From Nostoc sp. PCC 7107 (GTDB lineage Bacteria > Cyanobacteriota > Cyanobacteriia > Cyanobacteriales > Nostocaceae), in assembly GCF_000316625.1 (NCBI RefSeq), contig NC_019676.1, positions 1,785,001 to 1,849,000 on the forward strand: a stretch of 64,000 nt of DNA, written 5' to 3'. This document shows positions 1-64,000 of the stretch, piece by piece. Numbering within the stretch: the first letter of the stretch is position 1; every line of letters begins with the position of its first letter. Made by a program: the position numbers and the translations under genes. The notes beneath the pieces are model-generated. The model had not been told where the DNA came from and searched no databases. It saw only the letters and a program-made list of their open reading frames with translations.

Positions 1-220
1 GCGGCTGAATTCATAGTCTCGGTGTTTAAAAGACCCTAACATACATAGAAACAACCTGTACGACGGTAGGTATTGGCTTTGTGTGCTTTGCGGATAAGCT
101 AAACACAGGTCTATCCTGCAATCAGGATATGGCTGATTTTATTATTCCCACTTTGGATGGAGTTCTTCACACCTTGACCTGCTGTGATTGCCGTTACTTA
201 AAAGTCGTTGACAAGTCATT

Positions 221-703
221 ATGGATTTAGAAACACAAATTCAATTGCTGATCGACAATGCACCCCGCGATGGTATTTCACCACATCTTATTGCAGCAAT
301 TGTTCCTGCTTTTCGCGCGATCGCTCAACAATTACGCCACTCCCAGTACTATATTCTCCAAAAGGAGGGAAGCTGGGTCTTAACTACATTGAGCCACCGT
401 GCAGATCCAAGTTTGGAGAAGCAGGTGATTTACGCTTTTTCTACCATACAGGATGTTTCCCTAATTTCATCTGCTGGGCGAGACCCTCAAGTGGTGGCCA
501 CACCCATTGCTGTCACCCATATTTTGTTCCAATTAATCGCCCTGGCACCCGTAGACAGCATAGTTTTTTTAGAAACACCGGGTACACTGAATCATGCTTT
601 TGAAGTGCAGCGTTCTCAGTTAGAAAAAACCATTCAAAAACACCTAAAACAAATGCTGAAGCCACAACAGCAGTCGAGACAGATACCACCTGACATTGCC
701 TAA
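221..703 (+). CDS. Conserved hypothetical protein, 160 aa
   Basis: I do not recognise a named family. The protein is soluble, with no signal peptide or membrane segment. It starts with a helix-rich stretch (MDLETQIQLLIDNAP), has a central mixed alpha/beta part, and ends in a basic, Gln/Lys-rich tail from about residue 133. Codon use resembles the neighbours and HIP1-like GCGATCGC sequence lies inside the gene, which supports a native coding gene. The longest competing frame on the same strand (208-603) is a shadow. It lies convergent to sds and is followed by a hairpin. From memory, cyanobacteria carry a conserved protein at this position near sds; no function can be assigned. Confidence 0.75.
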   Translation: MDLETQIQLLIDNAPRDGISPHLIAAIVPAFRAIAQQLRHSQYYILQKEGSWVLTTLSHRADPSLEKQVIYAFSTIQDVSLISSAGRDPQVVATPIAVTHILFQLIALAPVDSIVFLETPGTLNHAFEVQRSQLEKTIQKHLKQMLKPQQQSRQIPPDIA

Positions 704-706
704 AAA

Positions 707-745
707 AAATTGGGAGTGAGGATTCTTCGGATACACTCCAAATTT
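707..745 (+). terminator. Hairpin after the 160-aa gene
   Basis: A 12-bp stem with one mismatch (AAATTGGGAGTG paired with CACTCCAAATTT) and a loop containing TTCG begins 4 nt after the stop codon at 701-703. The 3' arm ends in a short T stretch. It lies between two convergent genes, so it may act for both strands. The T-tract is short, so intrinsic termination is likely but not certain. Confidence 0.5.
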
Positions 746-789
746 TCCTACTCCCACCTCCAACATCAAAACTTTACAATCAAAAATTT

Positions 790-1761
790 TTAATAAAGTC
801 GACTCAGCACATATTCAGTGATGTCAATTAAGGCTTGATGTGATTCTGACGGTGGCAAAATTGCTATGTCCTCAGCTGCTAACTTGGCATGATGAGCCGC
901 TAATTCTCTCGCCTGCTGTATGCCTCGACTATCTTGAATTAATGCCAGTGCTTGCTCTAAATCTTCTGCTTGGGCAAACTGGCGTTCAATTAGTACTTCT
1001 AAGTATGGTTTCTCTTCTAGGGCAAATAAAACAGGTGCGGTCAAATTACCGCTTCTGAGGTCAGAACCTGCTGGTTTACCTAAAGTATCTGTAGTACTGG
1101 TGAAATCTAAAATGTCATCTACAACTTGAAATGCTAAACCGAGATTCCGCCCGTAGTTATACAAGTGCTGGGCTGTTTCTGGGCTAACATCACTAAGTAA
1201 TCCTGCAGCTTTGGCACTGTTAGCAATGAGTGAGGCAGTTTTGTAATAGCTCTTTTGTAGGTAAGTTTCTATTGCCAAGCCACTATCAAAGCGGTTCATC
1301 CCTTGCTGAATTTCTCCAGTTGCCAAGTCCATAATTACTTCTGAGAGGAGTTTGACTACCTCCAAATTATCTAAGTTAGCCAAATACCAAGATGATTGAG
1401 CAAAGAGAAAGTCACCTGCGAGTACCGCAATACGATTGCCAAATAGGCTATGAACAGTCGGTACGCCACGGCGCATTTGTGATTCATCTACCACATCATC
1501 ATGCACTAGGCTGGCCGTGTGAATCATCTCTGTGATTTCGGCTAGGCGGCGGTGACGCTGGGTGATATCTTCTTCTAACATTGTCGCCCGCGATATCAGC
1601 AGGACGATCGCGGGTCTGATGCGCTTTCCCCCAGCTCCGAATAAATGTTCGGCGGCTGCAAAAAGAATGGGGTGGCGATTGCCAACTAGCTGCTTGAGGT
1701 TATCGGCTAGTATTTGCAAATCTGCTTCCACAGGGGTAAACAGGGAGGTAGCTGGGGTCAT
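790..1761 (-). CDS. sds: Solanesyl diphosphate synthase (long-chain trans-prenyltransferase)
   Basis: This cytosolic enzyme adds isopentenyl diphosphate units to make the C45 side chain of plastoquinone-9. The 323-aa length is normal for the class. It shows both Asp-rich motifs: DDVVDE (about residue 89) preceded by the conserved HTASLVHDD stretch, and DDILD (about 215), which bind Mg2+-diphosphate, plus the GGKRIRP substrate motif near residue 44. In cyanobacteria the only quinone-chain synthase of this type serves plastoquinone; chain length cannot be read from sequence alone. It is convergent to the 160-aa gene. A long AT-rich spacer lies upstream, so it is probably transcribed alone. Confidence 0.93.
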   Translation of the reverse strand: MTPATSLFTPVEADLQILADNLKQLVGNRHPILFAAAEHLFGAGGKRIRPAIVLLISRATMLEEDITQRHRRLAEITEMIHTASLVHDDVVDESQMRRGVPTVHSLFGNRIAVLAGDFLFAQSSWYLANLDNLEVVKLLSEVIMDLATGEIQQGMNRFDSGLAIETYLQKSYYKTASLIANSAKAAGLLSDVSPETAQHLYNYGRNLGLAFQVVDDILDFTSTTDTLGKPAGSDLRSGNLTAPVLFALEEKPYLEVLIERQFAQAEDLEQALALIQDSRGIQQARELAAHHAKLAAEDIAILPPSESHQALIDITEYVLSRLY

Positions 1762-2976
1762 GGATGGCCGGACTCTGGCTTAGGTTACGAAAGTTTACAT
1801 ATCCTACACTCATTTTAAGATAACCCTGTGCCAGCGCAAAGTTTTGCTGAGAGAATCCTTGCTTCTTGGCTGTTATCTGAATTATTGGGAATGACTGATA
1901 TCTCCCCGCTGTCAAGGCTAACAGGCTATTTTGTTAGTTTTGGCTTTACGCAAAAATTTTTGCAATTTAGCCAGAAATCTGAGAATTCAGACTAATTTTA
2001 TGAATGAGTGCCACTGAATCTTGAACAAAGACTGAATAGCACTTGTGATTGTCTCCAAAAATGTGATGAATCGCTATCCTATTCATCATCATTTCTCTAA
2101 TGGTTGATCTAGAGATGGTTCTGTATGGGTAGTTTGTGTTTTTTTAACCAAAAATTGTCTAGTTCTTTCAGTAGCCTAAGTATATATACAAGTATAAGAA
2201 AATCATATTTTTTCGCTGGCTAATTCAGTAAGCATAATTTTGTAAATATATCTTTGATTTTTACTATAAATTTATATTTAACATTACCTGTTGTAAGTAA
2301 TAATAACTACATTGGTAGGATATTGAGCTTTTTTTATGTATGATCAAATGAAACACAAACAATATTTTTAATCAAAGAAAAATTCGTTTCATCCGTGAAT
2401 TTAGCCTTTCAGAAAATTCAAAATTTAGCCTCAAGATTGGCTTAAAAGTCAGGTTGGTTGTGTTACGCTAAAATGTAGGGATTTTAAATTTTTCAGGTAT
2501 TGACAATGTACGGGTAAAGCACTTTTGGGTGATATTACCTGGAAGTTGTTTTAAATCCAGAATAGCTAATTGCCAACAAAATAAAACCAAGAGAATTATT
2601 TCTTGTAATTTTGTAGTGGCAGATAAACTTCTTGGGATGGAGTTAGGCGGTATCCTTACAGGAGATCGCTTTCGGCTTGCAGCTTGCGCTGATAGTCGTG
2701 GTATATCCTACCACAGAAGTATGAAAAACAATAATGCAGACTAAGTAAACTGCTGAGGAGCGCAGTTAATTATGCTATTTTGCAAATTAACTGTTGTGGT
2801 ATGTGTTGTCTGCAAATAAAGTCAATTAAATAGTTCCGTTGGTTTACCGAAGAGGGTTATAAATCTACGGCAAATTTAGCATAGCAAACTACGGCTATCA
2901 AGAATTTTCTTGCATGGTTGAAGTTCTACGTGTTGTATGAAATTGGATATTTTTTGAGAAAAAAGCTGGTAGAACA
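1762..2976. other. Long AT-rich intergenic region, no supported gene
   Basis: This 1.2-kb spacer separates sds from a small membrane-protein gene. The open frames inside it, such as 71 codons at 2529-2744, have no recognisable protein features. Two small hairpins are visible: GTGGTA/TACCAC at 2698-2714, and CAGTTAATT/AATTAACTG at 2763-2793. The promoter of sds should lie in the first few hundred bases. An unannotated small RNA is possible but nothing specific supports one. Confidence 0.4.
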
Positions 2977-3174
2977 ATGATTTACGCTAATATGCCTATG
3001 ATGATTTTTATTTTAGCTGCTGGGTATTTATTCACAGTGTATCTATTATTAGCACTAGCAAAGCGCAGCGGTCAAAAATCTGTTTATTATGATTCTCTAT
3101 CAACAAAGCGTAATAAACATCTACAGGACGTATCCATAACATCACAGGTAACTGAGGTGGTTAATAGTCAATAG
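2977..3174 (+). CDS. Putative small single-span membrane protein, 65 aa
   Basis: Residues about 6-28 form one strongly hydrophobic span (MMIFILAAGYLFTVYLLLAL) followed by a positive cluster (AKRSGQKS), which predicts an N-out, C-in single-pass protein. The remaining 35 residues are polar and unrecognised. The start ATG has only a weak upstream ribosome site (AAAAAGCTGG). The last codons fall inside a heptamer repeat, so the C-terminus may have been altered by repeat insertion. It could be a conserved small cyanobacterial protein or a chance frame; the hydrophobic span makes the former more likely. Confidence 0.5.
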   Translation: MIYANMPMMIFILAAGYLFTVYLLLALAKRSGQKSVYYDSLSTKRNKHLQDVSITSQVTEVVNSQ

Positions 3175-3229
3175 TCAAGAAATTTTGATATTTAAGCAAA
3201 ATGTGACCTTTAATACTTGACTATTGACT
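3166..3229. repeat. Inverted AGTCAAT heptamer repeat
   Basis: AGTCAATAGTCAAG at 3166-3179 is perfectly complementary to CTTGACTATTGACT at 3216-3229 across a 36-nt loop. It sits between the convergent small membrane gene and murI, and contains the stop codon of the former. The same heptamer forms a tighter hairpin after ribD (19284-19321), so this is a dispersed repeat. Confidence 0.7.
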
Positions 3230-3242
3230 CAATAAAAACTTA

Positions 3243-4106
3243 TTAAAGTTGGGATACTACTGTACTATTTAAGTCTACGACTTCGACCATTGGAGTATGA
3301 CCTAGCCACTGAACTGAGGACTGAGCAAATTGTTGTGGACAACCGCTGACGATAAAGCGAGTTGGTAACGGTGGGTGGGTATTAGTTAAGCCCAGCAACT
3401 CTAAATCTTGGTTACAAGCAGCTGTGACATGAACAGCGGGGTCAACTAATTTGACATGAGATGGAAGAAGCGATCGCAATACTGGTGCCAGATGGGGATA
3501 ATGAGTACAGCCGTATACTAAAGTATCAATTTCTTGCTGAAGTAAAGGCTCTAAATAAGAGCGTGCTACCTCAGTAGTGTAAGGGTCGTGGATGCGATTC
3601 TGCTCAATTAACGGGACAAACTCTGGACAGCCAACTTGCCAGACTTGTACTTCTGGGTCAATTTCCAAAATCGCTTGCTTATAAGCATTACTTTTAGCTG
3701 TTGCGGGGGTAGCAATTACACCAATGCGCTTACCTTGCTGCACAGCGGCTTTAGCACCTGGGAGAATTACGCCCAAGATGGGGATATTAAATTCTTGGCG
3801 GACAATTTCTAAGGCGAGGGCAGAACTGGTGTTACAAGCCATCACCACCATTTTGACTTTCTGCTGCTGCATCCAGCAGAGAATTTCGCGCACAAACTGA
3901 AGAATTTCCGCTTGGGAACGGATACCGTAGGGCAGTCTTGCTGTATCACCAAAATAAATAATCGATTCATTTGGTAGTTGGCGGTAAATTTGTCGCAGTA
4001 CCGTCAGCCCACCCACACCACTGTCAAAAACGCCGATAGGGGCGCGTTGAGGTTCTTTATCAGAAAAATCGTAAAGATTACCTTCAAAAATAGAAGATGA
4101 ATACAC
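3243..4106 (-). CDS. murI: Glutamate racemase
   Basis: It converts L-glutamate to D-glutamate for peptidoglycan precursors in the cytosol. At 287 aa it has the usual length. Both catalytic cysteines are present in their motifs: VMACNTSSAL (about residue 90) and VYGCTHYPHL (about residue 198). The N-terminal catalytic Asp/Ser motif is FDSGVGGLTV (about residue 28). About 22 residues precede the family's usual start; the motif PIGVFDSG begins near residue 23, so a shorter start is possible although no better in-frame ATG is evident. It lies downstream of two wall amidases on the same strand, a wall-metabolism grouping. Confidence 0.95.
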   Translation of the reverse strand: MYSSSIFEGNLYDFSDKEPQRAPIGVFDSGVGGLTVLRQIYRQLPNESIIYFGDTARLPYGIRSQAEILQFVREILCWMQQQKVKMVVMACNTSSALALEIVRQEFNIPILGVILPGAKAAVQQGKRIGVIATPATAKSNAYKQAILEIDPEVQVWQVGCPEFVPLIEQNRIHDPYTTEVARSYLEPLLQQEIDTLVYGCTHYPHLAPVLRSLLPSHVKLVDPAVHVTAACNQDLELLGLTNTHPPLPTRFIVSGCPQQFAQSSVQWLGHTPMVEVVDLNSTVVSQL

Positions 4107-4302
4107 AGGCAGATATTGATTTAGGTTTTGGCATTTAAAATACAGAATTTAGCAGACAATTTGTGAACTGACTACTAAATTCTTTGTGGTTCAGTAGTTC
4201 AGCAAATCAAATTCAGGAGTCAGAATAAGTGTCTGTAGAATTAAAGCGGCTTTCCACACAGTAATTAAAAACTTGTACTATATTTTCAGTGTGGCTGTAT
4301 TC

Positions 4303-6180
4303 TTACCTTTGACGTAAGTACTTGAGAATACCACGAGCGATCGCCTCTGCCATGCGATTTTGATATTCTGGTGAACCTAATCGAGGATTATCTTCCCGAC
4401 CAGTCATATAACCTGTTTCTACCAATATCGAAGGCATAGAACTTTTTCTCAACACATAAAACCTTGCTTTGCGTGTGCCGCGGTCTTTAATGGTAGCAAT
4501 ATCTTCAAGAATAGTTTTACGAACTACGTCAGCTAAAGCATAACCACTATCGTAGTAATATACTTCTAACCCATTCACATCAGGGCGACTATCTACGGAA
4601 TTCGCATGAATACTCACAAATAAACTTGCATTGACACGTTCAGCAATATCTACCCGTCCCTGAAGTTCAACAAAAAAGTCAGCATCTCTGGTGAGAACTG
4701 CTTGTACACCATTGCGTTCCAGAATTGCCGCTACCCGTTTACCAATTGGTAAAATCACATCTTTTTCTAATAATCCACCCAAACCAGGAGCGCCAGAATC
4801 TTTCCCACCATGTCCAGGGTCAATCACAACTATCAGTTTTCCTCTGGGGACTGGGCGTGTTGCTGGTTGAGGATTACCATTTGGGTCTGGTAATTGACCA
4901 TTAGTTGAGGTTAGCGGCGGTAAACCGACGGGTGGCGTAATGGCACGAGAGCGTTGTAATTGTACAGCCAACAACTGATTACTAACTTGGTTGACTTCTC
5001 CAATTTGGACACCCGCAGCTGGTTGAATCAAAATATTGACAGAATCATCTTGGGGTTGCAAACGTACCCGCAAAATGGGACTATTGGCATTAAAAGCAGG
5101 GCCGATAACTCTAGGGGCTAATTGAGAATTGGCGATCGCAATGCGGAATAAACCAGAGGATCTATCCCACCCACCTTTGGCAGATACAGGTCTGTTAGAT
5201 CTGATTAAAAGTTGAGTACCATTATCAGCTAATTCCACTGCTTGAATGATGGCGGGTGAGTCAGTCGCCTCAGAAACGAGATTTGCATCACTATTACCAG
5301 GTAATCTCACAACTCGGTTAGGTATAATTACAAACCCACCAATACTGCTAGTACTTGCCCGCCAGTCAGGACTATTTTTATCCACATACAAAGTCATGCG
5401 GACTGTTGGTTGTCTTGTTTGCAACTGCGAAAATTGAATCCGGTTGACACCATAACGGTTCACAGATAAATCTTGTTGCAACAGGCTAGGAGATAAGGAT
5501 GCACCAGTAATATCGATATTAACTGCACGTTTATCTGAACTCCGATTCACCTGAATTTGCGGACTACCACCATTAGTCCGCACAAAAAAACCATCACCAG
5601 TAACTCGAAAACTTTCTAATTGAGTGACAGCGGCGAGGGTGTTACCAAAAGGTCTGGAATGATTTGATGTTACTGGGTCAGGTTTGACCACAGAGTAGAT
5701 ATTTCTGGAAGGAAATTCGGAATTAGCTGTGGTTTCTAAGGTTTGAGGTTCTGATTGGAGTGAAATATCTGCTGATGATGTTATGGGTGTTGCTGTCGGT
5801 GTGGGTAGTTGTACCAACCAACGACTACCAGTAGTAGGAATAAATTTTACCCCTTGAGGGTCAATAGTATAACCGGGAGCTAATTCTACGACAATTCTGG
5901 CCGTCTGAGGATCAAATTGCCCGACACGAATCGAGCGAACTGCTCCACCTATTGGTTGTGTTAACTGTGGTCTGCCAAAATCTGTATCTGGCAAATCAAT
6001 GACCAGACGAGTGGGATTGAAAATGAGTTGTGCTTTGGGTTGAACAGTCCCCAAAGTATTAAATTCCAAGCGGTTTTGTTTGGCATCAAAGCGCCAAGAC
6101 TCCAGTTTCGCTGCTAAAGCAGGCGATGATAGACAGAAGATAGTTCCAATAGTACCGGTTAGTAACCAGTGTAGTTTCAC
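4303..6180 (-). CDS. amiC2: N-acetylmuramoyl-L-alanine amidase AmiC2 (HcwA-like)
   Basis: This zinc amidase cleaves the peptide from MurNAc in septal peptidoglycan. Its Anabaena/Nostoc homologues drill the septal nanopores needed for cell-cell communication and heterocyst formation. The 625 residues comprise a signal peptide (about 1-23, ending SSPALAA), an AMIN domain (about 25-125), a second AMIN-like domain (about 190-290), a Pro-rich linker near 430-445 and a C-terminal Amidase_3 domain. The zinc and catalytic set is visible: IDPGHGGKDSG, LLEKDVILPIG, FVSIHANS and ILVETGYMTGRED. It is a tandem paralogue of the gene at 6692-8545. The name rests on order relative to Anabaena, recalled from memory. 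Confidence 0.88.
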   Translation of the reverse strand: MKLHWLLTGTIGTIFCLSSPALAAKLESWRFDAKQNRLEFNTLGTVQPKAQLIFNPTRLVIDLPDTDFGRPQLTQPIGGAVRSIRVGQFDPQTARIVVELAPGYTIDPQGVKFIPTTGSRWLVQLPTPTATPITSSADISLQSEPQTLETTANSEFPSRNIYSVVKPDPVTSNHSRPFGNTLAAVTQLESFRVTGDGFFVRTNGGSPQIQVNRSSDKRAVNIDITGASLSPSLLQQDLSVNRYGVNRIQFSQLQTRQPTVRMTLYVDKNSPDWRASTSSIGGFVIIPNRVVRLPGNSDANLVSEATDSPAIIQAVELADNGTQLLIRSNRPVSAKGGWDRSSGLFRIAIANSQLAPRVIGPAFNANSPILRVRLQPQDDSVNILIQPAAGVQIGEVNQVSNQLLAVQLQRSRAITPPVGLPPLTSTNGQLPDPNGNPQPATRPVPRGKLIVVIDPGHGGKDSGAPGLGGLLEKDVILPIGKRVAAILERNGVQAVLTRDADFFVELQGRVDIAERVNASLFVSIHANSVDSRPDVNGLEVYYYDSGYALADVVRKTILEDIATIKDRGTRKARFYVLRKSSMPSILVETGYMTGREDNPRLGSPEYQNRMAEAIARGILKYLRQR

Positions 6181-6691
6181 AGTCGTTTCTCCTAATTCGC
6201 GTTCATAGAAGCCGTCAATATGTCCACGTATCTATTGGTAAATCCTCACACCGTCACCGCCCAACTTAGTTTTAACTCCAGAAGTCTGCATAGTGGACAC
6301 TGCTCATCAGAACTTCCGTAGCAGCCAGCAATTTTGTGCTGGCATTCAAGACAATAAATACTTTCAGTCAATATACGTAAAATCAGTATGGATTAGTTTT
6401 GAGTTATTTGATGGCTGATAATCAATGTACCCAAAAAGTCCTTGCTACTATCAATAGATTCTGGTAATGGTGGTGACACTTAATTTAGCATTTTGAAAAC
6501 AATATGATATTTAAATGTATCTACTCATCATAAAAAATTAGTTCTCACTTTTTTGGGTGAGAACTAGAGATTTTTAACCGTGAGATTACGGGAGAATCTT
6601 GCTTGAGATCAGCAAGATTACTATTAACCAGATATAGCAATTAATTATTCATCGGAGTAGTTAAGTATATTTACTAAAGTTTGACCATGAT
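6181..6691. other. Spacer between the two amidase genes
   Basis: The 511-bp spacer holds a probable terminator for the upstream amidase (6531-6566) and, below it, presumably a separate promoter for amiC2. No gene is visible. The sequence is AT-rich and otherwise featureless to the eye. Confidence 0.5.
6531..6566 (-). terminator. Rho-independent terminator after amiC1
   Basis: On the minus strand a perfect 10-bp stem (TAGTTCTCAC/GTGAGAACTA) with an 8-nt loop is followed by AATTTTTTA. It lies about 125 bp past the amiC1 stop. Its presence implies that amiC1 and amiC2 are at least partly uncoupled in transcription. Confidence 0.75.
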
Positions 6692-8545
6692 TTATCTGCG
6701 TCGGAGATACTGGAGTACACCACGGGCGATCGCTTCTGCCATTTGATTTTGATAAGCTGAAGTGCGTAACTTTGCAATGTCCTCTCGGCCAGTTAAGTAA
6801 CCTGTTTCAACAAGAATCGAAGGCATAGAACTTTTTCGGAGGACGAAAAATCTGGCTCGACGTACACCACGATCCTTGACGTTCAGACTCTGAAGAATGC
6901 TGCTATGGACGCTGCGAGCTAGACTCAAACCACTGTCATAGTAGTAAGTTTCTAAACCACTGACATCTGAACGACCGCCACCTAAAGCATTAGCATGGAT
7001 ACTGACAAAAACATCAGCGTTAGCTTTCTCTGCCAATTGCACTCTTCCTGGAAGAGTCACAAAATAGTCAGAACTCCGCGTCATAATTACCTGCACACCA
7101 TTTTGCTGTAAAATCTCAGCTACCCTTTTACCAATAGGCAGAATAACATCCTTCTCACGCACTCCACCAATTCCAATTGCTCCAGGATCTTTACCGCCAT
7201 GTCCTGGGTCAATGACAACTACAACTCTCCCTCTGGGGGGGATAGGGCGTGTTCCTGGCTGCGGTATGGAACGGGGTTTTTCATTAGGATCTGGTAATTG
7301 ACTTTGCCCTGAAGGAAAAGGTAGTGTGCCTGGAAGTGCCACAAGGCGAGAACCTTGTAGTTGTAATGTTACTTGGTCGTCATTTTGGTTAATTTGCCCA
7401 ATTTGCACTCCAGCCGCAGGTTGAACTAAAATTACCACCGTGTCAGCATCTGGCGTTTGTAGACGTACCCGCAAAATTAGACTATTGGCCTTAAAAGTCG
7501 GGCCTTTAATTCGAGGTGCTAATTTAGCATCATTGATGGTGATGCGATACAAACCAGAGGTTCTATCCCATCCACCCATAGCATTTATAGTTTGGTTAGC
7601 TCTAATGAGTAGTTGCTTACCATCATCAGACAATTCAACAGCTTGAATTGTGGCTGGTTGGTCACTCACAATTCGGCTACCGGGAGGAGAAAATTCTGGT
7701 TGGTTATCAGAAGAGTTATTTCTGGGTAATGTAGCAAACCGATTAGGCAGAACGACCAACCCAGAACCACCACTTCTAGTTGCTCGCCAATCAGGGCTAT
7801 TTTTATCTACACGCAAGGTCATACGGACTGCGGGTGGACTGGTTTGCAGTTGGGTGAATTCTACACGACTGACACCATGTCTGTTAACGCTGAGGTCTCG
7901 CTGTGCCAAATTTGTAGATAAAGTTGCGCCAGATATATCCATAAAAATAGTAGAGCGATCGCGGCTACGATTCACTCTCACTTGGGGATTACCACCATTA
8001 GTCCGCACAAAAAAACCATCTCCTGTAACTTGTAAGCTGTCGATTTGAGTTGTGTTTTGTGTGCTACTAACAACTCTCGGTAATGGCGGTCTCGTGTCTG
8101 AGTCCAGGGTGGTGACTACGTTGTAAACATTATCTGCGGAAGAGTTGACAGGCTCTAGTCTTGGCCTAGGCAATTGTACTGTCCAGCGACTGGGAGTTAT
8201 GCCGACAAATTTTATGCCTTGAGGGTCAAGAGTATAACCAGGAGCCAGTTCCACGACAATGCGGGCTGTTTGAGGTTCAAACTGACCAACACGAATAGCC
8301 CGAACTGCCCCACCGACAGGTTGTGTTAACTGCGGTCTGCCAAAGGTTGTGTCTGGTAAATCAATAACTAGGCGTGTGGGATTAAAAATTAGTTGTGCTT
8401 TGGGTTGAACACCCCCTGAAGTGTTAAATTCCAGGCGGTTTTGCTTGGCATCAAACCGCCAAGATTCTAGTCTGGCCGCCAAAGCTGGCGAGGATAGTAA
8501 GCAGATCATCCCAACCGTACCGGGTAGTAACCAGTGTAATTTCAC
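6692..8545 (-). CDS. amiC1: N-acetylmuramoyl-L-alanine amidase AmiC1
   Basis: This is a paralogue of the adjacent AmiC2 with the same layout: signal peptide (about 1-23), two AMIN/AMIN-like beta domains, a Pro-rich linker (about 415-440) and a C-terminal zinc amidase. Metal and catalytic motifs are IDPGHGGKDPGA, REKDVILPIG, VFVSIHANALGGG and ILVETGYLTGRED. AMIN domains target such enzymes to septal or polar sites in the periplasm. The first 30 residues and the AMIN region are nearly the same in both copies, while the region between AMIN1 and AMIN2 differs in length, as expected of an old tandem duplication. It would act on septal peptidoglycan. Confidence 0.88.
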   Translation of the reverse strand: MKLHWLLPGTVGMICLLSSPALAARLESWRFDAKQNRLEFNTSGGVQPKAQLIFNPTRLVIDLPDTTFGRPQLTQPVGGAVRAIRVGQFEPQTARIVVELAPGYTLDPQGIKFVGITPSRWTVQLPRPRLEPVNSSADNVYNVVTTLDSDTRPPLPRVVSSTQNTTQIDSLQVTGDGFFVRTNGGNPQVRVNRSRDRSTIFMDISGATLSTNLAQRDLSVNRHGVSRVEFTQLQTSPPAVRMTLRVDKNSPDWRATRSGGSGLVVLPNRFATLPRNNSSDNQPEFSPPGSRIVSDQPATIQAVELSDDGKQLLIRANQTINAMGGWDRTSGLYRITINDAKLAPRIKGPTFKANSLILRVRLQTPDADTVVILVQPAAGVQIGQINQNDDQVTLQLQGSRLVALPGTLPFPSGQSQLPDPNEKPRSIPQPGTRPIPPRGRVVVVIDPGHGGKDPGAIGIGGVREKDVILPIGKRVAEILQQNGVQVIMTRSSDYFVTLPGRVQLAEKANADVFVSIHANALGGGRSDVSGLETYYYDSGLSLARSVHSSILQSLNVKDRGVRRARFFVLRKSSMPSILVETGYLTGREDIAKLRTSAYQNQMAEAIARGVLQYLRRR

Positions 8546-9146
8546 AATCCTTTCTCCTGATTCGCATTCATGGAAGTCAATATCTCAAAAATTTGGGTAA
8601 GTTGTTTTTCTGTTACAGAAACTTCGAGATTTGACTTTGGCTTTTTTTGGGTTAAAGAAACAATTAATGGTGTAAATTTTGAACTGCTTACATAGTATGT
8701 AATTTTAATATTGCTGTAATCTCCAACGATAAAGCGAATATGAGAGGCAACACAAATATAACTAAAATTGTGTAATTTTAGTCAATTATGGTAATTTTTT
8801 GACTTCGTTATAAATTTTATTTTGTGTGTTTTGTTGATGGACAAGCAATTTTCTCAGACACAAATGTCAACTCGTTTTAAAAGATGTTGCAATATTGACA
8901 ATTACTAGTTTCTAGCGACTATAAACATATTTAAATGAGGATTAGTAATTAGGTAATATTGCTAACAAATTATTTTATCAAAGCTAATAATCAATAATCA
9001 AAATGATTGAGAAACAACGATATCAGAAGACGCAGATCAAGAAACAGAAGTTTCCTGTAATGAATGAAGGGATTGGAGACCAAGAAAGCACGAAGTAGAT
9101 AATTTTATTTCAACCTAGTTTCTGCCTCGTCCCCAATCCCTCCGTT
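8546..9146. other. 601-bp spacer between amiC1 and the antiporter gene
   Basis: It holds the upstream region of amiC1 and the 3' flank of the antiporter gene. Near the antiporter stop there is an imperfect 12-bp inverted repeat (GGGATTGGAGAC at 9069-9080, GTCCCCAATCCC at 9129-9140) with a 48-nt loop, which could be a repeat relic or a weak terminator. The rest is AT-rich with no supported gene. Confidence 0.45.
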
Positions 9147-10523
9147 TTAATCTTTAATTAATTGCTCAGATTCAGTTGCCACTTTGCTGGAATCGGGAAA
9201 TACGAAACGTAACAAAGGCGGAGCTAAAAAAGTTGTGAGGATAACCATCATAATAATTGCTGCCCCCAATGGTTTTGAGAGAGCGCCACTAGCAGCGCCA
9301 ACACCAGCAAATACTAATCCGACTTCACCACGAGGAATCATACCCACACCGATCGCTAAACGATTGATTTGGGGTTGACCAAAGACACTCAAACCTGTAA
9401 TAACTTTACCAAGAATGGCTACTGTAATCAGGAAAATAGCCATAATTAAGCCTTCGCGGTTGCTGGGGATGGCTGGGTTTAGCACTCCCAAATCAGTTTT
9501 TGCACCAACTGCAACAAAGAAAATTGGCACCATCAAATCAGCTACAGGAATCACTTGCTTTTGTAGTTCTTTACGCTTATCAGTTTCTTCGAGGACTAAA
9601 CCAGCGGCAAAAGCGCCCAAAATTGCTTCTAATTGAATGATGGCAGCCAGATATGCCATCGCAAAGGCAAAAATAAAGGCGGGAATGACTAATTCACCGC
9701 GAGTCTTGAGTTGATTAGCGATCGCCACAAATGCTTGATTGAAAACATTACCCAGAACGATCGCACCTAATAGAAATGCTGTAGCACAAATAATGAGGTA
9801 AATGACTTTACCTACATCCACTGCACCATCTTTGGCCAGGCTGGCAACTACTGCTAAGACAATAATTCCCAGTACGTCATCAATCACCGCCGCACCGAGA
9901 ATAATTTGCCCTTCTTTAGAATTGAGTTTACCAATTTCTGACAAAACTTTAGAGGTAATTCCAATACTTGTAGCTGTCAAAGCTGCACCTGCAAAAATTG
10001 CTGGTACAGCACCAATACCAAATAAAGTCATCAAACCTACAGTCCCAGCAGCAAAAGGTACTACCACACCTACCACTGCCACAATAGTTGCTTGGATACC
10101 CACTGCCATTAGGTCTTTTAAGTTAGACTCCAAGCCAATTTCAAACAGCAAGATAATTACACCCAATTCTGATAACACAGAAATAACTTCTGATTGGGCG
10201 GCAAATACCTGGGGTGCTGCTTCTGGAGTCAGACCAGCAGTAGTTTGCAGAAAGGCCATGATTAAAGAGTTAGAACTGTCTGTGCCACCTTCGGGAAACA
10301 CCAACAGGTGCAGAACCGAAACACCTACAACTACACCGCCGACAAGTTCGCCTAAGACAGGTGGTAAACCGATGCGGTTGGATAACTCCCCACCAACTTT
10401 GCTGGCGAAGTAAATTACCACTAAACTCAGCAGCACAGCCGCTACTACCATAGAACTGTCTGCGGCTTCTGTTGTGCTGGCCAGCAGAGGAAAAGAAAAG
10501 TTAATTGCATCTAAAAACTGCAT
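9147..10523 (-). CDS. Cation:proton antiporter, CPA2 (KefB/NapA) type
   Basis: This inner-membrane antiporter exchanges Na+ or K+ for H+ in ion and pH homeostasis. The 458 residues form about 12-13 hydrophobic segments. Family marks include GLPPVLGELVGGVVVG near residue 52, the ion-site region GAAVIDDVLGIIVLAVVA (about 210, with the Asp-Asp pair of electrogenic NapA/NhaA-type antiporters) and MIPRGEVGLVFAGVG (about 393). No RCK/TrkA-N domain is present; the protein ends soon after the last span. Ion preference cannot be told from sequence. Spacing to the upstream Fe-S gene is about 95 bp on the same strand, so co-transcription is possible. Confidence 0.9.
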   Translation of the reverse strand: MQFLDAINFSFPLLASTTEAADSSMVVAAVLLSLVVIYFASKVGGELSNRIGLPPVLGELVGGVVVGVSVLHLLVFPEGGTDSSNSLIMAFLQTTAGLTPEAAPQVFAAQSEVISVLSELGVIILLFEIGLESNLKDLMAVGIQATIVAVVGVVVPFAAGTVGLMTLFGIGAVPAIFAGAALTATSIGITSKVLSEIGKLNSKEGQIILGAAVIDDVLGIIVLAVVASLAKDGAVDVGKVIYLIICATAFLLGAIVLGNVFNQAFVAIANQLKTRGELVIPAFIFAFAMAYLAAIIQLEAILGAFAAGLVLEETDKRKELQKQVIPVADLMVPIFFVAVGAKTDLGVLNPAIPSNREGLIMAIFLITVAILGKVITGLSVFGQPQINRLAIGVGMIPRGEVGLVFAGVGAASGALSKPLGAAIIMMVILTTFLAPPLLRFVFPDSSKVATESEQLIKD

Positions 10524-10617
10524 GGTTTCCGCGAAAATCCTTCTCTTTATTTTTACTCTTTTCTGAACAGAGGCTTGTGGTTAACTTGAGAAAGGATTAG
10601 CAATACTTGGGGATAAA

Positions 10618-11880
10618 TTAAAGATGAGGACGGCGCAGCAAAGTTTTGTAGAACCACATTGTACTAAGTAGAACTAATAGTAAATTGTAAATATACTGTA
10701 TCCACAATGGTGCTAATAAAATTAAAGGACGGCCAGCAAAAATAAAAAAGAAATTAAATATCCCAAAGGTAAAAATAGTAAAAATTCGATGGCGGATTAT
10801 ATCTGAAGACAAATAGAGATTGTGGCGACGACTGTAAATTTTTGCTTGTTTTTCCGCCAAGCGTCCTAAAATATAGGAGATCGCTGTAAATCCTCCCAAT
10901 ACCATTGGCACAGTAATTAATTTGGGTAAATCAATTTGGTGTCCGAACAAATAAAGTCCAGGACTCAATATTGTTCCCATCTGGTGAGATTGCCGTACCC
11001 AAGCTCCAGAAAAGTAATACTCCCAATTGCCTGCATAAAGGTAGTAATCAACAAAGAAACCAATTACTAAACCGCCGTAACCGTAACGCACAAAAGATTC
11101 TGCTGGCTTTTTTAAGCTTTCCCAATATGCGCTTTCTGCGTCAATATCAATACAAAAGTTTTGACAGGCAACACAGGTAATTTGTTCTTTACCCTCTGGC
11201 AAAACAATGCGGCACATCGACTTGCTCATATTAGCCTGGCTGCTGAATAATCCACTAGGTTGACTATAAATTTTTTCTACTGGAGCCATTGGGCAGAAAT
11301 AATTACACCATGTCTTCCCGCTATAGAGATAACCAACAGTCATAGCCAAAGCAATAGTCAGCAACAACCATAATGCCAAAAATAGGCGATCGGCATCAAA
11401 AAATAAAATCCGGCCACATAGTCCAATAAATAACCATCCAAACTGTAGGTAAGCATAATTTTTGCCCAACCAGGATTTTGGACTGACTTTTGCTAACTTG
11501 TAGTGTAATTTTCCGGCTTTTGCTTTCTGCCATTGAGATTGACGCTGCCAACCCAAGGCACGGGGAATCTGCGATAGAAATGAGAGGGGGCAAATGCGTC
11601 GCCACAGTTCATGTCCGAAAACAAGTAAAATAAAAATTGTCGCAGGTACAATTACTCCCCACATTAAAGTTGTTCCCAGAAAATAAGATTGTCCTGAGAA
11701 GCATTTACCCTGTACGTGAATACAGCTATTAGCAAATTGCTGTGGGATGGAAGCCTGATTTAGTTTAGTCAGTGCTGGAGTCCAGGGGTCGTATAACAGC
11801 GAAGCAATGATTACGAGCCATGCGAAAGTTAACAGACAACGCACCCAGTGCATCCAACGTTCAGGTATGCGGAAGAGCAT
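10618..11880 (-). CDS. NapH/NosR-like 4Fe-4S polytopic membrane protein
   Basis: 420 residues with about eight hydrophobic segments and cysteine motifs facing one side: RRICPLSF (about 92), CNYFCPMAPVEK (about 192) and a ferredoxin-like set ending CVACQNFC (about 235). The CP motifs are typical of NapH/CcoG/NosR membrane ferredoxins that pass electrons between quinol and soluble partners. The cysteine set could hold one or two clusters, fewer than the classic polyferredoxin. The partner and substrate are unknown. An IS element sits about 58 bp upstream of the ATG, so its original promoter region may be separated from the gene. Confidence 0.75.
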   Translation of the reverse strand: MLFRIPERWMHWVRCLLTFAWLVIIASLLYDPWTPALTKLNQASIPQQFANSCIHVQGKCFSGQSYFLGTTLMWGVIVPATIFILLVFGHELWRRICPLSFLSQIPRALGWQRQSQWQKAKAGKLHYKLAKVSPKSWLGKNYAYLQFGWLFIGLCGRILFFDADRLFLALWLLLTIALAMTVGYLYSGKTWCNYFCPMAPVEKIYSQPSGLFSSQANMSKSMCRIVLPEGKEQITCVACQNFCIDIDAESAYWESLKKPAESFVRYGYGGLVIGFFVDYYLYAGNWEYYFSGAWVRQSHQMGTILSPGLYLFGHQIDLPKLITVPMVLGGFTAISYILGRLAEKQAKIYSRRHNLYLSSDIIRHRIFTIFTFGIFNFFFIFAGRPLILLAPLWIQYIYNLLLVLLSTMWFYKTLLRRPHL

Positions 11881-11938
11881 TGATCTATTCCACTCAATAG
11901 TATTTTGTTAATCCAGAATTTTGAGCAAATTATCCTGA

Positions 11939-11961
11939 GAGGCTATTTATAAAGTAAATCT
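11939..11961 (+). repeat. Left terminal inverted repeat of the IS
   Basis: It starts GAGGCTATTTATAAAG and ends at the AAATCT before position 11962. It matches the right end at 22 of 23 positions; the mismatch is the fourth base (G versus A). Confidence 0.9.
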
Positions 11962-12030
11962 AAAAGCGAAAAGAAAAGAGTTATGACAACGATAAGATAC
12001 ATTAAACGTAGTGTATTTACATAGTTAGGT

Positions 12031-12414
12031 ATGGCGCGAAAGTCTTACCCCACAGACTTAACAGATATGGAGTGGGAAATCCTAGCCCCCTTGATTCCAC
12101 CAGCGAAAGAAGGAGGACACCCGCGCACAACTGATATGCGGGAGGTATGCAACGCTATCTACTATCACCTGAAGACAGGATGCCAATGGAATATGCTTCC
12201 GGGAGACTTCCCGCCCAGCTCAACTGTATACAACTACTACCGCAAATGGCAGCGCAAAGGGGTATGGGAAAAATTAAACCATTCATTACGCGGTCAGGTT
12301 CGCTTAAAATTAGGTAAATCAACACAACCCAGCGCCCTCGCCGCAGACAGTCAGTCAGTTAAAACTGACCAAAAAAGGGGGATGTGTACGGTTTTGATGG
12401 CGGTAAAAAGGTAA
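12031..12414 (+). CDS. IS5-family transposase, N-terminal frame (orfA)
   Basis: 127 residues with the DUF4096-type N-terminal region of IS4/IS5 transposases (YPTDLTDMEWEILAPLIP, then VCNAIYYHLKTGCQWNMLP). It carries the first catalytic Asp in LAADSQSVKT (about residue 106). The frame ends at 12412-12414 after running through AAAAAAGGGGG at 12371-12381. A -1 shift in that tract would join it to orfB and give a 264-residue protein with a KKGDVYGFDGG junction, which is how complete family members read. Either programmed frameshifting or an inactivating indel could explain this. Confidence 0.88.
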   Translation: MARKSYPTDLTDMEWEILAPLIPPAKEGGHPRTTDMREVCNAIYYHLKTGCQWNMLPGDFPPSSTVYNYYRKWQRKGVWEKLNHSLRGQVRLKLGKSTQPSALAADSQSVKTDQKRGMCTVLMAVKR

Positions 12415-12824
12415 AAGGGCGAAAGCGACAGACTTTGGTTGATAGCCTGGGATTATTGTTGAAAGTGGTTGTAAGTGAAGCAAATGCCCCAGAGCGAGTG
12501 CTTGCTGCCTATGCTTTGATGGAATTGTTAGAGGAGCGTCCTGAATTACTTGAGAAAGTTGAAGTTTTATGGGTTGATTCCGGTTATGACGGTGATAAGT
12601 TTGCTCTTTGTGTTTGGTTGATGATCCAAGCTCATGTTGAAGTCATACGGCGTACCGAGTCAGAATTTCAGGTTTTACCGAAACGTTGGGTAGTCGAAAG
12701 AACATTTGGGTGGTTTAACCAATATCATCGTCTCAGCAAAGATTATGAGCGCCTACCCGAAATGAGTGAAGCTGCTATATATGCTGTTATGACTCGGATT
12801 ATGTTGCGTCGTCTTGTCGTCTAA
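12384..12824 (+). CDS. IS5-family transposase, C-terminal frame (orfB)
   Basis: 146 residues in the -1 frame relative to orfA, opening formally at GTG 12384 (VYGFDGGKKVKGRKRQ). It holds the second catalytic Asp (WVDSGYDGDKF, about residue 68) and the catalytic Glu in VVERTFGWFNQYHRLSKDYE (about 108), with the R/K spacing of the IS5 signature. The stop codon touches the right inverted repeat. It is probably not made alone but as the back half of a frameshift product with orfA. Confidence 0.88.
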   Translation: MYGFDGGKKVKGRKRQTLVDSLGLLLKVVVSEANAPERVLAAYALMELLEERPELLEKVEVLWVDSGYDGDKFALCVWLMIQAHVEVIRRTESEFQVLPKRWVVERTFGWFNQYHRLSKDYERLPEMSEAAIYAVMTRIMLRRLVV

Positions 12825-12847
12825 AGATTTACTTTATAAATAGTCTC
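12825..12847 (-). repeat. Right terminal inverted repeat of the IS
   Basis: It begins directly after the orfB stop codon (AGATTTACTTTATAAATA...) and is complementary to 11939-11961 except at one base. The TGA target duplication follows at 12848-12850. Confidence 0.9.
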
Positions 12848-13108
12848 TGATGCTCTGTGGTAAATCCAACTGAAAATTTTTTATTATAGTTGCGCTTATT
12901 ATGCAACTTAGCTAAATCAGAGAATAATCGTGTATTTACTTAAATCTTTAAACTTTCTTAGTTAATTCGTAGTTCAAAATACTCAATTAACACTTTTTTG
13001 TGAACGCCTAAGAGCATTCATAACAGATGCAGGTGAATGAGGTAAAAATGAGAACAGAGTTATATACCAAGAGTTTTTCAACCTTGTTCCCCATTCCCTG
13101 CTGTAAGT

Positions 13109-13522
13109 TTACGTTTCGTTGGTTGTGAGTTTGATGAGGTGTTGCCAATGAACTTCTGAGACAGGGACAACAGATAACCTGGGGAGCCGCAATAAATCAA
13201 AGCCGGAAAATTGGTCTTCTTGCTTAATTTGGGCTAGGGTAACAGGCTGAGAGACTGAACGGACTGCTTGCACCTTGACAACTACTAGCTTGGCATCATT
13301 GAGGGCAGGATCTGGGTAAGGCTGAGTGACTATCTCGGCTAAACCTGTGATTTGTCGTTCTTTGCCAGTGTGATAAATCCAAGCTAAATCACCAGGAAGC
13401 ATTGTGCGGATATGCTTGAGGGCGAGAGCATTTGTCACTCCATCCCACACTGTACTACTATCTCGTTCTAAATCCGCGTAAGAGTATTTATCCGGTTCAG
13501 TTTTCAGCAGCCAATACGCCAT
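13109..13522 (-). CDS. EVE domain protein
   Basis: A 137-aa single-domain protein of the EVE/PUA-like fold. The opening MAYWLLKTEPDKYSYADLER and the WDGVTNALALKHIRTMLPGD segment are diagnostic, as is the later RLPRLSVVPVSE strand region. EVE domains bind modified bases in DNA or RNA and are often stand-alone bacterial proteins; the ligand here is unknown. The start ATG is the usual family start. It is followed toward the IS by 260 bp with no gene. It is probably monocistronic. Confidence 0.9.
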   Translation of the reverse strand: MAYWLLKTEPDKYSYADLERDSSTVWDGVTNALALKHIRTMLPGDLAWIYHTGKERQITGLAEIVTQPYPDPALNDAKLVVVKVQAVRSVSQPVTLAQIKQEDQFSGFDLLRLPRLSVVPVSEVHWQHLIKLTTNET

Positions 13523-13733
13523 GACAAAATCTCCAGAAAATTTTGCTGTGATTTTTTAGTTTCCAAAAATGTAACAATACCTGTTTTTGACTACAGTAAT
13601 GTCAAAGTAAGAACATACAAATCGTATCGAGCGAACTAACTGTTAACTATTAATGCTTAACAGTTAACGAATGATTGCTGGATGCAGTTTACTTATTAGC
13701 ATCTGTATATATTTTTCAGAGGAGTGCAAGTTT

Positions 13734-14477
13734 ATGTCTAGAGCCGCTTTGTCTGGTTCTCAGTTTCGTGCTGCAAAGTTGTGGAAATCTCTACCCTTAG
13801 CTTTGCTGTTATTCGTCACGCTGGTGCTACCCGCATCCGCCCAGGAAAAAGAAAAGTTATGGCGGACTCTGACGGTGAGTGGACGGGGGATGGAATCAGT
13901 TCCTACTACTTTGTCACTAGTGAATTTAGGGGTGGAAATTCAAGGTAAAACGGCCCAAGAAGTACAGCAAGAAGCTGCTAAGAAGTCATCGGCTGTGGTT
14001 GCTTTGCTCAAAAGCCGCAATGTCGAAAAACTAGAAACTACAGGTATTCGCCTCAACCCTGTTTACAGTTACACCAATAATGTGCAACGAATTACTGGTT
14101 ATTCTGCTAGTAATACTGTGAGTTTTCGCATCGCCACCGAAAAAGCTGGGACATTGTTAGACGATGCGGTGAAAGCTGGGGCAACGCAAATTAACGGTGT
14201 TAGTTTTATTGCTAGTGATGAAGCGATCGCTGCTGCTCGTCAAGTAGCATTAAAAGAAGCAACTCAAGATGCTCAACAGCAAGCTGACGCTGTTTTCAGT
14301 GCTTTAGGTCTGAAATCTAAAGAAATAGTCACTATTCAAGTTAATAACGCCAGCGCCCCCCCACCACCTGTATTTTTACGCGCCCAGGCAGCAAAAGTTG
14401 CTGATGAAGTTTCTACGCCTGTAGTTGGTGGCGAACAGGAAATAGAAGCATCGGTGACGTTGCAAATTAGTTATTAA
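13734..14477 (+). CDS. SIMPL domain (DUF541) periplasmic protein
   Basis: I place the start at ATG 13734, preceded by AGGAG with 9-nt spacing, rather than the in-frame ATG at 13671. The 247-aa product then begins with a signal peptide (basic start, LPLALLLFVTLVLPASA, cleavage near residue 38). The mature part is a SIMPL domain: LWRTLTVSGRGMESVPTTLS, then the helix with KKSSAVVALLKSRNVEKLET and the repeat-like ITGYSASNTVSFRI segment. SIMPL proteins are exported, often oligomeric and of uncertain function. The C-terminus ends in a beta strand (EIEASVTLQISY), as usual. Confidence 0.88.
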   Translation: MSRAALSGSQFRAAKLWKSLPLALLLFVTLVLPASAQEKEKLWRTLTVSGRGMESVPTTLSLVNLGVEIQGKTAQEVQQEAAKKSSAVVALLKSRNVEKLETTGIRLNPVYSYTNNVQRITGYSASNTVSFRIATEKAGTLLDDAVKAGATQINGVSFIASDEAIAAARQVALKEATQDAQQQADAVFSALGLKSKEIVTIQVNNASAPPPPVFLRAQAAKVADEVSTPVVGGEQEIEASVTLQISY

Positions 14478-14576
14478 TTGTCATTTGTCCTCTCTTACAA
14501 AGTTCTGAGAGGAGGAAGCCTCCGCTCAGACTTTGCGCTTAGTAATTTGTCCTTTGTACTGACAAATGACCAATTA
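14475..14576. repeat. Nested inverted repeat covering both convergent stop codons
   Basis: An outer near-perfect inverted repeat (TAATTGTCATTTGTC at 14475-14489 with GACAAATGACCAATTA at 14561-14576, one bulge) includes the stop codons of both the SIMPL gene and ssb. Inside lies a second hairpin (GTTCTGA...GGAGG aag CCTCC...TCAGAC, about 14502-14532). Its position suits a two-way terminator, and its form suits a small dispersed repeat. Confidence 0.65.
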
Positions 14577-14936
14577 AAAATTCTCTGGAGACATATCGTT
14601 CATACTGCCTTCGCTATCTTGCTTAGAACCTAATAAATCTAGCTGATCTACGAGAATAACTGGTGAAGAACGGCTGGCTCCTGTTTGGCGATCGTTCCAG
14701 GTGTCAAACTTTAAAGAACCTTTAACAGCAATTTGTTTCCCTTTTCGTACATAAGTACCAGCAATTTCGGCCGTCTTGCCCCATAATTCTAAATTGAACC
14801 AATCAGGCTCATCACTGTTACGTGTTCTTCTGTTTACTGCCAGTGTTAATCTACACTTAACCTTACCAGAATCAAAATACTTCATGTCTGGGTCGCCACC
14901 TACACGACCGATGAGGTGAACTATATTAATAGTCAT
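14574..14936 (-). CDS. ssb: Single-stranded DNA-binding protein, short form
   Basis: An OB-fold protein of 120 aa that binds single-stranded DNA in replication and repair. Marks are MTINIVHLIGRVGGDPDMKY, the CRLTLAVNRRTR strand, WFNLELWGKTAEIAGTYVRKG and LKFDTWNDRQTG. It is shorter than typical SSB (about 165-180 aa) and lacks the Gly/Pro-rich linker. Its tail is acidic but ends SPENF rather than the canonical DDxPF that recruits partners. Nostocales are known to carry a second, short SSB near mreB; this appears to be that form. It is divergent from mreB. Confidence 0.9.
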   Translation of the reverse strand: MTINIVHLIGRVGGDPDMKYFDSGKVKCRLTLAVNRRTRNSDEPDWFNLELWGKTAEIAGTYVRKGKQIAVKGSLKFDTWNDRQTGASRSSPVILVDQLDLLGSKQDSEGSMNDMSPENF

Positions 14937-15274
14937 TTGCTTTACCTTTTAGTACTAACGTACTCATGTATCTTGATTCCCATAATAGCCAATTATGAAC
15001 TTACTGAAAATGTGTTAAAAAGTTAACAACCTTGCAAGGTATATAAATTTGAGCTATTACTTGGGGAAAACTAAAAAACTGTACGGATATACTGAGTTGG
15101 TCTGAGAATATCGAAAACGTGAATGTCTCAATTTTAGTAAGTATGGTCAAAACTAAATCAAAAAATGGCCAACTTTACTAGACTGATGATCAAAAACGTA
15201 ATAGAATCCAGCACGATTCAATCTAACATTTTTTTATAGTCAAAAATTATTGCAAATAGGGGGCGTAGAGAAGC
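14937..15274. other. Divergent promoter region of ssb and mreB
   Basis: A 338-bp AT-rich region with no gene. It contains GTTAAAAAGTTAAC (about 15012-15025) and the palindrome CTTGCAAG followed by GTATATAAATTT, which could supply a -10-like element. Specific promoters cannot be fixed by eye. Confidence 0.4.
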
Positions 15275-16318
15275 GTGGGGCTGTTTAGGAACTTTCGCTC
15301 ATCATGGGATATGGGTATCGACCTTGGTACTGCTAATACCCTTGTTTATGTATCTGGTAAAGGCATTGTACTGCAAGAACCTTCTGTAGTGGCGATCGAT
15401 CAAATCGAAAAGGTGGCGCTGGCAGTAGGTGAAGATGCCAAAAAAATGCTTGGTCGCACACCGGAAAACGTGATTGCCTTGCGCCCCTTGCGCGATGGGG
15501 TAATCGCTGATTTTGATACAGCCGAGTTAATGCTTAAAAGCTTTATTCAGCGAGTTAACGAGGGGCGATCGCTAATTTTACCTCGGATTGTCATTGGCAT
15601 TCCCAGTGGTGTTACCGGAGTAGAAAGACGGGCAGTTATGGATGCCGCAGTTCAAGCTGGCGCTAGAGAAGTATATTTAATCGATGAGCCAGTAGCAGCA
15701 GCCATTGGAGCCGGGCTACCAGTTGCCGAACCCACTGGTAACATGATTATCGATATTGGTGGTGGCACAACAGAAGTTGCTGTGTTGAGCCTTCAGGGTA
15801 CTGTTATAAGTGAATCAGTCCGCATTGCCGGAGATGAACTCACTGAATCTATTACCCAATACATGAAGAAAGTTCATAACTTGGTCATTGGTGAACGGAC
15901 TGCGGAAGATATCAAAATTCGTCTTGGTTCAGCCTATCCCACCAACGAAGACAATGAAACCATGATGGAAGTTAGAGGTTTACACTTACTGTCTGGTTTA
16001 CCGCGAACTGTCACCATCAAAAGCCCAGAAATCCGTGAAAGTATGTTGGAACCGTTATCGATCATTGTCGAAGCGGTGAAGCGGACACTAGAACGAACCC
16101 CACCAGAACTAGCATCTGACATCATTGATCGTGGTATTATGCTGGCTGGCGGTGGGGCTTTGCTCAAAGGCATAGACACCCTGATCAGTCATGAAACGGG
16201 AATTGTAACTCACATTGCGGCTGATCCTCTCTGCTGTGTTGTGCTGGGAACAGGTCGTGTATTAGAGAACTTTAAACAGTTAGAAAGAGTCTTCAGCGCC
16301 CGTTCTCGAAATATGTAG
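15275..16318 (+). CDS. mreB: Rod-shape determining actin homologue MreB
   Basis: An actin-fold ATPase that forms membrane-bound filaments and guides lateral wall synthesis. The 347-aa length is standard. Nucleotide motifs are visible: phosphate-1 GIDLGTANTLVYV (about 15), VYLIDEPVAAAIGAGL (about 135), phosphate-2 IDIGGGTTEVAVLS (about 160) and the adenosine motif MLAGGGALLKGID (about 290). The start is GTG at 15275, the first codon of MGLFRNFRSSWDMGIDLG; GGGGGCG lies upstream. mreC and mreD follow on the same strand, forming the usual operon. Confidence 0.97.
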   Translation: MGLFRNFRSSWDMGIDLGTANTLVYVSGKGIVLQEPSVVAIDQIEKVALAVGEDAKKMLGRTPENVIALRPLRDGVIADFDTAELMLKSFIQRVNEGRSLILPRIVIGIPSGVTGVERRAVMDAAVQAGAREVYLIDEPVAAAIGAGLPVAEPTGNMIIDIGGGTTEVAVLSLQGTVISESVRIAGDELTESITQYMKKVHNLVIGERTAEDIKIRLGSAYPTNEDNETMMEVRGLHLLSGLPRTVTIKSPEIRESMLEPLSIIVEAVKRTLERTPPELASDIIDRGIMLAGGGALLKGIDTLISHETGIVTHIAADPLCCVVLGTGRVLENFKQLERVFSARSRNM

Positions 16319-16411
16319 GAAAAAATATGGGATATTGGGTTCTATTTGCCTTGGATTTGGGTTTCATATAAATAGAATCCGATATCTAGTAAAATAGAGA
16401 AACAGGTATAA

Positions 16412-17215
16412 ATGGTTACTGTACGTCGTTGGTGGGGTAGTAAAGGGTTACAGATTGCTTCGCTGGCCTTTGTACTAGGTGGTGCTTGGATATTACGACA
16501 GACTCAAGGAGCAATGCTGCTGGAAGTTTACCAAGTGGTGACGCATCCTTTACAGATTTTGCAACCTGGGCAAACTCCCGCAGAACGTTTGGAGGAACGC
16601 CTCAAAGATGCCCAGTTTATGGAAATGCAAACGCGCATCCAAGAACTGGAAAGCCAAAATCAACAGTTACAGCATCTATTAGGTTATGTGCAGACTGAGC
16701 CACCTGCATCACGCCCCTTGCCAGCGCGTGTAGTAGGGCGTAGTGCAGATCATTGGTGGCAACAAGTTACGCTGAATCGCGGCTCAAATTCTGGCATTCA
16801 AGAAGGGTTTATTGTCAAGGCAGAAGGTGGATTAGTTGGTTTAGTAGACACTGTCACTCCTAACACTAGCCGCGTTTTACTCATTAGTGACCTGAAAAGT
16901 CAAGTGGGTGTGACTATTAGCCGCACCTCCGCTAAGGGAGTTTTGCGGGGCGATTCTTCAGCAGAAGCCGTGTTGGAATTTTACGAAAAAGTTCCGAATG
17001 TCAAGGTAGGAGATTTAGTTTCCACTTCAACTTACAGTCAAAAATTCCCATCTGGTTTGGCAGTAGGGCGAATTAAATCTTTAGATTTAAAGAAACTGCC
17101 GGCATCAGTGGCGAAGGTTGAACTTTTCCCACCAATTAGGTCATTAGATTGGGTTGCTGTGTATCCAAAATTGACAACCCAACAACCAGAAAAACCACAG
17201 TCGGAACAGCAATAA
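16412..17215 (+). CDS. mreC: Rod-shape determining protein MreC
   Basis: A 267-aa bitopic protein that links MreB to the periplasmic wall-synthesis complex. One N-terminal membrane span (about 11-30, GLQIASLAFVLGGAWIL) is followed by a coiled coil (about 60-92, MQTRIQELESQNQQLQHLL) and the double beta-barrel MreC domain containing ARVVGRSADHWWQQVTLNRG and the VKVGDLVSTSTYSQKFPSGL region. It begins 93 bp after mreB, and mreD follows 32 bp after its stop. Confidence 0.95.
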   Translation: MVTVRRWWGSKGLQIASLAFVLGGAWILRQTQGAMLLEVYQVVTHPLQILQPGQTPAERLEERLKDAQFMEMQTRIQELESQNQQLQHLLGYVQTEPPASRPLPARVVGRSADHWWQQVTLNRGSNSGIQEGFIVKAEGGLVGLVDTVTPNTSRVLLISDLKSQVGVTISRTSAKGVLRGDSSAEAVLEFYEKVPNVKVGDLVSTSTYSQKFPSGLAVGRIKSLDLKKLPASVAKVELFPPIRSLDWVAVYPKLTTQQPEKPQSEQQ

Positions 17216-17247
17216 CAGGCAAATTAACAACTGCAAAAATCAAAATA

Positions 17248-17862
17248 ATGAAGATACCTTCATTTAACGGTCGTAGACAGAAAAAGCCCAAGGCTGCGGA
17301 GCGAAAATCTAAAGCTTATCGCAAACCGATCGCCCGTTGGCATCCGCGTGCAGTTCAACTGTTAGATTTGTCTATCACAGTTGGGTCTGTGCTGTTATGT
17401 TTGCTGTTGTTGCCAACGCGCTTTCCTGGCACAGAATTGTTGGGCATTGGGCCGAATTGGCTGTTAATTTGGGTAGTGGCGTGGAGTGTAAAACGCTCTG
17501 TGTGGGAAGGAGCAGTAGCAGGTATCGTTTTAGGGCTACTGCAAGATGCTATGACATCACCAGACCCAACTCATGCTTTAACTTTGGGTTTAGTGGGACT
17601 GCTGACTGGATTAGTTCAGAAGCAGCGATTTATTCAGGAAGACTTTATTTCTATCGCTTTAATTGTCTTTATCATGGCAATTTTGGCAGAATCAATTTTT
17701 GGTTTGCAATTGAGTTTGACTGGCGATCGCAAAGTAGAATACATCTGGGCTTATTACCAACGGGTTGCCCTAGCCTCAGCCATTCTCAGTAGTCTTTGGG
17801 CTCCTATAGTTTACTATCCCCTAAATCTTTGGTGGCAAAAGCGCAAAGCGATCGAGCAATAG
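17248..17862 (+). CDS. mreD: Rod-shape determining protein MreD
   Basis: I choose ATG 17248 (MKIPSFNGRRQKKPKAAERK), giving 204 aa; an upstream in-frame start at 17149 would overlap the mreC coding end. After a basic, cytosolic N-terminus of about 35 residues, the protein has five to six hydrophobic segments (LLDLSITVGSVLLCLLLL, NWLLIWVVAWSVKRSVW and others), typical of MreD. It works with MreBC and the penicillin-binding/RodA complex. The operon ends with a hairpin and T-run about 35 bp later. Confidence 0.9.
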   Translation: MKIPSFNGRRQKKPKAAERKSKAYRKPIARWHPRAVQLLDLSITVGSVLLCLLLLPTRFPGTELLGIGPNWLLIWVVAWSVKRSVWEGAVAGIVLGLLQDAMTSPDPTHALTLGLVGLLTGLVQKQRFIQEDFISIALIVFIMAILAESIFGLQLSLTGDRKVEYIWAYYQRVALASAILSSLWAPIVYYPLNLWWQKRKAIEQ

Positions 17863-17895
17863 TTACAGAGGAAATAATTTTGAGTTTAAATTTGG

Positions 17896-17939
17896 GAGTG
17901 AGGAATTATGGGTATATAGCCTAAATTCTCACTCTTTTT
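17896..17939 (+). terminator. Terminator of the mreBCD operon
   Basis: GAGTGAGGAATT at 17896-17907 pairs with AAATTCTCACTC at about 17923-17934 with one bulge, followed by TTTTTA. It lies 34 bp past the mreD stop. Confidence 0.75.
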
Positions 17940-18082
17940 AGTTGATGTCATTAGTCAATAATTTCGGTGCAATAGTATTTAAGTATGCACCCCGACAGCG
18001 AACAGTAGCTCTGGGATATTACTGTTGAGGTATCAACCCAAGTCGGTGACGTGCAGAATATTAAAATTCTTGCCCAAAATTT

Positions 18083-19285
18083 ATGGATAATTCCCCAGTT
18101 GTTGCTCAGGTAGATACATCACTAAATTACACTCAAAAAGATGGGTTGATAGTGCGATCTCCTTTGGTATTTAATTCTCAAACGCAGAACAGTATGAGCA
18201 GTGAAGCTGACTTTGACTCCCGGATGATGCAGCGATGCTTGGAACTTGCCCGCCGTGCTTTGGGGCGCACTTCGCCTAATCCGCTGGTGGGGGCGGTTGT
18301 AGTCAAAGATGGCGAGATTGTGGGCGAAGGGTTTCATCCCCGTGCGGGTGAACCTCATGCCGAAGTTTTTGCTTTGAGAGCAGCAGGTGTTGGCGCTCGT
18401 GGTGCTACAGTTTATGTCAACCTGGAACCTTGTAACCACTATGGGCGTACTCCTCCTTGTTCAGAAGGGTTGATAGAGGCTGGTGTGGCTAAGGTGGTAG
18501 TGGGTATGGTTGATCCTAACCCTTTGGTGGCTGGAGGTGGAATTGCTCGTTTACGTGCTGCTGGTGTAGAGGTGTTAGTTGGGGTAGAGAATGAAGCCTG
18601 TCAGCAGCTAAATGAAGCTTTTGTGCATCGCATTTTATATAAAAAACCTTTTGGCATTTTGAAATATGCCATGACTTTAGATGGCAAAATTGCCACGACT
18701 GCTGGTCATAGTGCGTGGGTGACAAATCAAGCCGCCCGCAGTGAAGTACATCAACTACGGGCGGCTTGTGATGCCATTATTGTGGGTGGTAATACAGTCC
18801 GACAAGACAATCCTTTTTTAACTAGCCATCAGGTGGGGGCGCATAATCCTTTACGGGTGGTGATGAGTCGTCAATTCAATTTGCCCGAAAACGCCCGTTT
18901 GTGGGATACCCAAGAAGCGCCAACGCTGGTGTTAACTGAAGTTGGAGCCGACCCTGATTTACAAAAAATGTTGCTTAAACACGGCGTGGAGGTTGTGGAA
19001 TTACCAGCGCTGACACCTGAACAAGCCATGATTCATTTATATGAACGGGGTTTTTGCAGTGTTTTGTGGGAGTGTGGCGGTAATTTAGCTGCAAGTGCGA
19101 TCGCTCAAGGAGCCGTACAAAAAGTTATGGCCTTTATTGCTCCTAAAATTATTGGCGGTAGTCATGCGCCTACACCTGTAGGTGATTTAGGTTTGACTAC
19201 CATGACGGAAGCATTGCCCTTAGAACGTGTTCTTTGGCGTGTGGTTGGTTCCGATTGCTTAGTGGAAGGTTATTTGCCTCAATAG
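18083..19285 (+). CDS. ribD: Riboflavin biosynthesis bifunctional deaminase/reductase RibD
   Basis: It catalyses the deamination and side-chain reduction steps after GTP cyclohydrolase II. The N-terminal half is the zinc deaminase, with HAEVFAL and PCNHYGRTPPCSEGL ligand motifs (about 96 and 122). The C-terminal half is the NADPH-dependent reductase (KYAMTLDGKIATTAGHSAWVT, AIIVGGNTVRQDNP and IAPKIIGG). The 400-residue frame has a 37-residue leader before the usual family start (MSSEADFDSRMMQRCLELA, ATG 18194); that internal ATG may be the true start, as neither has a clear ribosome site. It is monocistronic here. Confidence 0.93.
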   Translation: MDNSPVVAQVDTSLNYTQKDGLIVRSPLVFNSQTQNSMSSEADFDSRMMQRCLELARRALGRTSPNPLVGAVVVKDGEIVGEGFHPRAGEPHAEVFALRAAGVGARGATVYVNLEPCNHYGRTPPCSEGLIEAGVAKVVVGMVDPNPLVAGGGIARLRAAGVEVLVGVENEACQQLNEAFVHRILYKKPFGILKYAMTLDGKIATTAGHSAWVTNQAARSEVHQLRAACDAIIVGGNTVRQDNPFLTSHQVGAHNPLRVVMSRQFNLPENARLWDTQEAPTLVLTEVGADPDLQKMLLKHGVEVVELPALTPEQAMIHLYERGFCSVLWECGGNLAASAIAQGAVQKVMAFIAPKIIGGSHAPTPVGDLGLTTMTEALPLERVLWRVVGSDCLVEGYLPQ

Positions 19286-19321
19286 TCAATAGTCAATGGT
19301 TTTGACCATTGACTATTGACT
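19284..19321. repeat. Perfect 17-bp hairpin of AGTCAAT heptamers after ribD
   Basis: AGTCAATAGTCAATGGT (19284-19300), loop TTTG, and its exact complement (19305-19321) begin at the ribD stop codon. The arms consist of the same heptamer seen at 3166-3229. It may stop transcription but lacks a following T-run. Confidence 0.8.
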
Positions 19322-19387
19322 GTGCCAATTTTAGATTTTAGATTGCCGATTTTAGATTTTTTTGGTTCATGCCCCGTCTCTAGTGGA

Positions 19388-19428
19388 GCCACTCTCGTGG
19401 GCGGGTTTCCCGACTTGAGAGAAGTGGC
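19388..19428. repeat. 41-bp palindromic dispersed repeat, copy 1
   Basis: It forms an outer stem GCCACT/AGTGGC, a second helix CT/AG after a bulged A, and an inner hairpin CGGG-TTT-CCCG. The equally long copy at 42732-42772 shares about 70 percent of bases with paired changes in the stems. The surrounding spacer (19322-19555) also holds several ATTTTAGATT and AAATCCAAAA direct repeats; no gene is supported in it. Confidence 0.7.
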
Positions 19429-19559
19429 GTGGCAGAACAAATTCAAAATCAAAAATTTAAAATCCGACGCTCGAAGACTCGCTAACGCTACGCTATCAAG
19501 CCCCACACTTTTGTGGTTGGGGTCAATCCAAAATCCAAAATCCAAAATTCTTTGATTTC

Positions 19560-19775
19560 TTAGTAGTGTCGATCATAAGCAATATCACGTATCAGACTTA
19601 GCCGGGATTGAATATAGTCGCCAAGAGAATCAATCTCATGGGAATCCAAGAAAACTTGTGTTGTGGTTTGTTTTACCAACCATTGCACCAAGCTAGAATC
19701 ATCCAGCTGTAAGAGGGTCATGGTTTGGGCAGTTTCAACCACAGACCAAAGCTGACGCAGAATATTAGGAGTCAT
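19560..19775 (-). CDS. Small conserved-type hypothetical protein, 71 aa
   Basis: The frame starts with ATG (MTPNILRQLWSVVETAQTMT) and reads as a compact soluble helical protein rich in Leu, Asp and Gln, with LLQLDDSSLVQWLVKQ and a C-terminal SRLSLIRDIAYDR segment. I believe similar small proteins occur in Nostocales but cannot name a family. No membrane span or zinc motif is present. It stands alone between repeats and a long AT-rich spacer. Confidence 0.6.
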   Translation of the reverse strand: MTPNILRQLWSVVETAQTMTLLQLDDSSLVQWLVKQTTTQVFLDSHEIDSLGDYIQSRLSLIRDIAYDRHY

Positions 19776-20215
19776 CAGACCTCATTGAAGATTAGCCTAG
19801 CTGTTTTTAGATTACACAATTTTGGCAGTAACTTATGGCATGAATGTACAAGCTGAGATAAGTATTATTAAAAAATTAATAATGTGATTTATAACTTTAT
19901 GAATTTTCAGAAATGAACTATTGAATTTATTTGTTAATAAAAATTCACTAATACTAGGTTTGTATCTTCATAATAATTCATTAATGCCATCTACCCCAAG
20001 AAATATCTTAATTATTTATAATTTAAAAATGTATTTAATGAACAAAAATAGTTACCAATCCAGATAAATAATCATAATTTTTGTTGAGTAAAAGGGAGAT
20101 GAAGAGACTGGAGACTAGAGGCTAGTCTCTCATTGATTCTGAATTTATGAAACATATTTGAGTTGTAATGGCTGATCCCAACAATAAATATGTTTACTTA
20201 CCAATTGACAAATTA
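19776..20215. other. 440-bp AT-rich spacer
   Basis: No gene is visible. A perfect hairpin GAGACTAG-agg-CTAGTCTC lies at 20111-20129, within heptamer-like GAGACT repeats, about 90 bp beyond the queD stop; it lacks a T-run on the minus strand. The promoter for the 71-aa gene would be at the left side of this region. Confidence 0.4.
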
Positions 20216-20602
20216 TTATTCTTCATACTCTACCCAACTATTAGGCGTTTCAGAAACATGAACTTTTAATTGTACATTTGGCGGTAATCGCTTCTTAGTT
20301 TCATCGTAAATGTACTTAGCAATCATTTCAGCAGTAGTCTCATATTCAGGAGGCATAACTTCATTTAAAATGCAGTGGTCAAGTCCTCCTTTCGTAGCAT
20401 CTTGTTTTGCCCAACGTAAAGTTCTAAAATCAGCTACCATAACTGGATGTGAACAAAATTGTGAAGAATGCAGTTGTGTTGAGATGGCTTCGATGCGGAC
20501 TTCGTAATTATGCCCGTGCATCCGACCACAGGGGCCATCGTAATCTTTGATGTAGTGAGCGCTATTAAAAGAAAATTCTGTTACTACTTTCCATTTGGGC
20601 AT
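20216..20602 (-). CDS. queD: 6-carboxy-tetrahydropterin synthase QueD
   Basis: It forms 6-carboxytetrahydropterin from dihydroneopterin triphosphate, an early step to queuosine and other 7-deazapurines. The 128-residue T-fold protein has the zinc His set (FNSAHYI, then MHGHNY) and the catalytic Cys in GPCGRMHGHNYEV (about residue 26). The later HCILNE (about 76) and VSETPNSW (about 120, with the pterin-anchoring Glu) motifs are also present. A close PTPS-III paralogue is possible, but the CxxxHGH arrangement favours QueD. It is divergent from the fdhD remnant. Confidence 0.92.
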   Translation of the reverse strand: MPKWKVVTEFSFNSAHYIKDYDGPCGRMHGHNYEVRIEAISTQLHSSQFCSHPVMVADFRTLRWAKQDATKGGLDHCILNEVMPPEYETTAEMIAKYIYDETKKRLPPNVQLKVHVSETPNSWVEYEE

Positions 20603-20784
20603 TTTAATATTACCTCGTAGTCAATTTAGAGATAAATACTGATCTCTTCTGATTACCTTGGTTAATAAATCAGATTTTTATAGTATTGCTTATACCAGTT
20701 TAAAAAAAGAATATGAAAAATACAGGTTTAGCTTTGCATTTTAAAGAATTTATCAGGCTTTGCAACTAGGCGATCGCTCTAGCC

Positions 20785-21288
20785 GTGTTTAGGATTAACA
20801 ATAGTGCCTGCGGAGTTTGTGGTAAAGCTAGAATTGCAGCTTTACAGTTGCGGGGGTATTCCAAAATTACTTCTGATTTAACCGTTAAGTCTGAGGTTAT
20901 TTACAGCTTATCTGGGCAGTTGCGATCGCATCAAGATATCTTCAGCACAACTGGCGGGTTACACGCGGCGGTATTTGATGCTGAAGGAACAATGTTGAAC
21001 TTGCAAGAAGATGTTGGCCGTTACAATGCGTTAGATAAGTTGATTGGTGAGGCTGTACTGAGTGAAGAGTTACCATTCAATCATTATATTGTCATGGTGA
21101 GTGGGCGTTTTAGTTTTGAGCTACTGCAAAAATCTTTAGCTGCGGGAGTGCCAATTGTTTTTTCTGTGTCTGCGCCTAGGAGTTTGGCGGTATCTGTAGC
21201 TCAAGAATTTGGTATTACTTTAGTAGGATTTTTACGAGGGACACGCTTCAATATTTATACTGGATGGCAGAGAATAATTACAGCATGA
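20785..21288 (+). pseudogene. fdhD: 5'-truncated fdhD (sulfur carrier for formate dehydrogenase)
   Basis: The 167-residue frame matches the C-terminal part of FdhD: ACGVCGKARI at residues 8-17, then FSTTGGLHAAVFD, LQEDVGRYNALDKLIG, VSGRFSFELLQKS and VFSVSAPRSLAV. Full FdhD is about 260-280 aa with CGVCG near residue 120, so about 110 N-terminal residues are missing. An in-frame TAG lies just before the formal GTG start, and only 182 bp separate it from queD, too short for the missing part. No formate dehydrogenase gene is in the window. It is probably a decayed gene, although expression of the sulfur-carrier half cannot be excluded. Confidence 0.7.
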
Positions 21289-21359
21289 TATGCTCTTAAA
21301 AATCACACTCTTTACTTGATTTTTACGTAATCTTGTTAGAAAAACTAGGATATTTAAAT

Positions 21360-22295
21360 ATGAACACGCTTGGTCAAAAGCATAAAGTTAGCTTTACTGT
21401 AAATGCGTGCGTTGTTGATACCCCATTCATCGATAAAATACTCCGGAGTATGATGCGTTCTCTGGATTATCCTTTTTGCGAAAGGCTGGTAGCGCTAGAT
21501 CCTGGTAAGCCATCTGGTAAATACCTAGAACGTCAAACAGGGCAAATAGACGAGTTAAGAACGAAATTAGAGCAACTGCGAACAGAGGGTATTATTAATC
21601 GAGTAGATGAAATACTTTGGGATGAAAACTCTCAAAAGTCAGTATTAAAAAAATATTTTGGACGTGATGATATAGATGTCAAGGATTTTGATGGAGCGCC
21701 AATTTACCAATATCTTTTTGCTTTGGAACAGTGTACTGCTGATTATATTCTGCATGTAGATTCCGATGTGCTTTTTTGCCAGGATGCAGCAAGAAAGTCT
21801 TGGATTGATGAAGCAATTGAAATGTTACAGGCCAACCCATCTGTAGTGATTGCTACTTGCGAAGGCGGCCCTCCACAAGCTCAAAATTTTATAGAAAAAT
21901 TAATTGGTCGTCCTCTAAAATCTAAACAGCAGCAATTATGGAATAAAGCTCGTAACGTTTCTACACGATATTTTCTCTTAGACCGCCAGCGGCTAGAAAA
22001 GAGTGTGTTACCCCTAGTACAGAAGGATACTGGAGAGCCATTAGAGAATTCATTTACACATACTTTTAAAGTTAAAGGTTTTGAACGTTGGTCGATGTGT
22101 ACTGGTACTTGGGCAATACATCCAGTAGAGCATGGTGAAAATTTTATTCAACATTTAGATGATTTAATTTGGGCTGTAGAAAACAACGTTTATCCTTTAA
22201 AACGCAGTGGTAAACGATGGAATATGCACACCGATGGAGATGATATTAAACCTTGGCTGAATGCTATTCATCAAGCTAAGTCTGCCATATCTTAA
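21360..22295 (+). CDS. Putative GT-A-type glycosyltransferase, 311 aa
   Basis: I choose ATG 21360, with AGGA 9 nt upstream; the TTG at 21333 has no ribosome site. The protein opens with a GT2-like strand-helix (VSFTVNACVVDTPFIDKILRSMM). In mid-protein it has HVDSDVLFCQ (about residue 138), resembling the DxD metal/nucleotide-sugar motif of GT-A enzymes, and later RYFLLDRQRLE and GTWAIHPVEHGENF. No membrane span or signal peptide is present. It is not a close match to any glycosyltransferase family I can name, and the donor and acceptor are unknown. The neighbours give no pathway hint. Confidence 0.6.
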   Translation: MNTLGQKHKVSFTVNACVVDTPFIDKILRSMMRSLDYPFCERLVALDPGKPSGKYLERQTGQIDELRTKLEQLRTEGIINRVDEILWDENSQKSVLKKYFGRDDIDVKDFDGAPIYQYLFALEQCTADYILHVDSDVLFCQDAARKSWIDEAIEMLQANPSVVIATCEGGPPQAQNFIEKLIGRPLKSKQQQLWNKARNVSTRYFLLDRQRLEKSVLPLVQKDTGEPLENSFTHTFKVKGFERWSMCTGTWAIHPVEHGENFIQHLDDLIWAVENNVYPLKRSGKRWNMHTDGDDIKPWLNAIHQAKSAIS

Positions 22296-22441
22296 ATTTT
22301 GAAATCATACAAGTGGTGGATATGGGTGAGAGTATATTTCTGATAACTCTTGCCCAAACTTGGATTTTTGATCTTAATGTCTGATCAATGTCTAGAGAAA
22401 TGATTTGCTAAGAGATTTGTAACATCAATTAGCTATAGGAA

Positions 22442-22813
22442 ATGGTTTTGCGATATACTAAGGTATTAGTGGCGATCGCCACAGCTAATTTAGAAAGTTT
22501 AGTAAATTTCTATACTCAAGTTTTAAGTGAAAAGCCTATTACTCTGATTCCCAATGTTTATGCAGAGTTTCAATTGATGGGTTTGCGATTGGGGATTTTT
22601 CAACCGAAACAAAGTCACGAGTTAGAATTTGAAAACTCAACTAAAAGTAAAATAAGTTTGTGCTTGGAGGTGAGTAATTTAGAAGCGGCGATCGCTCATC
22701 TCACAAATTTAGGTTATCCTCCACCTGGCGAAATCTCCATCGCTTCCCACGGACGAGAAATTTATGCCTACGATCCTGATGGTAATCGTCTAATTCTGCA
22801 TCAAGCTAAATAA
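22442..22813 (+). CDS. VOC (glyoxalase/bleomycin-resistance) family protein
   Basis: 123 residues in the paired beta-alpha-beta-beta-beta layout of VOC proteins: KVLVAIATANLESLVNFYTQVL at the start and YAYDPDGNRLILHQ at the end, where the Glu/Asn metal-side motif usually lies. A catalytic role is uncertain because the expected first metal His is absent. It lies 83 bp upstream of ylqF, with heptamer repeats between. Confidence 0.8.
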   Translation: MVLRYTKVLVAIATANLESLVNFYTQVLSEKPITLIPNVYAEFQLMGLRLGIFQPKQSHELEFENSTKSKISLCLEVSNLEAAIAHLTNLGYPPPGEISIASHGREIYAYDPDGNRLILHQAK

Positions 22814-22863
22814 GTGCTGAGTGCTGAGATAATGATTACTTTTTCTTTGTCAAAGGACAAAAT

Positions 22864-22891
22864 TTCATACTTCACACTTCATACTTCATAC
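22864..22891. repeat. Heptamer tandem array (TTCATAC)4
   Basis: Four units of TTCATAC/TTCACAC end 5 nt before the ylqF ATG. A related unit (GTGCTGA, two copies) is at 22814-22827. This is the short tandem heptanucleotide type known from heterocystous cyanobacteria. Confidence 0.8.
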
Positions 22892-22896
22892 TTTTT

Positions 22897-23781
22897 ATGG
22901 CTATCACAAACAACTATAAATTAAACCTGATCCAATGGTATCCGGGTCATATTGCCAAGGCGGAAAAGAATCTCAAAGAACAGCTAAAAATGGTAGATGT
23001 AGTATTAGAGGTGCGAGATACGCGGATTCCTTTGGCGACGCACCACCCGCAAATCGGTGAATGGGTGGGAAATAAAACGCGGATTTTAGTATTGAACCGC
23101 TTAGATATGATTACACCCCAAGTGCGATCTCTTTGGACAGATTGGTTTAGAAATCAAGGGGAAATGCCTTATTTTACCAATGCTCAACAAGGTCAAGGTG
23201 TAACGGCTATTGCGAAAGCCGCCCAAGCTGCGGGAGTCGAACTGAATAAGAAAAGATGCGATCGCGGAATGTTACCTCGTCCTGTCCGGGCGGTGGTGAT
23301 TGGTTTTCCTAACGTTGGCAAATCAGCTTTAATTAATCGCCTTTTGGGACGGCGCGTGGTTGAAAGTGCAGCACGTCCAGGGGTAACACGTAGCTTACGG
23401 TGGGTACGGATATCTGACCAGTTACAATTACTCGATGCTCCTGGTGTCATTCCTTCTCGCTTAGACAACCAAGACGCAGCTTTGAAATTAGCAATTTGCG
23501 ATGACATTGGTCAAGCATCTTATGATAATCAACTCGTAGCATCCGCATTAGTCGATTTTTTAAACGAAATTCACATTACTGCAAATCATTTGTTACCAGA
23601 ATCACCGCTACAATCACGTTATGGACTCGACTCCTCACCCTACACAGGAGAATCTTATTTAGAAGCTTTAGCAGAACATCGCTATAACGGAGATGTGGAA
23701 CGTGCCGCGAGACAACTTTTCACAGATTATCGCAAGGGTTTATTAGGAACAATTCCTTTAGAATTACCACCTAACTTATAA
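22897..23781 (+). CDS. ylqF: Ribosome biogenesis GTPase YlqF/RbgA
   Basis: A circularly permuted GTPase that helps late assembly of the 50S subunit. In the 294 residues the G4 motif comes first (LVLNRLDM, about 67), then G1 (GFPNVGKSALINRL, about 136), the G2 threonine (RPGVTRSLRW) and G3 (LLDAPGVI, about 185). The N-terminus IQWYPGHIAKAEK is the family hallmark. The C-terminal helical domain follows. The start codon lies directly behind a heptamer array, leaving no Shine-Dalgarno sequence, so translation may rely on an unstructured leader. Confidence 0.95.
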   Translation: MAITNNYKLNLIQWYPGHIAKAEKNLKEQLKMVDVVLEVRDTRIPLATHHPQIGEWVGNKTRILVLNRLDMITPQVRSLWTDWFRNQGEMPYFTNAQQGQGVTAIAKAAQAAGVELNKKRCDRGMLPRPVRAVVIGFPNVGKSALINRLLGRRVVESAARPGVTRSLRWVRISDQLQLLDAPGVIPSRLDNQDAALKLAICDDIGQASYDNQLVASALVDFLNEIHITANHLLPESPLQSRYGLDSSPYTGESYLEALAEHRYNGDVERAARQLFTDYRKGLLGTIPLELPPNL

Positions 23782-24235
23782 GCAGACATTCCCGGCATTT
23801 TTTGAGCGATCGCTATTCACACATCTTGTTAAAATAGCAGCTACATAAACAAAGCGCTCAAAAGGCTTGATTTTACGTTAGTTAACACAGGCGGACTTCT
23901 TTTGTTTAGCCGCGAATTCCATTCGTCAGTGCTGGGTGCAAGATATAAGTTCACTTACTTTATGCACACTTTACATGAATGCGATCGCTTTTTGGGTACT
24001 TTTTACCACTACTCAGCAGATAATTAAAATACCAAAGTTAGTGGTGGGTTTTCATATACAAGCGATGTCTCCAACGGGCTTTGCCTCCACACAATACATA
24101 AATCCTATTTAATTTACTGTAAATAGTTGTCGGAATGTCATTATCAGTGTCATAAAGATAAGGTAAAGGATTTATCCTGGGTATCCTTTATGTTAGAGAT
24201 GCTTCCCTAGCTTCCAGGATAAATAAATCATACTC
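23782..24235. other. 454-bp spacer before the cyclase gene
   Basis: No gene is visible. It contains two HIP1 sites, a repeat-like fragment (GATGTCTCCAACGGGCTTTGCC, about 24065) and, next to the cyclase start, a 10-bp perfect inverted repeat (24171-24223) listed separately. Confidence 0.45.
24171..24223. promoter_or_regulatory. Inverted repeat in the leader of the cyclase gene
   Basis: TTTATCCTGG (24171-24180) is exactly complementary to CCAGGATAAA (24214-24223), ending 12 nt before the ATG at 24236. A smaller AAAGGAT/ATCCTTT repeat overlaps the left arm. It could be an operator or a leader hairpin that limits ribosome access. No regulator is known for it. Confidence 0.35.
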
Positions 24236-25852
24236 ATGACTGAACTCACACTGCGCCTACAACAGGGAGAAACAGAAACAACGGTAACAGTGAATCAAGA
24301 TGAATTCACTATTGGTCGTTTACCAGAATGTGACCTGTACTTACCTTTTGGTGGAGTTTCCCGCAAACATGCACTGTTACGAAAAAAAGCTAATGGTGCG
24401 TGGGCTATTGAGGATTTAGGCAGTAAAAATGGTACGCAAGTAAATCAAAGTTTTGTAACCGCAACGCGAGATTTACAGCACGGCGATATTATCTGGTTAG
24501 GAAATGTCAGCTTAGTAGTATTGTTGGTAAATCCGGCAATGCAGGTGAAAACTCAACACGCAGAAGTTTCTGATAGCGCGGAACAAAGAACAATTTTACG
24601 TAACGTTGAACAGTTGCAACAGCAGTGGATAGCAGCTGACAGTCACGATGATGACATTACTACTAAAAATAAAAGCATTGCCCGCCTCAAAGACTTAGTA
24701 GATATTGCGAAAAATTTGTGTGCGGCCGCATCGATAGAAGAGATTTTTTCTCAAGTACAACAAGTAGTTTTTCGTTATCTCGACAGTATTGACCGCTTGG
24801 CTTTATTAATTGATGTGAATGGGTGCAATCATTTAGAGTTAGTCAATGCTGGGACAAGAAATGCTGCTGAGAAAAAATATTTAGCAGCTGATGGTAGTTG
24901 GATTAGTCGCAGTATTTGTCAAAAAGTATTTGAAGAAAAAGTGGCAATTCAAACTGCTGATACTCACAAAGATGAAAGATTTTCTGGGGAACATAGTATT
25001 TTAGTCAAAGGTATTCGCAGTGCAATGGCTGTACCTTTGTGGGATGAAAATAAAGTAGTTGGCGTTCTTTATGCAGATGCCCATCTTTCTTCTTATCATT
25101 GGGCAGATGATGGTGAAGAAGAACTCAGCTTTTTTTCGGCTTTAGCAAATTTGGTTGCTTCTAGTGTGCAGCGTTGGTTATTAGTAGAAAAACTCAAAAC
25201 AGAAGAAGTAATTCGTCATCGGCTAGAACGTTATCATTCTCCCGCAGTTGTGCAGCAGTTAATTTCTGTGGGTGGCTTACCAGATGGGCGTTTACCAACA
25301 ACTGAAAGTGAGATTAGTATTGTATTTGCAGATTTAGTTGGTTTTACGGCACTTTCGGAGAGATTAACACCAAAAGCGATCGCCCAATTATTAAATAATT
25401 TATTTGAAGAAATGCTGCAAGAAGTATTTGGCTACGGTGGCACTTTAGATAAATATATTGGCGATTGTATTATGGCATTTTTTGGCGCTCCCGAACCGCT
25501 AGTAGATCATGCAGACCGCGCCACCGCCGCCGCCAAAGGAATGCTCACACGTCTGCAACATCTGAACGCCAAAGGTTTTTGGGAAGAACCTCTACAATTA
25601 CGCATTGCAATTAATAGTGGTAAGGCTGTCGTTGGTGATGTTGGCAGTTCGCAACGGGTAGACTACACCGCATTGGGCGCTACGATTAACTTAGCAGCGC
25701 GGATGGAAGCTGTTTGTCCTCCTGGTGAATGTGTAATTAGTGAAGCTACTTATCAGATACTGACTGACTCCTCAGATTTTCAAGAAATGGGAGATCATCG
25801 GTTTAAAGGTATTGATAGGTTAGTGAAGATTTATCAAACAAATATGAGTTAA
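24236..25852 (+). CDS. FHA-GAF class III adenylate cyclase
   Basis: 538 residues in three parts. An FHA phosphothreonine-binding domain comes first (about 20-95: FTIGRLPECDLYL, SRKHALL, LGSKNGTQVN). A GAF domain spans about 160-320. A class III cyclase domain follows (about 360-535). Metal-binding Asp residues appear in IVFADLVGFTALS and YIGDCIMAFFG; the Lys before the second (TLDKYIGD) and the Thr in VDYTALGATINLAARME fit ATP use, and the final Asn/Arg are the transition-state pair. Cyanobacterial cAMP cyclases of this layout are known. FHA implies control by Ser/Thr kinases, such as the one at 32365-34590. It is soluble. Confidence 0.93.
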   Translation: MTELTLRLQQGETETTVTVNQDEFTIGRLPECDLYLPFGGVSRKHALLRKKANGAWAIEDLGSKNGTQVNQSFVTATRDLQHGDIIWLGNVSLVVLLVNPAMQVKTQHAEVSDSAEQRTILRNVEQLQQQWIAADSHDDDITTKNKSIARLKDLVDIAKNLCAAASIEEIFSQVQQVVFRYLDSIDRLALLIDVNGCNHLELVNAGTRNAAEKKYLAADGSWISRSICQKVFEEKVAIQTADTHKDERFSGEHSILVKGIRSAMAVPLWDENKVVGVLYADAHLSSYHWADDGEEELSFFSALANLVASSVQRWLLVEKLKTEEVIRHRLERYHSPAVVQQLISVGGLPDGRLPTTESEISIVFADLVGFTALSERLTPKAIAQLLNNLFEEMLQEVFGYGGTLDKYIGDCIMAFFGAPEPLVDHADRATAAAKGMLTRLQHLNAKGFWEEPLQLRIAINSGKAVVGDVGSSQRVDYTALGATINLAARMEAVCPPGECVISEATYQILTDSSDFQEMGDHRFKGIDRLVKIYQTNMS

Positions 25853-26006
25853 TATTATTGGCTTAAAATTTCATTTTTATATCGGTTTTCTCATAATAAA
25901 ATGCTGAGTATAAACATAATAAATTATTTATGAACAACAAGATACCCGATTTCTTGAAAAAGTCGAATATCTGATTGTTCGATAGTTATCAACTAAATAT
26001 CAGTTT

Positions 26007-26888
26007 TTATTTTAAATGTTGATTATTACAATATTCTAGAGTTTCTTTAACAGCAGTAACTTCTACTATAACTGGTTGATCTTTTGTTCCGTTGATGAGA
26101 AATTCACTAGCACCAACATGAGGCTTTTTTAAATTTCCCCAATCGTATGTATAACCTAACCCAGTCCAAGGATAATATTCTTTGTCTTTATTCTCGAAAG
26201 AGTTCTGATAGATATTATGCAGAGTTAAATTACTTTTAGGTACAGGAACAGGTAAAACATTACAACTAGAATCATTTATTTCTGGGTCAATACATGGTCT
26301 ACTTAAGTCTTCGGCTTTCACCCACATTTCCACAAAGTGGGTTTTATTTGCATATTTATTTAAAACTAAGCCTAAATACTGCTGTAATCTCAACGCCAGC
26401 ATCACCTTTCCTGGTAAACTCATGCCGTTTCCTTTACAGTTTTGGCAAAATTCTTGTACTTGAGGAAATGCTGTTAACCAAGTTTGACGGCTGATATCTT
26501 TCGTGCCAATTGCCCAATCTGTATTAGGATTTGAGGTATATAGCCAACTCACCATCAAAAATTCTGTTTTGCCGTTACGTTCTCTGGTTTTAACTTTGGG
26601 GTTAATTGTGGATAATGCCCAAAGATTATTGACAACTTTATCTACACTTGGTTTTTTAGCATCTTGAATCGATGTATCTAGTTGCTTTTTCAAAAATTTA
26701 TAACTTTCGGGTTTATTTTTATCTAAATATTCATAGACAGAGGGGATGGCTTGAGACTGCGCCAATAATTGTTTGTGCAGATTTGGTGCTGTTCGCAGAT
26801 AAGTTTCTGTAGCAAATAAACCAGAATAACCTACTGATAAGCCAACAGTAGTTAAACTTAAAAACACGTATTTATTAATTGTTTGCAT
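26007..26888 (-). CDS. Exported hypothetical protein, 293 aa
   Basis: I choose ATG 26888 (MQTINKYVFLSLTTVGLSVGYSG is about the first 23 residues; AGGAAG lies 9 nt upstream) over the frame start at 26915. The N-terminus is a signal peptide or anchor; the rest is soluble with several Cys residues in pairs (FCQNCKGNG, RPCIDPEINDSSC, and EYCNNQ at the C-terminus), consistent with disulfides outside the cytosol. It contains a QARLQQ-like helical part and a Trp-rich C-terminal half (YYPWTGLGYTYDWGN). I do not recognise a family. It is divergent from the phosphate-binding-like gene by 368 bp. Confidence 0.65.
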   Translation of the reverse strand: MQTINKYVFLSLTTVGLSVGYSGLFATETYLRTAPNLHKQLLAQSQAIPSVYEYLDKNKPESYKFLKKQLDTSIQDAKKPSVDKVVNNLWALSTINPKVKTRERNGKTEFLMVSWLYTSNPNTDWAIGTKDISRQTWLTAFPQVQEFCQNCKGNGMSLPGKVMLALRLQQYLGLVLNKYANKTHFVEMWVKAEDLSRPCIDPEINDSSCNVLPVPVPKSNLTLHNIYQNSFENKDKEYYPWTGLGYTYDWGNLKKPHVGASEFLINGTKDQPVIVEVTAVKETLEYCNNQHLK

Positions 26889-27256
26889 GGTAAACTTCCT
26901 GCTACTTGATAGCAATAATTGATATCAACATAAAGATTGAGTCTGATTGTATAAGGTGTTTGCGGAGTGCGCCAGTAAATTTAAACTTTGTAATTTTATT
27001 TAATAGGATAAAAAATACAGGATTTGCTGGTATTATTTATCAGGTTGGGTGAAATATGGCAGAGCGATCGCCAGCATAAACACACTAGCAAAATCTGAGT
27101 ATTGATAGTGATACAAAACTTATCAATATTTATAAGTATTACTGTTGAAATCAATAATTATTTACACCGTAATTTCACATTTATCGGCTGTTATTTCGCT
27201 TAAATATCTGGGTACTCTAAAATGAGAATTATTCTAAACAGGGTATTTGCTGACTC
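26889..27256. other. Divergent promoter spacer, 368 bp
   Basis: An AT-rich region between two divergent genes for exported proteins, with one HIP1-like site near 27065. No Pho-box-like direct repeat is obvious to the eye, and no small gene is visible. Confidence 0.4.
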
Positions 27257-28129
27257 ATGATGAAAATTATTACCGCGCGAGTTATCTTAGGACTAGTCGT
27301 GCTAGGACTCTGTAGTTGTAACTCAATTAAATCAACTACCACGACAAATCCCAGTCAAACTACTAGTCAAAATGATGTACAAACCCAGTCACCCATCAAA
27401 ATTGCTGCTTCTAGTTCATCTATCACTGTTTTAAAAGTACTAACAGAAGCTTATCAAGCCCAAAACAAAACAGCCAAAATGGAGTTTATCTCTCACAGTC
27501 AATCAGAAGGTGCGATCGCGGCACTTAAAAATGATATTGTCGATATTGCAGGTAGCAGTCACAAACTGAAGTCCGAAGAAGATAATGGTAAAATTCAATA
27601 CCGGGAATTAGCGCAAGATTTGGTCGTTGTTTTTACTCACAACAGCGTTAAGGGTGTAACTAATTTAACAACTAATCAGTTAAAGTCAATCTATGCTGGA
27701 AAAATTACTAACTGGAAAGAATTAGGCGGGCCAAATGCTAAAATTGTGGTCTTGGATAGACCTGAAGATGAATCTGCCAAAAAATTACTGCGAAAATACT
27801 ATTTAGGTCAAGATAAAACCACAACCAAAGCTGTCATTTTAAATAAAGAAGGAGAGCTAATTGATACTTTACAAAGCACTCCCTATTCAATTGGCGCTTT
27901 TTCTTTAGCTTATTCTGTAATTAATCAATTACCAGTCAATCGCCTCAAACTAAATGGTATTGAGCCAAATCAAGAGAACTTTACTAATAGTAAATACCAA
28001 ATGGTGCGCCATCTAGGAATGATTTGGCAGAAATCACCTACACCTAACACTCAAAAGTTTATTGATTTTATATTTAGTCAAGAAGGTAATAAACTACTAC
28101 AAGATAAGGGCTTTATTACTATTAATTAA
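27257..28129 (+). CDS. Phosphate-binding-protein-like lipoprotein (PstS-type SBP)
   Basis: 290 residues with a lipoprotein signal (VILGLVVLGLCSCNS; lipid-modified Cys near residue 22), a Ser/Thr/Gln-rich linker and a PBP-II domain related to PstS. The binding-loop features SSSSITVLKVLTEAYQAQ, ISHSQSEGAIAALKNDIVDIAGSS, LTTNQLKSIYAGKITNWKELGG and RPEDESAKKLL match PstS-like proteins. No pst permease or ATPase genes are nearby; a histidine kinase starts 16 bp after the stop. That pairing suggests the protein is a ligand sensor for the kinase rather than a transporter part. The actual ligand is unproven. Confidence 0.85.
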   Translation: MMKIITARVILGLVVLGLCSCNSIKSTTTTNPSQTTSQNDVQTQSPIKIAASSSSITVLKVLTEAYQAQNKTAKMEFISHSQSEGAIAALKNDIVDIAGSSHKLKSEEDNGKIQYRELAQDLVVVFTHNSVKGVTNLTTNQLKSIYAGKITNWKELGGPNAKIVVLDRPEDESAKKLLRKYYLGQDKTTTKAVILNKEGELIDTLQSTPYSIGAFSLAYSVINQLPVNRLKLNGIEPNQENFTNSKYQMVRHLGMIWQKSPTPNTQKFIDFIFSQEGNKLLQDKGFITIN

Positions 28130-28145
28130 ACTCATCACAACCGCC

Positions 28146-30134
28146 ATGCGAAGAAGATTTCGCCTACGGCTCAATCTCAGTCAGAAGATAGTTTTCTCAT
28201 TTCTAGCTGTATTTTTGAGCATATTTATATTGTGTTTATCTATCATTGGACATTGGTTTACTAATAATCTTGAGCAGAACATTCGCCGAGAAGTTGCGAG
28301 TTTTGCAGAAAGAGTTTACCAAGATTTTCTGCATGAACAGGAAGATTTGGAAACACAAGTGAATTTGATTGCTGGGCGTGAGACAATTACCTTAGCAATT
28401 GAACAGCAAGATAAACAAAAACTGCTACAATATTTATTACCTATTAGAACTACTTTAAATTTAGATTGGATAAAAGTAGTTAATGTTGATGGGAACACTT
28501 TACTAGATACAAGAAAAGCTAGTTTAATTACATCTAAATTAATTGATAAATCTATTACTAATATTTCTAGTAGTGGAGGTAGCTTGATTGATTTTATTGG
28601 TGTAGAAAACAGTCCACAAGTTTTACAAGTAGTGATTCAAGCAATAAAATCTTCTATAAAAATTGTAGGTGGAATCATTATGGGTAATTTAGTAGATGAG
28701 TCATTTTTAGAACAAATTGCCGTTGGTTCCTCCAAAAACATAGTTACGACGAAAAAAGACACAATTATTGCATCAACACTACCAGAAATTAAACAAACAA
28801 AATGGCAGCCTCCTTCGCCTAATTTGTCTACCATCAAAACATCAATTCAACAACAAGAATATTTCGCTAAAAGTATCATATTTAAAGGAGCAAGTCAGTC
28901 TTTAATTACAACCGTACTTTATCCAATATTGCAATTAGAAAAAACTCAATCTTTACTTTGGCTACGGCTAGAACTTTTGTTTTTATTAGGCGGAAGTATT
29001 GTTACACTCATGGGATATTTAGTGGGCAGAAAGATTACACGCCCTTTGCAAGCTGTGACCCAGATTGCCAAAAAAGTGACAAAAGATGCCAATTTTGACT
29101 TACAAGCGCCTGTCACTACCGAAGATGAAGTTGGTGTTCTAGCTATTGCTTTAAATCAGTTAATTTACCAAGTAAAACAACTATTAGTAGAACAGTATCA
29201 GGCAAAAGAAAAATTACAAATATACAGCCAAAATTTAGAGCAGAAAATTAAGGAGCGTACACAAGAAATTGAGCAAAAAAATCTTGATTTAAAAAATACA
29301 TTAAATACGCTTCAGCAAACTCAATCTCAACTCATTCAAACTGAGAAGATGTCTTCTTTAGGACAATTAGTTGCTGGGGTTGCCCATGAAATTAATAATC
29401 CGGTGACTTTTATCTATGGTAATGTTGAACATGCTGAAAATTATGTGAAAGATATACTGCAACTAGTCCAACTTTATCAACAAAACTACCCTGATCCAGC
29501 GCCTAGTATTCAAGATGTCATGAAAGAAGTTGAGATTGAATATATTATCCAAGACTTGCCTAAAATCTTGACTTCCATGAAAGTAGGTGCGGAACGCATT
29601 CATCAAATTGTTCTTTCTCTGCGAATTTTTTCACGTTTAGATGAAGCTGAATTTAAAACGGCTAATGTGCATGATGGCATAGATAGTACTTTGTTAATTT
29701 TGCGACATCGCCTTAAAGCCCAAGCTCGTCGCCCAGAAATTCAAGTAATTAAAGAATATTGTGAAATGCCGCATATTAAATGTTTTGCGGGGCAATTAAA
29801 TCAAGTATTTATGAATATCTTGGCAAATGCCATTGATGCTTTAGATGAAGCGTGGGAAAAAAATCTCTGTCAACAGCCAATAATTCGCATTTCTTCTGAA
29901 TGTGAAAATGAAAATATCTGCATTCATATTGCTGATAATGGGACAGGAATTCCCCAAAAAGTACAAAGTCGTTTGTTTGATCCCTTTTTTACTACTAAAC
30001 CAGTTGGTAAAGGAACTGGGTTAGGCTTATCAATTAGTTACCAGATAGTTACAGAAAAGCATCGTGGATCATTAGAATGTATTTCTCTACCAGATAAGGG
30101 TACAGAATTTGTGATTACAATTCCAATTCGCTAG
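28146..30134 (+). CDS. Membrane sensor histidine kinase with periplasmic sensor domain
   Basis: I choose ATG 28146 (MRRRFRLRLNLSQKIVFSF), 16 bp after the lipoprotein stop, giving 662 aa. Order: TM1 (about 16-40), a periplasmic domain of about 240 residues (Cache-like, not identified further), TM2 (about 283-305), HAMP (GRKITRPLQAVTQIAKK), a coiled coil (about 360-425) and HisKA with GVAHEINNPVTFIYGN (His is the phosphoacceptor). The HATPase domain has N, G1, G2 boxes (FMNILANAIDAL, DNGTGIP, GKGTGLGLSIS). No response regulator gene is adjacent. The stop codon lies in an inverted-repeat element. Confidence 0.93.
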   Translation: MRRRFRLRLNLSQKIVFSFLAVFLSIFILCLSIIGHWFTNNLEQNIRREVASFAERVYQDFLHEQEDLETQVNLIAGRETITLAIEQQDKQKLLQYLLPIRTTLNLDWIKVVNVDGNTLLDTRKASLITSKLIDKSITNISSSGGSLIDFIGVENSPQVLQVVIQAIKSSIKIVGGIIMGNLVDESFLEQIAVGSSKNIVTTKKDTIIASTLPEIKQTKWQPPSPNLSTIKTSIQQQEYFAKSIIFKGASQSLITTVLYPILQLEKTQSLLWLRLELLFLLGGSIVTLMGYLVGRKITRPLQAVTQIAKKVTKDANFDLQAPVTTEDEVGVLAIALNQLIYQVKQLLVEQYQAKEKLQIYSQNLEQKIKERTQEIEQKNLDLKNTLNTLQQTQSQLIQTEKMSSLGQLVAGVAHEINNPVTFIYGNVEHAENYVKDILQLVQLYQQNYPDPAPSIQDVMKEVEIEYIIQDLPKILTSMKVGAERIHQIVLSLRIFSRLDEAEFKTANVHDGIDSTLLILRHRLKAQARRPEIQVIKEYCEMPHIKCFAGQLNQVFMNILANAIDALDEAWEKNLCQQPIIRISSECENENICIHIADNGTGIPQKVQSRLFDPFFTTKPVGKGTGLGLSISYQIVTEKHRGSLECISLPDKGTEFVITIPIR

Positions 30135-30248
30135 TACAACAAGGGAAAAGTCAAAAGGAAAAAGGAAAAAGGAAAAATAAATAATATTTATACTACAAGC
30201 CTTTTAGCAATTCCAGATGGTCTGTTTATTTACACCGACCTGTACTAG
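30131..30248. repeat. CTAGTACA-ended inverted-repeat element, copy 1 (118 bp)
   Basis: Ends CTAGTACA (30131-30138) and TGTACTAG (30241-30248) are exact complements. The left end supplies the TAG stop of the histidine kinase. The interior holds an (AAAAGGA)3 heptamer array (30153-30173) and a 29-bp core at 30195-30223 that differs at one base from copy 2. No open frame is inside. Confidence 0.78.
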
Positions 30249-30279
30249 TATTTTTTTAGTGAGCAAATACTAGTTACCA

Positions 30280-31050
30280 ATGAATCAAATTCGTAAGTTT
30301 AGTTTTTTACCTTTAATCGGGATTATTCTGATAGTTGCAAGTTTCTGGTTTTTGACTGCAAATAAACCAGAAATGACAAATATTGCCTCTACGAGAATTT
30401 ACGAACAAAGAGTTAATCATAGTCCCGATGGTATTGGTAAGTATTATATGGGGCGAGAAATTGCCAAAGTGATGGGACACACAGGCGCAGGCTGGCTGGA
30501 ACGTCCTAGCCGCGAGTTAGAAGAACAGCCCAGCAAGATAGTCGGCGTGTTGGATTTAAAACCAAATGATGTCGTTGCAGATATTGGTGCTGGTACAGGT
30601 TATTTGAGTTTTTTGATTGCACCTTTATTACCTCAAGGAAAAGTGCTGGCTGTAGATATTCAGCCAGAAATGCTAGAGATTATTCAAGTTTCTCAACAAG
30701 AGAAAAAAATTACTAATGTTGAGCCAATTTTAGCAACCATTAATAACCCTAACCTACCTGATGCAAGTGTTGACTTGGCTTTAATGGTGGATGCTTATCA
30801 TGAATTTGCATATCCTTACGAAGTGATGCAAGGACTTGTCAAAGCATTAAAACCGGGAGGTAGGGTAGTACTGGTGGAGTATCGCGGGGAAAATCCCTTA
30901 ATTATGATTAAACGTCTGCACAAGATGACGCAAAACCAGGTGCGGAAAGAAATGCAGGCTGTTGGTTTAGTTTGGCGAGAGACGAAAAACTTATTACCCC
31001 AGCAGCATTTGATGGTGTTTGAAAAACCAGTTGCTAGTACAACAAGGTAA
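30280..31050 (+). CDS. SAM-dependent methyltransferase with N-terminal membrane anchor
   Basis: 256 residues. One hydrophobic segment near the start (about 9-27: FLPLIGIILIVASFWFLTA) is a membrane anchor or uncleaved signal. A class I methyltransferase domain follows, with motif I VVADIGAGTGYLSFLIAP (about 97), the acidic loop VLAVDIQPEM and LMVDAYHEFAYP near 168. Related cyanobacterial proteins are annotated as UbiE-like without assigned substrate. The last residues (ASTTR) are encoded by copy 2 of the CTAGTACA element, so the C-terminus is possibly not ancestral. The substrate is unknown. Confidence 0.83.
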   Translation: MNQIRKFSFLPLIGIILIVASFWFLTANKPEMTNIASTRIYEQRVNHSPDGIGKYYMGREIAKVMGHTGAGWLERPSRELEEQPSKIVGVLDLKPNDVVADIGAGTGYLSFLIAPLLPQGKVLAVDIQPEMLEIIQVSQQEKKITNVEPILATINNPNLPDASVDLALMVDAYHEFAYPYEVMQGLVKALKPGGRVVLVEYRGENPLIMIKRLHKMTQNQVRKEMQAVGLVWRETKNLLPQQHLMVFEKPVASTTR

Positions 31051-31131
31051 AAGTAAAAAGAAAGAATAGTTGTACCACAAGCCTTTTAGCAATTCCAGAT
31101 AGTCTATATTATTTACGCATATCTGTACTAA
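31034..31131. repeat. CTAGTACA-ended inverted-repeat element, copy 2 (about 98 bp)
   Basis: Ends CTAGTAC at 31034-31040 and GTACTA at 31125-31130. The 29-bp core at 31077-31105 matches copy 1 except for one base. This copy contains the stop codons of both convergent neighbours: the methyltransferase TAA at 31048-31050 and the VOC gene stop at 31128-31130. It lacks the heptamer array of copy 1. Confidence 0.75.
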
Positions 31132-32165
31132 TTGAAACCTGTTTCTACCAAATTCCAGAAATAGCCATCTGGTGCAGTGAAGGAGAAACTTTTTTCTCGG
31201 AACTCGTTTTCGATAATGTTAGTAAAGTTTAGCACTTGACTAGACTTGATGCGATCGCCATATTCTTCGATTTCCTGCACCCGATAAGTATATAGTGACA
31301 TCCCTAAACTTCCTGGTTGTGCGGCTTCAAACCGCGATTCTACGTTTATCGCCTCCGGGAAGCGAATTACATAAAGTCTGCCACTCCGCGCCGCCATCAT
31401 GTCAGTTTGAGAGGAACGCGGATCATCAAAAGTTGTCACGATAAATTTTTCCCCTGGTTTGAGGTCAAATAAATCTCGTCCTGCTGGTGAAGATTCATAG
31501 CTGGTTTCAACATCATCTCGCACGCGCAACAAACCTAAAATGTCCTCATAAAATTTCAGGCTAGTTTTGCTGTCATCTTGAACGACAATCCCAATATGAG
31601 TAAATTGGCTTGTTTTCAATACAGATGCTGCGTTAATATGTCCGTAATCGGGTATTGTGTAACCAAATCTTTGAAATAAAACTTGTCGCGCTAAAGGTTG
31701 CAGTAGTAACATTTCTCGCACCCCTACGCTTGGGTCTATAAAAGGACGGCTTTTGCGTTCTTTTTGATAAATAACTTCCCAGTAGGGAATGCTATATCGA
31801 ATCGTAAAACCAGCTATTTTAGCTTCTTCGGCGTGATTTAAAATAGTTAAAATATCAGAAGTTAAGGTAGTAGCCCAACGATTTCCCTTAGTTTTCATTG
31901 ATGCTAACCCCAACCCTTGATTAGTGGGATTTTGCCAAACCATCAACCGAATTAACCCATGATCTGCATTTTGATGATATAGGCGAATGGAACGTAACCC
32001 AGAATTTACTCCATATAATTGATGGGCTGTTGCCGCAGGTAATTGACCAACTTGCCCAATGCGATAACCAAATTGTTCCCAATATTGTATCGCAAAAATT
32101 GGGTCTGGAACACCAATACATACTTCATAAATACCTGCAATTTTAGTTTTTTTTCCTAGAGTCAT
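31128..32165 (-). CDS. Two-domain VOC family protein
   Basis: I choose ATG 32165 (MTLGKKTKIAGIYEVCIG), giving 345 aa; the longer frame from 32249 adds a hydrophobic stretch that is likely non-coding. Two VOC modules are visible: residues about 8-115 (GIYEVCIGVPDPIFAIQYWEQFGYRIG) and about 185-340 (FTHIGIVVQDDSKTSLKFYEDILGLL, ending FSFTAPDGYFWNLVE). Such double-module proteins include dioxygenases and isomerases; no metal His-His-Glu triad is clear enough to assign a reaction. A cytosolic protein, convergent with the methyltransferase gene. Confidence 0.78.
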   Translation of the reverse strand: MTLGKKTKIAGIYEVCIGVPDPIFAIQYWEQFGYRIGQVGQLPAATAHQLYGVNSGLRSIRLYHQNADHGLIRLMVWQNPTNQGLGLASMKTKGNRWATTLTSDILTILNHAEEAKIAGFTIRYSIPYWEVIYQKERKSRPFIDPSVGVREMLLLQPLARQVLFQRFGYTIPDYGHINAASVLKTSQFTHIGIVVQDDSKTSLKFYEDILGLLRVRDDVETSYESSPAGRDLFDLKPGEKFIVTTFDDPRSSQTDMMAARSGRLYVIRFPEAINVESRFEAAQPGSLGMSLYTYRVQEIEEYGDRIKSSQVLNFTNIIENEFREKSFSFTAPDGYFWNLVETGFN

Positions 32166-32269
32166 ACTGAATTTTAATGCAGAGATTTTGCATATACCAA
32201 ATAATATTAATTCAAAAATAAGGTGGGACAACAAGATTTTTTGCCTCACCCAGAGAGTTATACAGAGAT

Positions 32270-32354
32270 GACTTACGCAAAAACTCTCAAACTCTGATTT
32301 CTCTGTGACCTCTGCGCCTCTGTGGTTCGATTTTTTGTAGCCTGTGCATAAGTC
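32270..32354. repeat. AGGACTTACGCA-family element, copy A (85 bp)
   Basis: Ends GACTTACGCA (32270-32279) and TGCATAAGTC (32345-32354) are inverted with one mismatch. The interior (CTCTCAAACTCT, TTTCTCTGTG, CTCTGTGGTTCG) matches copy B at 42681-42820 in reverse. It lies between the VOC gene and the CHASE2 kinase gene. Confidence 0.75.
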
Positions 32355-32364
32355 CTGACAGAGT

Positions 32365-34590
32365 TTATCTATCGCTAATTTGATTTAAGTCTTGGAGAAC
32401 GGCGGCGGCTGATTGATAGCGATCGCTAAAATGATAACGCACCATTTTATCTAAAATCATGCCCAGTTCTGGACTTACTTGCACTATGTGTCGCCACATA
32501 ATATTACCTGTCTCTGGATCTGGTTGTAATTCTTGGGGTAAGATACCAGTCATTGCTTGAATCCCCATCATCCCCAAAGCATAAATATCACTAGATAGGC
32601 GCGGATGTCCGGCAAATTGTTCTGGTGGTGCATAGCCCCTTGTCCCAATAGCAACTGTGGCTAATTCTGTTTTTTCACTACTGGGTGGGTGCATCAATTT
32701 AACTGCACCAAAATCAATTAAAACTAAGCGATTATCTTGATTGCTTCTAATAATATTATGGGGTTTAATGTCTCTGTGAATTACTCGATGGTCATGAACA
32801 AAAGCTAAAACTTCTAATACACCTTTGAGCATCTCAATTACAAAAGTTTCATTTTTTGCCCCGTGTCCAGGTGCTAATTCTTCGTGTAAAGTATGCCCAG
32901 GAATATACTCTTCTACTAAATAGAATTCTTGTTGGTCTTCAAAATAAGCCAGCAGCGCCGGGATTTGGGGATGTTTCCCCAAGACTTCTAAAATTTCGGC
33001 TTCTGTATTAAATAATCTTCTGGCTACTTCTAAAAATTTTGTATCTCGACGTGCTGGCATTAATTGTTTCACAACACAAGTTGGATTACCAGGACGTTGA
33101 GTATCTTGTGCTAAATAAGTGCGACCAAATCCCCCAGCGCCAAGCACTCTCGAAATGTGGTAGCGTCCACCTAAAAGTAAATCACCAGTTCTTTTTTCTG
33201 GTTGGATAATGATTGATGCAGAGTGGGTATGTTGGTCATAAATTTTCGTAGCTTCTGTGGCTGAGGTAGTTTCTTTTAAGAGAATATTTAATTGGGCGAT
33301 CGCTTCTTGTTGTTGTTCAACTTGCTGAATAATTAATTTTGTTTGCTGTTGTGTGTGGTAAGTTGTATAAACCAGCATCCCCACACTACTAAACAAAAAT
33401 GCGATCGCTGGGGGAATTAGCGGTATCCAGCCAGCTAAGAGAAATAAACCAACGCAAATTCCAACTAAACCAGCAAGAGTTAAACATCCCATAACCAGCA
33501 GCATAAAAGGATGTCGCAACCGCCAACCTAAAATGCTCCCCAGTAAAGACCAACCCAACACCCATAATAATTCTAGCCAATCAGTCCAATACCAAATCAA
33601 CGGTCTACCATCTAAAACTGTACTGAGAATTTGACTAGCTATTTGTGCATGAATAAATACAGTTGCTGTTCTGGCTGGATGGTCTGGGGAAGCACTGTAG
33701 GGCGTATACACACCAGGGTGAACACTAGCGGCTGTAGTACCAATAATTACTAACTTGTCTTTGATCCAGTTAGGGTTAACTTGATTGTTCAGGACTTGGG
33801 TGAGGGTAACTTCTTGTGCGAGGCGATGAGGATGACGATAATTTAATAATATTTGATACCCTGCGGCATCTAAACCGATATAGCTACCAGAATTAGGTAT
33901 AAGAGTAGGAAAAGTGATTTTACCGAGATGAAAATTATGTGTTTCGGTAAAATCTACATTTATCCCTTGTTTTTCTAAATAACTAATAGCAATCAAACCA
34001 GCAAAAGAAAATTGGGTTGCACATTTGTGACTATTAGTAGGCTCGGCAAATAACAAACCCCGACGCACAATCTGGTCTTCTTGATTATCAGGAATTAAAT
34101 CGTTATAGCTAATATTAGCTACAGGAAAATTCGGTGGCGGGGGAATTTCTGATCTATCTTTGCTGCTTAATAAACAAGTAGTAATGATATTATTTTTATT
34201 AGTAATACCATCTGCAAGATTGGTTTGATTTTGGCGGTAGAGATTTAGACCAATTACACGGGGTTGATAAGACTCAAGTTTTGTTAATAATTTATTGATT
34301 GTGGCATCAGATAAAGGCCATTTGACTTGTGCCAAATCCTCTTCTGTGATTTTAACCAGTAAAAGCCGAGGATCTGGTGGTTCTGAAGGACGCGATCGCA
34401 ATATCTGATCATAAGCTTTTAACTCCCAAGGTTGCAACCATTTCAGTTCTCGCATTCCCCACACCAAAGTTGTGACCCCCACACTGGTTACCACAACGAT
34501 TCGCCACCAGTGAATCTTGGTCAAGGTGTCACGATAATCTTGATTTTGGGTTAACGCAGTTCGCAGATATTGTAATATTCCACTAATCAC
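32365..34590 (-). CDS. CHASE2-domain serine/threonine protein kinase
   Basis: 741 residues. The first membrane span (about 29-46) is followed by an extracytoplasmic CHASE2 sensor (about 50-320: LKAYDQILRSRPSEPPDPRLLLVKITEEDL ... is its opening). Three membrane spans (about 335-420), a short coiled coil and a Hanks-type kinase domain (about 475-740) complete it. Kinase motifs are complete: LGAGGFGRTYLAQ, CVVKQL (Lys), HRDIKPHN, DFGAVK and GTRGYAPPEQ. The start is GTG at 34590. Cyanobacterial STKs of this type phosphorylate FHA partners; the input signal is unknown. Upstream lies a heptamer array. Confidence 0.93.
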   Translation of the reverse strand: MISGILQYLRTALTQNQDYRDTLTKIHWWRIVVVTSVGVTTLVWGMRELKWLQPWELKAYDQILRSRPSEPPDPRLLLVKITEEDLAQVKWPLSDATINKLLTKLESYQPRVIGLNLYRQNQTNLADGITNKNNIITTCLLSSKDRSEIPPPPNFPVANISYNDLIPDNQEDQIVRRGLLFAEPTNSHKCATQFSFAGLIAISYLEKQGINVDFTETHNFHLGKITFPTLIPNSGSYIGLDAAGYQILLNYRHPHRLAQEVTLTQVLNNQVNPNWIKDKLVIIGTTAASVHPGVYTPYSASPDHPARTATVFIHAQIASQILSTVLDGRPLIWYWTDWLELLWVLGWSLLGSILGWRLRHPFMLLVMGCLTLAGLVGICVGLFLLAGWIPLIPPAIAFLFSSVGMLVYTTYHTQQQTKLIIQQVEQQQEAIAQLNILLKETTSATEATKIYDQHTHSASIIIQPEKRTGDLLLGGRYHISRVLGAGGFGRTYLAQDTQRPGNPTCVVKQLMPARRDTKFLEVARRLFNTEAEILEVLGKHPQIPALLAYFEDQQEFYLVEEYIPGHTLHEELAPGHGAKNETFVIEMLKGVLEVLAFVHDHRVIHRDIKPHNIIRSNQDNRLVLIDFGAVKLMHPPSSEKTELATVAIGTRGYAPPEQFAGHPRLSSDIYALGMMGIQAMTGILPQELQPDPETGNIMWRHIVQVSPELGMILDKMVRYHFSDRYQSAAAVLQDLNQISDR

Positions 34591-34602
34591 AGAGTTGCGG
34601 TA

Positions 34603-34637
34603 GAAGGCAGGAGGCAGAAGGCAGAAGGCAGAAGGAT
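34603..34637. repeat. Heptamer tandem array (GAAGGCA)5
   Basis: Five consecutive 7-bp units (GAAGGCA, GGAGGCA, GAAGGCA, GAAGGCA, GAAGGAT) lie 13 bp upstream of the CHASE2 kinase start codon, in its leader. Confidence 0.85.
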
Positions 34638-34779
34638 AAACTTTATACTTTATTCTTTGCTTTATTTAATTTAGCAACTTACTTGGCTGAATGTTGCTGT
34701 TTAATCCATCGCTAGAGTTCAGCAAATAATAGGTTGTATAATCTATATCCGGTTGTTCCTCCATTAAAAAAACTCAGTC

Positions 34780-35166
34780 ATGCCAAGCACCGCCATTGAA
34801 ACTGTTATTGCTGCATACTTTACCAACATTACTGCAATGAATCCAGAAGGCTGGATAGAGAATTTTGCTGAAGATGCGGTGAGTTATGACCCGGTTGGTG
34901 AACCTCCAGTCAAAATTCGGGAAGATTATCACCAGTTTATCGGGCAATTGCAAGCTGTATTTACAAAATTAGCTGCGACAACTGAACATATTTTTGTTGC
35001 TGGTACTGAAGCAGCCGTCAAGTGGACAATGGAAGGAGTTAGTAAAACAGGTAAATCAGTCACCTTTGAGGGAATCACAATTTTTGAGATTAACAAAGAA
35101 GGCAAAATTCAGACAACCCGCGCTTATTGGAACCCTAATCTCTTGGTAGCGCAATTGCGCGGTTAA
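34780..35166 (+). CDS. SnoaL/NTF2-like (ketosteroid isomerase fold) protein
   Basis: 128 residues with the cone-shaped NTF2 pattern: a helix (IETVIAAYFTNITAM), WIENFAEDAVSYDPVG, then alternating strands ending TTRAYWNPN. Members bind small hydrophobic ligands or act as isomerases; no catalytic pair can be assigned. It is 82 bp upstream of the LD-carboxypeptidase gene in the same direction. Confidence 0.82.
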   Translation: MPSTAIETVIAAYFTNITAMNPEGWIENFAEDAVSYDPVGEPPVKIREDYHQFIGQLQAVFTKLAATTEHIFVAGTEAAVKWTMEGVSKTGKSVTFEGITIFEINKEGKIQTTRAYWNPNLLVAQLRG

Positions 35167-35248
35167 GAAAAAGTAGGAAATGAAGTCTGAAATGAAGAAC
35201 CCAGTATAATCAAGTTTCTTTCATACTCCCTACTCCCCAACTCCAATT

Positions 35249-36262
35249 TTGAAACGACGCAAATTTATTACAACTTTTGGTTTGACAACTTTAGCAGCGC
35301 AGATACCTTTGGCTCAAGTTCAAGGTAAACTATCCCCGAATACTATCCTCAAACCACCCAGATTACAACCAGGAGACACAGTAGGACTAGTTTCGCCGGC
35401 TGGTATCATTGACGCTGAAGATTTAGCCAACGCCAAGCGATCGCTCACCCAATTAGGCTTAAAAATTAAATTAGGAAACCATCTCTTAGACAGGTACGGT
35501 TATTTAGCTGGGACAGATGCTAACCGCGCTGACGATATAAACACGATGTTTGCAGATAATTCCGTCACAGCCATCATGACTATGCGCGGTGGTTGGGGTT
35601 GCAACCGCATTTTACCATTACTCAACTATGCCCAAATTCGCTCTCATCCCAAAATTATTATGGGCTTCAGCGATATCACTGCTTTGGTATTAGCAATTTA
35701 TGCTCGTAGTCGAGTCATTACTTTTCATGGCGCAAATGCCACATCTACTTGGAATGAATTTACAACAAATTACGCCAAGCGCATCTTATTTAATGGTGAA
35801 GCAGTGACGATGCAAAATCTCCAAACAGAAGATGTCCAATTTGAGACCATCGCATCAGGAAAAGCCACAGGTAAACTCATCGGTGGTAACTTATCAGTTC
35901 TCGCTGCAATGGTGGGTTCACCTTATTTACCTGCTTGGTACAAAAGTATTTTATTTGTGGAAGATGTCAGAGAAGATGTTTATCGCATAGACAGAATGTT
36001 AACTCAGTTAAAAAACGCTGGGATTCTCAATCAAATATCGGGTTTTATCTTTGGCAGATGTACTGATTGTAGTGTTGGCGATGAACCATCTTTTAAATTA
36101 ACTCAAGTATTACGCGACCATCTAATTCCCTTAAAAATTCCGGCTTGGTATGGTTCAATGATTGGGCATATCAAAGATAAATTTACTTTACCCATTGGTT
36201 TAAATGTTGAAATAGATGCTGATGCTGGAACAATTAAAATGTTGGAATCTGCTGTTTATTAA
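35249..36262 (+). CDS. LD-carboxypeptidase (S66 family), Tat-type exported
   Basis: It removes the terminal D-alanine from tetrapeptides in wall recycling or maturation. The 337-aa frame opens at TTG 35249 with MKRRKFITTFGLTTLAA, a twin-arginine signal, implying export after folding. Typical LdcA is cytoplasmic, so this is a periplasmic variant. Motifs: LQPGDTVGLVSPAG, TMRGGWGCNRILP and the nucleophile-Ser region IMGFSDITALVLAIY (about 135), then the catalytic Glu in LFVEDVRED and a late His in GSMIGHIKDKFTLPIG. Its stop overlaps the convergent GTPase gene by 4 bp. Confidence 0.88.
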   Translation: MKRRKFITTFGLTTLAAQIPLAQVQGKLSPNTILKPPRLQPGDTVGLVSPAGIIDAEDLANAKRSLTQLGLKIKLGNHLLDRYGYLAGTDANRADDINTMFADNSVTAIMTMRGGWGCNRILPLLNYAQIRSHPKIIMGFSDITALVLAIYARSRVITFHGANATSTWNEFTTNYAKRILFNGEAVTMQNLQTEDVQFETIASGKATGKLIGGNLSVLAAMVGSPYLPAWYKSILFVEDVREDVYRIDRMLTQLKNAGILNQISGFIFGRCTDCSVGDEPSFKLTQVLRDHLIPLKIPAWYGSMIGHIKDKFTLPIGLNVEIDADAGTIKMLESAVY

Positions 36263-37590
36263 CGCTTAATTCCCTTAAACCGTTCTTTCGCTGCTTGAAA
36301 CTCTGCTTGCATCACAGATTGAATTTTTTGCGGATCAGGTTTTTTCCCACCCATAACATCACCAAAATACACACAAGCAGCTTCCCCTAAAGACCAAGTA
36401 TAAGCCGCCGCCCAAGAAGCGGCGATCGCACTGCCAAAACCTGGGATAAATTTAACTAACTCCCTCCCGACTGCTTGGGCTAAAAATCCGCCAGCGATCG
36501 CACTTACAATACCACCTGCCTGCGATGGTGTGATAGTTTGCCCGTATAATTTACCTAACATTCCCACCATCGATACTTGCAATGCTGTTAACACAGGCAT
36601 GGTTGCAAAGGGTAAAGGTATCGCCGCCAAGGTTGCAGCCATCACAGAAAAGGTCAACATATACCGCCGTCCTGCATCTCGGTAGATATTACCAATTTGT
36701 TTACCAACTCCCTGGGCTAATAACTGATTAATAGCGCGGGCTTCCGCTTCTGGTAACAAGTCTGCTAAACCATCTCGAAACTCTTCTAAGCCATAAAATA
36801 CAGGATTGTAGCCATCTTCTTCTAAGGTGAAGTCAATCAACACAGCGCGATCGTATAATCCGCTAAAAGCTTGCTTAATTTCCGCAAAGGCGCGTTGAAC
36901 TTCCGCGTAATCTGGCGGATAAGCCGGATGATCTGCTGCATCGGGAGGATACACCTCATGTAAGCAAGTCACCGCCAGCAAACAGGGAATATCTGCATAT
37001 TGCTGACGTAGTTTGTGGGCGATTTGTCGTAACGTGTCAGTTGCAAAATCATTAATCTTGACGGTGAGAATTAACACCCGCGCACCACGACTAGATTTTT
37101 GCAAATCACCAAGCAACTCTTGAATAATTACCTGAGTCTCTTGATTGACATCTCCCAGTCCCACCGTATCGGTAAAAATCAACAACGGTAAATCATTTGA
37201 AGGATAGGCGTAACGTTCGGTGTGCTGGGTATGGGGGCGAAATCCTTGACCGATAATTTCCGCCGAAACTCCCGTCAGTCCGCGCACAATCGAACTTTTC
37301 CCAGCTTGGGGCTTACCAATTAACAAAGCTTCGGTAGTTGGCAATTCGGCACGGACAGCTTCTAAAATCTCTGCAATCTGAGCTTCGCTGATACTATACC
37401 ATTCAACCACAGTCTGCGATACTTGCTCCACAGGTAAAAACTGCATAAAGCTAGTGGTGGCTTTTTTCCAGACACCTGCAAGGCGATTTTGCCAAGCATT
37501 ATTAGCCGACTGAGTTGTTGTACCTCCAGGCGGTTCATTGGTAGATTGAGAATCTGCTGATGGCAAATCAGTATTCGGTTGCTCAGTCAT
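36259..37590 (-). CDS. DUF697-type GTPase with hydrophobic C-terminus
   Basis: 443 residues. A Ser/Thr/Gln-rich start is followed by a G domain: Walker A GKPQAGKSSIVRGLTG (about 92) and G3 TDTVGLGD (about 139). The usual NKxD is not clear; TCLHE (about 203) takes its place. The C-terminal third has hydrophobic helices (LTFSVMAATLAAIPLPFATMP, IVSAIAGGFLAQAVG, FIPGFGSAIAASWAAAYTW) like DUF697/YcjF proteins, so it probably binds membranes. Role unknown; related proteins may act in membrane or iron homeostasis. It is convergent with the LD-carboxypeptidase, with stop codons overlapping. Confidence 0.78.
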   Translation of the reverse strand: MTEQPNTDLPSADSQSTNEPPGGTTTQSANNAWQNRLAGVWKKATTSFMQFLPVEQVSQTVVEWYSISEAQIAEILEAVRAELPTTEALLIGKPQAGKSSIVRGLTGVSAEIIGQGFRPHTQHTERYAYPSNDLPLLIFTDTVGLGDVNQETQVIIQELLGDLQKSSRGARVLILTVKINDFATDTLRQIAHKLRQQYADIPCLLAVTCLHEVYPPDAADHPAYPPDYAEVQRAFAEIKQAFSGLYDRAVLIDFTLEEDGYNPVFYGLEEFRDGLADLLPEAEARAINQLLAQGVGKQIGNIYRDAGRRYMLTFSVMAATLAAIPLPFATMPVLTALQVSMVGMLGKLYGQTITPSQAGGIVSAIAGGFLAQAVGRELVKFIPGFGSAIAASWAAAYTWSLGEAACVYFGDVMGGKKPDPQKIQSVMQAEFQAAKERFKGIKR

Positions 37591-37862
37591 GGTGATTAAA
37601 ACAGCAGATAGATTGAAACTTTATTTGGGCGATCGCTTAAGATGCTCACTTGTCATTTTAGATGATTCCACAGTCACCTAACCCATAACTTGCACCTAAT
37701 CTACCAATCAACAAAGTTTCATATTCCTAGGGATAGAGACTGCTGTATCCTGTTGAAACGTCCTGAAATAAAAATGCAAAATCAATTAGTAGATTGGGTC
37801 TAACGAAATGGAACCCAAGATAATTGTTGCTTACTAGATGAATTATCGATATTTAATTAGAC

Positions 37863-38705
37863 ATGATATTAGCCATTACCAGTAGTCAAGATTTGGTGAG
37901 TTTACTACAATTCCCCTTTATGCAACGGGCGCTGATTGGTGCTGTGTTAATGGGGATACTTGGGGGTTTACTTGGGTGCTTTGTAACTTTACGTCAATTG
38001 TCCTTTTTTAGCCATGCCGTTGGTCATGCAGCTTTAGTTGGGGTAGCCTTGGGTGTGCTGCTACAGTTAAATCCGACTTGGATGTTGTTGCCCTTTACTT
38101 TAGTTTTTGGTGTTATTGTTCTTTACTTTGTAGACAAAACTGATTTAGGCAGCGATAGCGTACTGAGTATAGTTCTTTCTGGTGCATTAGCGATCGGCGT
38201 AATTATGTCTAGCTTGATTCAGGGATATCGCGGTAACTTAATGGCTGTGCTTTTTGGCGATATTCTCGCTATTGATACCACAGATTTGGCTTTAACGCTG
38301 CTAATACTTGTAGGCGGCACTATATTTTTATTCTCGACTTTGCGCCAGCAAATTTTACTCACCCTGAATCCTGATGTCGCTAAAGTTCAAGGCATTCCTG
38401 TGGAATTATATCGCTACGCCTTTGTAGTACTGCTTTCTCTAGCCGTTGCTGTGGCGATTAAAGCCGTGGGAGTTTTATTAGTTAATGCCTTTTTGGTGAT
38501 ACCTGCGGCTACAGCCAAACTAATGAGTCAGCAGTTTAGCAGTTTTCTGTTGATGTCTGTGATAGTCGGCTCAACTAGCAGCATTATCGGCATTCTAGTG
38601 TCAGGTATTTTCAACCTCGCCTCTGGCCCTAGTATTGTGCTTGTCCAGTTTCTATTATTCATCACTGTGTTTGTTGTAATCAAGCTAGGGTGGAAAACAG
38701 CCTAA
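37863..38705 (+). CDS. ABC-3 family metal (Zn/Mn) transporter permease
   Basis: 280 residues with eight to nine membrane spans. The family signatures are visible: LLGCFVTLRQLSFFSHAVGHAALVGVALG (about 42) and the late AVGVLLVNAFLVIPAATAKLM (about 202). It is the membrane pore of a ZnuB/MntB-type importer. No ATPase or binding protein gene is beside it, so its partners must be elsewhere. Upstream, TTGGGT/ACCCAA repeats are present but no clear Zur box. It sits just upstream of the tRNA-Phe gene. Confidence 0.9.
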   Translation: MILAITSSQDLVSLLQFPFMQRALIGAVLMGILGGLLGCFVTLRQLSFFSHAVGHAALVGVALGVLLQLNPTWMLLPFTLVFGVIVLYFVDKTDLGSDSVLSIVLSGALAIGVIMSSLIQGYRGNLMAVLFGDILAIDTTDLALTLLILVGGTIFLFSTLRQQILLTLNPDVAKVQGIPVELYRYAFVVLLSLAVAVAIKAVGVLLVNAFLVIPAATAKLMSQQFSSFLLMSVIVGSTSSIIGILVSGIFNLASGPSIVLVQFLLFITVFVVIKLGWKTA

Positions 38706-38784
38706 TTTATTTTTTTGATTACCCCTTGCAGAATCCTTTTTTGTTTGCTAAATTTATAAATCGTGGCGCAAAAATAAAGCCCGC

Positions 38785-38857
<73 letters not shown>

Positions 38858-38862
38858 TTTTG

Positions 38863-38899
38863 AAAAACCCCTTAAAACCTAGAGCTTTAAGGGGTTTTT
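38863..38899 (+). terminator. Rho-independent terminator of tRNA-Phe
   Basis: A perfect 14-bp stem (AAAAACCCCTTAAA at 38863-38876 with TTTAAGGGGTTTTT at 38886-38899) and a 9-nt loop start 6 nt after the tRNA. The 3' arm ends in five T, so it serves as its own T-run; the A-tract makes it potentially two-way. Confidence 0.93.
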
Positions 38900-38985
38900 G
38901 CTTTCTACACCATGAAAATAGAGGACACAGTGTTCTAGATTTCAGAGAAATTTTCGACATTATTGGACACCTTTAGAGCAAAAAG

Positions 38986-39022
38986 TGGTGTAAATGGTGT
39001 AGAGTAGAGGATAATTACACCA
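38986..39022. promoter_or_regulatory. TGGTGTA iteron-like sites before the integrase
   Basis: TGGTGTA occurs at 38986-38992 and 38995-39001 and in inverted form, TACACCA, at 39016-39022, ending 10 bp before the integrase ATG. Direct plus inverted heptamers beside an integrase fit autoregulatory or arm-type integrase sites. Binding is not shown. Confidence 0.45.
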
Positions 39023-39031
39023 TCAATACAC

Positions 39032-40186
39032 ATGTACTCAAAAACTTCTAAGGGACGAGGGTATAAAGGATCTGTGTCAATCATTAACTCTAATGATCGA
39101 TTGCAGTTGAGGTTTCACTATGGTGGTAAGCGCCATTACTTGTCTACAGGATTGCTTAATACTCCTGCTAACTGGAAACTGGCAGAATATAAAGCAGCAG
39201 AGATTGAGAAAGATATCTTACACGAGCGATTTGACGAATCTTTAGCGAAGTACAAACCTGCATCGTCTCTAAGTACGGTTACACCAGTTACACCAATTCA
39301 AAAACCAAAACCACAGTTAGATGAGTTGTGGGAGAAATACAGCGAGTTCAAAAAGCCTCAAGTCAGCCCTAGTACCTACGCCAAAGATTTCGCCAAGCAT
39401 CGAAATCATATCGCTAAGTTACCAACGCGATCGCTAGATGAAGCATCCGCTATTCGAGATTATCTTTTAGCTAACTTAACTCCAGATGCTGCAAAGCGTT
39501 GCTTAACTCAGTTCAAAGCTTGCTGCAATTGGGCAATGGAAGAAGGGTTGATCGACGCAAACCCGTTTGCTGCTATGAAAATCAAAGCACCCAAAGGTGC
39601 GACTGAAGAACAAGATGTGAATCCTTTCACTAAAGAAGAAAGAGATTTAATTATTCATACTTTTGCAAGCGATCGCTACTACAGTCATTACACTGATTAT
39701 GTACGCTTCTTATTTTTCACTGGATGCAGGCCATCTGAGGCAATTGCTTTGAAGTGGAAACACATTACTAACAGTGTTATTCAGTTTCGGGAATCGGTTG
39801 TTGTTTCAGAAGACGGCTTGGTCTTGAAAGAAGGGCTAAAAACTCAAAGAAAGCGCGATTTTCCAATCAATTCAGAATTAAAAGCGATCTTAGATGACCT
39901 TAAGCCAGAAGAACCATTACCTGAAGCATTAATTTTTACCAGCCCAAAAGGAAAATTTATCGACCATCATAACTTTTCTAATCGTGCATGGAAAGCAATT
40001 TTAGCCAAATGCGGCATTCCGTATCGTAAAAGCTACCAGACACGACATACATTTATCAGCTTTTGTGTCGAGTCACATATCAATAGCACTGCGATTGGGA
40101 GATGGACTGGAACCTCCGCTAAGATGATTGACAATCACTACGGTGCTACTAACTTTACAAATTTAAGACCACCTGAACTTTTATAA
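39032..40186 (+). CDS. Tyrosine recombinase/integrase
   Basis: 384 residues. An arm-binding-type N-terminus (GYKGSVSIINSNDRLQLRFHYGGKRHYLSTG) precedes a SAM-like core-binding domain (about 90-190) and a catalytic domain. Active-site residues: Arg in FFTGCRPSEAIAL (about 237), Lys in LKTQRKRDFP, the HxxR-like set in YQTRHTFIS (about 343), Trp in IGRWTG and the nucleophile Tyr in DNHYGA (about 373). It lies 3' of a tRNA-Phe gene, the usual integration target, but no cargo or right-hand tRNA duplicate was found. It may be a remnant of an integrated element or a domesticated integrase. Confidence 0.9.
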   Translation: MYSKTSKGRGYKGSVSIINSNDRLQLRFHYGGKRHYLSTGLLNTPANWKLAEYKAAEIEKDILHERFDESLAKYKPASSLSTVTPVTPIQKPKPQLDELWEKYSEFKKPQVSPSTYAKDFAKHRNHIAKLPTRSLDEASAIRDYLLANLTPDAAKRCLTQFKACCNWAMEEGLIDANPFAAMKIKAPKGATEEQDVNPFTKEERDLIIHTFASDRYYSHYTDYVRFLFFTGCRPSEAIALKWKHITNSVIQFRESVVVSEDGLVLKEGLKTQRKRDFPINSELKAILDDLKPEEPLPEALIFTSPKGKFIDHHNFSNRAWKAILAKCGIPYRKSYQTRHTFISFCVESHINSTAIGRWTGTSAKMIDNHYGATNFTNLRPPELL

Positions 40187-40462
40187 AAATTAGCTTATAA
40201 CCGAAAAATCGATTGAAGTAGAAGTAGTTTACATCGAACAAAAACACGGCTATGTAGAATATTTGTCTTCTTATATCAATAATATCAAGTTCGGATAAAT
40301 ACTTGTATGCCAGTTTATTACCCCTACCTACATCAAAAATTTGTAATAAAAAAATCAAATTGTGAAGTGATATTACAAACATTGCAAAAATATTTAGAAA
40401 TTGTTTTGTAGGCAAACATGGTTCTAAGGTAGAACCTATAGGAGAGACTTGAGGCAACTGTA

Positions 40463-40786
40463 ATGAACATGAATGATATAAAAAACTATAGGTTTGTCTG
40501 CACCCTGACCTTTGGAGATATTTATGGTCAAATTATTGTTTGGCTAATTACAATTACACTCAGCTTGGCATCGGCTTTGGCGCTGATGGGTGCAAAAAGA
40601 CCAGTATATGCTTTAGCAACCGTAGGTCTAATTGTTCTGCTATCGCTGCCCTTCTTATTGTTTGCTTTTGTAACTACATTGTTAAATCATATTGAACTAG
40701 TTGCTATAGAAGCGGGAACTAAGACAAAGACTGAACCTATACCGGGAAATATCTCCCAGCAAAGACCTATCCAAGCGACTAGTTGA
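40463..40786 (+). CDS. Small membrane protein, 107 aa
   Basis: Two hydrophobic spans (about 21-42, IIVWLITITLSLASALALMG; about 48-75, ALATVGLIVLLSLPFLLFAFVTTLL) are separated by a basic hairpin (AKRPVYA), so both ends probably face the same side. A polar Thr/Gln-rich tail follows. No family is recognised. It ends in a clear terminator, so it is transcribed separately from the flavoprotein gene downstream. Confidence 0.68.
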   Translation: MNMNDIKNYRFVCTLTFGDIYGQIIVWLITITLSLASALALMGAKRPVYALATVGLIVLLSLPFLLFAFVTTLLNHIELVAIEAGTKTKTEPIPGNISQQRPIQATS

Positions 40787-40836
40787 ATGGTAGGGAGTAG
40801 TAGATTTTAATAATGGTTAATTTTGCATTAATTAAC

Positions 40837-40865
40837 TTCCCTGTCAGCAGACGGGGAATTTTTTT
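40837..40865 (+). terminator. Rho-independent terminator
   Basis: A 9-bp stem (TTCCCTGTC/GACGGGGAA, one T-G pair) with loop AGCA is followed by seven T residues. It closes the 107-aa membrane protein gene, just before the flavoprotein gene. Confidence 0.9.
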
Positions 40866-40919
40866 GTGAATCGCATCTCTACAATGGAACAGCAGCTTTA
40901 TGCAGTCGGGGGCTAGTTT

Positions 40920-42647
40920 ATGCTGGAACATGATGTAATTATTGTCGGGGGAGGATTAGCAGGATGCCGTGCGGCGGTGGAAATTGCCCGCATTGACCCC
41001 AGTTTAAATGTTGCTGTAGTGGCTAAAACTCATCCTATTCGTTCTCACTCAGTTGCAGCCCAGGGTGGGATGGCTGCATCGTTGAAAAATGTTGATTCGG
41101 AAGATTCTTGGGAAGCACACGCTTTTGATACTGTTAAAGGTTCTGACTATTTAGCAGACCAAGATGCGGTAGCAATTCTCGCCCAAGAAGCGCCAGATGT
41201 GGTAATTGACCTCGAACATCTGGGTGTTTTGTTTTCGCGTTTACCCGATGGACGCATTGCACAGCGGGCTTTTGGAGGACATTCTCACAATCGCACTTGC
41301 TACGCGGCTGATAAAACTGGTCACGCCATTCTCCACGAATTGGTAAATAATTTGCGGCGTTACGGTGTGCAGATTTATCAAGAGTGGTACGTAATGCGCC
41401 TGATTTTAGAAGAAGGTCAGGCGAAGGGTGTGGTGATGTATCACTTATTAAATGGGCAGATTGAGGTAGTTAGGGCAAAAGCGGTAATGTTTGCCACAGG
41501 TGGTTATGGTCGCGTTTATAACACCACTTCTAATGATTACGCTTCCACTGGCGATGGTTTGGCGATGACTGCGATCGCCGGTTTACCTCTACAAGATATG
41601 GAGTTTGTCCAATTCCACCCCACAGGCTTGTATCCAGTGGGAGTGCTGATTTCCGAAGCAGTCCGAGGGGAAGGGGCGTATTTAATTAATAGTGAGGGCG
41701 ATCGCTTTATGGCGACTTATGCACCTAGCCGGATGGAACTAGCTCCTCGTGATATTACCTCAAGAGCGATCTCTTACGAAATTCGCGCTGGGCGTGGTGT
41801 GAATCTGGATGGTAGCGCTGGCGGCCCCTTTGTTTATCTGGACTTGCGCCATTTGGGTAAAGAAAAAATTATGAGTCGCGTTCCCTTTTGTTGGGAAGAA
41901 GCCCACCGCTTAGTCGGTGTTGATGCAGTGACTCAACCAATGCCAGTCCGCCCGACAATTCATTATTGTATGGGTGGTATACCTGTGAATACTGATGGTC
42001 AAGTCCGCAGTAGTGATAATAGTTTCGTTGAAGGTTTCTTTGCGGCTGGAGAAACCTCTTGTGTTTCCGTTCACGGTGCAAATCGTTTAGGTAGTAATTC
42101 TTTATTAGAATGTGTAGTCTATGGTAAACGAACTGGGGCGGCGATCGCTCAATATGTGCAGCAACGTAAATTACCTACTATTGAAGAACAGCGTTACATC
42201 AAAGAAGCCCAGCAAGAAATTCAAGCCTTACTAGAACAGCCAGGACAGTATCGCATTAACCAAGTCCGTCAAGCTTTTCAAGATACCATGACCGAATTCT
42301 GCGGCGTTTTCCGCACTCAAGAATTAATGAGTGAAGGTTGGGAAAAAATTACCGAAATCCAGCAAAAATATTCTCAAGTTTTCTTAGACGACAAAGGTAG
42401 TTGTTGGAATACCGAACTTGTAGAAGCTTTAGAACTGCGAAGCTTAATGGTAGTTGGGCAAACCATTCTAGCATCCGCCCTCAATCGCCAAGAAAGCCGC
42501 GGCGCACACTTTCGCGAAGACTTTCCCCAGCGAGATGATGTCAATTTCCTCAGACATACAATGGCTTACTATTCACCCGCAGGTATTGATATTCAATATC
42601 GCCCCGTTGTGATTAATATGTTTGAGCCAAAAGAGAGGAAGTATTAA
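40920..42647 (+). CDS. sdhA: Succinate dehydrogenase/fumarate reductase flavoprotein subunit
   Basis: 575 residues. The FAD-binding Rossmann start [19 protein letters not shown] is followed by the covalent-FAD His region in [16 protein letters not shown] (His near 44). The catalytic set [20 protein letters not shown] (about 237), LRHLGKE and the late [18 protein letters not shown] (about 384) matches SdhA/FrdA. It carries electrons from succinate to the iron-sulfur subunit (SdhB, not in the window) and hence plastoquinone at the thylakoid/plasma membrane. In cyanobacteria sdhA and sdhB are usually unlinked. L-aspartate oxidase (NadB) is a related alternative, but sequence and length favour SdhA. 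Confidence 0.9.
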
Positions 42648-42680
42648 GTAAACGGCAAATCGAGGTGATTTTCAACATAT

Positions 42681-42820
42681 TTAGGACTTACGCACGAGTT
42701 ACGGAATAACGAACCACAGAGACGCAGAGAAGCCAGTGCGTTGGGCGGCTTTGCCGACTTGAAGCAACTGGCGCGACACAGAGAAATGAGAGTTTGAGAG
42801 GTTTTTTGCGTAAGTCCTAA
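42681..42820. repeat. AGGACTTACGCA-family element, copy B (140 bp, interrupted)
   Basis: Perfect 14-bp inverted ends: TTAGGACTTACGCA (42681-42694) and TGCGTAAGTCCTAA (42807-42820). Relative to copy A it carries about 47 extra bases (42730-42776) consisting of the 41-bp palindromic repeat. The remaining interior (CGAACCACAGAG, CACAGAGAAATGAGAGTTTGAGAG) matches copy A in reverse. Confidence 0.9.
42732..42772. repeat. 41-bp palindromic dispersed repeat, copy 2, nested in element B
   Basis: Outer stem GCCAGT/ACTGGC, second helix GC/GC past a bulged A, inner hairpin CGGC-TTT-GCCG. Length equals copy 1 (19388-19428), and stem differences occur as matching pairs. It interrupts the AGGACTTACGCA element, so it arrived later. 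Confidence 0.8.
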
Positions 42821-42915
42821 TATTGTCCACCTCTATTAAGCATTAACTAGAACCTAATTCTTTATGAATCAAATACTTTGTTGGTTTCTTTAGATCAACC
42901 AAACCTACAATTTTT

Positions 42916-43278
42916 CTAAAAATTATCTTCTGCTTGAGGTACTTTATCCTGATTATCAACCTCCAAATCTAATACAAAAATCAGAGATTGTTTAATTTTG
43001 ATTAAAATTTCTTGTGGCAATTCACCTAATTTACGCTCAAGTCTCACAATAGGAGTTGAACCCAGACCTTGTACGTTAGCAATAGAGTTTTGTTGGAGGA
43101 ATGAAAGTTTAGGTAAAGCTACTTCATAGAAGCTACCTCGATTCTGAGTAGTTATAGGTACATAAATAACCAAAGCACGGGGTGGACTAGTGTCGTAACG
43201 AGACACAATCACAACAGGGCGCATTTTTGCTGCAAGTCCCAAATCAACTAGCCATACTTCACCGGGTTTAGGGTTCAT
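42916..43278 (-). CDS. MazF/PemK-type toxin (ribonuclease family)
   Basis: 120 residues starting at ATG 43278 (MNPKPGEVWLVDLGLAAKMRPVVIVSRYD). The MazF/PemK fold is clear from GEVWLVDL, the RPVVIVSR strand, VYVPITTQNRGS (Thr/Arg-bearing loop) and VQGLGSTPIVRLERKLGEL. Members cut single-stranded mRNA at short sites. Its start overlaps the end of the 58-aa gene upstream by 11 nt, the standard antitoxin-toxin coupling. The catalytic Arg and Thr appear retained. Confidence 0.9.
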   Translation of the reverse strand: MNPKPGEVWLVDLGLAAKMRPVVIVSRYDTSPPRALVIYVPITTQNRGSFYEVALPKLSFLQQNSIANVQGLGSTPIVRLERKLGELPQEILIKIKQSLIFVLDLEVDNQDKVPQAEDNF

Positions 43279-43444
43279 CAATCAAGTCCAATACTTGTTG
43301 TTCAACAACTCTAGAGCGTAAAATATCTAGTGCGTCTTGGTCGGCTAATTCAATAATTTCTAAAACCGATTGTCGCACCTGTTCAGCAATATCAGGTTGC
43401 CATTGTCGTAATTTTATGTCCAGTTTTTGCACTAAAGCATCCAT
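43268..43444 (-). CDS. Putative antitoxin partner of the MazF-type toxin, 58 aa
   Basis: Translated by hand from ATG 43444 to TAA 43268-43270: it starts MDALVQKLDIKLRQWQPDIA and ends DLIDEP. The product is acidic and helical (QVRQSVLEIIELADQDALDI), with an alternative ATG absent. It overlaps the toxin start by 11 nt in a different frame, which implies translational coupling. It lacks an obvious AbrB/MazE or ribbon-helix-helix DNA-binding head, so assignment rests on position, size and acidity. Confidence 0.72.
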   Translation of the reverse strand: MDALVQKLDIKLRQWQPDIAEQVRQSVLEIIELADQDALDILRSRVVEQQVLDLIDEP

Positions 43445-43583
43445 GACAAATTCTCACAGCGATGATTATGGCTTATAGTCTCATATTAAGTTATCAGCAA
43501 TATTATTTGCCGCGATCGCACCTGCACAAAACACAATCACAATAAAGATATACAAGAGATTGGTAAGAATTTATTCCTCACCT

Positions 43584-44312
43584 TTACTTCTGACAATCTT
43601 GAAAGTTATTGGAAAGTTGCCGATAAACTACTACTGCTAGTTGCGCTCCTAAAATTGGTGCTATCCAATAAACCCAGTGATGTTGCCAAATTCCGCCGAC
43701 AAATGCTGGCGCAAAGGAACGCGCCGGATTCATACTTGCACCAGTAATTGGCCCCATAAATGCGGCTTCTACCCCTACAGTTAAACCAATTGCTAACCCC
43801 GCAAAACCAATATGTGCGCGTCTATCTAGTCCTGAACCGAAAATCATCAACATCAGAATAAAAGTTAGAACAAACTCTAATACTAAAGACTGCAACCAAT
43901 TACCATTCAACGGTAAAGTTGCACCTAAATTTCCGACTTTTCCTAAACTAATTACTAGTAAAACTGAGGCGGCGATCGCGCCTCCTAACTGTGCCAAAAT
44001 ATAAGGCAACACTCGCCGTTTAGGCAAAAAACCACTCGTCCAAAAAGCCAGTGTCACCGCTGGGTTGAAATGTGCGCCGCTTAAATGTCCCAACGCATAA
44101 ATTAACGCCGCCACCACCGCACCAAACACAAAACTAATACCCAGATGTGTCAAAGCATTTTGACTGATGCTGTTCACCATGACTGCACCAGTACCGGCAA
44201 ATACCAAAATAAAGGTTCCTATTGCTTCCGCTAAAGCTTCTCGCCAGCAATGCGCCAGCAATTTTGGTAAACCTGAGTAGAGTTTTTTGCTGAGAACATT
44301 TGCACCTGACAT
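43584..44312 (-). CDS. aqpZ: Aquaporin (MIP family, AqpZ-like)
   Basis: 242 residues with six membrane spans and two half-helices bearing NPA motifs: SGAHFNPAVTLAFW (about 87) and GASMNPARSFAPAF (about 200). The aromatic/Arg filter Arg follows the second NPA, as in water-selective channels; substrate breadth, water versus glycerol, is not certain. An N-terminal extension of about 25 residues (MSGANVLSKKLYSGLPKLLAHCW) precedes the first span, longer than in E. coli AqpZ. It is monocistronic and divergent from the GT9 gene. Confidence 0.9.
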   Translation of the reverse strand: MSGANVLSKKLYSGLPKLLAHCWREALAEAIGTFILVFAGTGAVMVNSISQNALTHLGISFVFGAVVAALIYALGHLSGAHFNPAVTLAFWTSGFLPKRRVLPYILAQLGGAIAASVLLVISLGKVGNLGATLPLNGNWLQSLVLEFVLTFILMLMIFGSGLDRRAHIGFAGLAIGLTVGVEAAFMGPITGASMNPARSFAPAFVGGIWQHHWVYWIAPILGAQLAVVVYRQLSNNFQDCQK

Positions 44313-44550
44313 TTTAAAAAAAGCTCATTCGTTGGTAATAATATTTCAAGAAAACTTGATATGTCAAGCAAGATTGAATATGTAGGCTCTTACTAGCCTC
44401 TAGCTTCAATGAAATATACCTCACTCAAACAAGAAACGCTATATGTCGTTTTGAGGAAGGCATTTCCTGACTCTTGACAATCTCTCAAACAACTGCCAAG
44501 GTGTTGGAGAAAAATTTATTCTTGGTATAAATTGAGCCAGTATCCACGAG

Positions 44551-45687
44551 ATGCAGATTTTCACAAATCAATCTCTACGAGCTAAACCTCATATTGCTGT
44601 GTTTTCTTCTACTAAAGTAGGAAACTTTGTTGTTACCACACCGCTATTAAGAGGGCTAAAAGAGAAATATCCTGATTGCACACTAGATTTTTTTGGCAGT
44701 GAGACTACCAAAGATTTTGAAATTCATTGTCCCTATATTGATTGGCGTTTTTCACTTTATACACAGCGACTAGATTTTTTAGATGCCTTATCACAAGCAG
44801 TAAATCAACGTCAACAACTCGCCGGAATTTATGATTTAGCAATTAATTGTGATGGATTTAGCGAAATCAATTTAGTAATGATTAGTGCTATCCGTCCTAC
44901 GTATATTGCTGGCGTTGCTTTATCTTTAGATTTCCGAGACAAACTAAAAGTAGCAGAGCATCCAATACACAAAATATTACTAGATAAAGATTGGAATAGC
45001 CGAGAGTTTTTGCAAAGACATCAAGATATATTACAAAGCAACTATATCAGCGAAATATTCTGTCGAGTTGCATATATAGAAACTGATTTTTATAAACTGG
45101 AATTACCCAATCAAGAACCTCATTTTTTAGTGCCTGATGTATTGATTCATGTGACAGCCACACGTCCGGCAAAAATGTGGTCTGTATATTATTGGCAACA
45201 AGTTATCAACTGGTGCGAATCTCAAGGATTAACAATTGGCTTAATTGGTAGCCATCCCCAAGAGCAGCAAACTTTGTATAATGCTGGTCATACTGAAGAA
45301 TATTTGTTGGAGACAACAAGTATTATTGATCTGCGAGGAAAGACTTCTTTAATTGAACTAGCAGGTGCTTTTCGCCGCACAAAAGTATGTATTTCTGTAG
45401 ATTCCGGCCCTCTGCATATTGCGGCGGCTGTAGGTTGCCCAACATTGGCAGTTTTTGGGAATGATGCTGATGGTGATGGTGCAAGTCCTATAAGACTTTG
45501 GGCATCTCGGCAATCACACGTAAAACTAACTATTTCAGATTTTAAATGTACGTTATGTCAGGAGAATTCTTTTAAAAATAAAGAGTGTTTATTAGATAAT
45601 CATCCTTGTATGGCATATCTTTCTCCTGAGTCAGTGATTCATCAACTTCAAGGTCTTTTACTCAGCAGCAATTTTTTGCCATGCTAA
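44551..45687 (+). CDS. Glycosyltransferase family 9 protein
   Basis: 378 residues of the GT9 (heptosyltransferase-type, GT-B) layout: start HIAVFSSTKVGNFVVTTPLLRGLKEKYP, then mid-protein VLIHVTATRPAKMWSVYYWQQVINWC and the nucleotide-sugar site IDLRGKTSLIELAGAFRRTKVCISVDSGPLHIAAAVGCPTLAVFG (about 265-310). Late Cys residues (FKCTLCQENSFKNKEC) may bind a metal. Cyanobacteria lack heptose LPS cores, so the sugar added is unknown. Its 3' end overlaps the convergent ROK kinase gene by 30 bp. Confidence 0.85.
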   Translation: MQIFTNQSLRAKPHIAVFSSTKVGNFVVTTPLLRGLKEKYPDCTLDFFGSETTKDFEIHCPYIDWRFSLYTQRLDFLDALSQAVNQRQQLAGIYDLAINCDGFSEINLVMISAIRPTYIAGVALSLDFRDKLKVAEHPIHKILLDKDWNSREFLQRHQDILQSNYISEIFCRVAYIETDFYKLELPNQEPHFLVPDVLIHVTATRPAKMWSVYYWQQVINWCESQGLTIGLIGSHPQEQQTLYNAGHTEEYLLETTSIIDLRGKTSLIELAGAFRRTKVCISVDSGPLHIAAAVGCPTLAVFGNDADGDGASPIRLWASRQSHVKLTISDFKCTLCQENSFKNKECLLDNHPCMAYLSPESVIHQLQGLLLSSNFLPC

Positions 45688-46554
45688 TTTGGCAGCACCT
45701 ACCATTCCCGCAGAATTACCCAATTGGGCTGGCAAAATTTGTAACTCTGTGCGGGAAGTATACATAACTCGCCGCTCAATTTCTACCTTGGCTGCTGGTA
45801 AGAAAAATTCAAAACTAGCACTAACCCCGCCACCAATGACGATCGCTTGTGGTGTTAAAACATAAATTAAACTAACTAAACCAATACCTAAATCTCTGCC
45901 ATATTCTTGCCAAAAGGCTAAAGCCTCAGTATCTCCAGCTTGGGCTAAAGCACCCAATTGGTCAGGTTCTTTTCCTGTGCGGCGACGAATAGCAATAATT
46001 GAAGCATACTGCTCTAAAGAACCTTGATTGCCACTATTACACATCGGCCCTTCAGGGTTGAAGCTAATTAAACCTAATTCTCCAGCGGCTCCTTGATGCC
46101 CCATAAACAGCTTACCATCAAGGATAATTGCGCCACCAACACCTGTCCCCAAGGTCAACAGAATAAAATTTTGCAAGTTGCGCCCCGCACCTAACCAAGC
46201 TTCTCCCACTCCCGCACAGTTAGCATCGTTAGCAATAACCGTGGGTTTGCCTGTTTTAATTTCTAACCATTCAGCTAAAGGCACATCTAGCCATCCAGGT
46301 AAGTTAATTGCGATTTTGGCAATACGTCCAGACGCATCCGCAGGACCTGGCATACCCACACCAATAGCTATAGTTTGATTATCAGGGTCAATTTGGGCGA
46401 TCGCATCTACTATCACCTCTAAAACGGCTTCTGGTGTCGCTGGTTGGGGAGTCGCCACAGTTAAGCATTTTAAGCACGCACCATCTTCGCTAAACCGCCC
46501 CAACTTAATCGCTGTTCCCCCAATATCAATCCCAATTACTTCCGGTTGATCCAC
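45658..46554 (-). CDS. ROK-family sugar kinase (glucokinase-like)
   Basis: I choose GTG 46554 (MDQPEVIGIDIGGTAIKLG), giving 298 aa; the longer frame starts at TTG without support. ROK motifs: the ATP-binding DIGGTAIKLGRF (about 11), the sugar-binding VIANDANCAGVGEAWLG (about 120), LTLGTGVGGAIILDGKLFMGHQGAAGELG (about 148) and the adenosine motif VIGGGVSASFEFF (about 250). The usual CxCGxxGCxE zinc site reads CNSGNQGSLE, so only one Cys of the set remains. A glucokinase role is likely but untested. Convergent 30-bp overlap with the GT9 gene. Confidence 0.82.
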   Translation of the reverse strand: MDQPEVIGIDIGGTAIKLGRFSEDGACLKCLTVATPQPATPEAVLEVIVDAIAQIDPDNQTIAIGVGMPGPADASGRIAKIAINLPGWLDVPLAEWLEIKTGKPTVIANDANCAGVGEAWLGAGRNLQNFILLTLGTGVGGAIILDGKLFMGHQGAAGELGLISFNPEGPMCNSGNQGSLEQYASIIAIRRRTGKEPDQLGALAQAGDTEALAFWQEYGRDLGIGLVSLIYVLTPQAIVIGGGVSASFEFFLPAAKVEIERRVMYTSRTELQILPAQLGNSAGMVGAAKLAWQKIAAE

Positions 46555-46602
46555 AATTGCACATCCAAAACAGAGCAAGTAAGAAGTCTAAAACTTTATA
46601 TT

Positions 46603-48048
46603 TTACACTTCATACTTCAGAATTTCCTGCCCTACCTTGGCAAATACTCCAGCCCAATCACCCAAAGATTCTTGGCGAAACAGTCGCATTGTCGGATACC
46701 AAGGGCTATCTTCTCGCTGCAATAACCATCGCCAATCAGGAATAAAGGGCAGAACAACCCAGGTTGGTTTACCCAGTGCGCCGGCTAAGTGGGCAACTGA
46801 AGTATCTATTGTTAAGACTAAATCTAATTGCGCGATCGCCGCAGCTGTATCACTAAAATTATGCAAATAACTGCTCAAATCCTGAATTTTAATATCGGCG
46901 GGTAGTTGTGCTAAGTCTTGAGAATTTTTACCTACTTGAAGGCTGTAAAACTCGACTGCTGGTATTTTGAACAATGGTAAAAATGGCTGTAGTCCACAAG
47001 TGCGTTTACTGTCATTGCGGTTCCCAGGATTACCCGCCCAAACAATGCCGACTTTGAGTTTAGTTTCTGGTGAGGCTGCTAACTGAAAGTTGTCAGATTG
47101 CGGTGGAAATATATAAGGTATTTTCGCCGGAATCGTTTCCACATTTGTCCCCAATAGATAGGGTAAGCTCATCAAGGGTGCTTGAGTATGGAACTGGGGT
47201 AATTCTTCATCCAGAGCAAACACTTGTTCTATGCCAGGAACAGTTTTGAGTAATTCCACTTGAGCAGGTAGACAAGCCAGTATAACTCGACCACCGCGAT
47301 CGCTCACTAAGTCAGCATAGCGAATAAACTGAAATGTATCACCTAGACCTTGTTCTGCATACAGCAAGATAGTTTTACCATCTAAGGGAGAACCATCCCA
47401 CTGCGGTGTGGCAAAGTTGGGTAGTTGTTCAGGTGGAAACATTCGCCAGCGCCATTCATAAGCTGCAAAGCCAAGGTCAAAATCTCCGCTTAATAATAGT
47501 GCTTCTGCTAAATTCTGGTGGGCTTCGGCAAAATCTGGCTGTAATTCAATTGCTGTTTTATAGCAGGTAATAGCTGCTTCAACCTCTCCTATTTGGAGCA
47601 GCACTAGACCTAAGTTATTGTAGGCTAAGGGATAATTTGGCTGAAGAATAGTCGCTTGGCGATAGGAATCTTTGGCGGACTCTAAGTTACCTAGTTGTTG
47701 AAAAACTAGACCCAAGTTGTAATGGAATTGGGCAGAGTTTGGCTGTAGTGCGATCGCTTCCTGATAATGTTGAATCGCTTCTTTCCATAAACCCTGCTGT
47801 TTCAAAGCAATACCGAGATTGCTGTGAACTGAGGCCAAAGCTGGATTAATTGCCAAAGCTTGGCGGTAAAAAGCGATCGCTTTTGCTGTTTCACCTAACT
47901 GATGGGCAAGTGTACCCGATAAATACAAAGCATCAACCTGATTTGGTTGTTCTTGGAGAATTTGCAAATATATTTGTTCAGCCTGGAATGAGCGACCCGC
48001 TTGTTGATGTTGGAAGGCGATCGCTAAACTGTCAGAAATACTATTCAT
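46603..48048 (-). CDS. TPR - glycosyltransferase (GT9/GT41-like) fusion
   Basis: 481 residues. Five or six TPR repeats occupy about 1-205 (for example LGIALKQQGLWKEAIQHYQEAIALQPNSAQ in outline). A GT-B-type C-terminal domain follows: FATPQWDGSPLDGKTILLYAEQGLGDTFQFIRYA is the hallmark region near 215-250, with VGIVWAGNPGNRNDSKRTC (about 330) and LVLTIDTSVAHLAGALGKPTWVVLP (about 415) as the nucleotide-sugar site. Such TPR-GT proteins are common in cyanobacteria and modify sugar or protein targets not known. It is 16 bp from the small 66-aa gene upstream. Confidence 0.85.
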   Translation of the reverse strand: MNSISDSLAIAFQHQQAGRSFQAEQIYLQILQEQPNQVDALYLSGTLAHQLGETAKAIAFYRQALAINPALASVHSNLGIALKQQGLWKEAIQHYQEAIALQPNSAQFHYNLGLVFQQLGNLESAKDSYRQATILQPNYPLAYNNLGLVLLQIGEVEAAITCYKTAIELQPDFAEAHQNLAEALLLSGDFDLGFAAYEWRWRMFPPEQLPNFATPQWDGSPLDGKTILLYAEQGLGDTFQFIRYADLVSDRGGRVILACLPAQVELLKTVPGIEQVFALDEELPQFHTQAPLMSLPYLLGTNVETIPAKIPYIFPPQSDNFQLAASPETKLKVGIVWAGNPGNRNDSKRTCGLQPFLPLFKIPAVEFYSLQVGKNSQDLAQLPADIKIQDLSSYLHNFSDTAAAIAQLDLVLTIDTSVAHLAGALGKPTWVVLPFIPDWRWLLQREDSPWYPTMRLFRQESLGDWAGVFAKVGQEILKYEV

Positions 48049-48064
48049 TACTTACAGCTACAGC

Positions 48065-48265
48065 TTACTTATGTTCTTTTAAGTTGTAATCAACTTTTTC
48101 ATCAGAACGCGCAGAAGCAACCTGCAAATTCACAACTGGGTAATTATTCGCCTGTGATTGCCCTTGCAAAGCCATAACTGGTGTACCACGCAGAATACCA
48201 GTCAAAGCCATAGATAGCATAAACCCACCAGCAGCGGCAGCAATTAAAGAAAGGTTATCTTTCAC
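48065..48265 (-). CDS. Small exported or membrane protein, 66 aa
   Basis: The N-terminus forms one span or signal (SLIAAAAGGFMLSMALTGIL, about 6-25) with an MKDN start; the remaining 40 residues are polar. No lipobox is present. It lies 16 bp upstream of the TPR-glycosyltransferase gene on the same strand and could be co-transcribed. No family is recognised, though small proteins of this form are common in Nostocales. Confidence 0.62.
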   Translation of the reverse strand: MKDNLSLIAAAAGGFMLSMALTGILRGTPVMALQGQSQANNYPVVNLQVASARSDEKVDYNLKEHK

Positions 48266-48388
48266 ACAAATCTCTCAGTAAAAATTACAAATTTAGTTAA
48301 GCGTCAATGGTCAAAAGCAATTAAATTTGACCAACAGAGGAAGAGGAAACCTGAAAAATCCATATTTCAGACTTCATACTTCAGTTGA

Positions 48389-49285
48389 CTATTTCCGAAT
48401 CCCATTTTCTCCCCGCAAACGGGGATTGACAAATTCGTTTAACCCCTCACCAAGTAGGGATAACCCTACCACCATGAATGTCATTGCTAAACCAGGAAAC
48501 AAGGTTGTCCACCAAACACCTGTGGGGAGTGCTTCGAGAGCCTGTTTTAAATCATGTCCCCATTCGGGAACTTCTTCGGGTAATCCCAGACCCAAAAAGC
48601 CTAAACCGCCCAACACCAAAATTGCATCGGCGGCGTTGAGAGTAAATAATACAGGTACGCTTTGAATGACGTTGAAAAATAAATAGCGAGACAGCACAAT
48701 CCAAGTTGAAGCGCCCATTGCTTGGGCGGCTTCAATGAATACTTCTGTTTTCACGCTCACGGTATGGTTGCGAACCACCCGATAATATTGGGGGATGTAA
48801 GCAATACTAATTGCGATCGCGGCATTAAATATGCCTCGCCCAACAACAAAAGCCAAAGTTACAGAAAGTAATAATCCTGGTAAGGTGTAGATGCTATCCA
48901 TGAGGAACAGCAACACTTTATCTAATTTGCCGCCAAGATAACCACTCACCATCCCCAATGGCACACCAATAATCATACTCAGCGCTGTGGCTAAAATCAC
49001 TACTTGCAACGCAGCTTGAGCGCCAAATAAGGTACGGGAGAAGACATCATGACCCAAGCGGCTAGTACCAAACCAATGTTTAGCTGATGGTGCTTCTTGA
49101 ATGGGGTTAGCCAGAAAATCTTTGGGGTTTTGCAGCCATCCCCAAGCCTGCAATACAGGGGCAAAAAATGCCAAAAAGATAAAAAACAAGGTGATGGCTA
49201 ACCCAATAATCATTAACTTTTGAGAAAGGTTAGAACTTTTAGCAAACCGTAAAAATGTTGGCAGCTGACGTTTTGTTATGGCCAT
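48389..49285 (-). CDS. ABC transporter permease, DppC/OppC type
   Basis: 298 residues with six membrane spans. DppC/OppC-type features: the N-terminal LRFAKSSNLSQKLMIIGLAITLFFIFLAFF segment, HWFGTSRLGHDVFSRTLFGAQAALQV (about 70), and the EAA-like loop FIEAAQAMGASTWIVLSRYLFFNV (about 185) that docks the ATPase. It is one half of a peptide or nickel importer; the other permease, binding protein and ATPase genes are not here, so the transporter is split across the genome. The C-terminus ends NPRLRGENGIRK, as usual. Confidence 0.9.
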   Translation of the reverse strand: MAITKRQLPTFLRFAKSSNLSQKLMIIGLAITLFFIFLAFFAPVLQAWGWLQNPKDFLANPIQEAPSAKHWFGTSRLGHDVFSRTLFGAQAALQVVILATALSMIIGVPLGMVSGYLGGKLDKVLLFLMDSIYTLPGLLLSVTLAFVVGRGIFNAAIAISIAYIPQYYRVVRNHTVSVKTEVFIEAAQAMGASTWIVLSRYLFFNVIQSVPVLFTLNAADAILVLGGLGFLGLGLPEEVPEWGHDLKQALEALPTGVWWTTLFPGLAMTFMVVGLSLLGEGLNEFVNPRLRGENGIRK

Positions 49286-49326
49286 GTGCGATCGCCTGCA
49301 TCAAGCAAGATACGCTGACCATTATA

Positions 49327-49354
49327 GAAGTGTGAAGTGTGAAGTATGAAGTAT
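49327..49354. repeat. Heptamer tandem array (GAAGTRT)4
   Basis: Units GAAGTGT, GAAGTGT, GAAGTAT, GAAGTAT are followed by scattered further GTGAAGTAT copies to about 49377. They lie in the leader of the DppC-type gene. The heptamer is the reverse complement form of the TTCATAC unit at 22864-22891. Confidence 0.82.
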
Positions 49355-49382
49355 GAAATAAACTGTGAAGTATGAAATGAAG

Positions 49383-49476
49383 TTAGGATTACGCCAAAAC
49401 GCTCTCTAACTCTTATTTCTCAGTTGTCTCTGTATCTTCTCTTGTTTGCTTTTTAATTACTTGGGTGTAAGTCCTA
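49383..49476. repeat. AGGACTTACGCA-family element, copy C (degenerate)
   Basis: Left end TTAGGATTACGCC and right end GGTGTAAGTCCTA match the family ends with a few mismatches, and the interior CTAACTCTTATTTCTCAGTTG resembles copy A. It lies between the NTRC gene and the DppC-type gene. Confidence 0.55.
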
Positions 49477-49532
49477 GAAAGATGAAGGATAAAATCTTAA
49501 ATTTCCGACTTCATCCTTCATACTTAAGACTT

Positions 49533-50921
49533 TTAAAGATTGCTTTCAATCAACTGGCGGTACTCGCTCTTTTGTTTCACGCCTTTGACTTCCTTCACCA
49601 GTTCTTTGTCTTTGAAGAATTGCACTGTTGGTGTACCTGTTACCCCAGCGTTTTCGGCAATGTCGCGGTCTTTATCAATGTCAATTTCCACAAAGTGAAT
49701 TTTGCCATCGAATTCATCCACTACTTTATTGAGTATGGGTTTGAGGGTATGACAAGGGCCGCAACCAGGAGCAACGTATTTGACAATCAGCAGGCGATCG
49801 CTTTCATGGAATAATTTCCGTAGAGCATAACCACCTTCATGGCGTGTTGCCTGTAAACTAAACCCTGCGGCTTCTTCAGCTTCCGTTTTCTTTGGTGCTG
49901 GCTGAGTTTCTAACTCATTATTAATTGTTGGTTCTTGATGAAACTCTTGAATCAAAGCATTAGAAGACAACCAACGTTCTGCCAATAACGCCGCCATACA
50001 GCCAGTACCCGCAGCTGTAATTGCTTGGCGATATTCATGGTCTTGCACGTCACCAGCAGCATAAACACCTTCAACACTGGTTTCTACAGAACCATGTTTG
50101 GTGACAATGTAACCCACATCATCCAGTTCGAGTTGTCCCTTAAATAAAGATGTATTCGGAGTGTGACCGATCGCATAAAATAAACCTTTAGCATGGATTT
50201 CGCTTTCTGCACCAGTTTGATTATTGCGAACTTTCACCCCATCCATGTGACCATTGCCAAACACGTCGACAACTTCTGTGTTCCAATGCACCTGGATTTT
50301 TGGGTTACTCAAAACTCGGTCTTGCATAGCTTTAGAAGCCCGCATCTTATCAGACCGCACTAACAAATTAACTTTGGAACCGTATTTAGTCAGGTAAATA
50401 GATTCTTCTGCGGCTGAGTCGCCAGCCCCAATTATCGCCAACTCTGCGCCGTGGAAAATTGGTGTCGCACCATCGCAAATCGCACAGGCAGAAATTCCGC
50501 GACTCCAAAATAAATGTTCGCTATCTAAACCCAAGCGCCTTGCTGTGGCTCCAGTGGCAATAATTAAACTGTGGGCTTTAACTTCTCTTTCTTCAGAGCG
50601 GACTGTAAACGGACGCTGACTTAAATCAACAGATATCACATCCTCAGTATGTAACTCAGCCCCCCAACGTTCAGCCTGTGCCTTCATCCGATCCATTAGG
50701 TCTGGCCCAGTAATCCCTTGCGGAAACCCCGGAAAGTTCTCTACTTCCGTCGTGGTCATCAGTTGCCCACCCGGCAATCCTCCAGCTTGGAAACCTTCAA
50801 AAACAACGGGTTTCAGGTTCGCTCGTCCCGCATAGATGGCAGCGGTGTATCCTGCTGGCCCAGAACCGATAATCACCACGTTTTCTACAGTCGGGTTAGT
50901 CATAAATTTAACTGAACTCAT
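49533..50921 (-). CDS. ntrC-type TrxB-Trx: NADPH-thioredoxin reductase/thioredoxin fusion (NTRC)
   Basis: 462 residues. The reductase part has the FAD motif [18 protein letters not shown] (about 15), [20 protein letters not shown], the redox pair in [11 protein letters not shown] (about 144) and an NADPH motif [12 protein letters not shown] (about 168). The thioredoxin domain has [12 protein letters not shown] (about 395). NTRC uses NADPH to reduce 2-Cys peroxiredoxin and other targets in chloroplasts and cyanobacteria. The start could also be at ATG 50903 (MTNPTVEN), the common family start. Monocistronic; a redox hub of the cytosol. The gene name ntrC is not meant as the nitrogen regulator. 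Confidence 0.93.
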
Positions 50922-51150
50922 AACGACTACGTTTAATCTAGCATAACAAATTAATGGAGTGGAATCAAACCCTGATTCTAGAAATACTTTTCCATCCGTA
51001 ATAACTTCTCAACACCGTAATTTGACGGCTATCTTACCAGAGTAAGAAAGATTTTTTACCAGAAGTGATAGATCGGAGATTACAAGTGGGTAAGTTACAA
51101 CTAGAACTCACCAATCAACGTTCGTACCCCGAACTTTCAGGAGAAACCCC

Positions 51151-51678
51151 ATGCTCAAGCCAGAATTGCAAGCTAAATACTTACATTACCTCAGCAACCG
51201 TAAGAACAAACAAGAAGAAGGTTTTACCTTAATTGAACTGCTAGTTGTAGTAATTATTATTGGTGTACTGGCGGCGATCGCGCTACCGTCCCTGCTTGGT
51301 CAAGTTAACAAAGCCAAACAGTCAGAAGCCAGAAACTACGTTGGTACAGTTAACCGTTCTCAACAAGCTTACTACTTAGAATACCAAGGTTTTGCTACCA
51401 GTATTTCTCAGTTGCAAGTAGGTATTAAGACTCAATCTGATAACTATTCTTACGTTATTGCTGGTACTAGTACTCTTACCCAATTTAACGCAACACCTAT
51501 TAAACCTGCGCTGAAATCTTATTACGGTGTAGTAGGTACAACACTAGGTAGCGCTGCTACGTCTGAAGCACTCACAGTGGCAATAGCTTGTGAATCACCC
51601 ACCCCTGTGACGACATCTCCCGCTACGGCTACCAGCTCTACAGCCTGTCAGAACAACTTCGCTTCCCTAGCTAGATAA
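51151..51678 (+). CDS. Type IV pilin-like protein (PilA family)
   Basis: 175 residues. A 28-residue leader ending in EEG is followed by FTLIELLVVVIIIGVLAAIAL, the N-methylated pilin helix with Glu at +5. The rest is a globular pilin domain with two Cys (VAIACESP and TACQNN) that could form the C-terminal disulfide loop, and a Thr/Ser-rich stretch near 150-165 that offers O-glycosylation sites. Ribosome site CAGGAG lies 8 nt before the ATG. It would be processed by PilD and serve in gliding, hormogonium motility or DNA uptake. Major versus minor pilin cannot be decided. Confidence 0.9.
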   Translation: MLKPELQAKYLHYLSNRKNKQEEGFTLIELLVVVIIIGVLAAIALPSLLGQVNKAKQSEARNYVGTVNRSQQAYYLEYQGFATSISQLQVGIKTQSDNYSYVIAGTSTLTQFNATPIKPALKSYYGVVGTTLGSAATSEALTVAIACESPTPVTTSPATATSSTACQNNFASLAR

Positions 51679-51739
51679 AAAACTTAATATTTTTCCTAGT
51701 CATCTTACTAGGCAATTTCAAATAAAGTTATTCCTCTGT

Positions 51740-51783
51740 TGGGTAGTGTGTTATCACATTACCCAATTTCTGCAATTTTTTTC
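51740..51783 (+). terminator. Terminator after the pilin gene
   Basis: TGGGTAGTGTG (51740-51750) pairs with CACATTACCCA (51755-51765), one mismatch, loop TTAT; a T-run follows at about 51776-51782. The run is 10 nt past the stem, so the signal is moderate. Confidence 0.6.
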
Positions 51784-51884
51784 ATTAGACATCTCCAGAA
51801 ATAATGTAGAGAATAGCATTACTAAGTCTCTACAAGGTTTCTGGATAAGGCATATTTAATTGCTTGAGATGTCCGTGAGATGAA

Positions 51885-51999
51885 GGATGTCTTAGAAGTA
51901 TTAAATATTTTGCCTGATCCCCCCTAGCACCCCTTAAAAAGGGGGATTTAGGAGGATCTAAAAGTCTCAAATACAACATCACAAAGTTTTCAGACATCC
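51885..51999. repeat. Nested inverted repeats, GGATGTCT ends
   Basis: GGATGTCT (51885-51892) and AGACATCC (51992-51999) are exact complements. Inside lies GATCC...GGATC (51916-51958) with a CCCCTTAAAAAGGGGG hairpin core. A CCCTTTTTAAGGGGG relative of the core is in the element at 54350-54483. Confidence 0.6.
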
Positions 52000-52066
52000 T
52001 CTAGGGAAATTCATAGTTTCCTGTCTTTTTGCAATCTCTCCTATTCAGATTCAAAATTTTTGACCT

Positions 52067-54286
52067 ATGGTTGCTCTAAATACTTCTCTCAGCTTAAATC
52101 AGCGTGCAAATGAATATTTTCTGAACGGAAATTACATTCAAGCTGCTAACCTTTATGAACAAGCAATTGCTGTCAATCCAGAAATTAAATCTAACTATTG
52201 GCATTTAGGATTAATCTTCCTCTTACAGGAACAAGAAGTAGAAGCACAAACGACTTGGTTCATGGCAATGATGGAAGGAGAAGCAGAACAAGTTAATATT
52301 TGGAATGCTGAATTATTAGAAATTTTAGAAACAGAAGCCGACCGCCAAGAGAAGCTAGAAAAATATAATATTTGCGAAAAAATCAGGCAAAACATTAGGC
52401 AAATTGCTCCTGACAATATTCACAATCTCCTGCATCTAATTAATCTACATATTAAGCTTGAAACTTATACAGAGGAAACATTCAGTGAACTAGATATCAT
52501 TGAGATTATTAATTCCAATACAAAAACAAACATCAATTTAGAAATTTTAGGTAAAACCATAAGTAGTGTTTTACACTATATACAGATATATCCTTCTAGT
52601 ATAGAGTTCTTTGAAGCTTGTTCTCTACATTTTACAGAAAATCCTCAAGCTTTAATGAATATCTTCATAGCTGCGGCTGTAGACATTGCTTACTCGCGTA
52701 GACAACCAAAAATAGCAGCGCAGTTATGTGAAATTTATTTACGACTGGATAACAATAATCCAGGAGTGTTAGGTCATTTATCTAGTTTTTATCAAAATTC
52801 TGATGACTATGAATTAGGCATAGAAACAGCTAAAACTTTTTATTCTTTGGTGGAAAGATTACCAGAAAAGATTTTTGCCAACCGTCAGATATTAAGGGGA
52901 TTAATGAGTGCTGGTGGTCAGTGGCAAGAATCTTACTCTGTCAATCAAAGGCAACAAGATTTATTAGCAGAACTTATAGCTACGAATCCTCAAGATTTGA
53001 CACCAATGGATGTATCTATACTGTTAAATTCCAATTATTTTGCATTTTATATAGAAGACAATATAGCGAAAAATAGGTCTGTACAAAATAAAATACTGCA
53101 AATATGTCAAGAAAATCATAATATTTATGCCCAAGCACAAGTAGAAAAATATTCTCAAGGACATTTAGAAAGAAAAAAACAAAGAATATCTCAGAAAAAA
53201 CTGAAAATAGGATATATCTCCCATTGTTTCAAAAGTCATTCTGTGGGTTGGTTAGCACGATGGTTATTGCAGTATCATGACCGAGATAAGTTTGAAATTA
53301 ATGGTTATTTTGTTAATAGTGATAATGTATCTGATCTCTTGCATCAGTGGTATATTAACCAAATGGATAAGGTATTCAAATCCTATAATGTTTGGTCACT
53401 AGCAGAAGAAATTTATCAAGATGAAATTGATATTTTAATCGACTTGGATAGCATCACACTTGATATAACTTGTGAAGTGATGACCTTCAAACCAGCACCA
53501 ATTCAGGTGACATGGTTAGGTTGGGATGCTTCGGGTAGTCCATCGATAGATTATTTTATTGCTGACCCCTACGTTCTTTCAGAATCCGCACAGGAACACT
53601 ATCAAGAAAAAATTTGGCGCTTACCTCAAACCTATATAGCTGTAGATGGTTTTGAGGTAAATGTGCCTAAAGTACGACGAGATGAATTGGATATTCCCAA
53701 TGATGCAGTTGTTTATTTTTCTGGACAAAGGGGATTTAAAAGGCATCCAGATATTACAAGATTGCAGTTAAAAATTCTAAAAGAAGTTCCAAATAGCTAT
53801 TTCTTGATTAAAGGTTTGGCCGATGAAGAATCAACTCACAAATTCTTTGCCCAAATAGCGAAAGAAGAAGAAGTTGATTATGCAAGATTGCGATTTTTAG
53901 CAGATGCTCCGACAGAAGGTGTTCACCGAGCTAATTTAGATATTGCTGATATAGTTTTAGACACTTATCCTTACAATGGGGCGACAACTACCTTAGAAAC
54001 TCTGTGGATGTGCATCCCGATGGTAACGCGAGTGGGTGAGCAATTTGCGGCACGTAATAGCTATACCATGATGATGAATGCTGGTATTTCTGAAGGTATT
54101 GCCTGGACTGATGAAGAGTATGTAGAGTGGGGTATACGCTTAGGCAAAGATGCGGATTTGCGGCAACAAATTGCTTGGAAGCTGAGACAATCCAGAAAAA
54201 CTTCACCTTTGTGGAATGGTAAGCAATTTGCTCGTGAAATGGAAAAAGCTTATGAGCAAATGTGGCAGAAATATACAACTAAGTAG
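52067..54286 (+). CDS. TPR protein with GT41 (OGT/SPINDLY-like) catalytic domain
   Basis: 739 residues. N-terminal TPR-like helices (about 1-115, for example RANEYFLNGNYIQAANLYEQ) and a helical mid-part (about 120-370) precede a GT41 domain with KIGYISHCFKSHSVGWLARWLL (about 382), APIQVTWLGWDASGSPSIDYF (about 482) and VLDTYPYNGATTTLETLWMC (about 640), the UDP-sugar site. Such proteins transfer O-GlcNAc or like sugars. In Nostoc punctiforme an OGT-like protein is required for hormogonium motility and PilA accumulation, so pairing with a pilin is suggestive. The acceptor here is unknown. Confidence 0.85.
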   Translation: MVALNTSLSLNQRANEYFLNGNYIQAANLYEQAIAVNPEIKSNYWHLGLIFLLQEQEVEAQTTWFMAMMEGEAEQVNIWNAELLEILETEADRQEKLEKYNICEKIRQNIRQIAPDNIHNLLHLINLHIKLETYTEETFSELDIIEIINSNTKTNINLEILGKTISSVLHYIQIYPSSIEFFEACSLHFTENPQALMNIFIAAAVDIAYSRRQPKIAAQLCEIYLRLDNNNPGVLGHLSSFYQNSDDYELGIETAKTFYSLVERLPEKIFANRQILRGLMSAGGQWQESYSVNQRQQDLLAELIATNPQDLTPMDVSILLNSNYFAFYIEDNIAKNRSVQNKILQICQENHNIYAQAQVEKYSQGHLERKKQRISQKKLKIGYISHCFKSHSVGWLARWLLQYHDRDKFEINGYFVNSDNVSDLLHQWYINQMDKVFKSYNVWSLAEEIYQDEIDILIDLDSITLDITCEVMTFKPAPIQVTWLGWDASGSPSIDYFIADPYVLSESAQEHYQEKIWRLPQTYIAVDGFEVNVPKVRRDELDIPNDAVVYFSGQRGFKRHPDITRLQLKILKEVPNSYFLIKGLADEESTHKFFAQIAKEEEVDYARLRFLADAPTEGVHRANLDIADIVLDTYPYNGATTTLETLWMCIPMVTRVGEQFAARNSYTMMMNAGISEGIAWTDEEYVEWGIRLGKDADLRQQIAWKLRQSRKTSPLWNGKQFAREMEKAYEQMWQKYTTK

Positions 54287-54349
54287 AATGGTGCAAATAA
54301 ACGAACTATGTAACAAAAAGTAAAGTGGATTGAAAACCTCTTCCCTCCT

Positions 54350-54483
54350 CAATACTTTTCGGTTAATATCCTCCCGCCTACGGCGATCGCCTTATTAAGG
54401 GGGTAAAATGAGGTTGTTAGCCTCCCTTTTTAAGGGGGTTGGAGGTATCTTAAAAAGATTAAAATATTAACCGAGAAGTATTG
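54350..54483. repeat. 134-bp element with 20-bp terminal inverted repeats
   Basis: The 20-bp ends 54350-54369 and 54464-54483 (CAATACTTTTCGG... and ...CCGAGAAGTATTG) pair with one mismatch. The interior has CTCCCTTTTTAAGGGGG hairpins and a HIP1-like site but no open frame. It lies between the convergent GT41 and CHAT genes and resembles a MITE. Confidence 0.8.
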
Positions 54484-54569
54484 AATTACAAGGGTCGAGA
54501 TAGTTAATGTTGGTTTAGAGGCATAAAAATAAACTCCTAGTTTTTCTAATTGCAGAGTTATTCCTAGTT

Positions 54570-57500
54570 TTAGGATTTTTCTTTTCCTACGTTAATATTT
54601 CGGACAAGTCTGTTACGCATTACCCTATCAAGACTTGCACTCACACTTTCAGCATCCGGTGACTGCAATCGCTGCAAAATCTCTAAAGCTGGTTGCAAAT
54701 AGGATATCGCTTTAGTGTATTCACCCTGCTGTTCTGCCAAATGTCCTAACAACCACAAAGTCATTGCCTTGGCTTGGACATTTCCAATGCGTTCATTTAT
54801 TTCCAAAGACTGATTGAAAAGTGCGATCGCTTCATCCACTTCCCCTTTGTTAGCGTAGATAATTGCCAGTTGTTTCAACGTCACCGCTTTGCCTTGGACA
54901 TTTCCAATGCGTTCATTTATTTCCAAAGACTGATTGAAAAGTGCGATCGCTTGATCCACTTCCCCTTTGTCGGTGTAGATATATCCTAGATTGTGCAACG
55001 TCGCCGCTTTGCCTTGAACATCACCAATGCGTTCTGTTATTTCCAAAGACTCCTTGTAGAGTGCGATCGCTTGATCTACTTCACCTTTGTTAGCGTAGAT
55101 CATTCCCAGTTGGTGCAATGTCGTCGCTTTGCCTTGGACATTACCAATGCGTTCATTTATTTCCAAAGACTCCTTGTAGAGTGCGATCGCTTCATCCACT
55201 TCCCCTTTGTTGGCGTAGAGAATTCCCAGTTGGTGCAACGTCGCCGCTTTGCCTTGGACATTACCAATGCGTTCTTTTAATTCCAAAGACTGATTGTAGA
55301 GTGCGATCGCTTGCTCCATTTCCCCTTTGTTGGCGTATATACGTCCCAGTTCGTGCAACGTCGCCGCTTTGCCTTGGACATAACCAATGCGTTCTTTTAT
55401 TTTCAAAGACTGATTGAAAAGTGCGATCGCTTGCTCCACTTCCCCTTTGTTGACGTAGATCATTCCCAGACAGTGCAACGTCGCAGCTTTGCTTTGGACA
55501 TCTCCAGTGCGTTCACTTATTTCCAAAGACTGATTGTAAAGTGCGATCGCTTGCTCCACTTCACCTTTGTTGAGGTAGATACCTGCCAGGTTATGAATTA
55601 TTGTAGATTTTTCTATTTCGTCTGTTTCCAAACAAAATTCAAGCGCTTGCTGATAATACTGCTGTGCTTGTTCAACTTCACCAAGTACTTCTTGAGAGCG
55701 AGCTATTTCATGTAAAACGCGGTAGTCTGGAGTGAATTCTAAGGTAGATTTGCACAGTTGCACTGCTTCTCGAAAACGGCTTTGATTTTTCCAGTTACGT
55801 GCCAGATAGAAGGCTATTGTGCCAGCAATGTCTTCATCCTTCCCCAACAACGCCAAGCGATGAATTTCTAAACTTTGTGCTTCCGTCGCACCTTTCCCCT
55901 CTTCCCACCACAGACGATACAAAATTTGTGCAGCTTGTTTATACAACTCTTCACCCTTGGGGTTTTCTGGAAACTCTAGCAACGGTGACAAAATCCGGGG
56001 AACACGATACAACCTCTCTGTGTTGTTGGTGAGGGTAACTTCCAACAAACCCAAAATTTCAGCGCATTGCTTATGACTTTCCCAACTTGAGATATCCTCA
56101 CAAATCGGGGAAATAGCAGCTAGAGGAACAGGTAACTCATACACCAACAACTTCCCCAGCATAAGACGCAAAGCTGGAGTTTGCTGCTTCAGCAATTCCT
56201 GTGCCAAAATATCCTCACGAAATTCCTTTTCCTTATCTGCCATCTTTTGCAGAATCATCTCAACTCCCCTCTCCGCTTCCGGCGACTTCGGGGAATTTTG
56301 CAAAATCTGATCTAACCATTCCAACAGCCGAGGATTTCCATCTGCTGCTGTTTTGGCACGTTCCGGCAAATCTGGCTGAAATTGCCAACTGCCATTAAAC
56401 GAATCCAGACGATTATACTTTTTAATTAAATCTGCCCCACCCAAAGCCCCCAGAGGTTCGCGGTACAGACGATGATTCAGTTCCGACAAAGTGAAATTGT
56501 AGCGACAGGTAATAATTACCTTGTGGGGAAGTTGGGAATTTTGCATCGCCTTCAGCAACGCCAGCATTACCTCCACAACTTGTGGTTGCAAGACATAAAC
56601 CCCATTTCGTAATTCCAAATTAGCCTCAAAGTCATCCAGCACAAAGGCAAAGCGCTGTTCTTTGGTATTCAGTCCTTCACTGAAAAACTTGGTGAGGCGC
56701 TGCATCAAGGGTAACTTGCCATTGAGAATTTCATGCCCCCGTTCCGAGGTACATTGTTCAGCAAGGGTTTTGAGCAGTTTGTCCTCATCCAGTTGCCGAA
56801 AGTTCACCAGCCTGTGATAGCCAACCATCCTTTCCAGAAGTCGCGCCGTCACAGTACTCTTACCCACACCCCCCAGTCCGTGAATTAGTACCCCTAATGA
56901 AGTGCGAATAGCTTTGAGACAACGTTGCAAAGTCCGCCGTCTCCCCACAAACTCAGAGGGTTTCGCCACCCGCACCAGTTGGGTATCGGGATCTAAAAAC
57001 TGTTGATAAGCAGGTTCCGGCGCTGAGAGTGGCACATCTCCCAACACATCCACCAACGCACCCGGACATTCACCCTGGACATATAACCGTAACAAATGCC
57101 AGTCACGCACTTTCTGTTTAAATAACTGCTGGTAAGTACTAGCTAGTGCTTGGGCTAATTGATATCCCGCCGCCAATTTGCCGTAGAGGTGCGCGGCGGC
57201 GGCTGTGGCTGTCCGATCTTCCACAGGCCGCCCCCAACTTAAAACCGCCCTAGCCCCTTGTTCAATAAGCGCCTCAGCCATTGAAGGAACAGCCCCTTTA
57301 TCTGGTGCTTGTCCAGTCCGACACCCAGACAAAAACACCAACTTGGGAAAGCGAAACCGAAAGATTTCGGCCAGTTCTGCGGCTGTGGTTTCGTGGCGAT
57401 CGCCGATTTCCGTCTCAGTAATAAAGTAAGGCGTGTAAGGTGCTTCATCTTTAATTGAGGCGTGTCCTGTGAGGTGAAACACATCAAAGTCATTAAAATA

Positions 57501-58076
57501 GCGACTCCACACCTTACCCAACTCGCTAACGCAACCGCTTTCTTCCACCCGCAAATCAACAGCAAAATCTCGCGTATCAGCCAGAATTCTCGCTTCTTCC
57601 TGTTCAAACTCTAACTTTGGTTGCACATCTTCCGGATCGGTTGCCATAAACAATACTCGCAATTGTCGTGCTTCCACAGAAAACGGTTCCGTTTCTTTCT
57701 CAATCCAGCGCAGAGGTAACACCACTGGATTAACCCGCTTGACTAAAAAATCCTCACCATCATGCAGCACTTCCCAAGGTAAATGTGCCAATTTTTTATC
57801 AGTATCAATGGCAATTACCAACCCCTCACCGCGACAGTTAGCAATTCCCCGACTCAACCACCGTCCATCCCCATCCAACCAAAAAAATAACTGCTTCCCG
57901 ATTCCTGGTAAATTGGGCAGCAGTTTATAATAATCTCGTTCGCCTTGCTGGAGGAAATCAGCGATTTCTGCCAATTTCAGGCGACGTGATTCATAGTGCT
58001 TTATTTGAGGTAGCCAATACCTGAGTTCAACAGTTTCCTGCGTACTTTCCCGAAGTTGAATGCGGATAGTTTGCAC
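54570..58076 (-). CDS. CHAT protease - STAND NTPase - TPR protein
   Basis: 1168 residues. The N-terminal CHAT (caspase-like) domain has the catalytic His in HLTGHASIKD (His205) and Cys in FLSGCRTGQAP (Cys252). A STAND-type NTPase follows (Walker A HGLGGVGKST, 399-408; Walker B FAFVLDDFE, about 480) with a winged-helix-like part to about 690. The last third is TPR repeats, including seven nearly identical 40-residue units. The start is GTG 58076, just behind the stop of the small upstream gene. CHAT-STAND-TPR proteins are signal-triggered proteases of cell-death or antiviral type in multicellular cyanobacteria; the trigger and target here are unknown. Confidence 0.88.
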   Translation of the reverse strand: MQTIRIQLRESTQETVELRYWLPQIKHYESRRLKLAEIADFLQQGERDYYKLLPNLPGIGKQLFFWLDGDGRWLSRGIANCRGEGLVIAIDTDKKLAHLPWEVLHDGEDFLVKRVNPVVLPLRWIEKETEPFSVEARQLRVLFMATDPEDVQPKLEFEQEEARILADTRDFAVDLRVEESGCVSELGKVWSRYFNDFDVFHLTGHASIKDEAPYTPYFITETEIGDRHETTAAELAEIFRFRFPKLVFLSGCRTGQAPDKGAVPSMAEALIEQGARAVLSWGRPVEDRTATAAAAHLYGKLAAGYQLAQALASTYQQLFKQKVRDWHLLRLYVQGECPGALVDVLGDVPLSAPEPAYQQFLDPDTQLVRVAKPSEFVGRRRTLQRCLKAIRTSLGVLIHGLGGVGKSTVTARLLERMVGYHRLVNFRQLDEDKLLKTLAEQCTSERGHEILNGKLPLMQRLTKFFSEGLNTKEQRFAFVLDDFEANLELRNGVYVLQPQVVEVMLALLKAMQNSQLPHKVIITCRYNFTLSELNHRLYREPLGALGGADLIKKYNRLDSFNGSWQFQPDLPERAKTAADGNPRLLEWLDQILQNSPKSPEAERGVEMILQKMADKEKEFREDILAQELLKQQTPALRLMLGKLLVYELPVPLAAISPICEDISSWESHKQCAEILGLLEVTLTNNTERLYRVPRILSPLLEFPENPKGEELYKQAAQILYRLWWEEGKGATEAQSLEIHRLALLGKDEDIAGTIAFYLARNWKNQSRFREAVQLCKSTLEFTPDYRVLHEIARSQEVLGEVEQAQQYYQQALEFCLETDEIEKSTIIHNLAGIYLNKGEVEQAIALYNQSLEISERTGDVQSKAATLHCLGMIYVNKGEVEQAIALFNQSLKIKERIGYVQGKAATLHELGRIYANKGEMEQAIALYNQSLELKERIGNVQGKAATLHQLGILYANKGEVDEAIALYKESLEINERIGNVQGKATTLHQLGMIYANKGEVDQAIALYKESLEITERIGDVQGKAATLHNLGYIYTDKGEVDQAIALFNQSLEINERIGNVQGKAVTLKQLAIIYANKGEVDEAIALFNQSLEINERIGNVQAKAMTLWLLGHLAEQQGEYTKAISYLQPALEILQRLQSPDAESVSASLDRVMRNRLVRNINVGKEKS
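54781..55620 (-). repeat. Seven tandem 120-bp coding repeats, each with one HIP1 site
   Basis: Units begin at 54781, 54901, 55021, 55141, 55261, 55381 and 55501, each exactly 120 bp, encoding 40-residue TPR units (GNVQGKAATLHQLG, then IYANKGEVDQAIALYNQSLE in outline). Each unit holds GCGATCGC at the same place, in the AIAL codons. The near-identity shows recent amplification or gene conversion. Confidence 0.95.
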
Positions 58077-58403
58077 TTATTTGCTGATAGATTTGAGGAT
58101 TTCGGTGATTTCCTCTATAGTAGCTTCTTCGAGTAAAATCCTGTTTCCAGTATCAGGGTCAAGAATTACCACATCAAATTGCTTCCCTGGATGAGATTTA
58201 TGCCATTCTTGATACCATTTGCGAATTTGTTCAGCTAAAGCCGCAACACCACCCACAATGCCGACAATAGTAGCGATGACTGCTAATGTGCCTTCTTTTG
58301 AGCTAGGAACTTCATAACTCCCCGATATTCCAGGAATTTCTAGCAAAGCCTCGGCGGCGGCTGGCGCACCTTCACCCTCAATCCCAATTTGAATTTCTGC
58401 CAT
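58077..58403 (-). CDS. EACC1-like small conflict-system component, 108 aa
   Basis: I choose ATG 58403 (MAEIQIGIEGEGAPAAAEAL); the frame opens at GTG 58421. The layout is a first strand, a helix, a strand ending GSYEVP, a hydrophobic double helix (GTLAVIATIVGIVGGVAALAEQI, in part), then the strand FDVVILDPDTGNR and a last helix EATIEEITEILKS. This matches the effector-associated constant component (EACC1) proteins found beside caspase- or trypsin-type conflict genes. Its stop codon abuts the GTG of the CHAT-NTPase gene, so the two are translated together. It probably sits in or near the membrane. The assignment is by pattern, not by search. Confidence 0.62.
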   Translation of the reverse strand: MAEIQIGIEGEGAPAAAEALLEIPGISGSYEVPSSKEGTLAVIATIVGIVGGVAALAEQIRKWYQEWHKSHPGKQFDVVILDPDTGNRILLEEATIEEITEILKSISK

Positions 58404-58530
58404 TAGTAATCTTTGCCACACGCAATCAAATCATACATCCCACAAATATATATCAGTCAGCAACTCAAATTTGCTGATTTCCTGGGAAGTGTCAGAATGT
58501 TAAGTGTAAACTTTCATCAGTCACGCACTT

Positions 58531-58815
58531 ATGCCGAAAGCAACCTGGAACGGCGCAACTTTAGCCGAAAGCGATAATACTGTAGTTGTGGAAGGTAATC
58601 ATTATTTCCCTCCCGACGCAATTAACAAGCAGTATTTTCAAGACAGCAGCACTCACACAACTTGTCCCTGGAAAGGTTTAGCTAGTTACTACAGCATCGA
58701 AGTTGATGGACAAGTCAACAAAGACGCTGCTTGGTATTATCCCAGCGCCAAGGAAAAAGCGAAAAATATTGAAGGGTATATCGCTTTCTGGAAAGGCGTA
58801 AAAGTCGAAGCTTAA
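58531..58815 (+). CDS. DUF427 domain protein
   Basis: 94 residues with the compact DUF427 pattern: ATWNGATLAESDNTVVVEGNHYFP at the start, then HTTCPWKGLASYYSIEVDG and AAWYYPSAKEKAKNIEGYIAFWKGVKVE. The Cys-Pro-Trp-Lys-Gly motif is conserved in the family; no activity is established. It is divergent from the EACC1-like gene (128 bp between), sharing the promoter region, but its conservation elsewhere suggests no link. Confidence 0.92.
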   Translation: MPKATWNGATLAESDNTVVVEGNHYFPPDAINKQYFQDSSTHTTCPWKGLASYYSIEVDGQVNKDAAWYYPSAKEKAKNIEGYIAFWKGVKVEA

Positions 58816-58943
58816 TTTGATACGCTTCCGGCTTATTTGCTGAAACTTTTGATTAACCGAGTTTTAGTAAATAAGCCTCTTTTTCCTGCTTTTACTCAAC
58901 ACTCAGCGAGAATCTCTTGATAAAACTCTTTAGTTAGATTATT

Positions 58944-59543
58944 TCAGATTATTTCAGTTTCCGGCTCAACAAGCTCAAAATTCACTTTGTTATATAAATC
59001 TTGTAGAGAAATCTCCAAGGGTACAGATGCAAAGGCGATCGCATTATCTTCCTCATCATACTCACGCAGGTTCCATTGTTTTTTCCCAATCTTAGAAAAC
59101 TGCTCTAAATGCACCCGATATTGGTCTATTAACAGATATTCTTGAAACGTGGGAATTGTGCGATACGCCGCAAACTTATCCTCATAATCGTAATTTCTAG
59201 TGGATTTTGACAGCACCTCCACAATAATTTGCGGATTAGTAATAATATCTTGGCGATTGTTAAAAAATTCCGGTTCACCTGCGATAATCATCACATCTGG
59301 GTATGTATAAATCCGTTTTTGTGCTATCCACAGACGGACATCACTCACAAAAACTTCGTAATTTTGCTGTCTAAATGCAAAATTTAACGCAGAACCAAGG
59401 TTAAGTAAGATTTGAGCATGATTAACGGTTCCACCCGCCATTGGAATTATTTGTCCATCAATATATTCACTTTTATATTCAGCCGCTTCCTCTAGCTGTA
59501 AATATTCCTCTGGGGTATAGTATTGCTGTTGTGTAACCTGCAT
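58944..59543 (-). CDS. Uma2 family (DUF820) PD-(D/E)XK nuclease-fold protein
   Basis: 199 residues. The family opening YTPEEYLQLEEAAEYKSEYIDGQIIPMAGG is intact, and the nuclease-fold core has YTYPDVMIIAGEPEF (Asp) and IIVEVLSKSTRNYDYEDKFAAYRTI (Glu-x-Leu-Ser), ending QEYLLIDQYRVHLE. Cyanobacteria carry dozens of such copies; their role is unknown and an association with mobile DNA is proposed. It stands alone here. Confidence 0.92.
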   Translation of the reverse strand: MQVTQQQYYTPEEYLQLEEAAEYKSEYIDGQIIPMAGGTVNHAQILLNLGSALNFAFRQQNYEVFVSDVRLWIAQKRIYTYPDVMIIAGEPEFFNNRQDIITNPQIIVEVLSKSTRNYDYEDKFAAYRTIPTFQEYLLIDQYRVHLEQFSKIGKKQWNLREYDEEDNAIAFASVPLEISLQDLYNKVNFELVEPETEII

Positions 59544-59659
59544 AGCTTTTACCCATATCTATTCAACAGTGTAACTTGGTTATCTCACAAAAAAGGTGCG
59601 TTCCGCGATCGCCTGAACACACCTCAAAACTCTGCGTTACTCCGCGCCTACCTCTGCGT

Positions 59660-61918
59660 TTAAATCTTAATATCCAAAACCCTTACCAAAAAAGCCCACT
59701 TATCCGCAGCTTCCTCAATTATCTTGGTTGTTGGTTTACCCGCACCATGTCCCGCCTTTGTCTCAATTCTAATTAACACAGGCGCATCACCTTGATGGGC
59801 TGCTTGCAAAGCCGCCGCAAATTTGAAACTATGGGCAGGTACAACGCGATCGTCATGATCTGCGGTAGTAATTAAAGTGGCGGGATAAGCTGTCTTTGCT
59901 TTGAGATTATGCAACGGTGAATAAGCATAAAGAGTTTTGAACTCTTCCGCATTATCTGGCGAACCGTATTCGGCAGTCCAAGCCCAGCCGATAGTAAACT
60001 TGTGAAAGCGCAACATATCCATCACGCCGACTGCTGGTAAGGCCGCACCAAATAAATCAGGACGCTGTGTCATACAAGCACCCACCAATAAACCGCCGTT
60101 ACTACCACCTGCGATCGCTAGTTTGCCAGTTTTTGTATACTTATTGGCAATTAACCACTCAGCCGCCGCAATAAAATCATCAAACACATTTTGTTTTTTC
60201 TCTTTCATCCCTGCTTGATGCCATTCTTCGCCATATTCACCACCACCGCGCAGATTTGGCATAGCATAAACACCACCCATCTCCATCCACACCAAGTTAC
60301 TCACAGAAAAAGTCGGAGTTAGAGAGATATTAAACCCACCATAAGCATAGAGATAAGTCGGGTTATTACCATCTAACTTAATGCCTTTTTTGTGAGTAAT
60401 AAACATCGGCATCTTTGTGCCATCTTTGCTGTGATAAAATACCTGCTTTGTTTCGTAATCATCAGGATTAAAGTCTACCTTTGGTTGACGAAAAAGTTCA
60501 CTTTTGCCTGTTAATAAGTTGTAGCGATAAATTGCGCCTGGAGTAGTAAAACTAGTGAAACTATAAAAAGTTTCCGTATCATGACGTTTACCACCAAAGC
60601 CGCCGACTGAACCAACTCCGGGTAATTCTACCTCGCGCACCAATGCACCTTTTAAGTCAAAAATTTTGATTTGCGATCGCGCATCTTGCAAATAATCAGC
60701 AACAAACTGATTATTGAGAATATTGACACTTTCTAAAGTTGCTTCACTTTGCCGAATAATTTCTTGCCATGCTGATTTGTCTGGTTTTTTAACATCAATG
60801 GCAATTACTCTACCCCGTGGGGCATTTAAATCGGTGCGGAAATAAAAGATACTATCATCATGGTCAATAAAACTATAATCTGCCTCAAACTCGTTAATGA
60901 GTTCAACAACTTCAGCTTGGGGATTAGTTAAGTCTTTATAAAAAACTAAATTCCTAGAGTCAGTTCCCAACCACACAGAAATAATTAAATATTGTCCATC
61001 TTCTGTAACACCACCACCAAATCCCCATTCTTTTTGGTCAGGACGTTGATAAATTAAAATGTCTTCCGATTGGGGTGTACCCAATTTATGGTAATAAAGC
61101 TTTTGATAATAGTTGACATCTTCTAACTGAGTTTTAGAGTTTGGCTCATTGTAACGACTATAAAAAAAGCCTTGATTATCATTCGTCCAAGATGCACCAG
61201 AAAATTTAATCCACTGCAAATGGTCTGCTAAATCTTTACCTGTTTCGACATTGCGGACTTTCCACTCTTGCCAATCAGAACCAGAATTTGAAAGACCATA
61301 AGCTAAAAGTTTACCATCATTACTAATAGATAAACCTGATAAAGCAACAGTGCCATCAGCAGAAAGTTTATTGGGGTCAAGTAAAACTTGTGGTTCAGAG
61401 TCGAGAGTTTTTAATGTATATAATATGCTTTGATTTTGCAGTCCATCGTTTTTGAAATAAAAATAGCGATCGCTGGAACCGTCTCCTAAAGATTCGCCTT
61501 CCTTAAATGGGATACCATACTTTTCATAATCCCAAAGTTTAGTTAAGCGTTGTTTAATTTTGTCACGAGCAGGAATTTCACCTAAAAAGCCAAAAGTAAT
61601 TTTATTTTGAGCCGCAATCCAGGCTTTCGTTTCTTCAGAATCGGGATTCTCTAACCAACGATAAGGGTCTGCAACCAACGTTCCGTGATAATCATCTACT
61701 TGTTCGCTTTTTTGGGTAGTTGGATAAGTGATCTGTTTTGCTGTTGACATAGTTGGGGATACAATTCTTCTCTGTACATGGTAATCAGATTTCTCCAGCT
61801 TGTGGTGGCTGGCTAAAGCTACAGGTACAATTCCAAGATGTACACTCCAGTAAAATAGCAAAACTGTGGTGAAAAATATTGCAAAAAATTGTACGCTATT
61901 GGCAAGCAATTTCATCAT
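59660..61918 (-). CDS. Prolyl oligopeptidase family serine peptidase
   Basis: 752 residues. A membrane or signal segment lies at about 9-36 (FFAIFFTTVLLFYWSVHLGI and following), then a seven-blade beta-propeller and an alpha/beta hydrolase domain. The catalytic triad is Ser in AGGSNGGLLVGACM (about 590), Asp in TTADHDDRVVPAHSF (about 675) and His in KAGHGAGKPTTK (about 718). Most relatives start at MSTAKQITYPTTQKSEQVDDYHG (ATG 61750), without the leader, so either export or a false upstream start should be considered. It cuts short peptides after proline. It overlaps no other gene. Confidence 0.93.
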   Translation of the reverse strand: MMKLLANSVQFFAIFFTTVLLFYWSVHLGIVPVALASHHKLEKSDYHVQRRIVSPTMSTAKQITYPTTQKSEQVDDYHGTLVADPYRWLENPDSEETKAWIAAQNKITFGFLGEIPARDKIKQRLTKLWDYEKYGIPFKEGESLGDGSSDRYFYFKNDGLQNQSILYTLKTLDSEPQVLLDPNKLSADGTVALSGLSISNDGKLLAYGLSNSGSDWQEWKVRNVETGKDLADHLQWIKFSGASWTNDNQGFFYSRYNEPNSKTQLEDVNYYQKLYYHKLGTPQSEDILIYQRPDQKEWGFGGGVTEDGQYLIISVWLGTDSRNLVFYKDLTNPQAEVVELINEFEADYSFIDHDDSIFYFRTDLNAPRGRVIAIDVKKPDKSAWQEIIRQSEATLESVNILNNQFVADYLQDARSQIKIFDLKGALVREVELPGVGSVGGFGGKRHDTETFYSFTSFTTPGAIYRYNLLTGKSELFRQPKVDFNPDDYETKQVFYHSKDGTKMPMFITHKKGIKLDGNNPTYLYAYGGFNISLTPTFSVSNLVWMEMGGVYAMPNLRGGGEYGEEWHQAGMKEKKQNVFDDFIAAAEWLIANKYTKTGKLAIAGGSNGGLLVGACMTQRPDLFGAALPAVGVMDMLRFHKFTIGWAWTAEYGSPDNAEEFKTLYAYSPLHNLKAKTAYPATLITTADHDDRVVPAHSFKFAAALQAAHQGDAPVLIRIETKAGHGAGKPTTKIIEEAADKWAFLVRVLDIKI

Positions 61919-62050
61919 AGAAATAGTAGATTCACAACAAGGCTACATCTAGTTAAAACAATATGACTTATACTTCACCCAGGCTACTTACCTATTTAAC
62001 TTTAAGTAGCCCAATCACCTGAAATTAGAGTAATAGAAAATTTCACCTTT

Positions 62051-62785
62051 ATGTATTCGCTCACTCAAAAAATAGAGTATCGTCTCAATAGGTTAGCTGG
62101 TCGGATTATGCTGAAAGCCCGAAAAGTTACTAAACCAAAGTCTGTCAATATTTTGGGTATTCAACTGCCGATTCCCCCCAATATCAGTCGAGGCCCATTA
62201 GAAGCTCTCTATGCTGGTTATTATGAGGCTTCAGAGCTAAAAATTATGAAAACTACATTAGATATACATGATCGTGTGATGGAATTAGGAACAGGCTTAG
62301 GGTTACTTGCAAGCTACTGCGCTCGCAAATTAGGCTCGGAGAAAGTATTTACCTATGAAGCTAATCCAGCATTAGAATCGTTAATTCGGCAGACTTTTGC
62401 TTTAAATAATGTCAATCCTCATTTAAATATTTGTTTATTAGGTGAAACTTCAGGAGAGCAAAATTTTTATGTTGGTAAAAGTTTTTGGTCTTCTTCCATT
62501 ATTCAACGTAAGTCTGATGATCAAGTGATTAAGGTTCCTGTAATTCCCTTTAATCAGGAGATTCAAAGAATTGATCCTACTTTTTTAATTATTGATATTG
62601 AGGGAGGTGAATATGAATTATTTCAATATGCAAACTTACACAACGTAAAGAAAATTTGTATCGAAATTCATTCAGCTATTATGGGAGTCGAAAAGACAGA
62701 ATTTGTACAGCAAAAATTAGCTGCACAAGGGTTTCGTCTTGATCGTACAAAACAGTATGTTAATGAATTATTCTTTTATCGCTAA
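62051..62785 (+). CDS. FkbM family methyltransferase
   Basis: 244 residues. The SAM-binding part has VMELGTGLGLLASYCARKLG (about 76) and VFTYEANPALESLIRQTF; an FkbM feature is the later FLIIDIEGGEYELFQYANLHNVKKICIEIH (about 178-207). Members methylate hydroxyls of sugars or other metabolites; the substrate here is unknown. Its stop codon overlaps the stop of the convergent CheA-like gene by 3 bp. Confidence 0.88.
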   Translation: MYSLTQKIEYRLNRLAGRIMLKARKVTKPKSVNILGIQLPIPPNISRGPLEALYAGYYEASELKIMKTTLDIHDRVMELGTGLGLLASYCARKLGSEKVFTYEANPALESLIRQTFALNNVNPHLNICLLGETSGEQNFYVGKSFWSSSIIQRKSDDQVIKVPVIPFNQEIQRIDPTFLIIDIEGGEYELFQYANLHNVKKICIEIHSAIMGVEKTEFVQQKLAAQGFRLDRTKQYVNELFFYR

Positions 62786-64000
62786 CCACTACTGCTGACT
62801 AGCTTCTCACCCTTCAACATCCTTACAGCAGCTTCAAGTAAGGCTTCTTCCAGATAGGGCTTAGTGAAGTAACCACTAGCACCAAGCTGAATCGCCATTT
62901 GTCTGTGTTTGTCTGCACCGCGCGAGGTAAGCATAGCGATAGGTAAGTGATTCAAACTCGAATCTTTTTGAATGCGTGATAGTAACTCCAGTCCATCGCA
63001 ACGGGGCATTTCAATATCGCAGAATACAATATCGCAAGGTAGCCCGGAGCGCAGTTTGTCCCAAGCTTCTTGACCATCACGCGCTTGTTCAACGCGATAG
63101 CCTGCTTTATTAAAGGTCAAAGATAACAATTCTCTAACTGTAATTGAGTCATCAACAATCAGCACAGTGGGATCAATTTTCTCAGCCTGAACTTCAATAA
63201 CATTAGGTGGATTTTTTTGTTGCCAAAGAGTACCACCGCTATGTTTAGACATCCGTCCTTGGAAGATATCGATAATTTCCAACACGTCAGCAATTGGCAT
63301 AATCCGACCATCCCCCAGCACTGTAGCACCAGCTACACCGATGGGTTTAGGCGCTGGCCCTTCAAATTGCTTAATTACAATTTCTTGTTCGCTGAGTACT
63401 AAGTCAATTTGTAAAGCAATTAAAGTATTGCCCGATCGCACCACCACCACAGAAACTGTATCATCATCCCTCGTACCACCGTAAACGTTACCGCGACTCA
63501 ACAGGCGATTGAAGGATAATAAATCTTTGAGGGGTCGGAATGGCAGAACTGTATCACGCCAAGAAATAAATGATTGTCCATCAGCATTATGTTGAATATT
63601 TTTAGCGGGGATATCTAAAGTATCTTCCACTCCATCCATTGGGAAGGCAATTCGGGCTTTATCGGAGACGCAGCAGAGGGCTTTACAAATACTTAAGGTG
63701 AGTGGTAGACGAATAGTAAATGTTGTGCCTTTACCAATTGCCGAATCTGTATTGACAGCCCCGCGAATTTCACTAATCTCGGAACGCACTACATCCATCC
63801 CGACACCACGACCAGAAATTTCATCGGCTTTATCTTTGATACTAAACCCAGGTTGGAACAGCAAATCATAAACTTCCATTCGGGAGATTGTCCTGGCTTG
63901 TTCTTTGGTAATCATCCCGACTTTAACGGCCTTAACTTTGACTTTTTCTGGGTCGATACCTGCACCGTCATCACCCACAGAAATGACTGTTTGGTTTCCT
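62782..64000 (-). CDS. CheA-like hybrid histidine kinase/response regulator, 3' part
   Basis: The gene runs off the right edge, so its Hpt and dimerisation parts are not seen. Visible in order: the end of the HATPase domain (NQTVISVGDDGAGIDPEK, GRGVGMDVVRSEI, GKGTTFTIRLPLTLS), a CheW-like domain (about 100-255), then a receiver domain with DDS, IVFCDIEMPRCDGLELL and LTSRGADKHRQ, ending TKPYLEEALLEAAVRM. This is the layout of CheA-type kinases of pilus-chemotaxis systems such as PilL/HmpE. It was read without an ATG because the frame continues past 64000. Confidence 0.9.
   Translation of the reverse strand, partial: GNQTVISVGDDGAGIDPEKVKVKAVKVGMITKEQARTISRMEVYDLLFQPGFSIKDKADEISGRGVGMDVVRSEISEIRGAVNTDSAIGKGTTFTIRLPLTLSICKALCCVSDKARIAFPMDGVEDTLDIPAKNIQHNADGQSFISWRDTVLPFRPLKDLLSFNRLLSRGNVYGGTRDDDTVSVVVVRSGNTLIALQIDLVLSEQEIVIKQFEGPAPKPIGVAGATVLGDGRIMPIADVLEIIDIFQGRMSKHSGGTLWQQKNPPNVIEVQAEKIDPTVLIVDDSITVRELLSLTFNKAGYRVEQARDGQEAWDKLRSGLPCDIVFCDIEMPRCDGLELLSRIQKDSSLNHLPIAMLTSRGADKHRQMAIQLGASGYFTKPYLEEALLEAAVRMLKGEKLVSSSG

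Follow-up and report, generated by a model that had tools for sequence, protein, structure and literature searches.

Two adjoining genes of Nostoc sp. PCC 7107, one for a small EACC1-like protein and one for a large CHAT-STAND-TPR protein, raise the question of whether they act as one unit and to what end. We analyzed them within a 64,000-nucleotide stretch of the genome (the window) and compared them with related loci. Both open reading frames have the coordinates, strand, lengths and stop-to-GTG junction given in a preliminary description of this DNA (Table 1).

Table 1 Features of the two-gene locus, in window coordinates
Feature	Position	Strand	Details	Basis
Small EACC1-like protein	58077..58403	minus	108 aa, ATG start, TAA stop	
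Hydrophobic TM-like segment of the small protein	58230..58289	minus	residues 39-58	hydropathy and alignment
CHAT-STAND-TPR protein	54570..58076	minus	1168 aa, GTG start right behind the TAA of the small gene	
Predicted CHAT protease domain	57105..57824	minus	residues 85-324 by Pfam; includes His205 and Cys252	Pfam, alignment, structure matches
STAND NTPase region and helical part	55797..56954	minus	about residues 375-760, P-loop GLGGVGKST, VLDDFE	Pfam, alignment, structure matches
TPR array	54769..55581	minus	120-bp (40-aa) tandem units, 6.8 copies, 87% matches	repeat analysis

The small gene is paired with CHAT-STAND genes

Full-length relatives of the small protein share 50-94% identity, and its pN/pS is 0.145 (24 Nostoc-type sequences), so the small open reading frame is more than a chance occurrence. 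At 37 of 38 loci a CHAT-STAND gene lies at most 1.5 kb downstream on the same strand, in agreement with the neighborhood that had been proposed. Since this arrangement recurs across several flanking contexts, the pairing is real. The gap is 0-2 bp at most Nostoc loci. The "overlap-type coupling" described earlier holds insofar as TAA and GTG abut, the gap in the window being 0 bp with no overlap; a 4-bp ATGA overlap is found at L104, L107, and L108. Some exceptions weigh against a two-gene module: in one genome (G305) no CHAT-STAND gene was seen next to the small gene, and in the stretches read the small gene is absent next to three of 22 high-scoring CHAT-STAND genes and next to six lower-scoring relatives. 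The distribution is patchy (at least 27 of 386 genomes, including those with partial copies). Per genome, two candidates were scored in the search for CHAT-STAND genes and mostly 12 in that for the small gene, making both counts lower bounds.

The small protein is probably a divergent EACC1

The small protein follows a strand-helix-strand-hydrophobic segment-helix-strand-strand-helix layout, with which an AlphaFold2 model agrees at moderate confidence (mean pLDDT 74, minimum around residues 31-50, and low in the hydrophobic segment). The hydrophobic segment, of which the model draws residues 41-49 as a strand, reaches a best 19-residue mean hydropathy of 2.33 and contains a GIVGG motif, whose last glycine (G52) is its only invariant residue in a 23-member alignment. 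A 19-residue mean of at least 1.6 is reached by all 54 of 54 family members, by six of seven actinobacterial EACC1 proteins, and by one of 35 cyanobacterial EACC1-type proteins. Judged by hydropathy, the small protein may reside at the membrane.

Its assignment was examined at the profile level. With 12.0 bits against a cut-off of 23.6 (E 0.22), the window protein stays below the Pfam EACC1 threshold (PF19953), as do all 23 family members searched; five of these match at E<=1, the best at E 0.0012, level with unrelated families such as Tail_P2_I (E 0.0016). Structure comparison of the small protein returned no informative match. We then aligned 54 distinct small proteins, out of 57 gathered, jointly with 42 EACC1-type proteins by hhalign, the majority of the latter being cyanobacterial and picked by our own profile and gene position. 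The two sets align in register over 86 columns (probability 82.2%, P 1e-5), with a score of 36.1 compared with 19.2 for the best of 200 shuffles and a reversed control that was also far lower. The reciprocal comparison gave 65.1%, and a smaller profile set 57.4%, the best of 60 shuffles there scoring 15.4. Because of the joint alignment, we consider the small protein probably a divergent EACC1; the likeness claimed previously finds support in profile similarity, not at the Pfam cut-off. It might instead be an unrelated hydrophobic partner (an inhibitor, substrate, or anchor) that came to look like EACC1 by convergence. Such an origin would suit the non-significant Pfam match, the uninformative structural matches, the split profile comparisons (39.5% for actinobacterial EACC1 alone, 15.4% for cyanobacterial EACC1-type proteins alone), and an EACC1-type HMM that picks up only one lineage. 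It is nevertheless doubtful in view of the joint profile and its controls, and of a gene position, size, and hydrophobic core that are as in EACC1.

EACC1 had been described as mostly actinobacterial. This range may need widening, as our own profile identified EACC1-type genes in 30 genomes out of a cyanobacterial sample of 292; the Pfam model, however, found only one of the 292 at E<=0.01 and none above its cut-off. Two EACC1-type genes of Nostoc sp. PCC 7107 adjoin a caspase passing the caspase_w_EACC1 model. The EACC1-associated caspase model NCBIfam NF047832 has 10 matches in this genome, none of them at the window locus.

The large protein combines predicted protease, switch, and sensor parts

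Pfam places CHAT (PF12770, E 6.3e-25, 88.6 bits against a cut-off of 24), AAA_16 (E 8.1e-10), and TPR_12 (E 3.4e-96) in the large protein. An alignment of 11 sequences shows no change at His205, at Cys252, or at Lys406 of the P-loop, in agreement with the domains and dyad described earlier. The structure model of the protease part resembles SAVED-CHAT, Csx29, and separase, and CHAT is accordingly a predicted His-Cys protease. P-loop, Walker B, and a STAND-like fold are present, the structure matches to STAND proteins having rmsd values of 16-17 A and the model low confidence around the P-loop.

Behind CHAT-STAND the sensor end is either TPR or GUN4, the latter closing six of nine large proteins scanned. 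Among loci with the small gene, the window and L105 carry TPR, and L102, L103, L104, L106, and L108 carry GUN4. The GUN4-ended versions, like the variability of the TPR array, are additional to the preliminary description. With GUN4 as sensor, the signal would more likely come from tetrapyrroles or photosynthesis than from a pathogen, which speaks against a conflict role.

The TPR array varies at few positions

Repeat analysis covered the window and 25 of the 38 loci; truncated, broken, contig-ended, or distant loci were left out (L021, L025, L030, L033, L035, L043, L050, and L053-L058). Proteins contain 4-13 detected 40-aa units, or 5-16 by a laxer count with extension. PMC4986451 describes high internal conservation as >85% identity over at least 100 aa; our unit identities (mean 0.76 and maximum 0.85 in the window, means of 0.69-0.94 across 26 proteins, with L031 at 0.94) use another measure.

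Repeat positions 6, 9, 31, and 39 are the most variable, with bootstrap lower bounds of at least 1.57, although strains were resampled and Nostoc strains are related, which overstates independence. At positions 6, 9, and 31, pN/pS amounts to about 1.7-2.8. The search pattern itself fixed positions 4, 7, 8, 10, 11, 15, and 20, where constancy is no evidence, and for this reason the count was redone on units found by extension. The result was repeated in a second set of 11 other loci, of which two had just one unit, with 36 of 38 adjacent pairs used (>60% nucleotide identity). The copy-number differences, and the variable sites as seen from pN/pS counts, are between strains and species, not between alleles.

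Such variability could arise without selection, through slippage during replication and through gene conversion, and would then be uninformative on function. Tandem repeats readily gain and lose copies, other CHAT-region proteins of the same genome also have repeat arrays with mean identity up to 0.89, and pS itself is raised at the hot positions (0.31 compared with 0.20). We nonetheless regard a purely neutral origin as very unlikely, as nonsynonymous change is concentrated, with a pooled pN of 0.469 at positions 6, 9, and 31 compared with 0.088 at 26 further positions that the search pattern did not fix, and as the same three positions lead again in the second set.

Similar arrays are described for fungal NLRs (HET-E family, Pa_2_10340), which join an NLR switch to near-identical TPR repeats with strain-variable copy number (2 to above 14) and few variable positions per repeat (PMC4986451), and CHAT is known as a fungal NLR effector (PMC9815663). 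The present proteins differ in being bacterial, in being compared between species instead of alleles, and in their EACC1-like small partner.

A possible EACC1-type conflict module

The closest parallel is the EACC1 two-gene system, System 4 of Kaur et al. 2020 (PMC7159879), in which a small 5′ gene encodes one hydrophobic segment with central small residues between alpha+beta ends, and the 3′ gene an N-terminal caspase-superfamily protease with exchangeable C-terminal parts, including STAND NTPases. If the small protein is accepted as EACC1-like and CHAT as a member of the caspase superfamily, the gene order (small gene directly 5′, same strand) is found here as well, and TPR or GUN4 represent the exchangeable C-terminal domains. 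In contrast to System 4, the protease is CHAT, the small protein does not reach the threshold for EACC1, and the host is a cyanobacterium, a group unlisted in the System 4 section of PMC7159879.

We favor, with a probability of just under one half, an EACC1-type conflict module of two genes. In it, CHAT, joined to a sensor and to a STAND switch like that of Apaf-1, would take the place of the usual C14 caspase. The TPR array would bind a fast-changing ligand of a phage or non-self neighbor, as repeat turnover and the few variable positions suggest. From what is known of the family, binding would open the STAND switch, with nucleotide exchange and oligomerization, and clustering would switch on the CHAT protease, in keeping with its SAVED-CHAT/Csx29/separase-like fold and conserved dyad. 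The EACC1-like protein, whose hydrophobic segment contains glycine, would dock the large protein at the membrane as adaptor or substrate, and activation would result in membrane damage or cell death. The module may thus be an infection or non-self sensor triggering proteolysis in filamentous cyanobacteria, its large protein having protease, switch, and sensor arranged as in immune receptors of animals and fungi. The membrane-linked, NTP-dependent death or defense module suggested at the outset is partly supported, by hydropathy for the membrane link and by domain homology and sensor variability for the role. If true, predicted EACC1 systems would be linked to CHAT proteases and cyanobacteria, and a bacterial NLR-like sensor would be diversifiable by repeat turnover, as in fungi. 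The compact two-gene unit, together with His205, Cys252, Lys406, and repeat positions 6, 9, and 31, makes the idea testable.

The protein could also be a physiological or developmental stress regulator that senses internal state (tetrapyrroles via GUN4, a host partner via TPR) and cleaves a regulator, with no anti-invader role. The frequency of GUN4 ends, the description of GUN4 joined to signaling domains as a photosynthesis-status sensor (PMC7159879), and the abundance of CHAT proteins in this genome (31 matches) point in this direction. A conserved internal ligand, however, fits site-specific variability and copy-number change of the TPR array poorly, and the patchy distribution and changing genomic context likewise argue against this regulator, which we hold to be unlikely.

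Alternatively, the small protein might be an executioner, cut by the CHAT protease so that its freed hydrophobic part forms pores, similar to fungal CHAT-NLRs beside gasdermin genes. The adjoining genes and the strongly hydrophobic segment in all family members agree with this role, yet gasdermins are far larger than the small protein, the Pfam search gave no gasdermin match, and a conserved small component equally fits an adaptor, and we rate an executioner as rather improbable. More speculative, and also unlikely, is that filamentous cyanobacteria have here a bacterial equivalent of the receptors for allorecognition in fungi and of the inflammasome receptors in animals. This would be a single-chain protease-NLR with a TPR array reshuffled and diversified at ligand-facing sites and the EACC1-like membrane protein as its direct proteolytic death target; with GUN4 swapped in, tetrapyrrole status would act on the same trigger. 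Use of NLR-proteases for non-self death in multicellular bacteria becomes an experimental question.

Other systems share parts of this design. DGR-diversified conflict proteins of multicellular bacteria also join diversified putative sensors to effector domains, one target carrying CHAT and TIR, but a retroelement diversifies them (PMC10907252), whereas tandem-repeat change does so here. Csx29/TPR-CHAT of the type III-E CRISPR Craspase has a CRISPR effector as its sensor and SAVED-CHAT a SAVED domain, where the present proteins have STAND-TPR or STAND-GUN4. Bacterial NLR-related antiphage proteins (bNACHT, Avs) have an effector-STAND-sensor order in a single chain, which the large protein shares. 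PADLOC gave no match to a bNACHT/Avs-type model; it listed TPR models, a C3a156 match across the TPR region, and weak matches to BovA and PDC-M71B.

A conserved pair of a small gene and a CHAT-STAND gene

The two open reading frames at the locus abut directly, the GTG of the large frame beginning at the base right after the TAA of the small one. The window that holds them spans positions 1785001-1849000 in a genome of 6.33 Mb on a single contig. Pfam assigned CHAT, AAA_16, and TPR domains to the large protein, whose His205, Cys252, P-loop Lys, and VLDDFE motif are invariant in 11 aligned sequences. The 32 relatives with 71-94% identity (L021-L052) stem mostly from Nostoc, so that a Nostocaceae cyanobacterium is assumed as the source. 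The preliminary description of a gene pair with CHAT, STAND, and TPR parts is borne out by reading frames, Pfam domains, and invariant motifs, and its reading was right in kind.

Coordinates of the gene pair and of related genes and loci
Feature	Coordinates	Strand	Length (aa)	Start or stop
Small gene, EACC1-like	58403-58077	minus	108	stop TAA
Large gene, CHAT-STAND-TPR	58076-54570	minus	1168	start GTG
EACC1-type gene, same genome	G000:C1:5402946-5403999			
EACC1-type gene, same genome	G000:C1:6268828-6269818			
CHAT locus L195, same genome	G000:C1:806500-812500			
Cyanobacterial EACC1-type example	L138:842-1219			
Cyanobacterial EACC1-type example	L165:1492-1899			

Presence of the small gene beside homologous CHAT-STAND genes in relatives had been named as a check, and a CHAT-STAND gene indeed lies at most 1.5 kb downstream on the same strand in 37 of 38 genome-contig loci; the sole exception, L058, keeps just residues 1-50 of the small gene. 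Gaps between both genes measure 0-2 bp in most Nostoc loci, and the genes overlap by 4 bp in L104, L107, and L108. When the upstream contexts of 37 loci and the window are grouped on a minimum of 1 kb shared sequence, they form four clusters, of 16, 10, 3, and 2 members; seven contexts stay single, some of them perhaps just because they are too diverged to match. Judged from these flanking sequences, the pair has been kept together through change of its surroundings.

The small gene was found in at least 27 of 386 sampled cyanobacterial genomes, partial and broken copies included. Among the 22 listed CHAT-STAND matches of at least 680 bits, it is adjacent in 18, one match begins at a contig end, and three (L147, L148, and L149) are without it in the stretches examined; L147 has a further gene with a CHAT-STAND profile match on its upstream side, and the examined stretch stops there. 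Six lower-scoring relatives (L150-L155) are likewise without the small gene, which accompanies four lower-scoring truncated or broken matches (G078, G172, G245, and G320); these adjacency counts leave out G103, G068, and the second G125 match. Coupling is strong, not absolute.

A small gene on G305:C16 (L095, L156) has no neighboring CHAT-STAND gene in the stretches examined, and the small or large gene is interrupted in L021, L035, L054, L094, and L097, reflecting sequencing error or real loss. CHAT-STAND proteins in L102, L103, L104, L106, L108, and L147 end in GUN4, with an EACC1-like gene adjoining five of the six; GUN4 ends possibly link tetrapyrrole status with a protease switch.

Variable positions in the TPR sensor

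The TPR array DNA shows a period of 120 bp with 6.8 copies and 87% matches (TRF). Across the window and 25 loci, units of 40 aa identified by repeat pattern number 4-13 per protein, with mean identities within one protein of 0.69-0.94. Distinct units make up 204 of 205. Comparison of 325 strain pairs showed 289 in which unit DNA is more alike within arrays than between them. Ratios of pN per position to overall pS, determined for 98 adjacent non-overlapping unit pairs, reach 2.76 (position 9), 2.27 (31), 1.98 (6), and 1.93 (39), each with a lower bootstrap bound of at least 1.57. For positions 6, 9, and 31 pooled (pN 0.49), the local ratio comes down to 1.6 because local pS is 0.31 there. As the repeat pattern itself fixed seven positions, the count was redone with units found by extension (249 in all, 5-16 per protein, 118 pairs), yielding ratios of 2.17 (position 6), 1.91 (9), 1.69 (31), and 1.55 (39), and a pooled pN of 0.469 at 6, 9, and 31 compared with 0.088 at 26 unconstrained positions. 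Elsewhere, pN/pS amounts to 0.248 for CHAT-STAND and 0.145 for the small gene (24 sequences each). A second set of 11 loci, with 49 units and 36 pairs, again has positions 6, 9, and 31 ranking highest, followed by 12 and 39. In TPR repeats generally, the residues that line the groove for ligands include positions such as 2, 5, 9, 12, and 13. Fungal NLR TPR arrays resemble the window-type arrays in combining copy-number change (2 to >14 repeats between isolates) with few variable positions, three selected ones being on the concave face (PMC4986451).

Since another CHAT locus of the same genome, L195, also carries a TPR-type array (five 42-aa units, 0.89 mean identity), near-identical sensor repeats may be common among cyanobacterial CHAT proteins.

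Relationship of the small protein to EACC1

Formal EACC1 membership of the small protein is below threshold, with 12.0 bits against Pfam EACC1 (PF19953) and a curated threshold of 23.6. Five of 23 diverse family members reach this model at E≤1 (best E 0.0012), with scores of the 23 no better than for some unrelated families. A comparison set of 42 EACC1-type proteins consists of seven from actinobacterial plasmids, each upstream of caspase matches, and 35 cyanobacterial entries picked for their position and with a profile that they themselves had helped to build. Pfam EACC1 was matched at E≤0.1 by nine of the 13 first-collected proteins; one of the 13, a TIR protein, was removed. In cyanobacteria, the Pfam model reached E≤0.01 in 1 of 292 genomes and its cut-off in none; given this and their mode of selection, the 35 entries are EACC1-type, putative rather than proven EACC1.

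Aligning 54 small proteins with the 42 EACC1-type proteins (hhalign) gave a probability of 82.2% (P 1e-5, 86 columns), and 65.1% reciprocally. The score of 36.1 compares with at most 19.2 in 200 column-shuffled and 14.6 in reversed versions. Split sets were weaker (actinobacterial only 39.5%, cyanobacterial only 15.4%). An HMM built on the first 12 EACC1-type proteins matched L108 (E 2.3e-4), L157 (6e-4), and L107 (0.0032), which all belong to a single genus, and none of 627 decoys scored better than E 0.3; most of the 57 small-protein members, including that of the window, were not distinct in this search. The proposed EACC1 likeness is probable by the joint profile comparison and misses the Pfam cut-off; the small protein is probably a divergent EACC1.

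Published EACC1 systems, which are widespread in actinobacteria and occur sporadically in proteobacteria, consist of an EACC1 gene and, after it, a gene for a caspase-superfamily protein whose C-terminus varies; the word “CHAT” is absent from the main text of that paper (PMC7159879), and nSTAND1 is named within EACC1 systems in a 2021 paper (PMC8195603). Other papers mention fungal NLRs with CHAT adjoining gasdermin genes (PMC9815663) and a CHAT-TIR protein diversified by a retroelement (PMC10907252). The EACC1-like/CHAT-STAND module is undescribed in the literature matches listed, a set with supplements and most subscription papers outside it. As we read it, the pair would work like a variant of the EACC1 system; what deserves most attention is the putative protease-NLR, whose sensor changes and which is coupled to an EACC1-like partner.

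EACC1-type genes elsewhere in cyanobacteria

Hydropathy of at least 1.6 (transmembrane level) is reached by one of 35 cyanobacterial compared with six of seven actinobacterial EACC1-type proteins, making a transmembrane helix in all of them doubtful. A cyanobacterial branch may go unrecognized by the Pfam EACC1 model. Our own profile detected EACC1-type genes in 30 of the 292 cyanobacterial genomes; at 27 of these 30 loci, an open reading frame contains a loose caspase-like motif. Both further EACC1-type genes in the genome of the window, located outside it, adjoin a caspase over the caspase_w_EACC1 cut-off.
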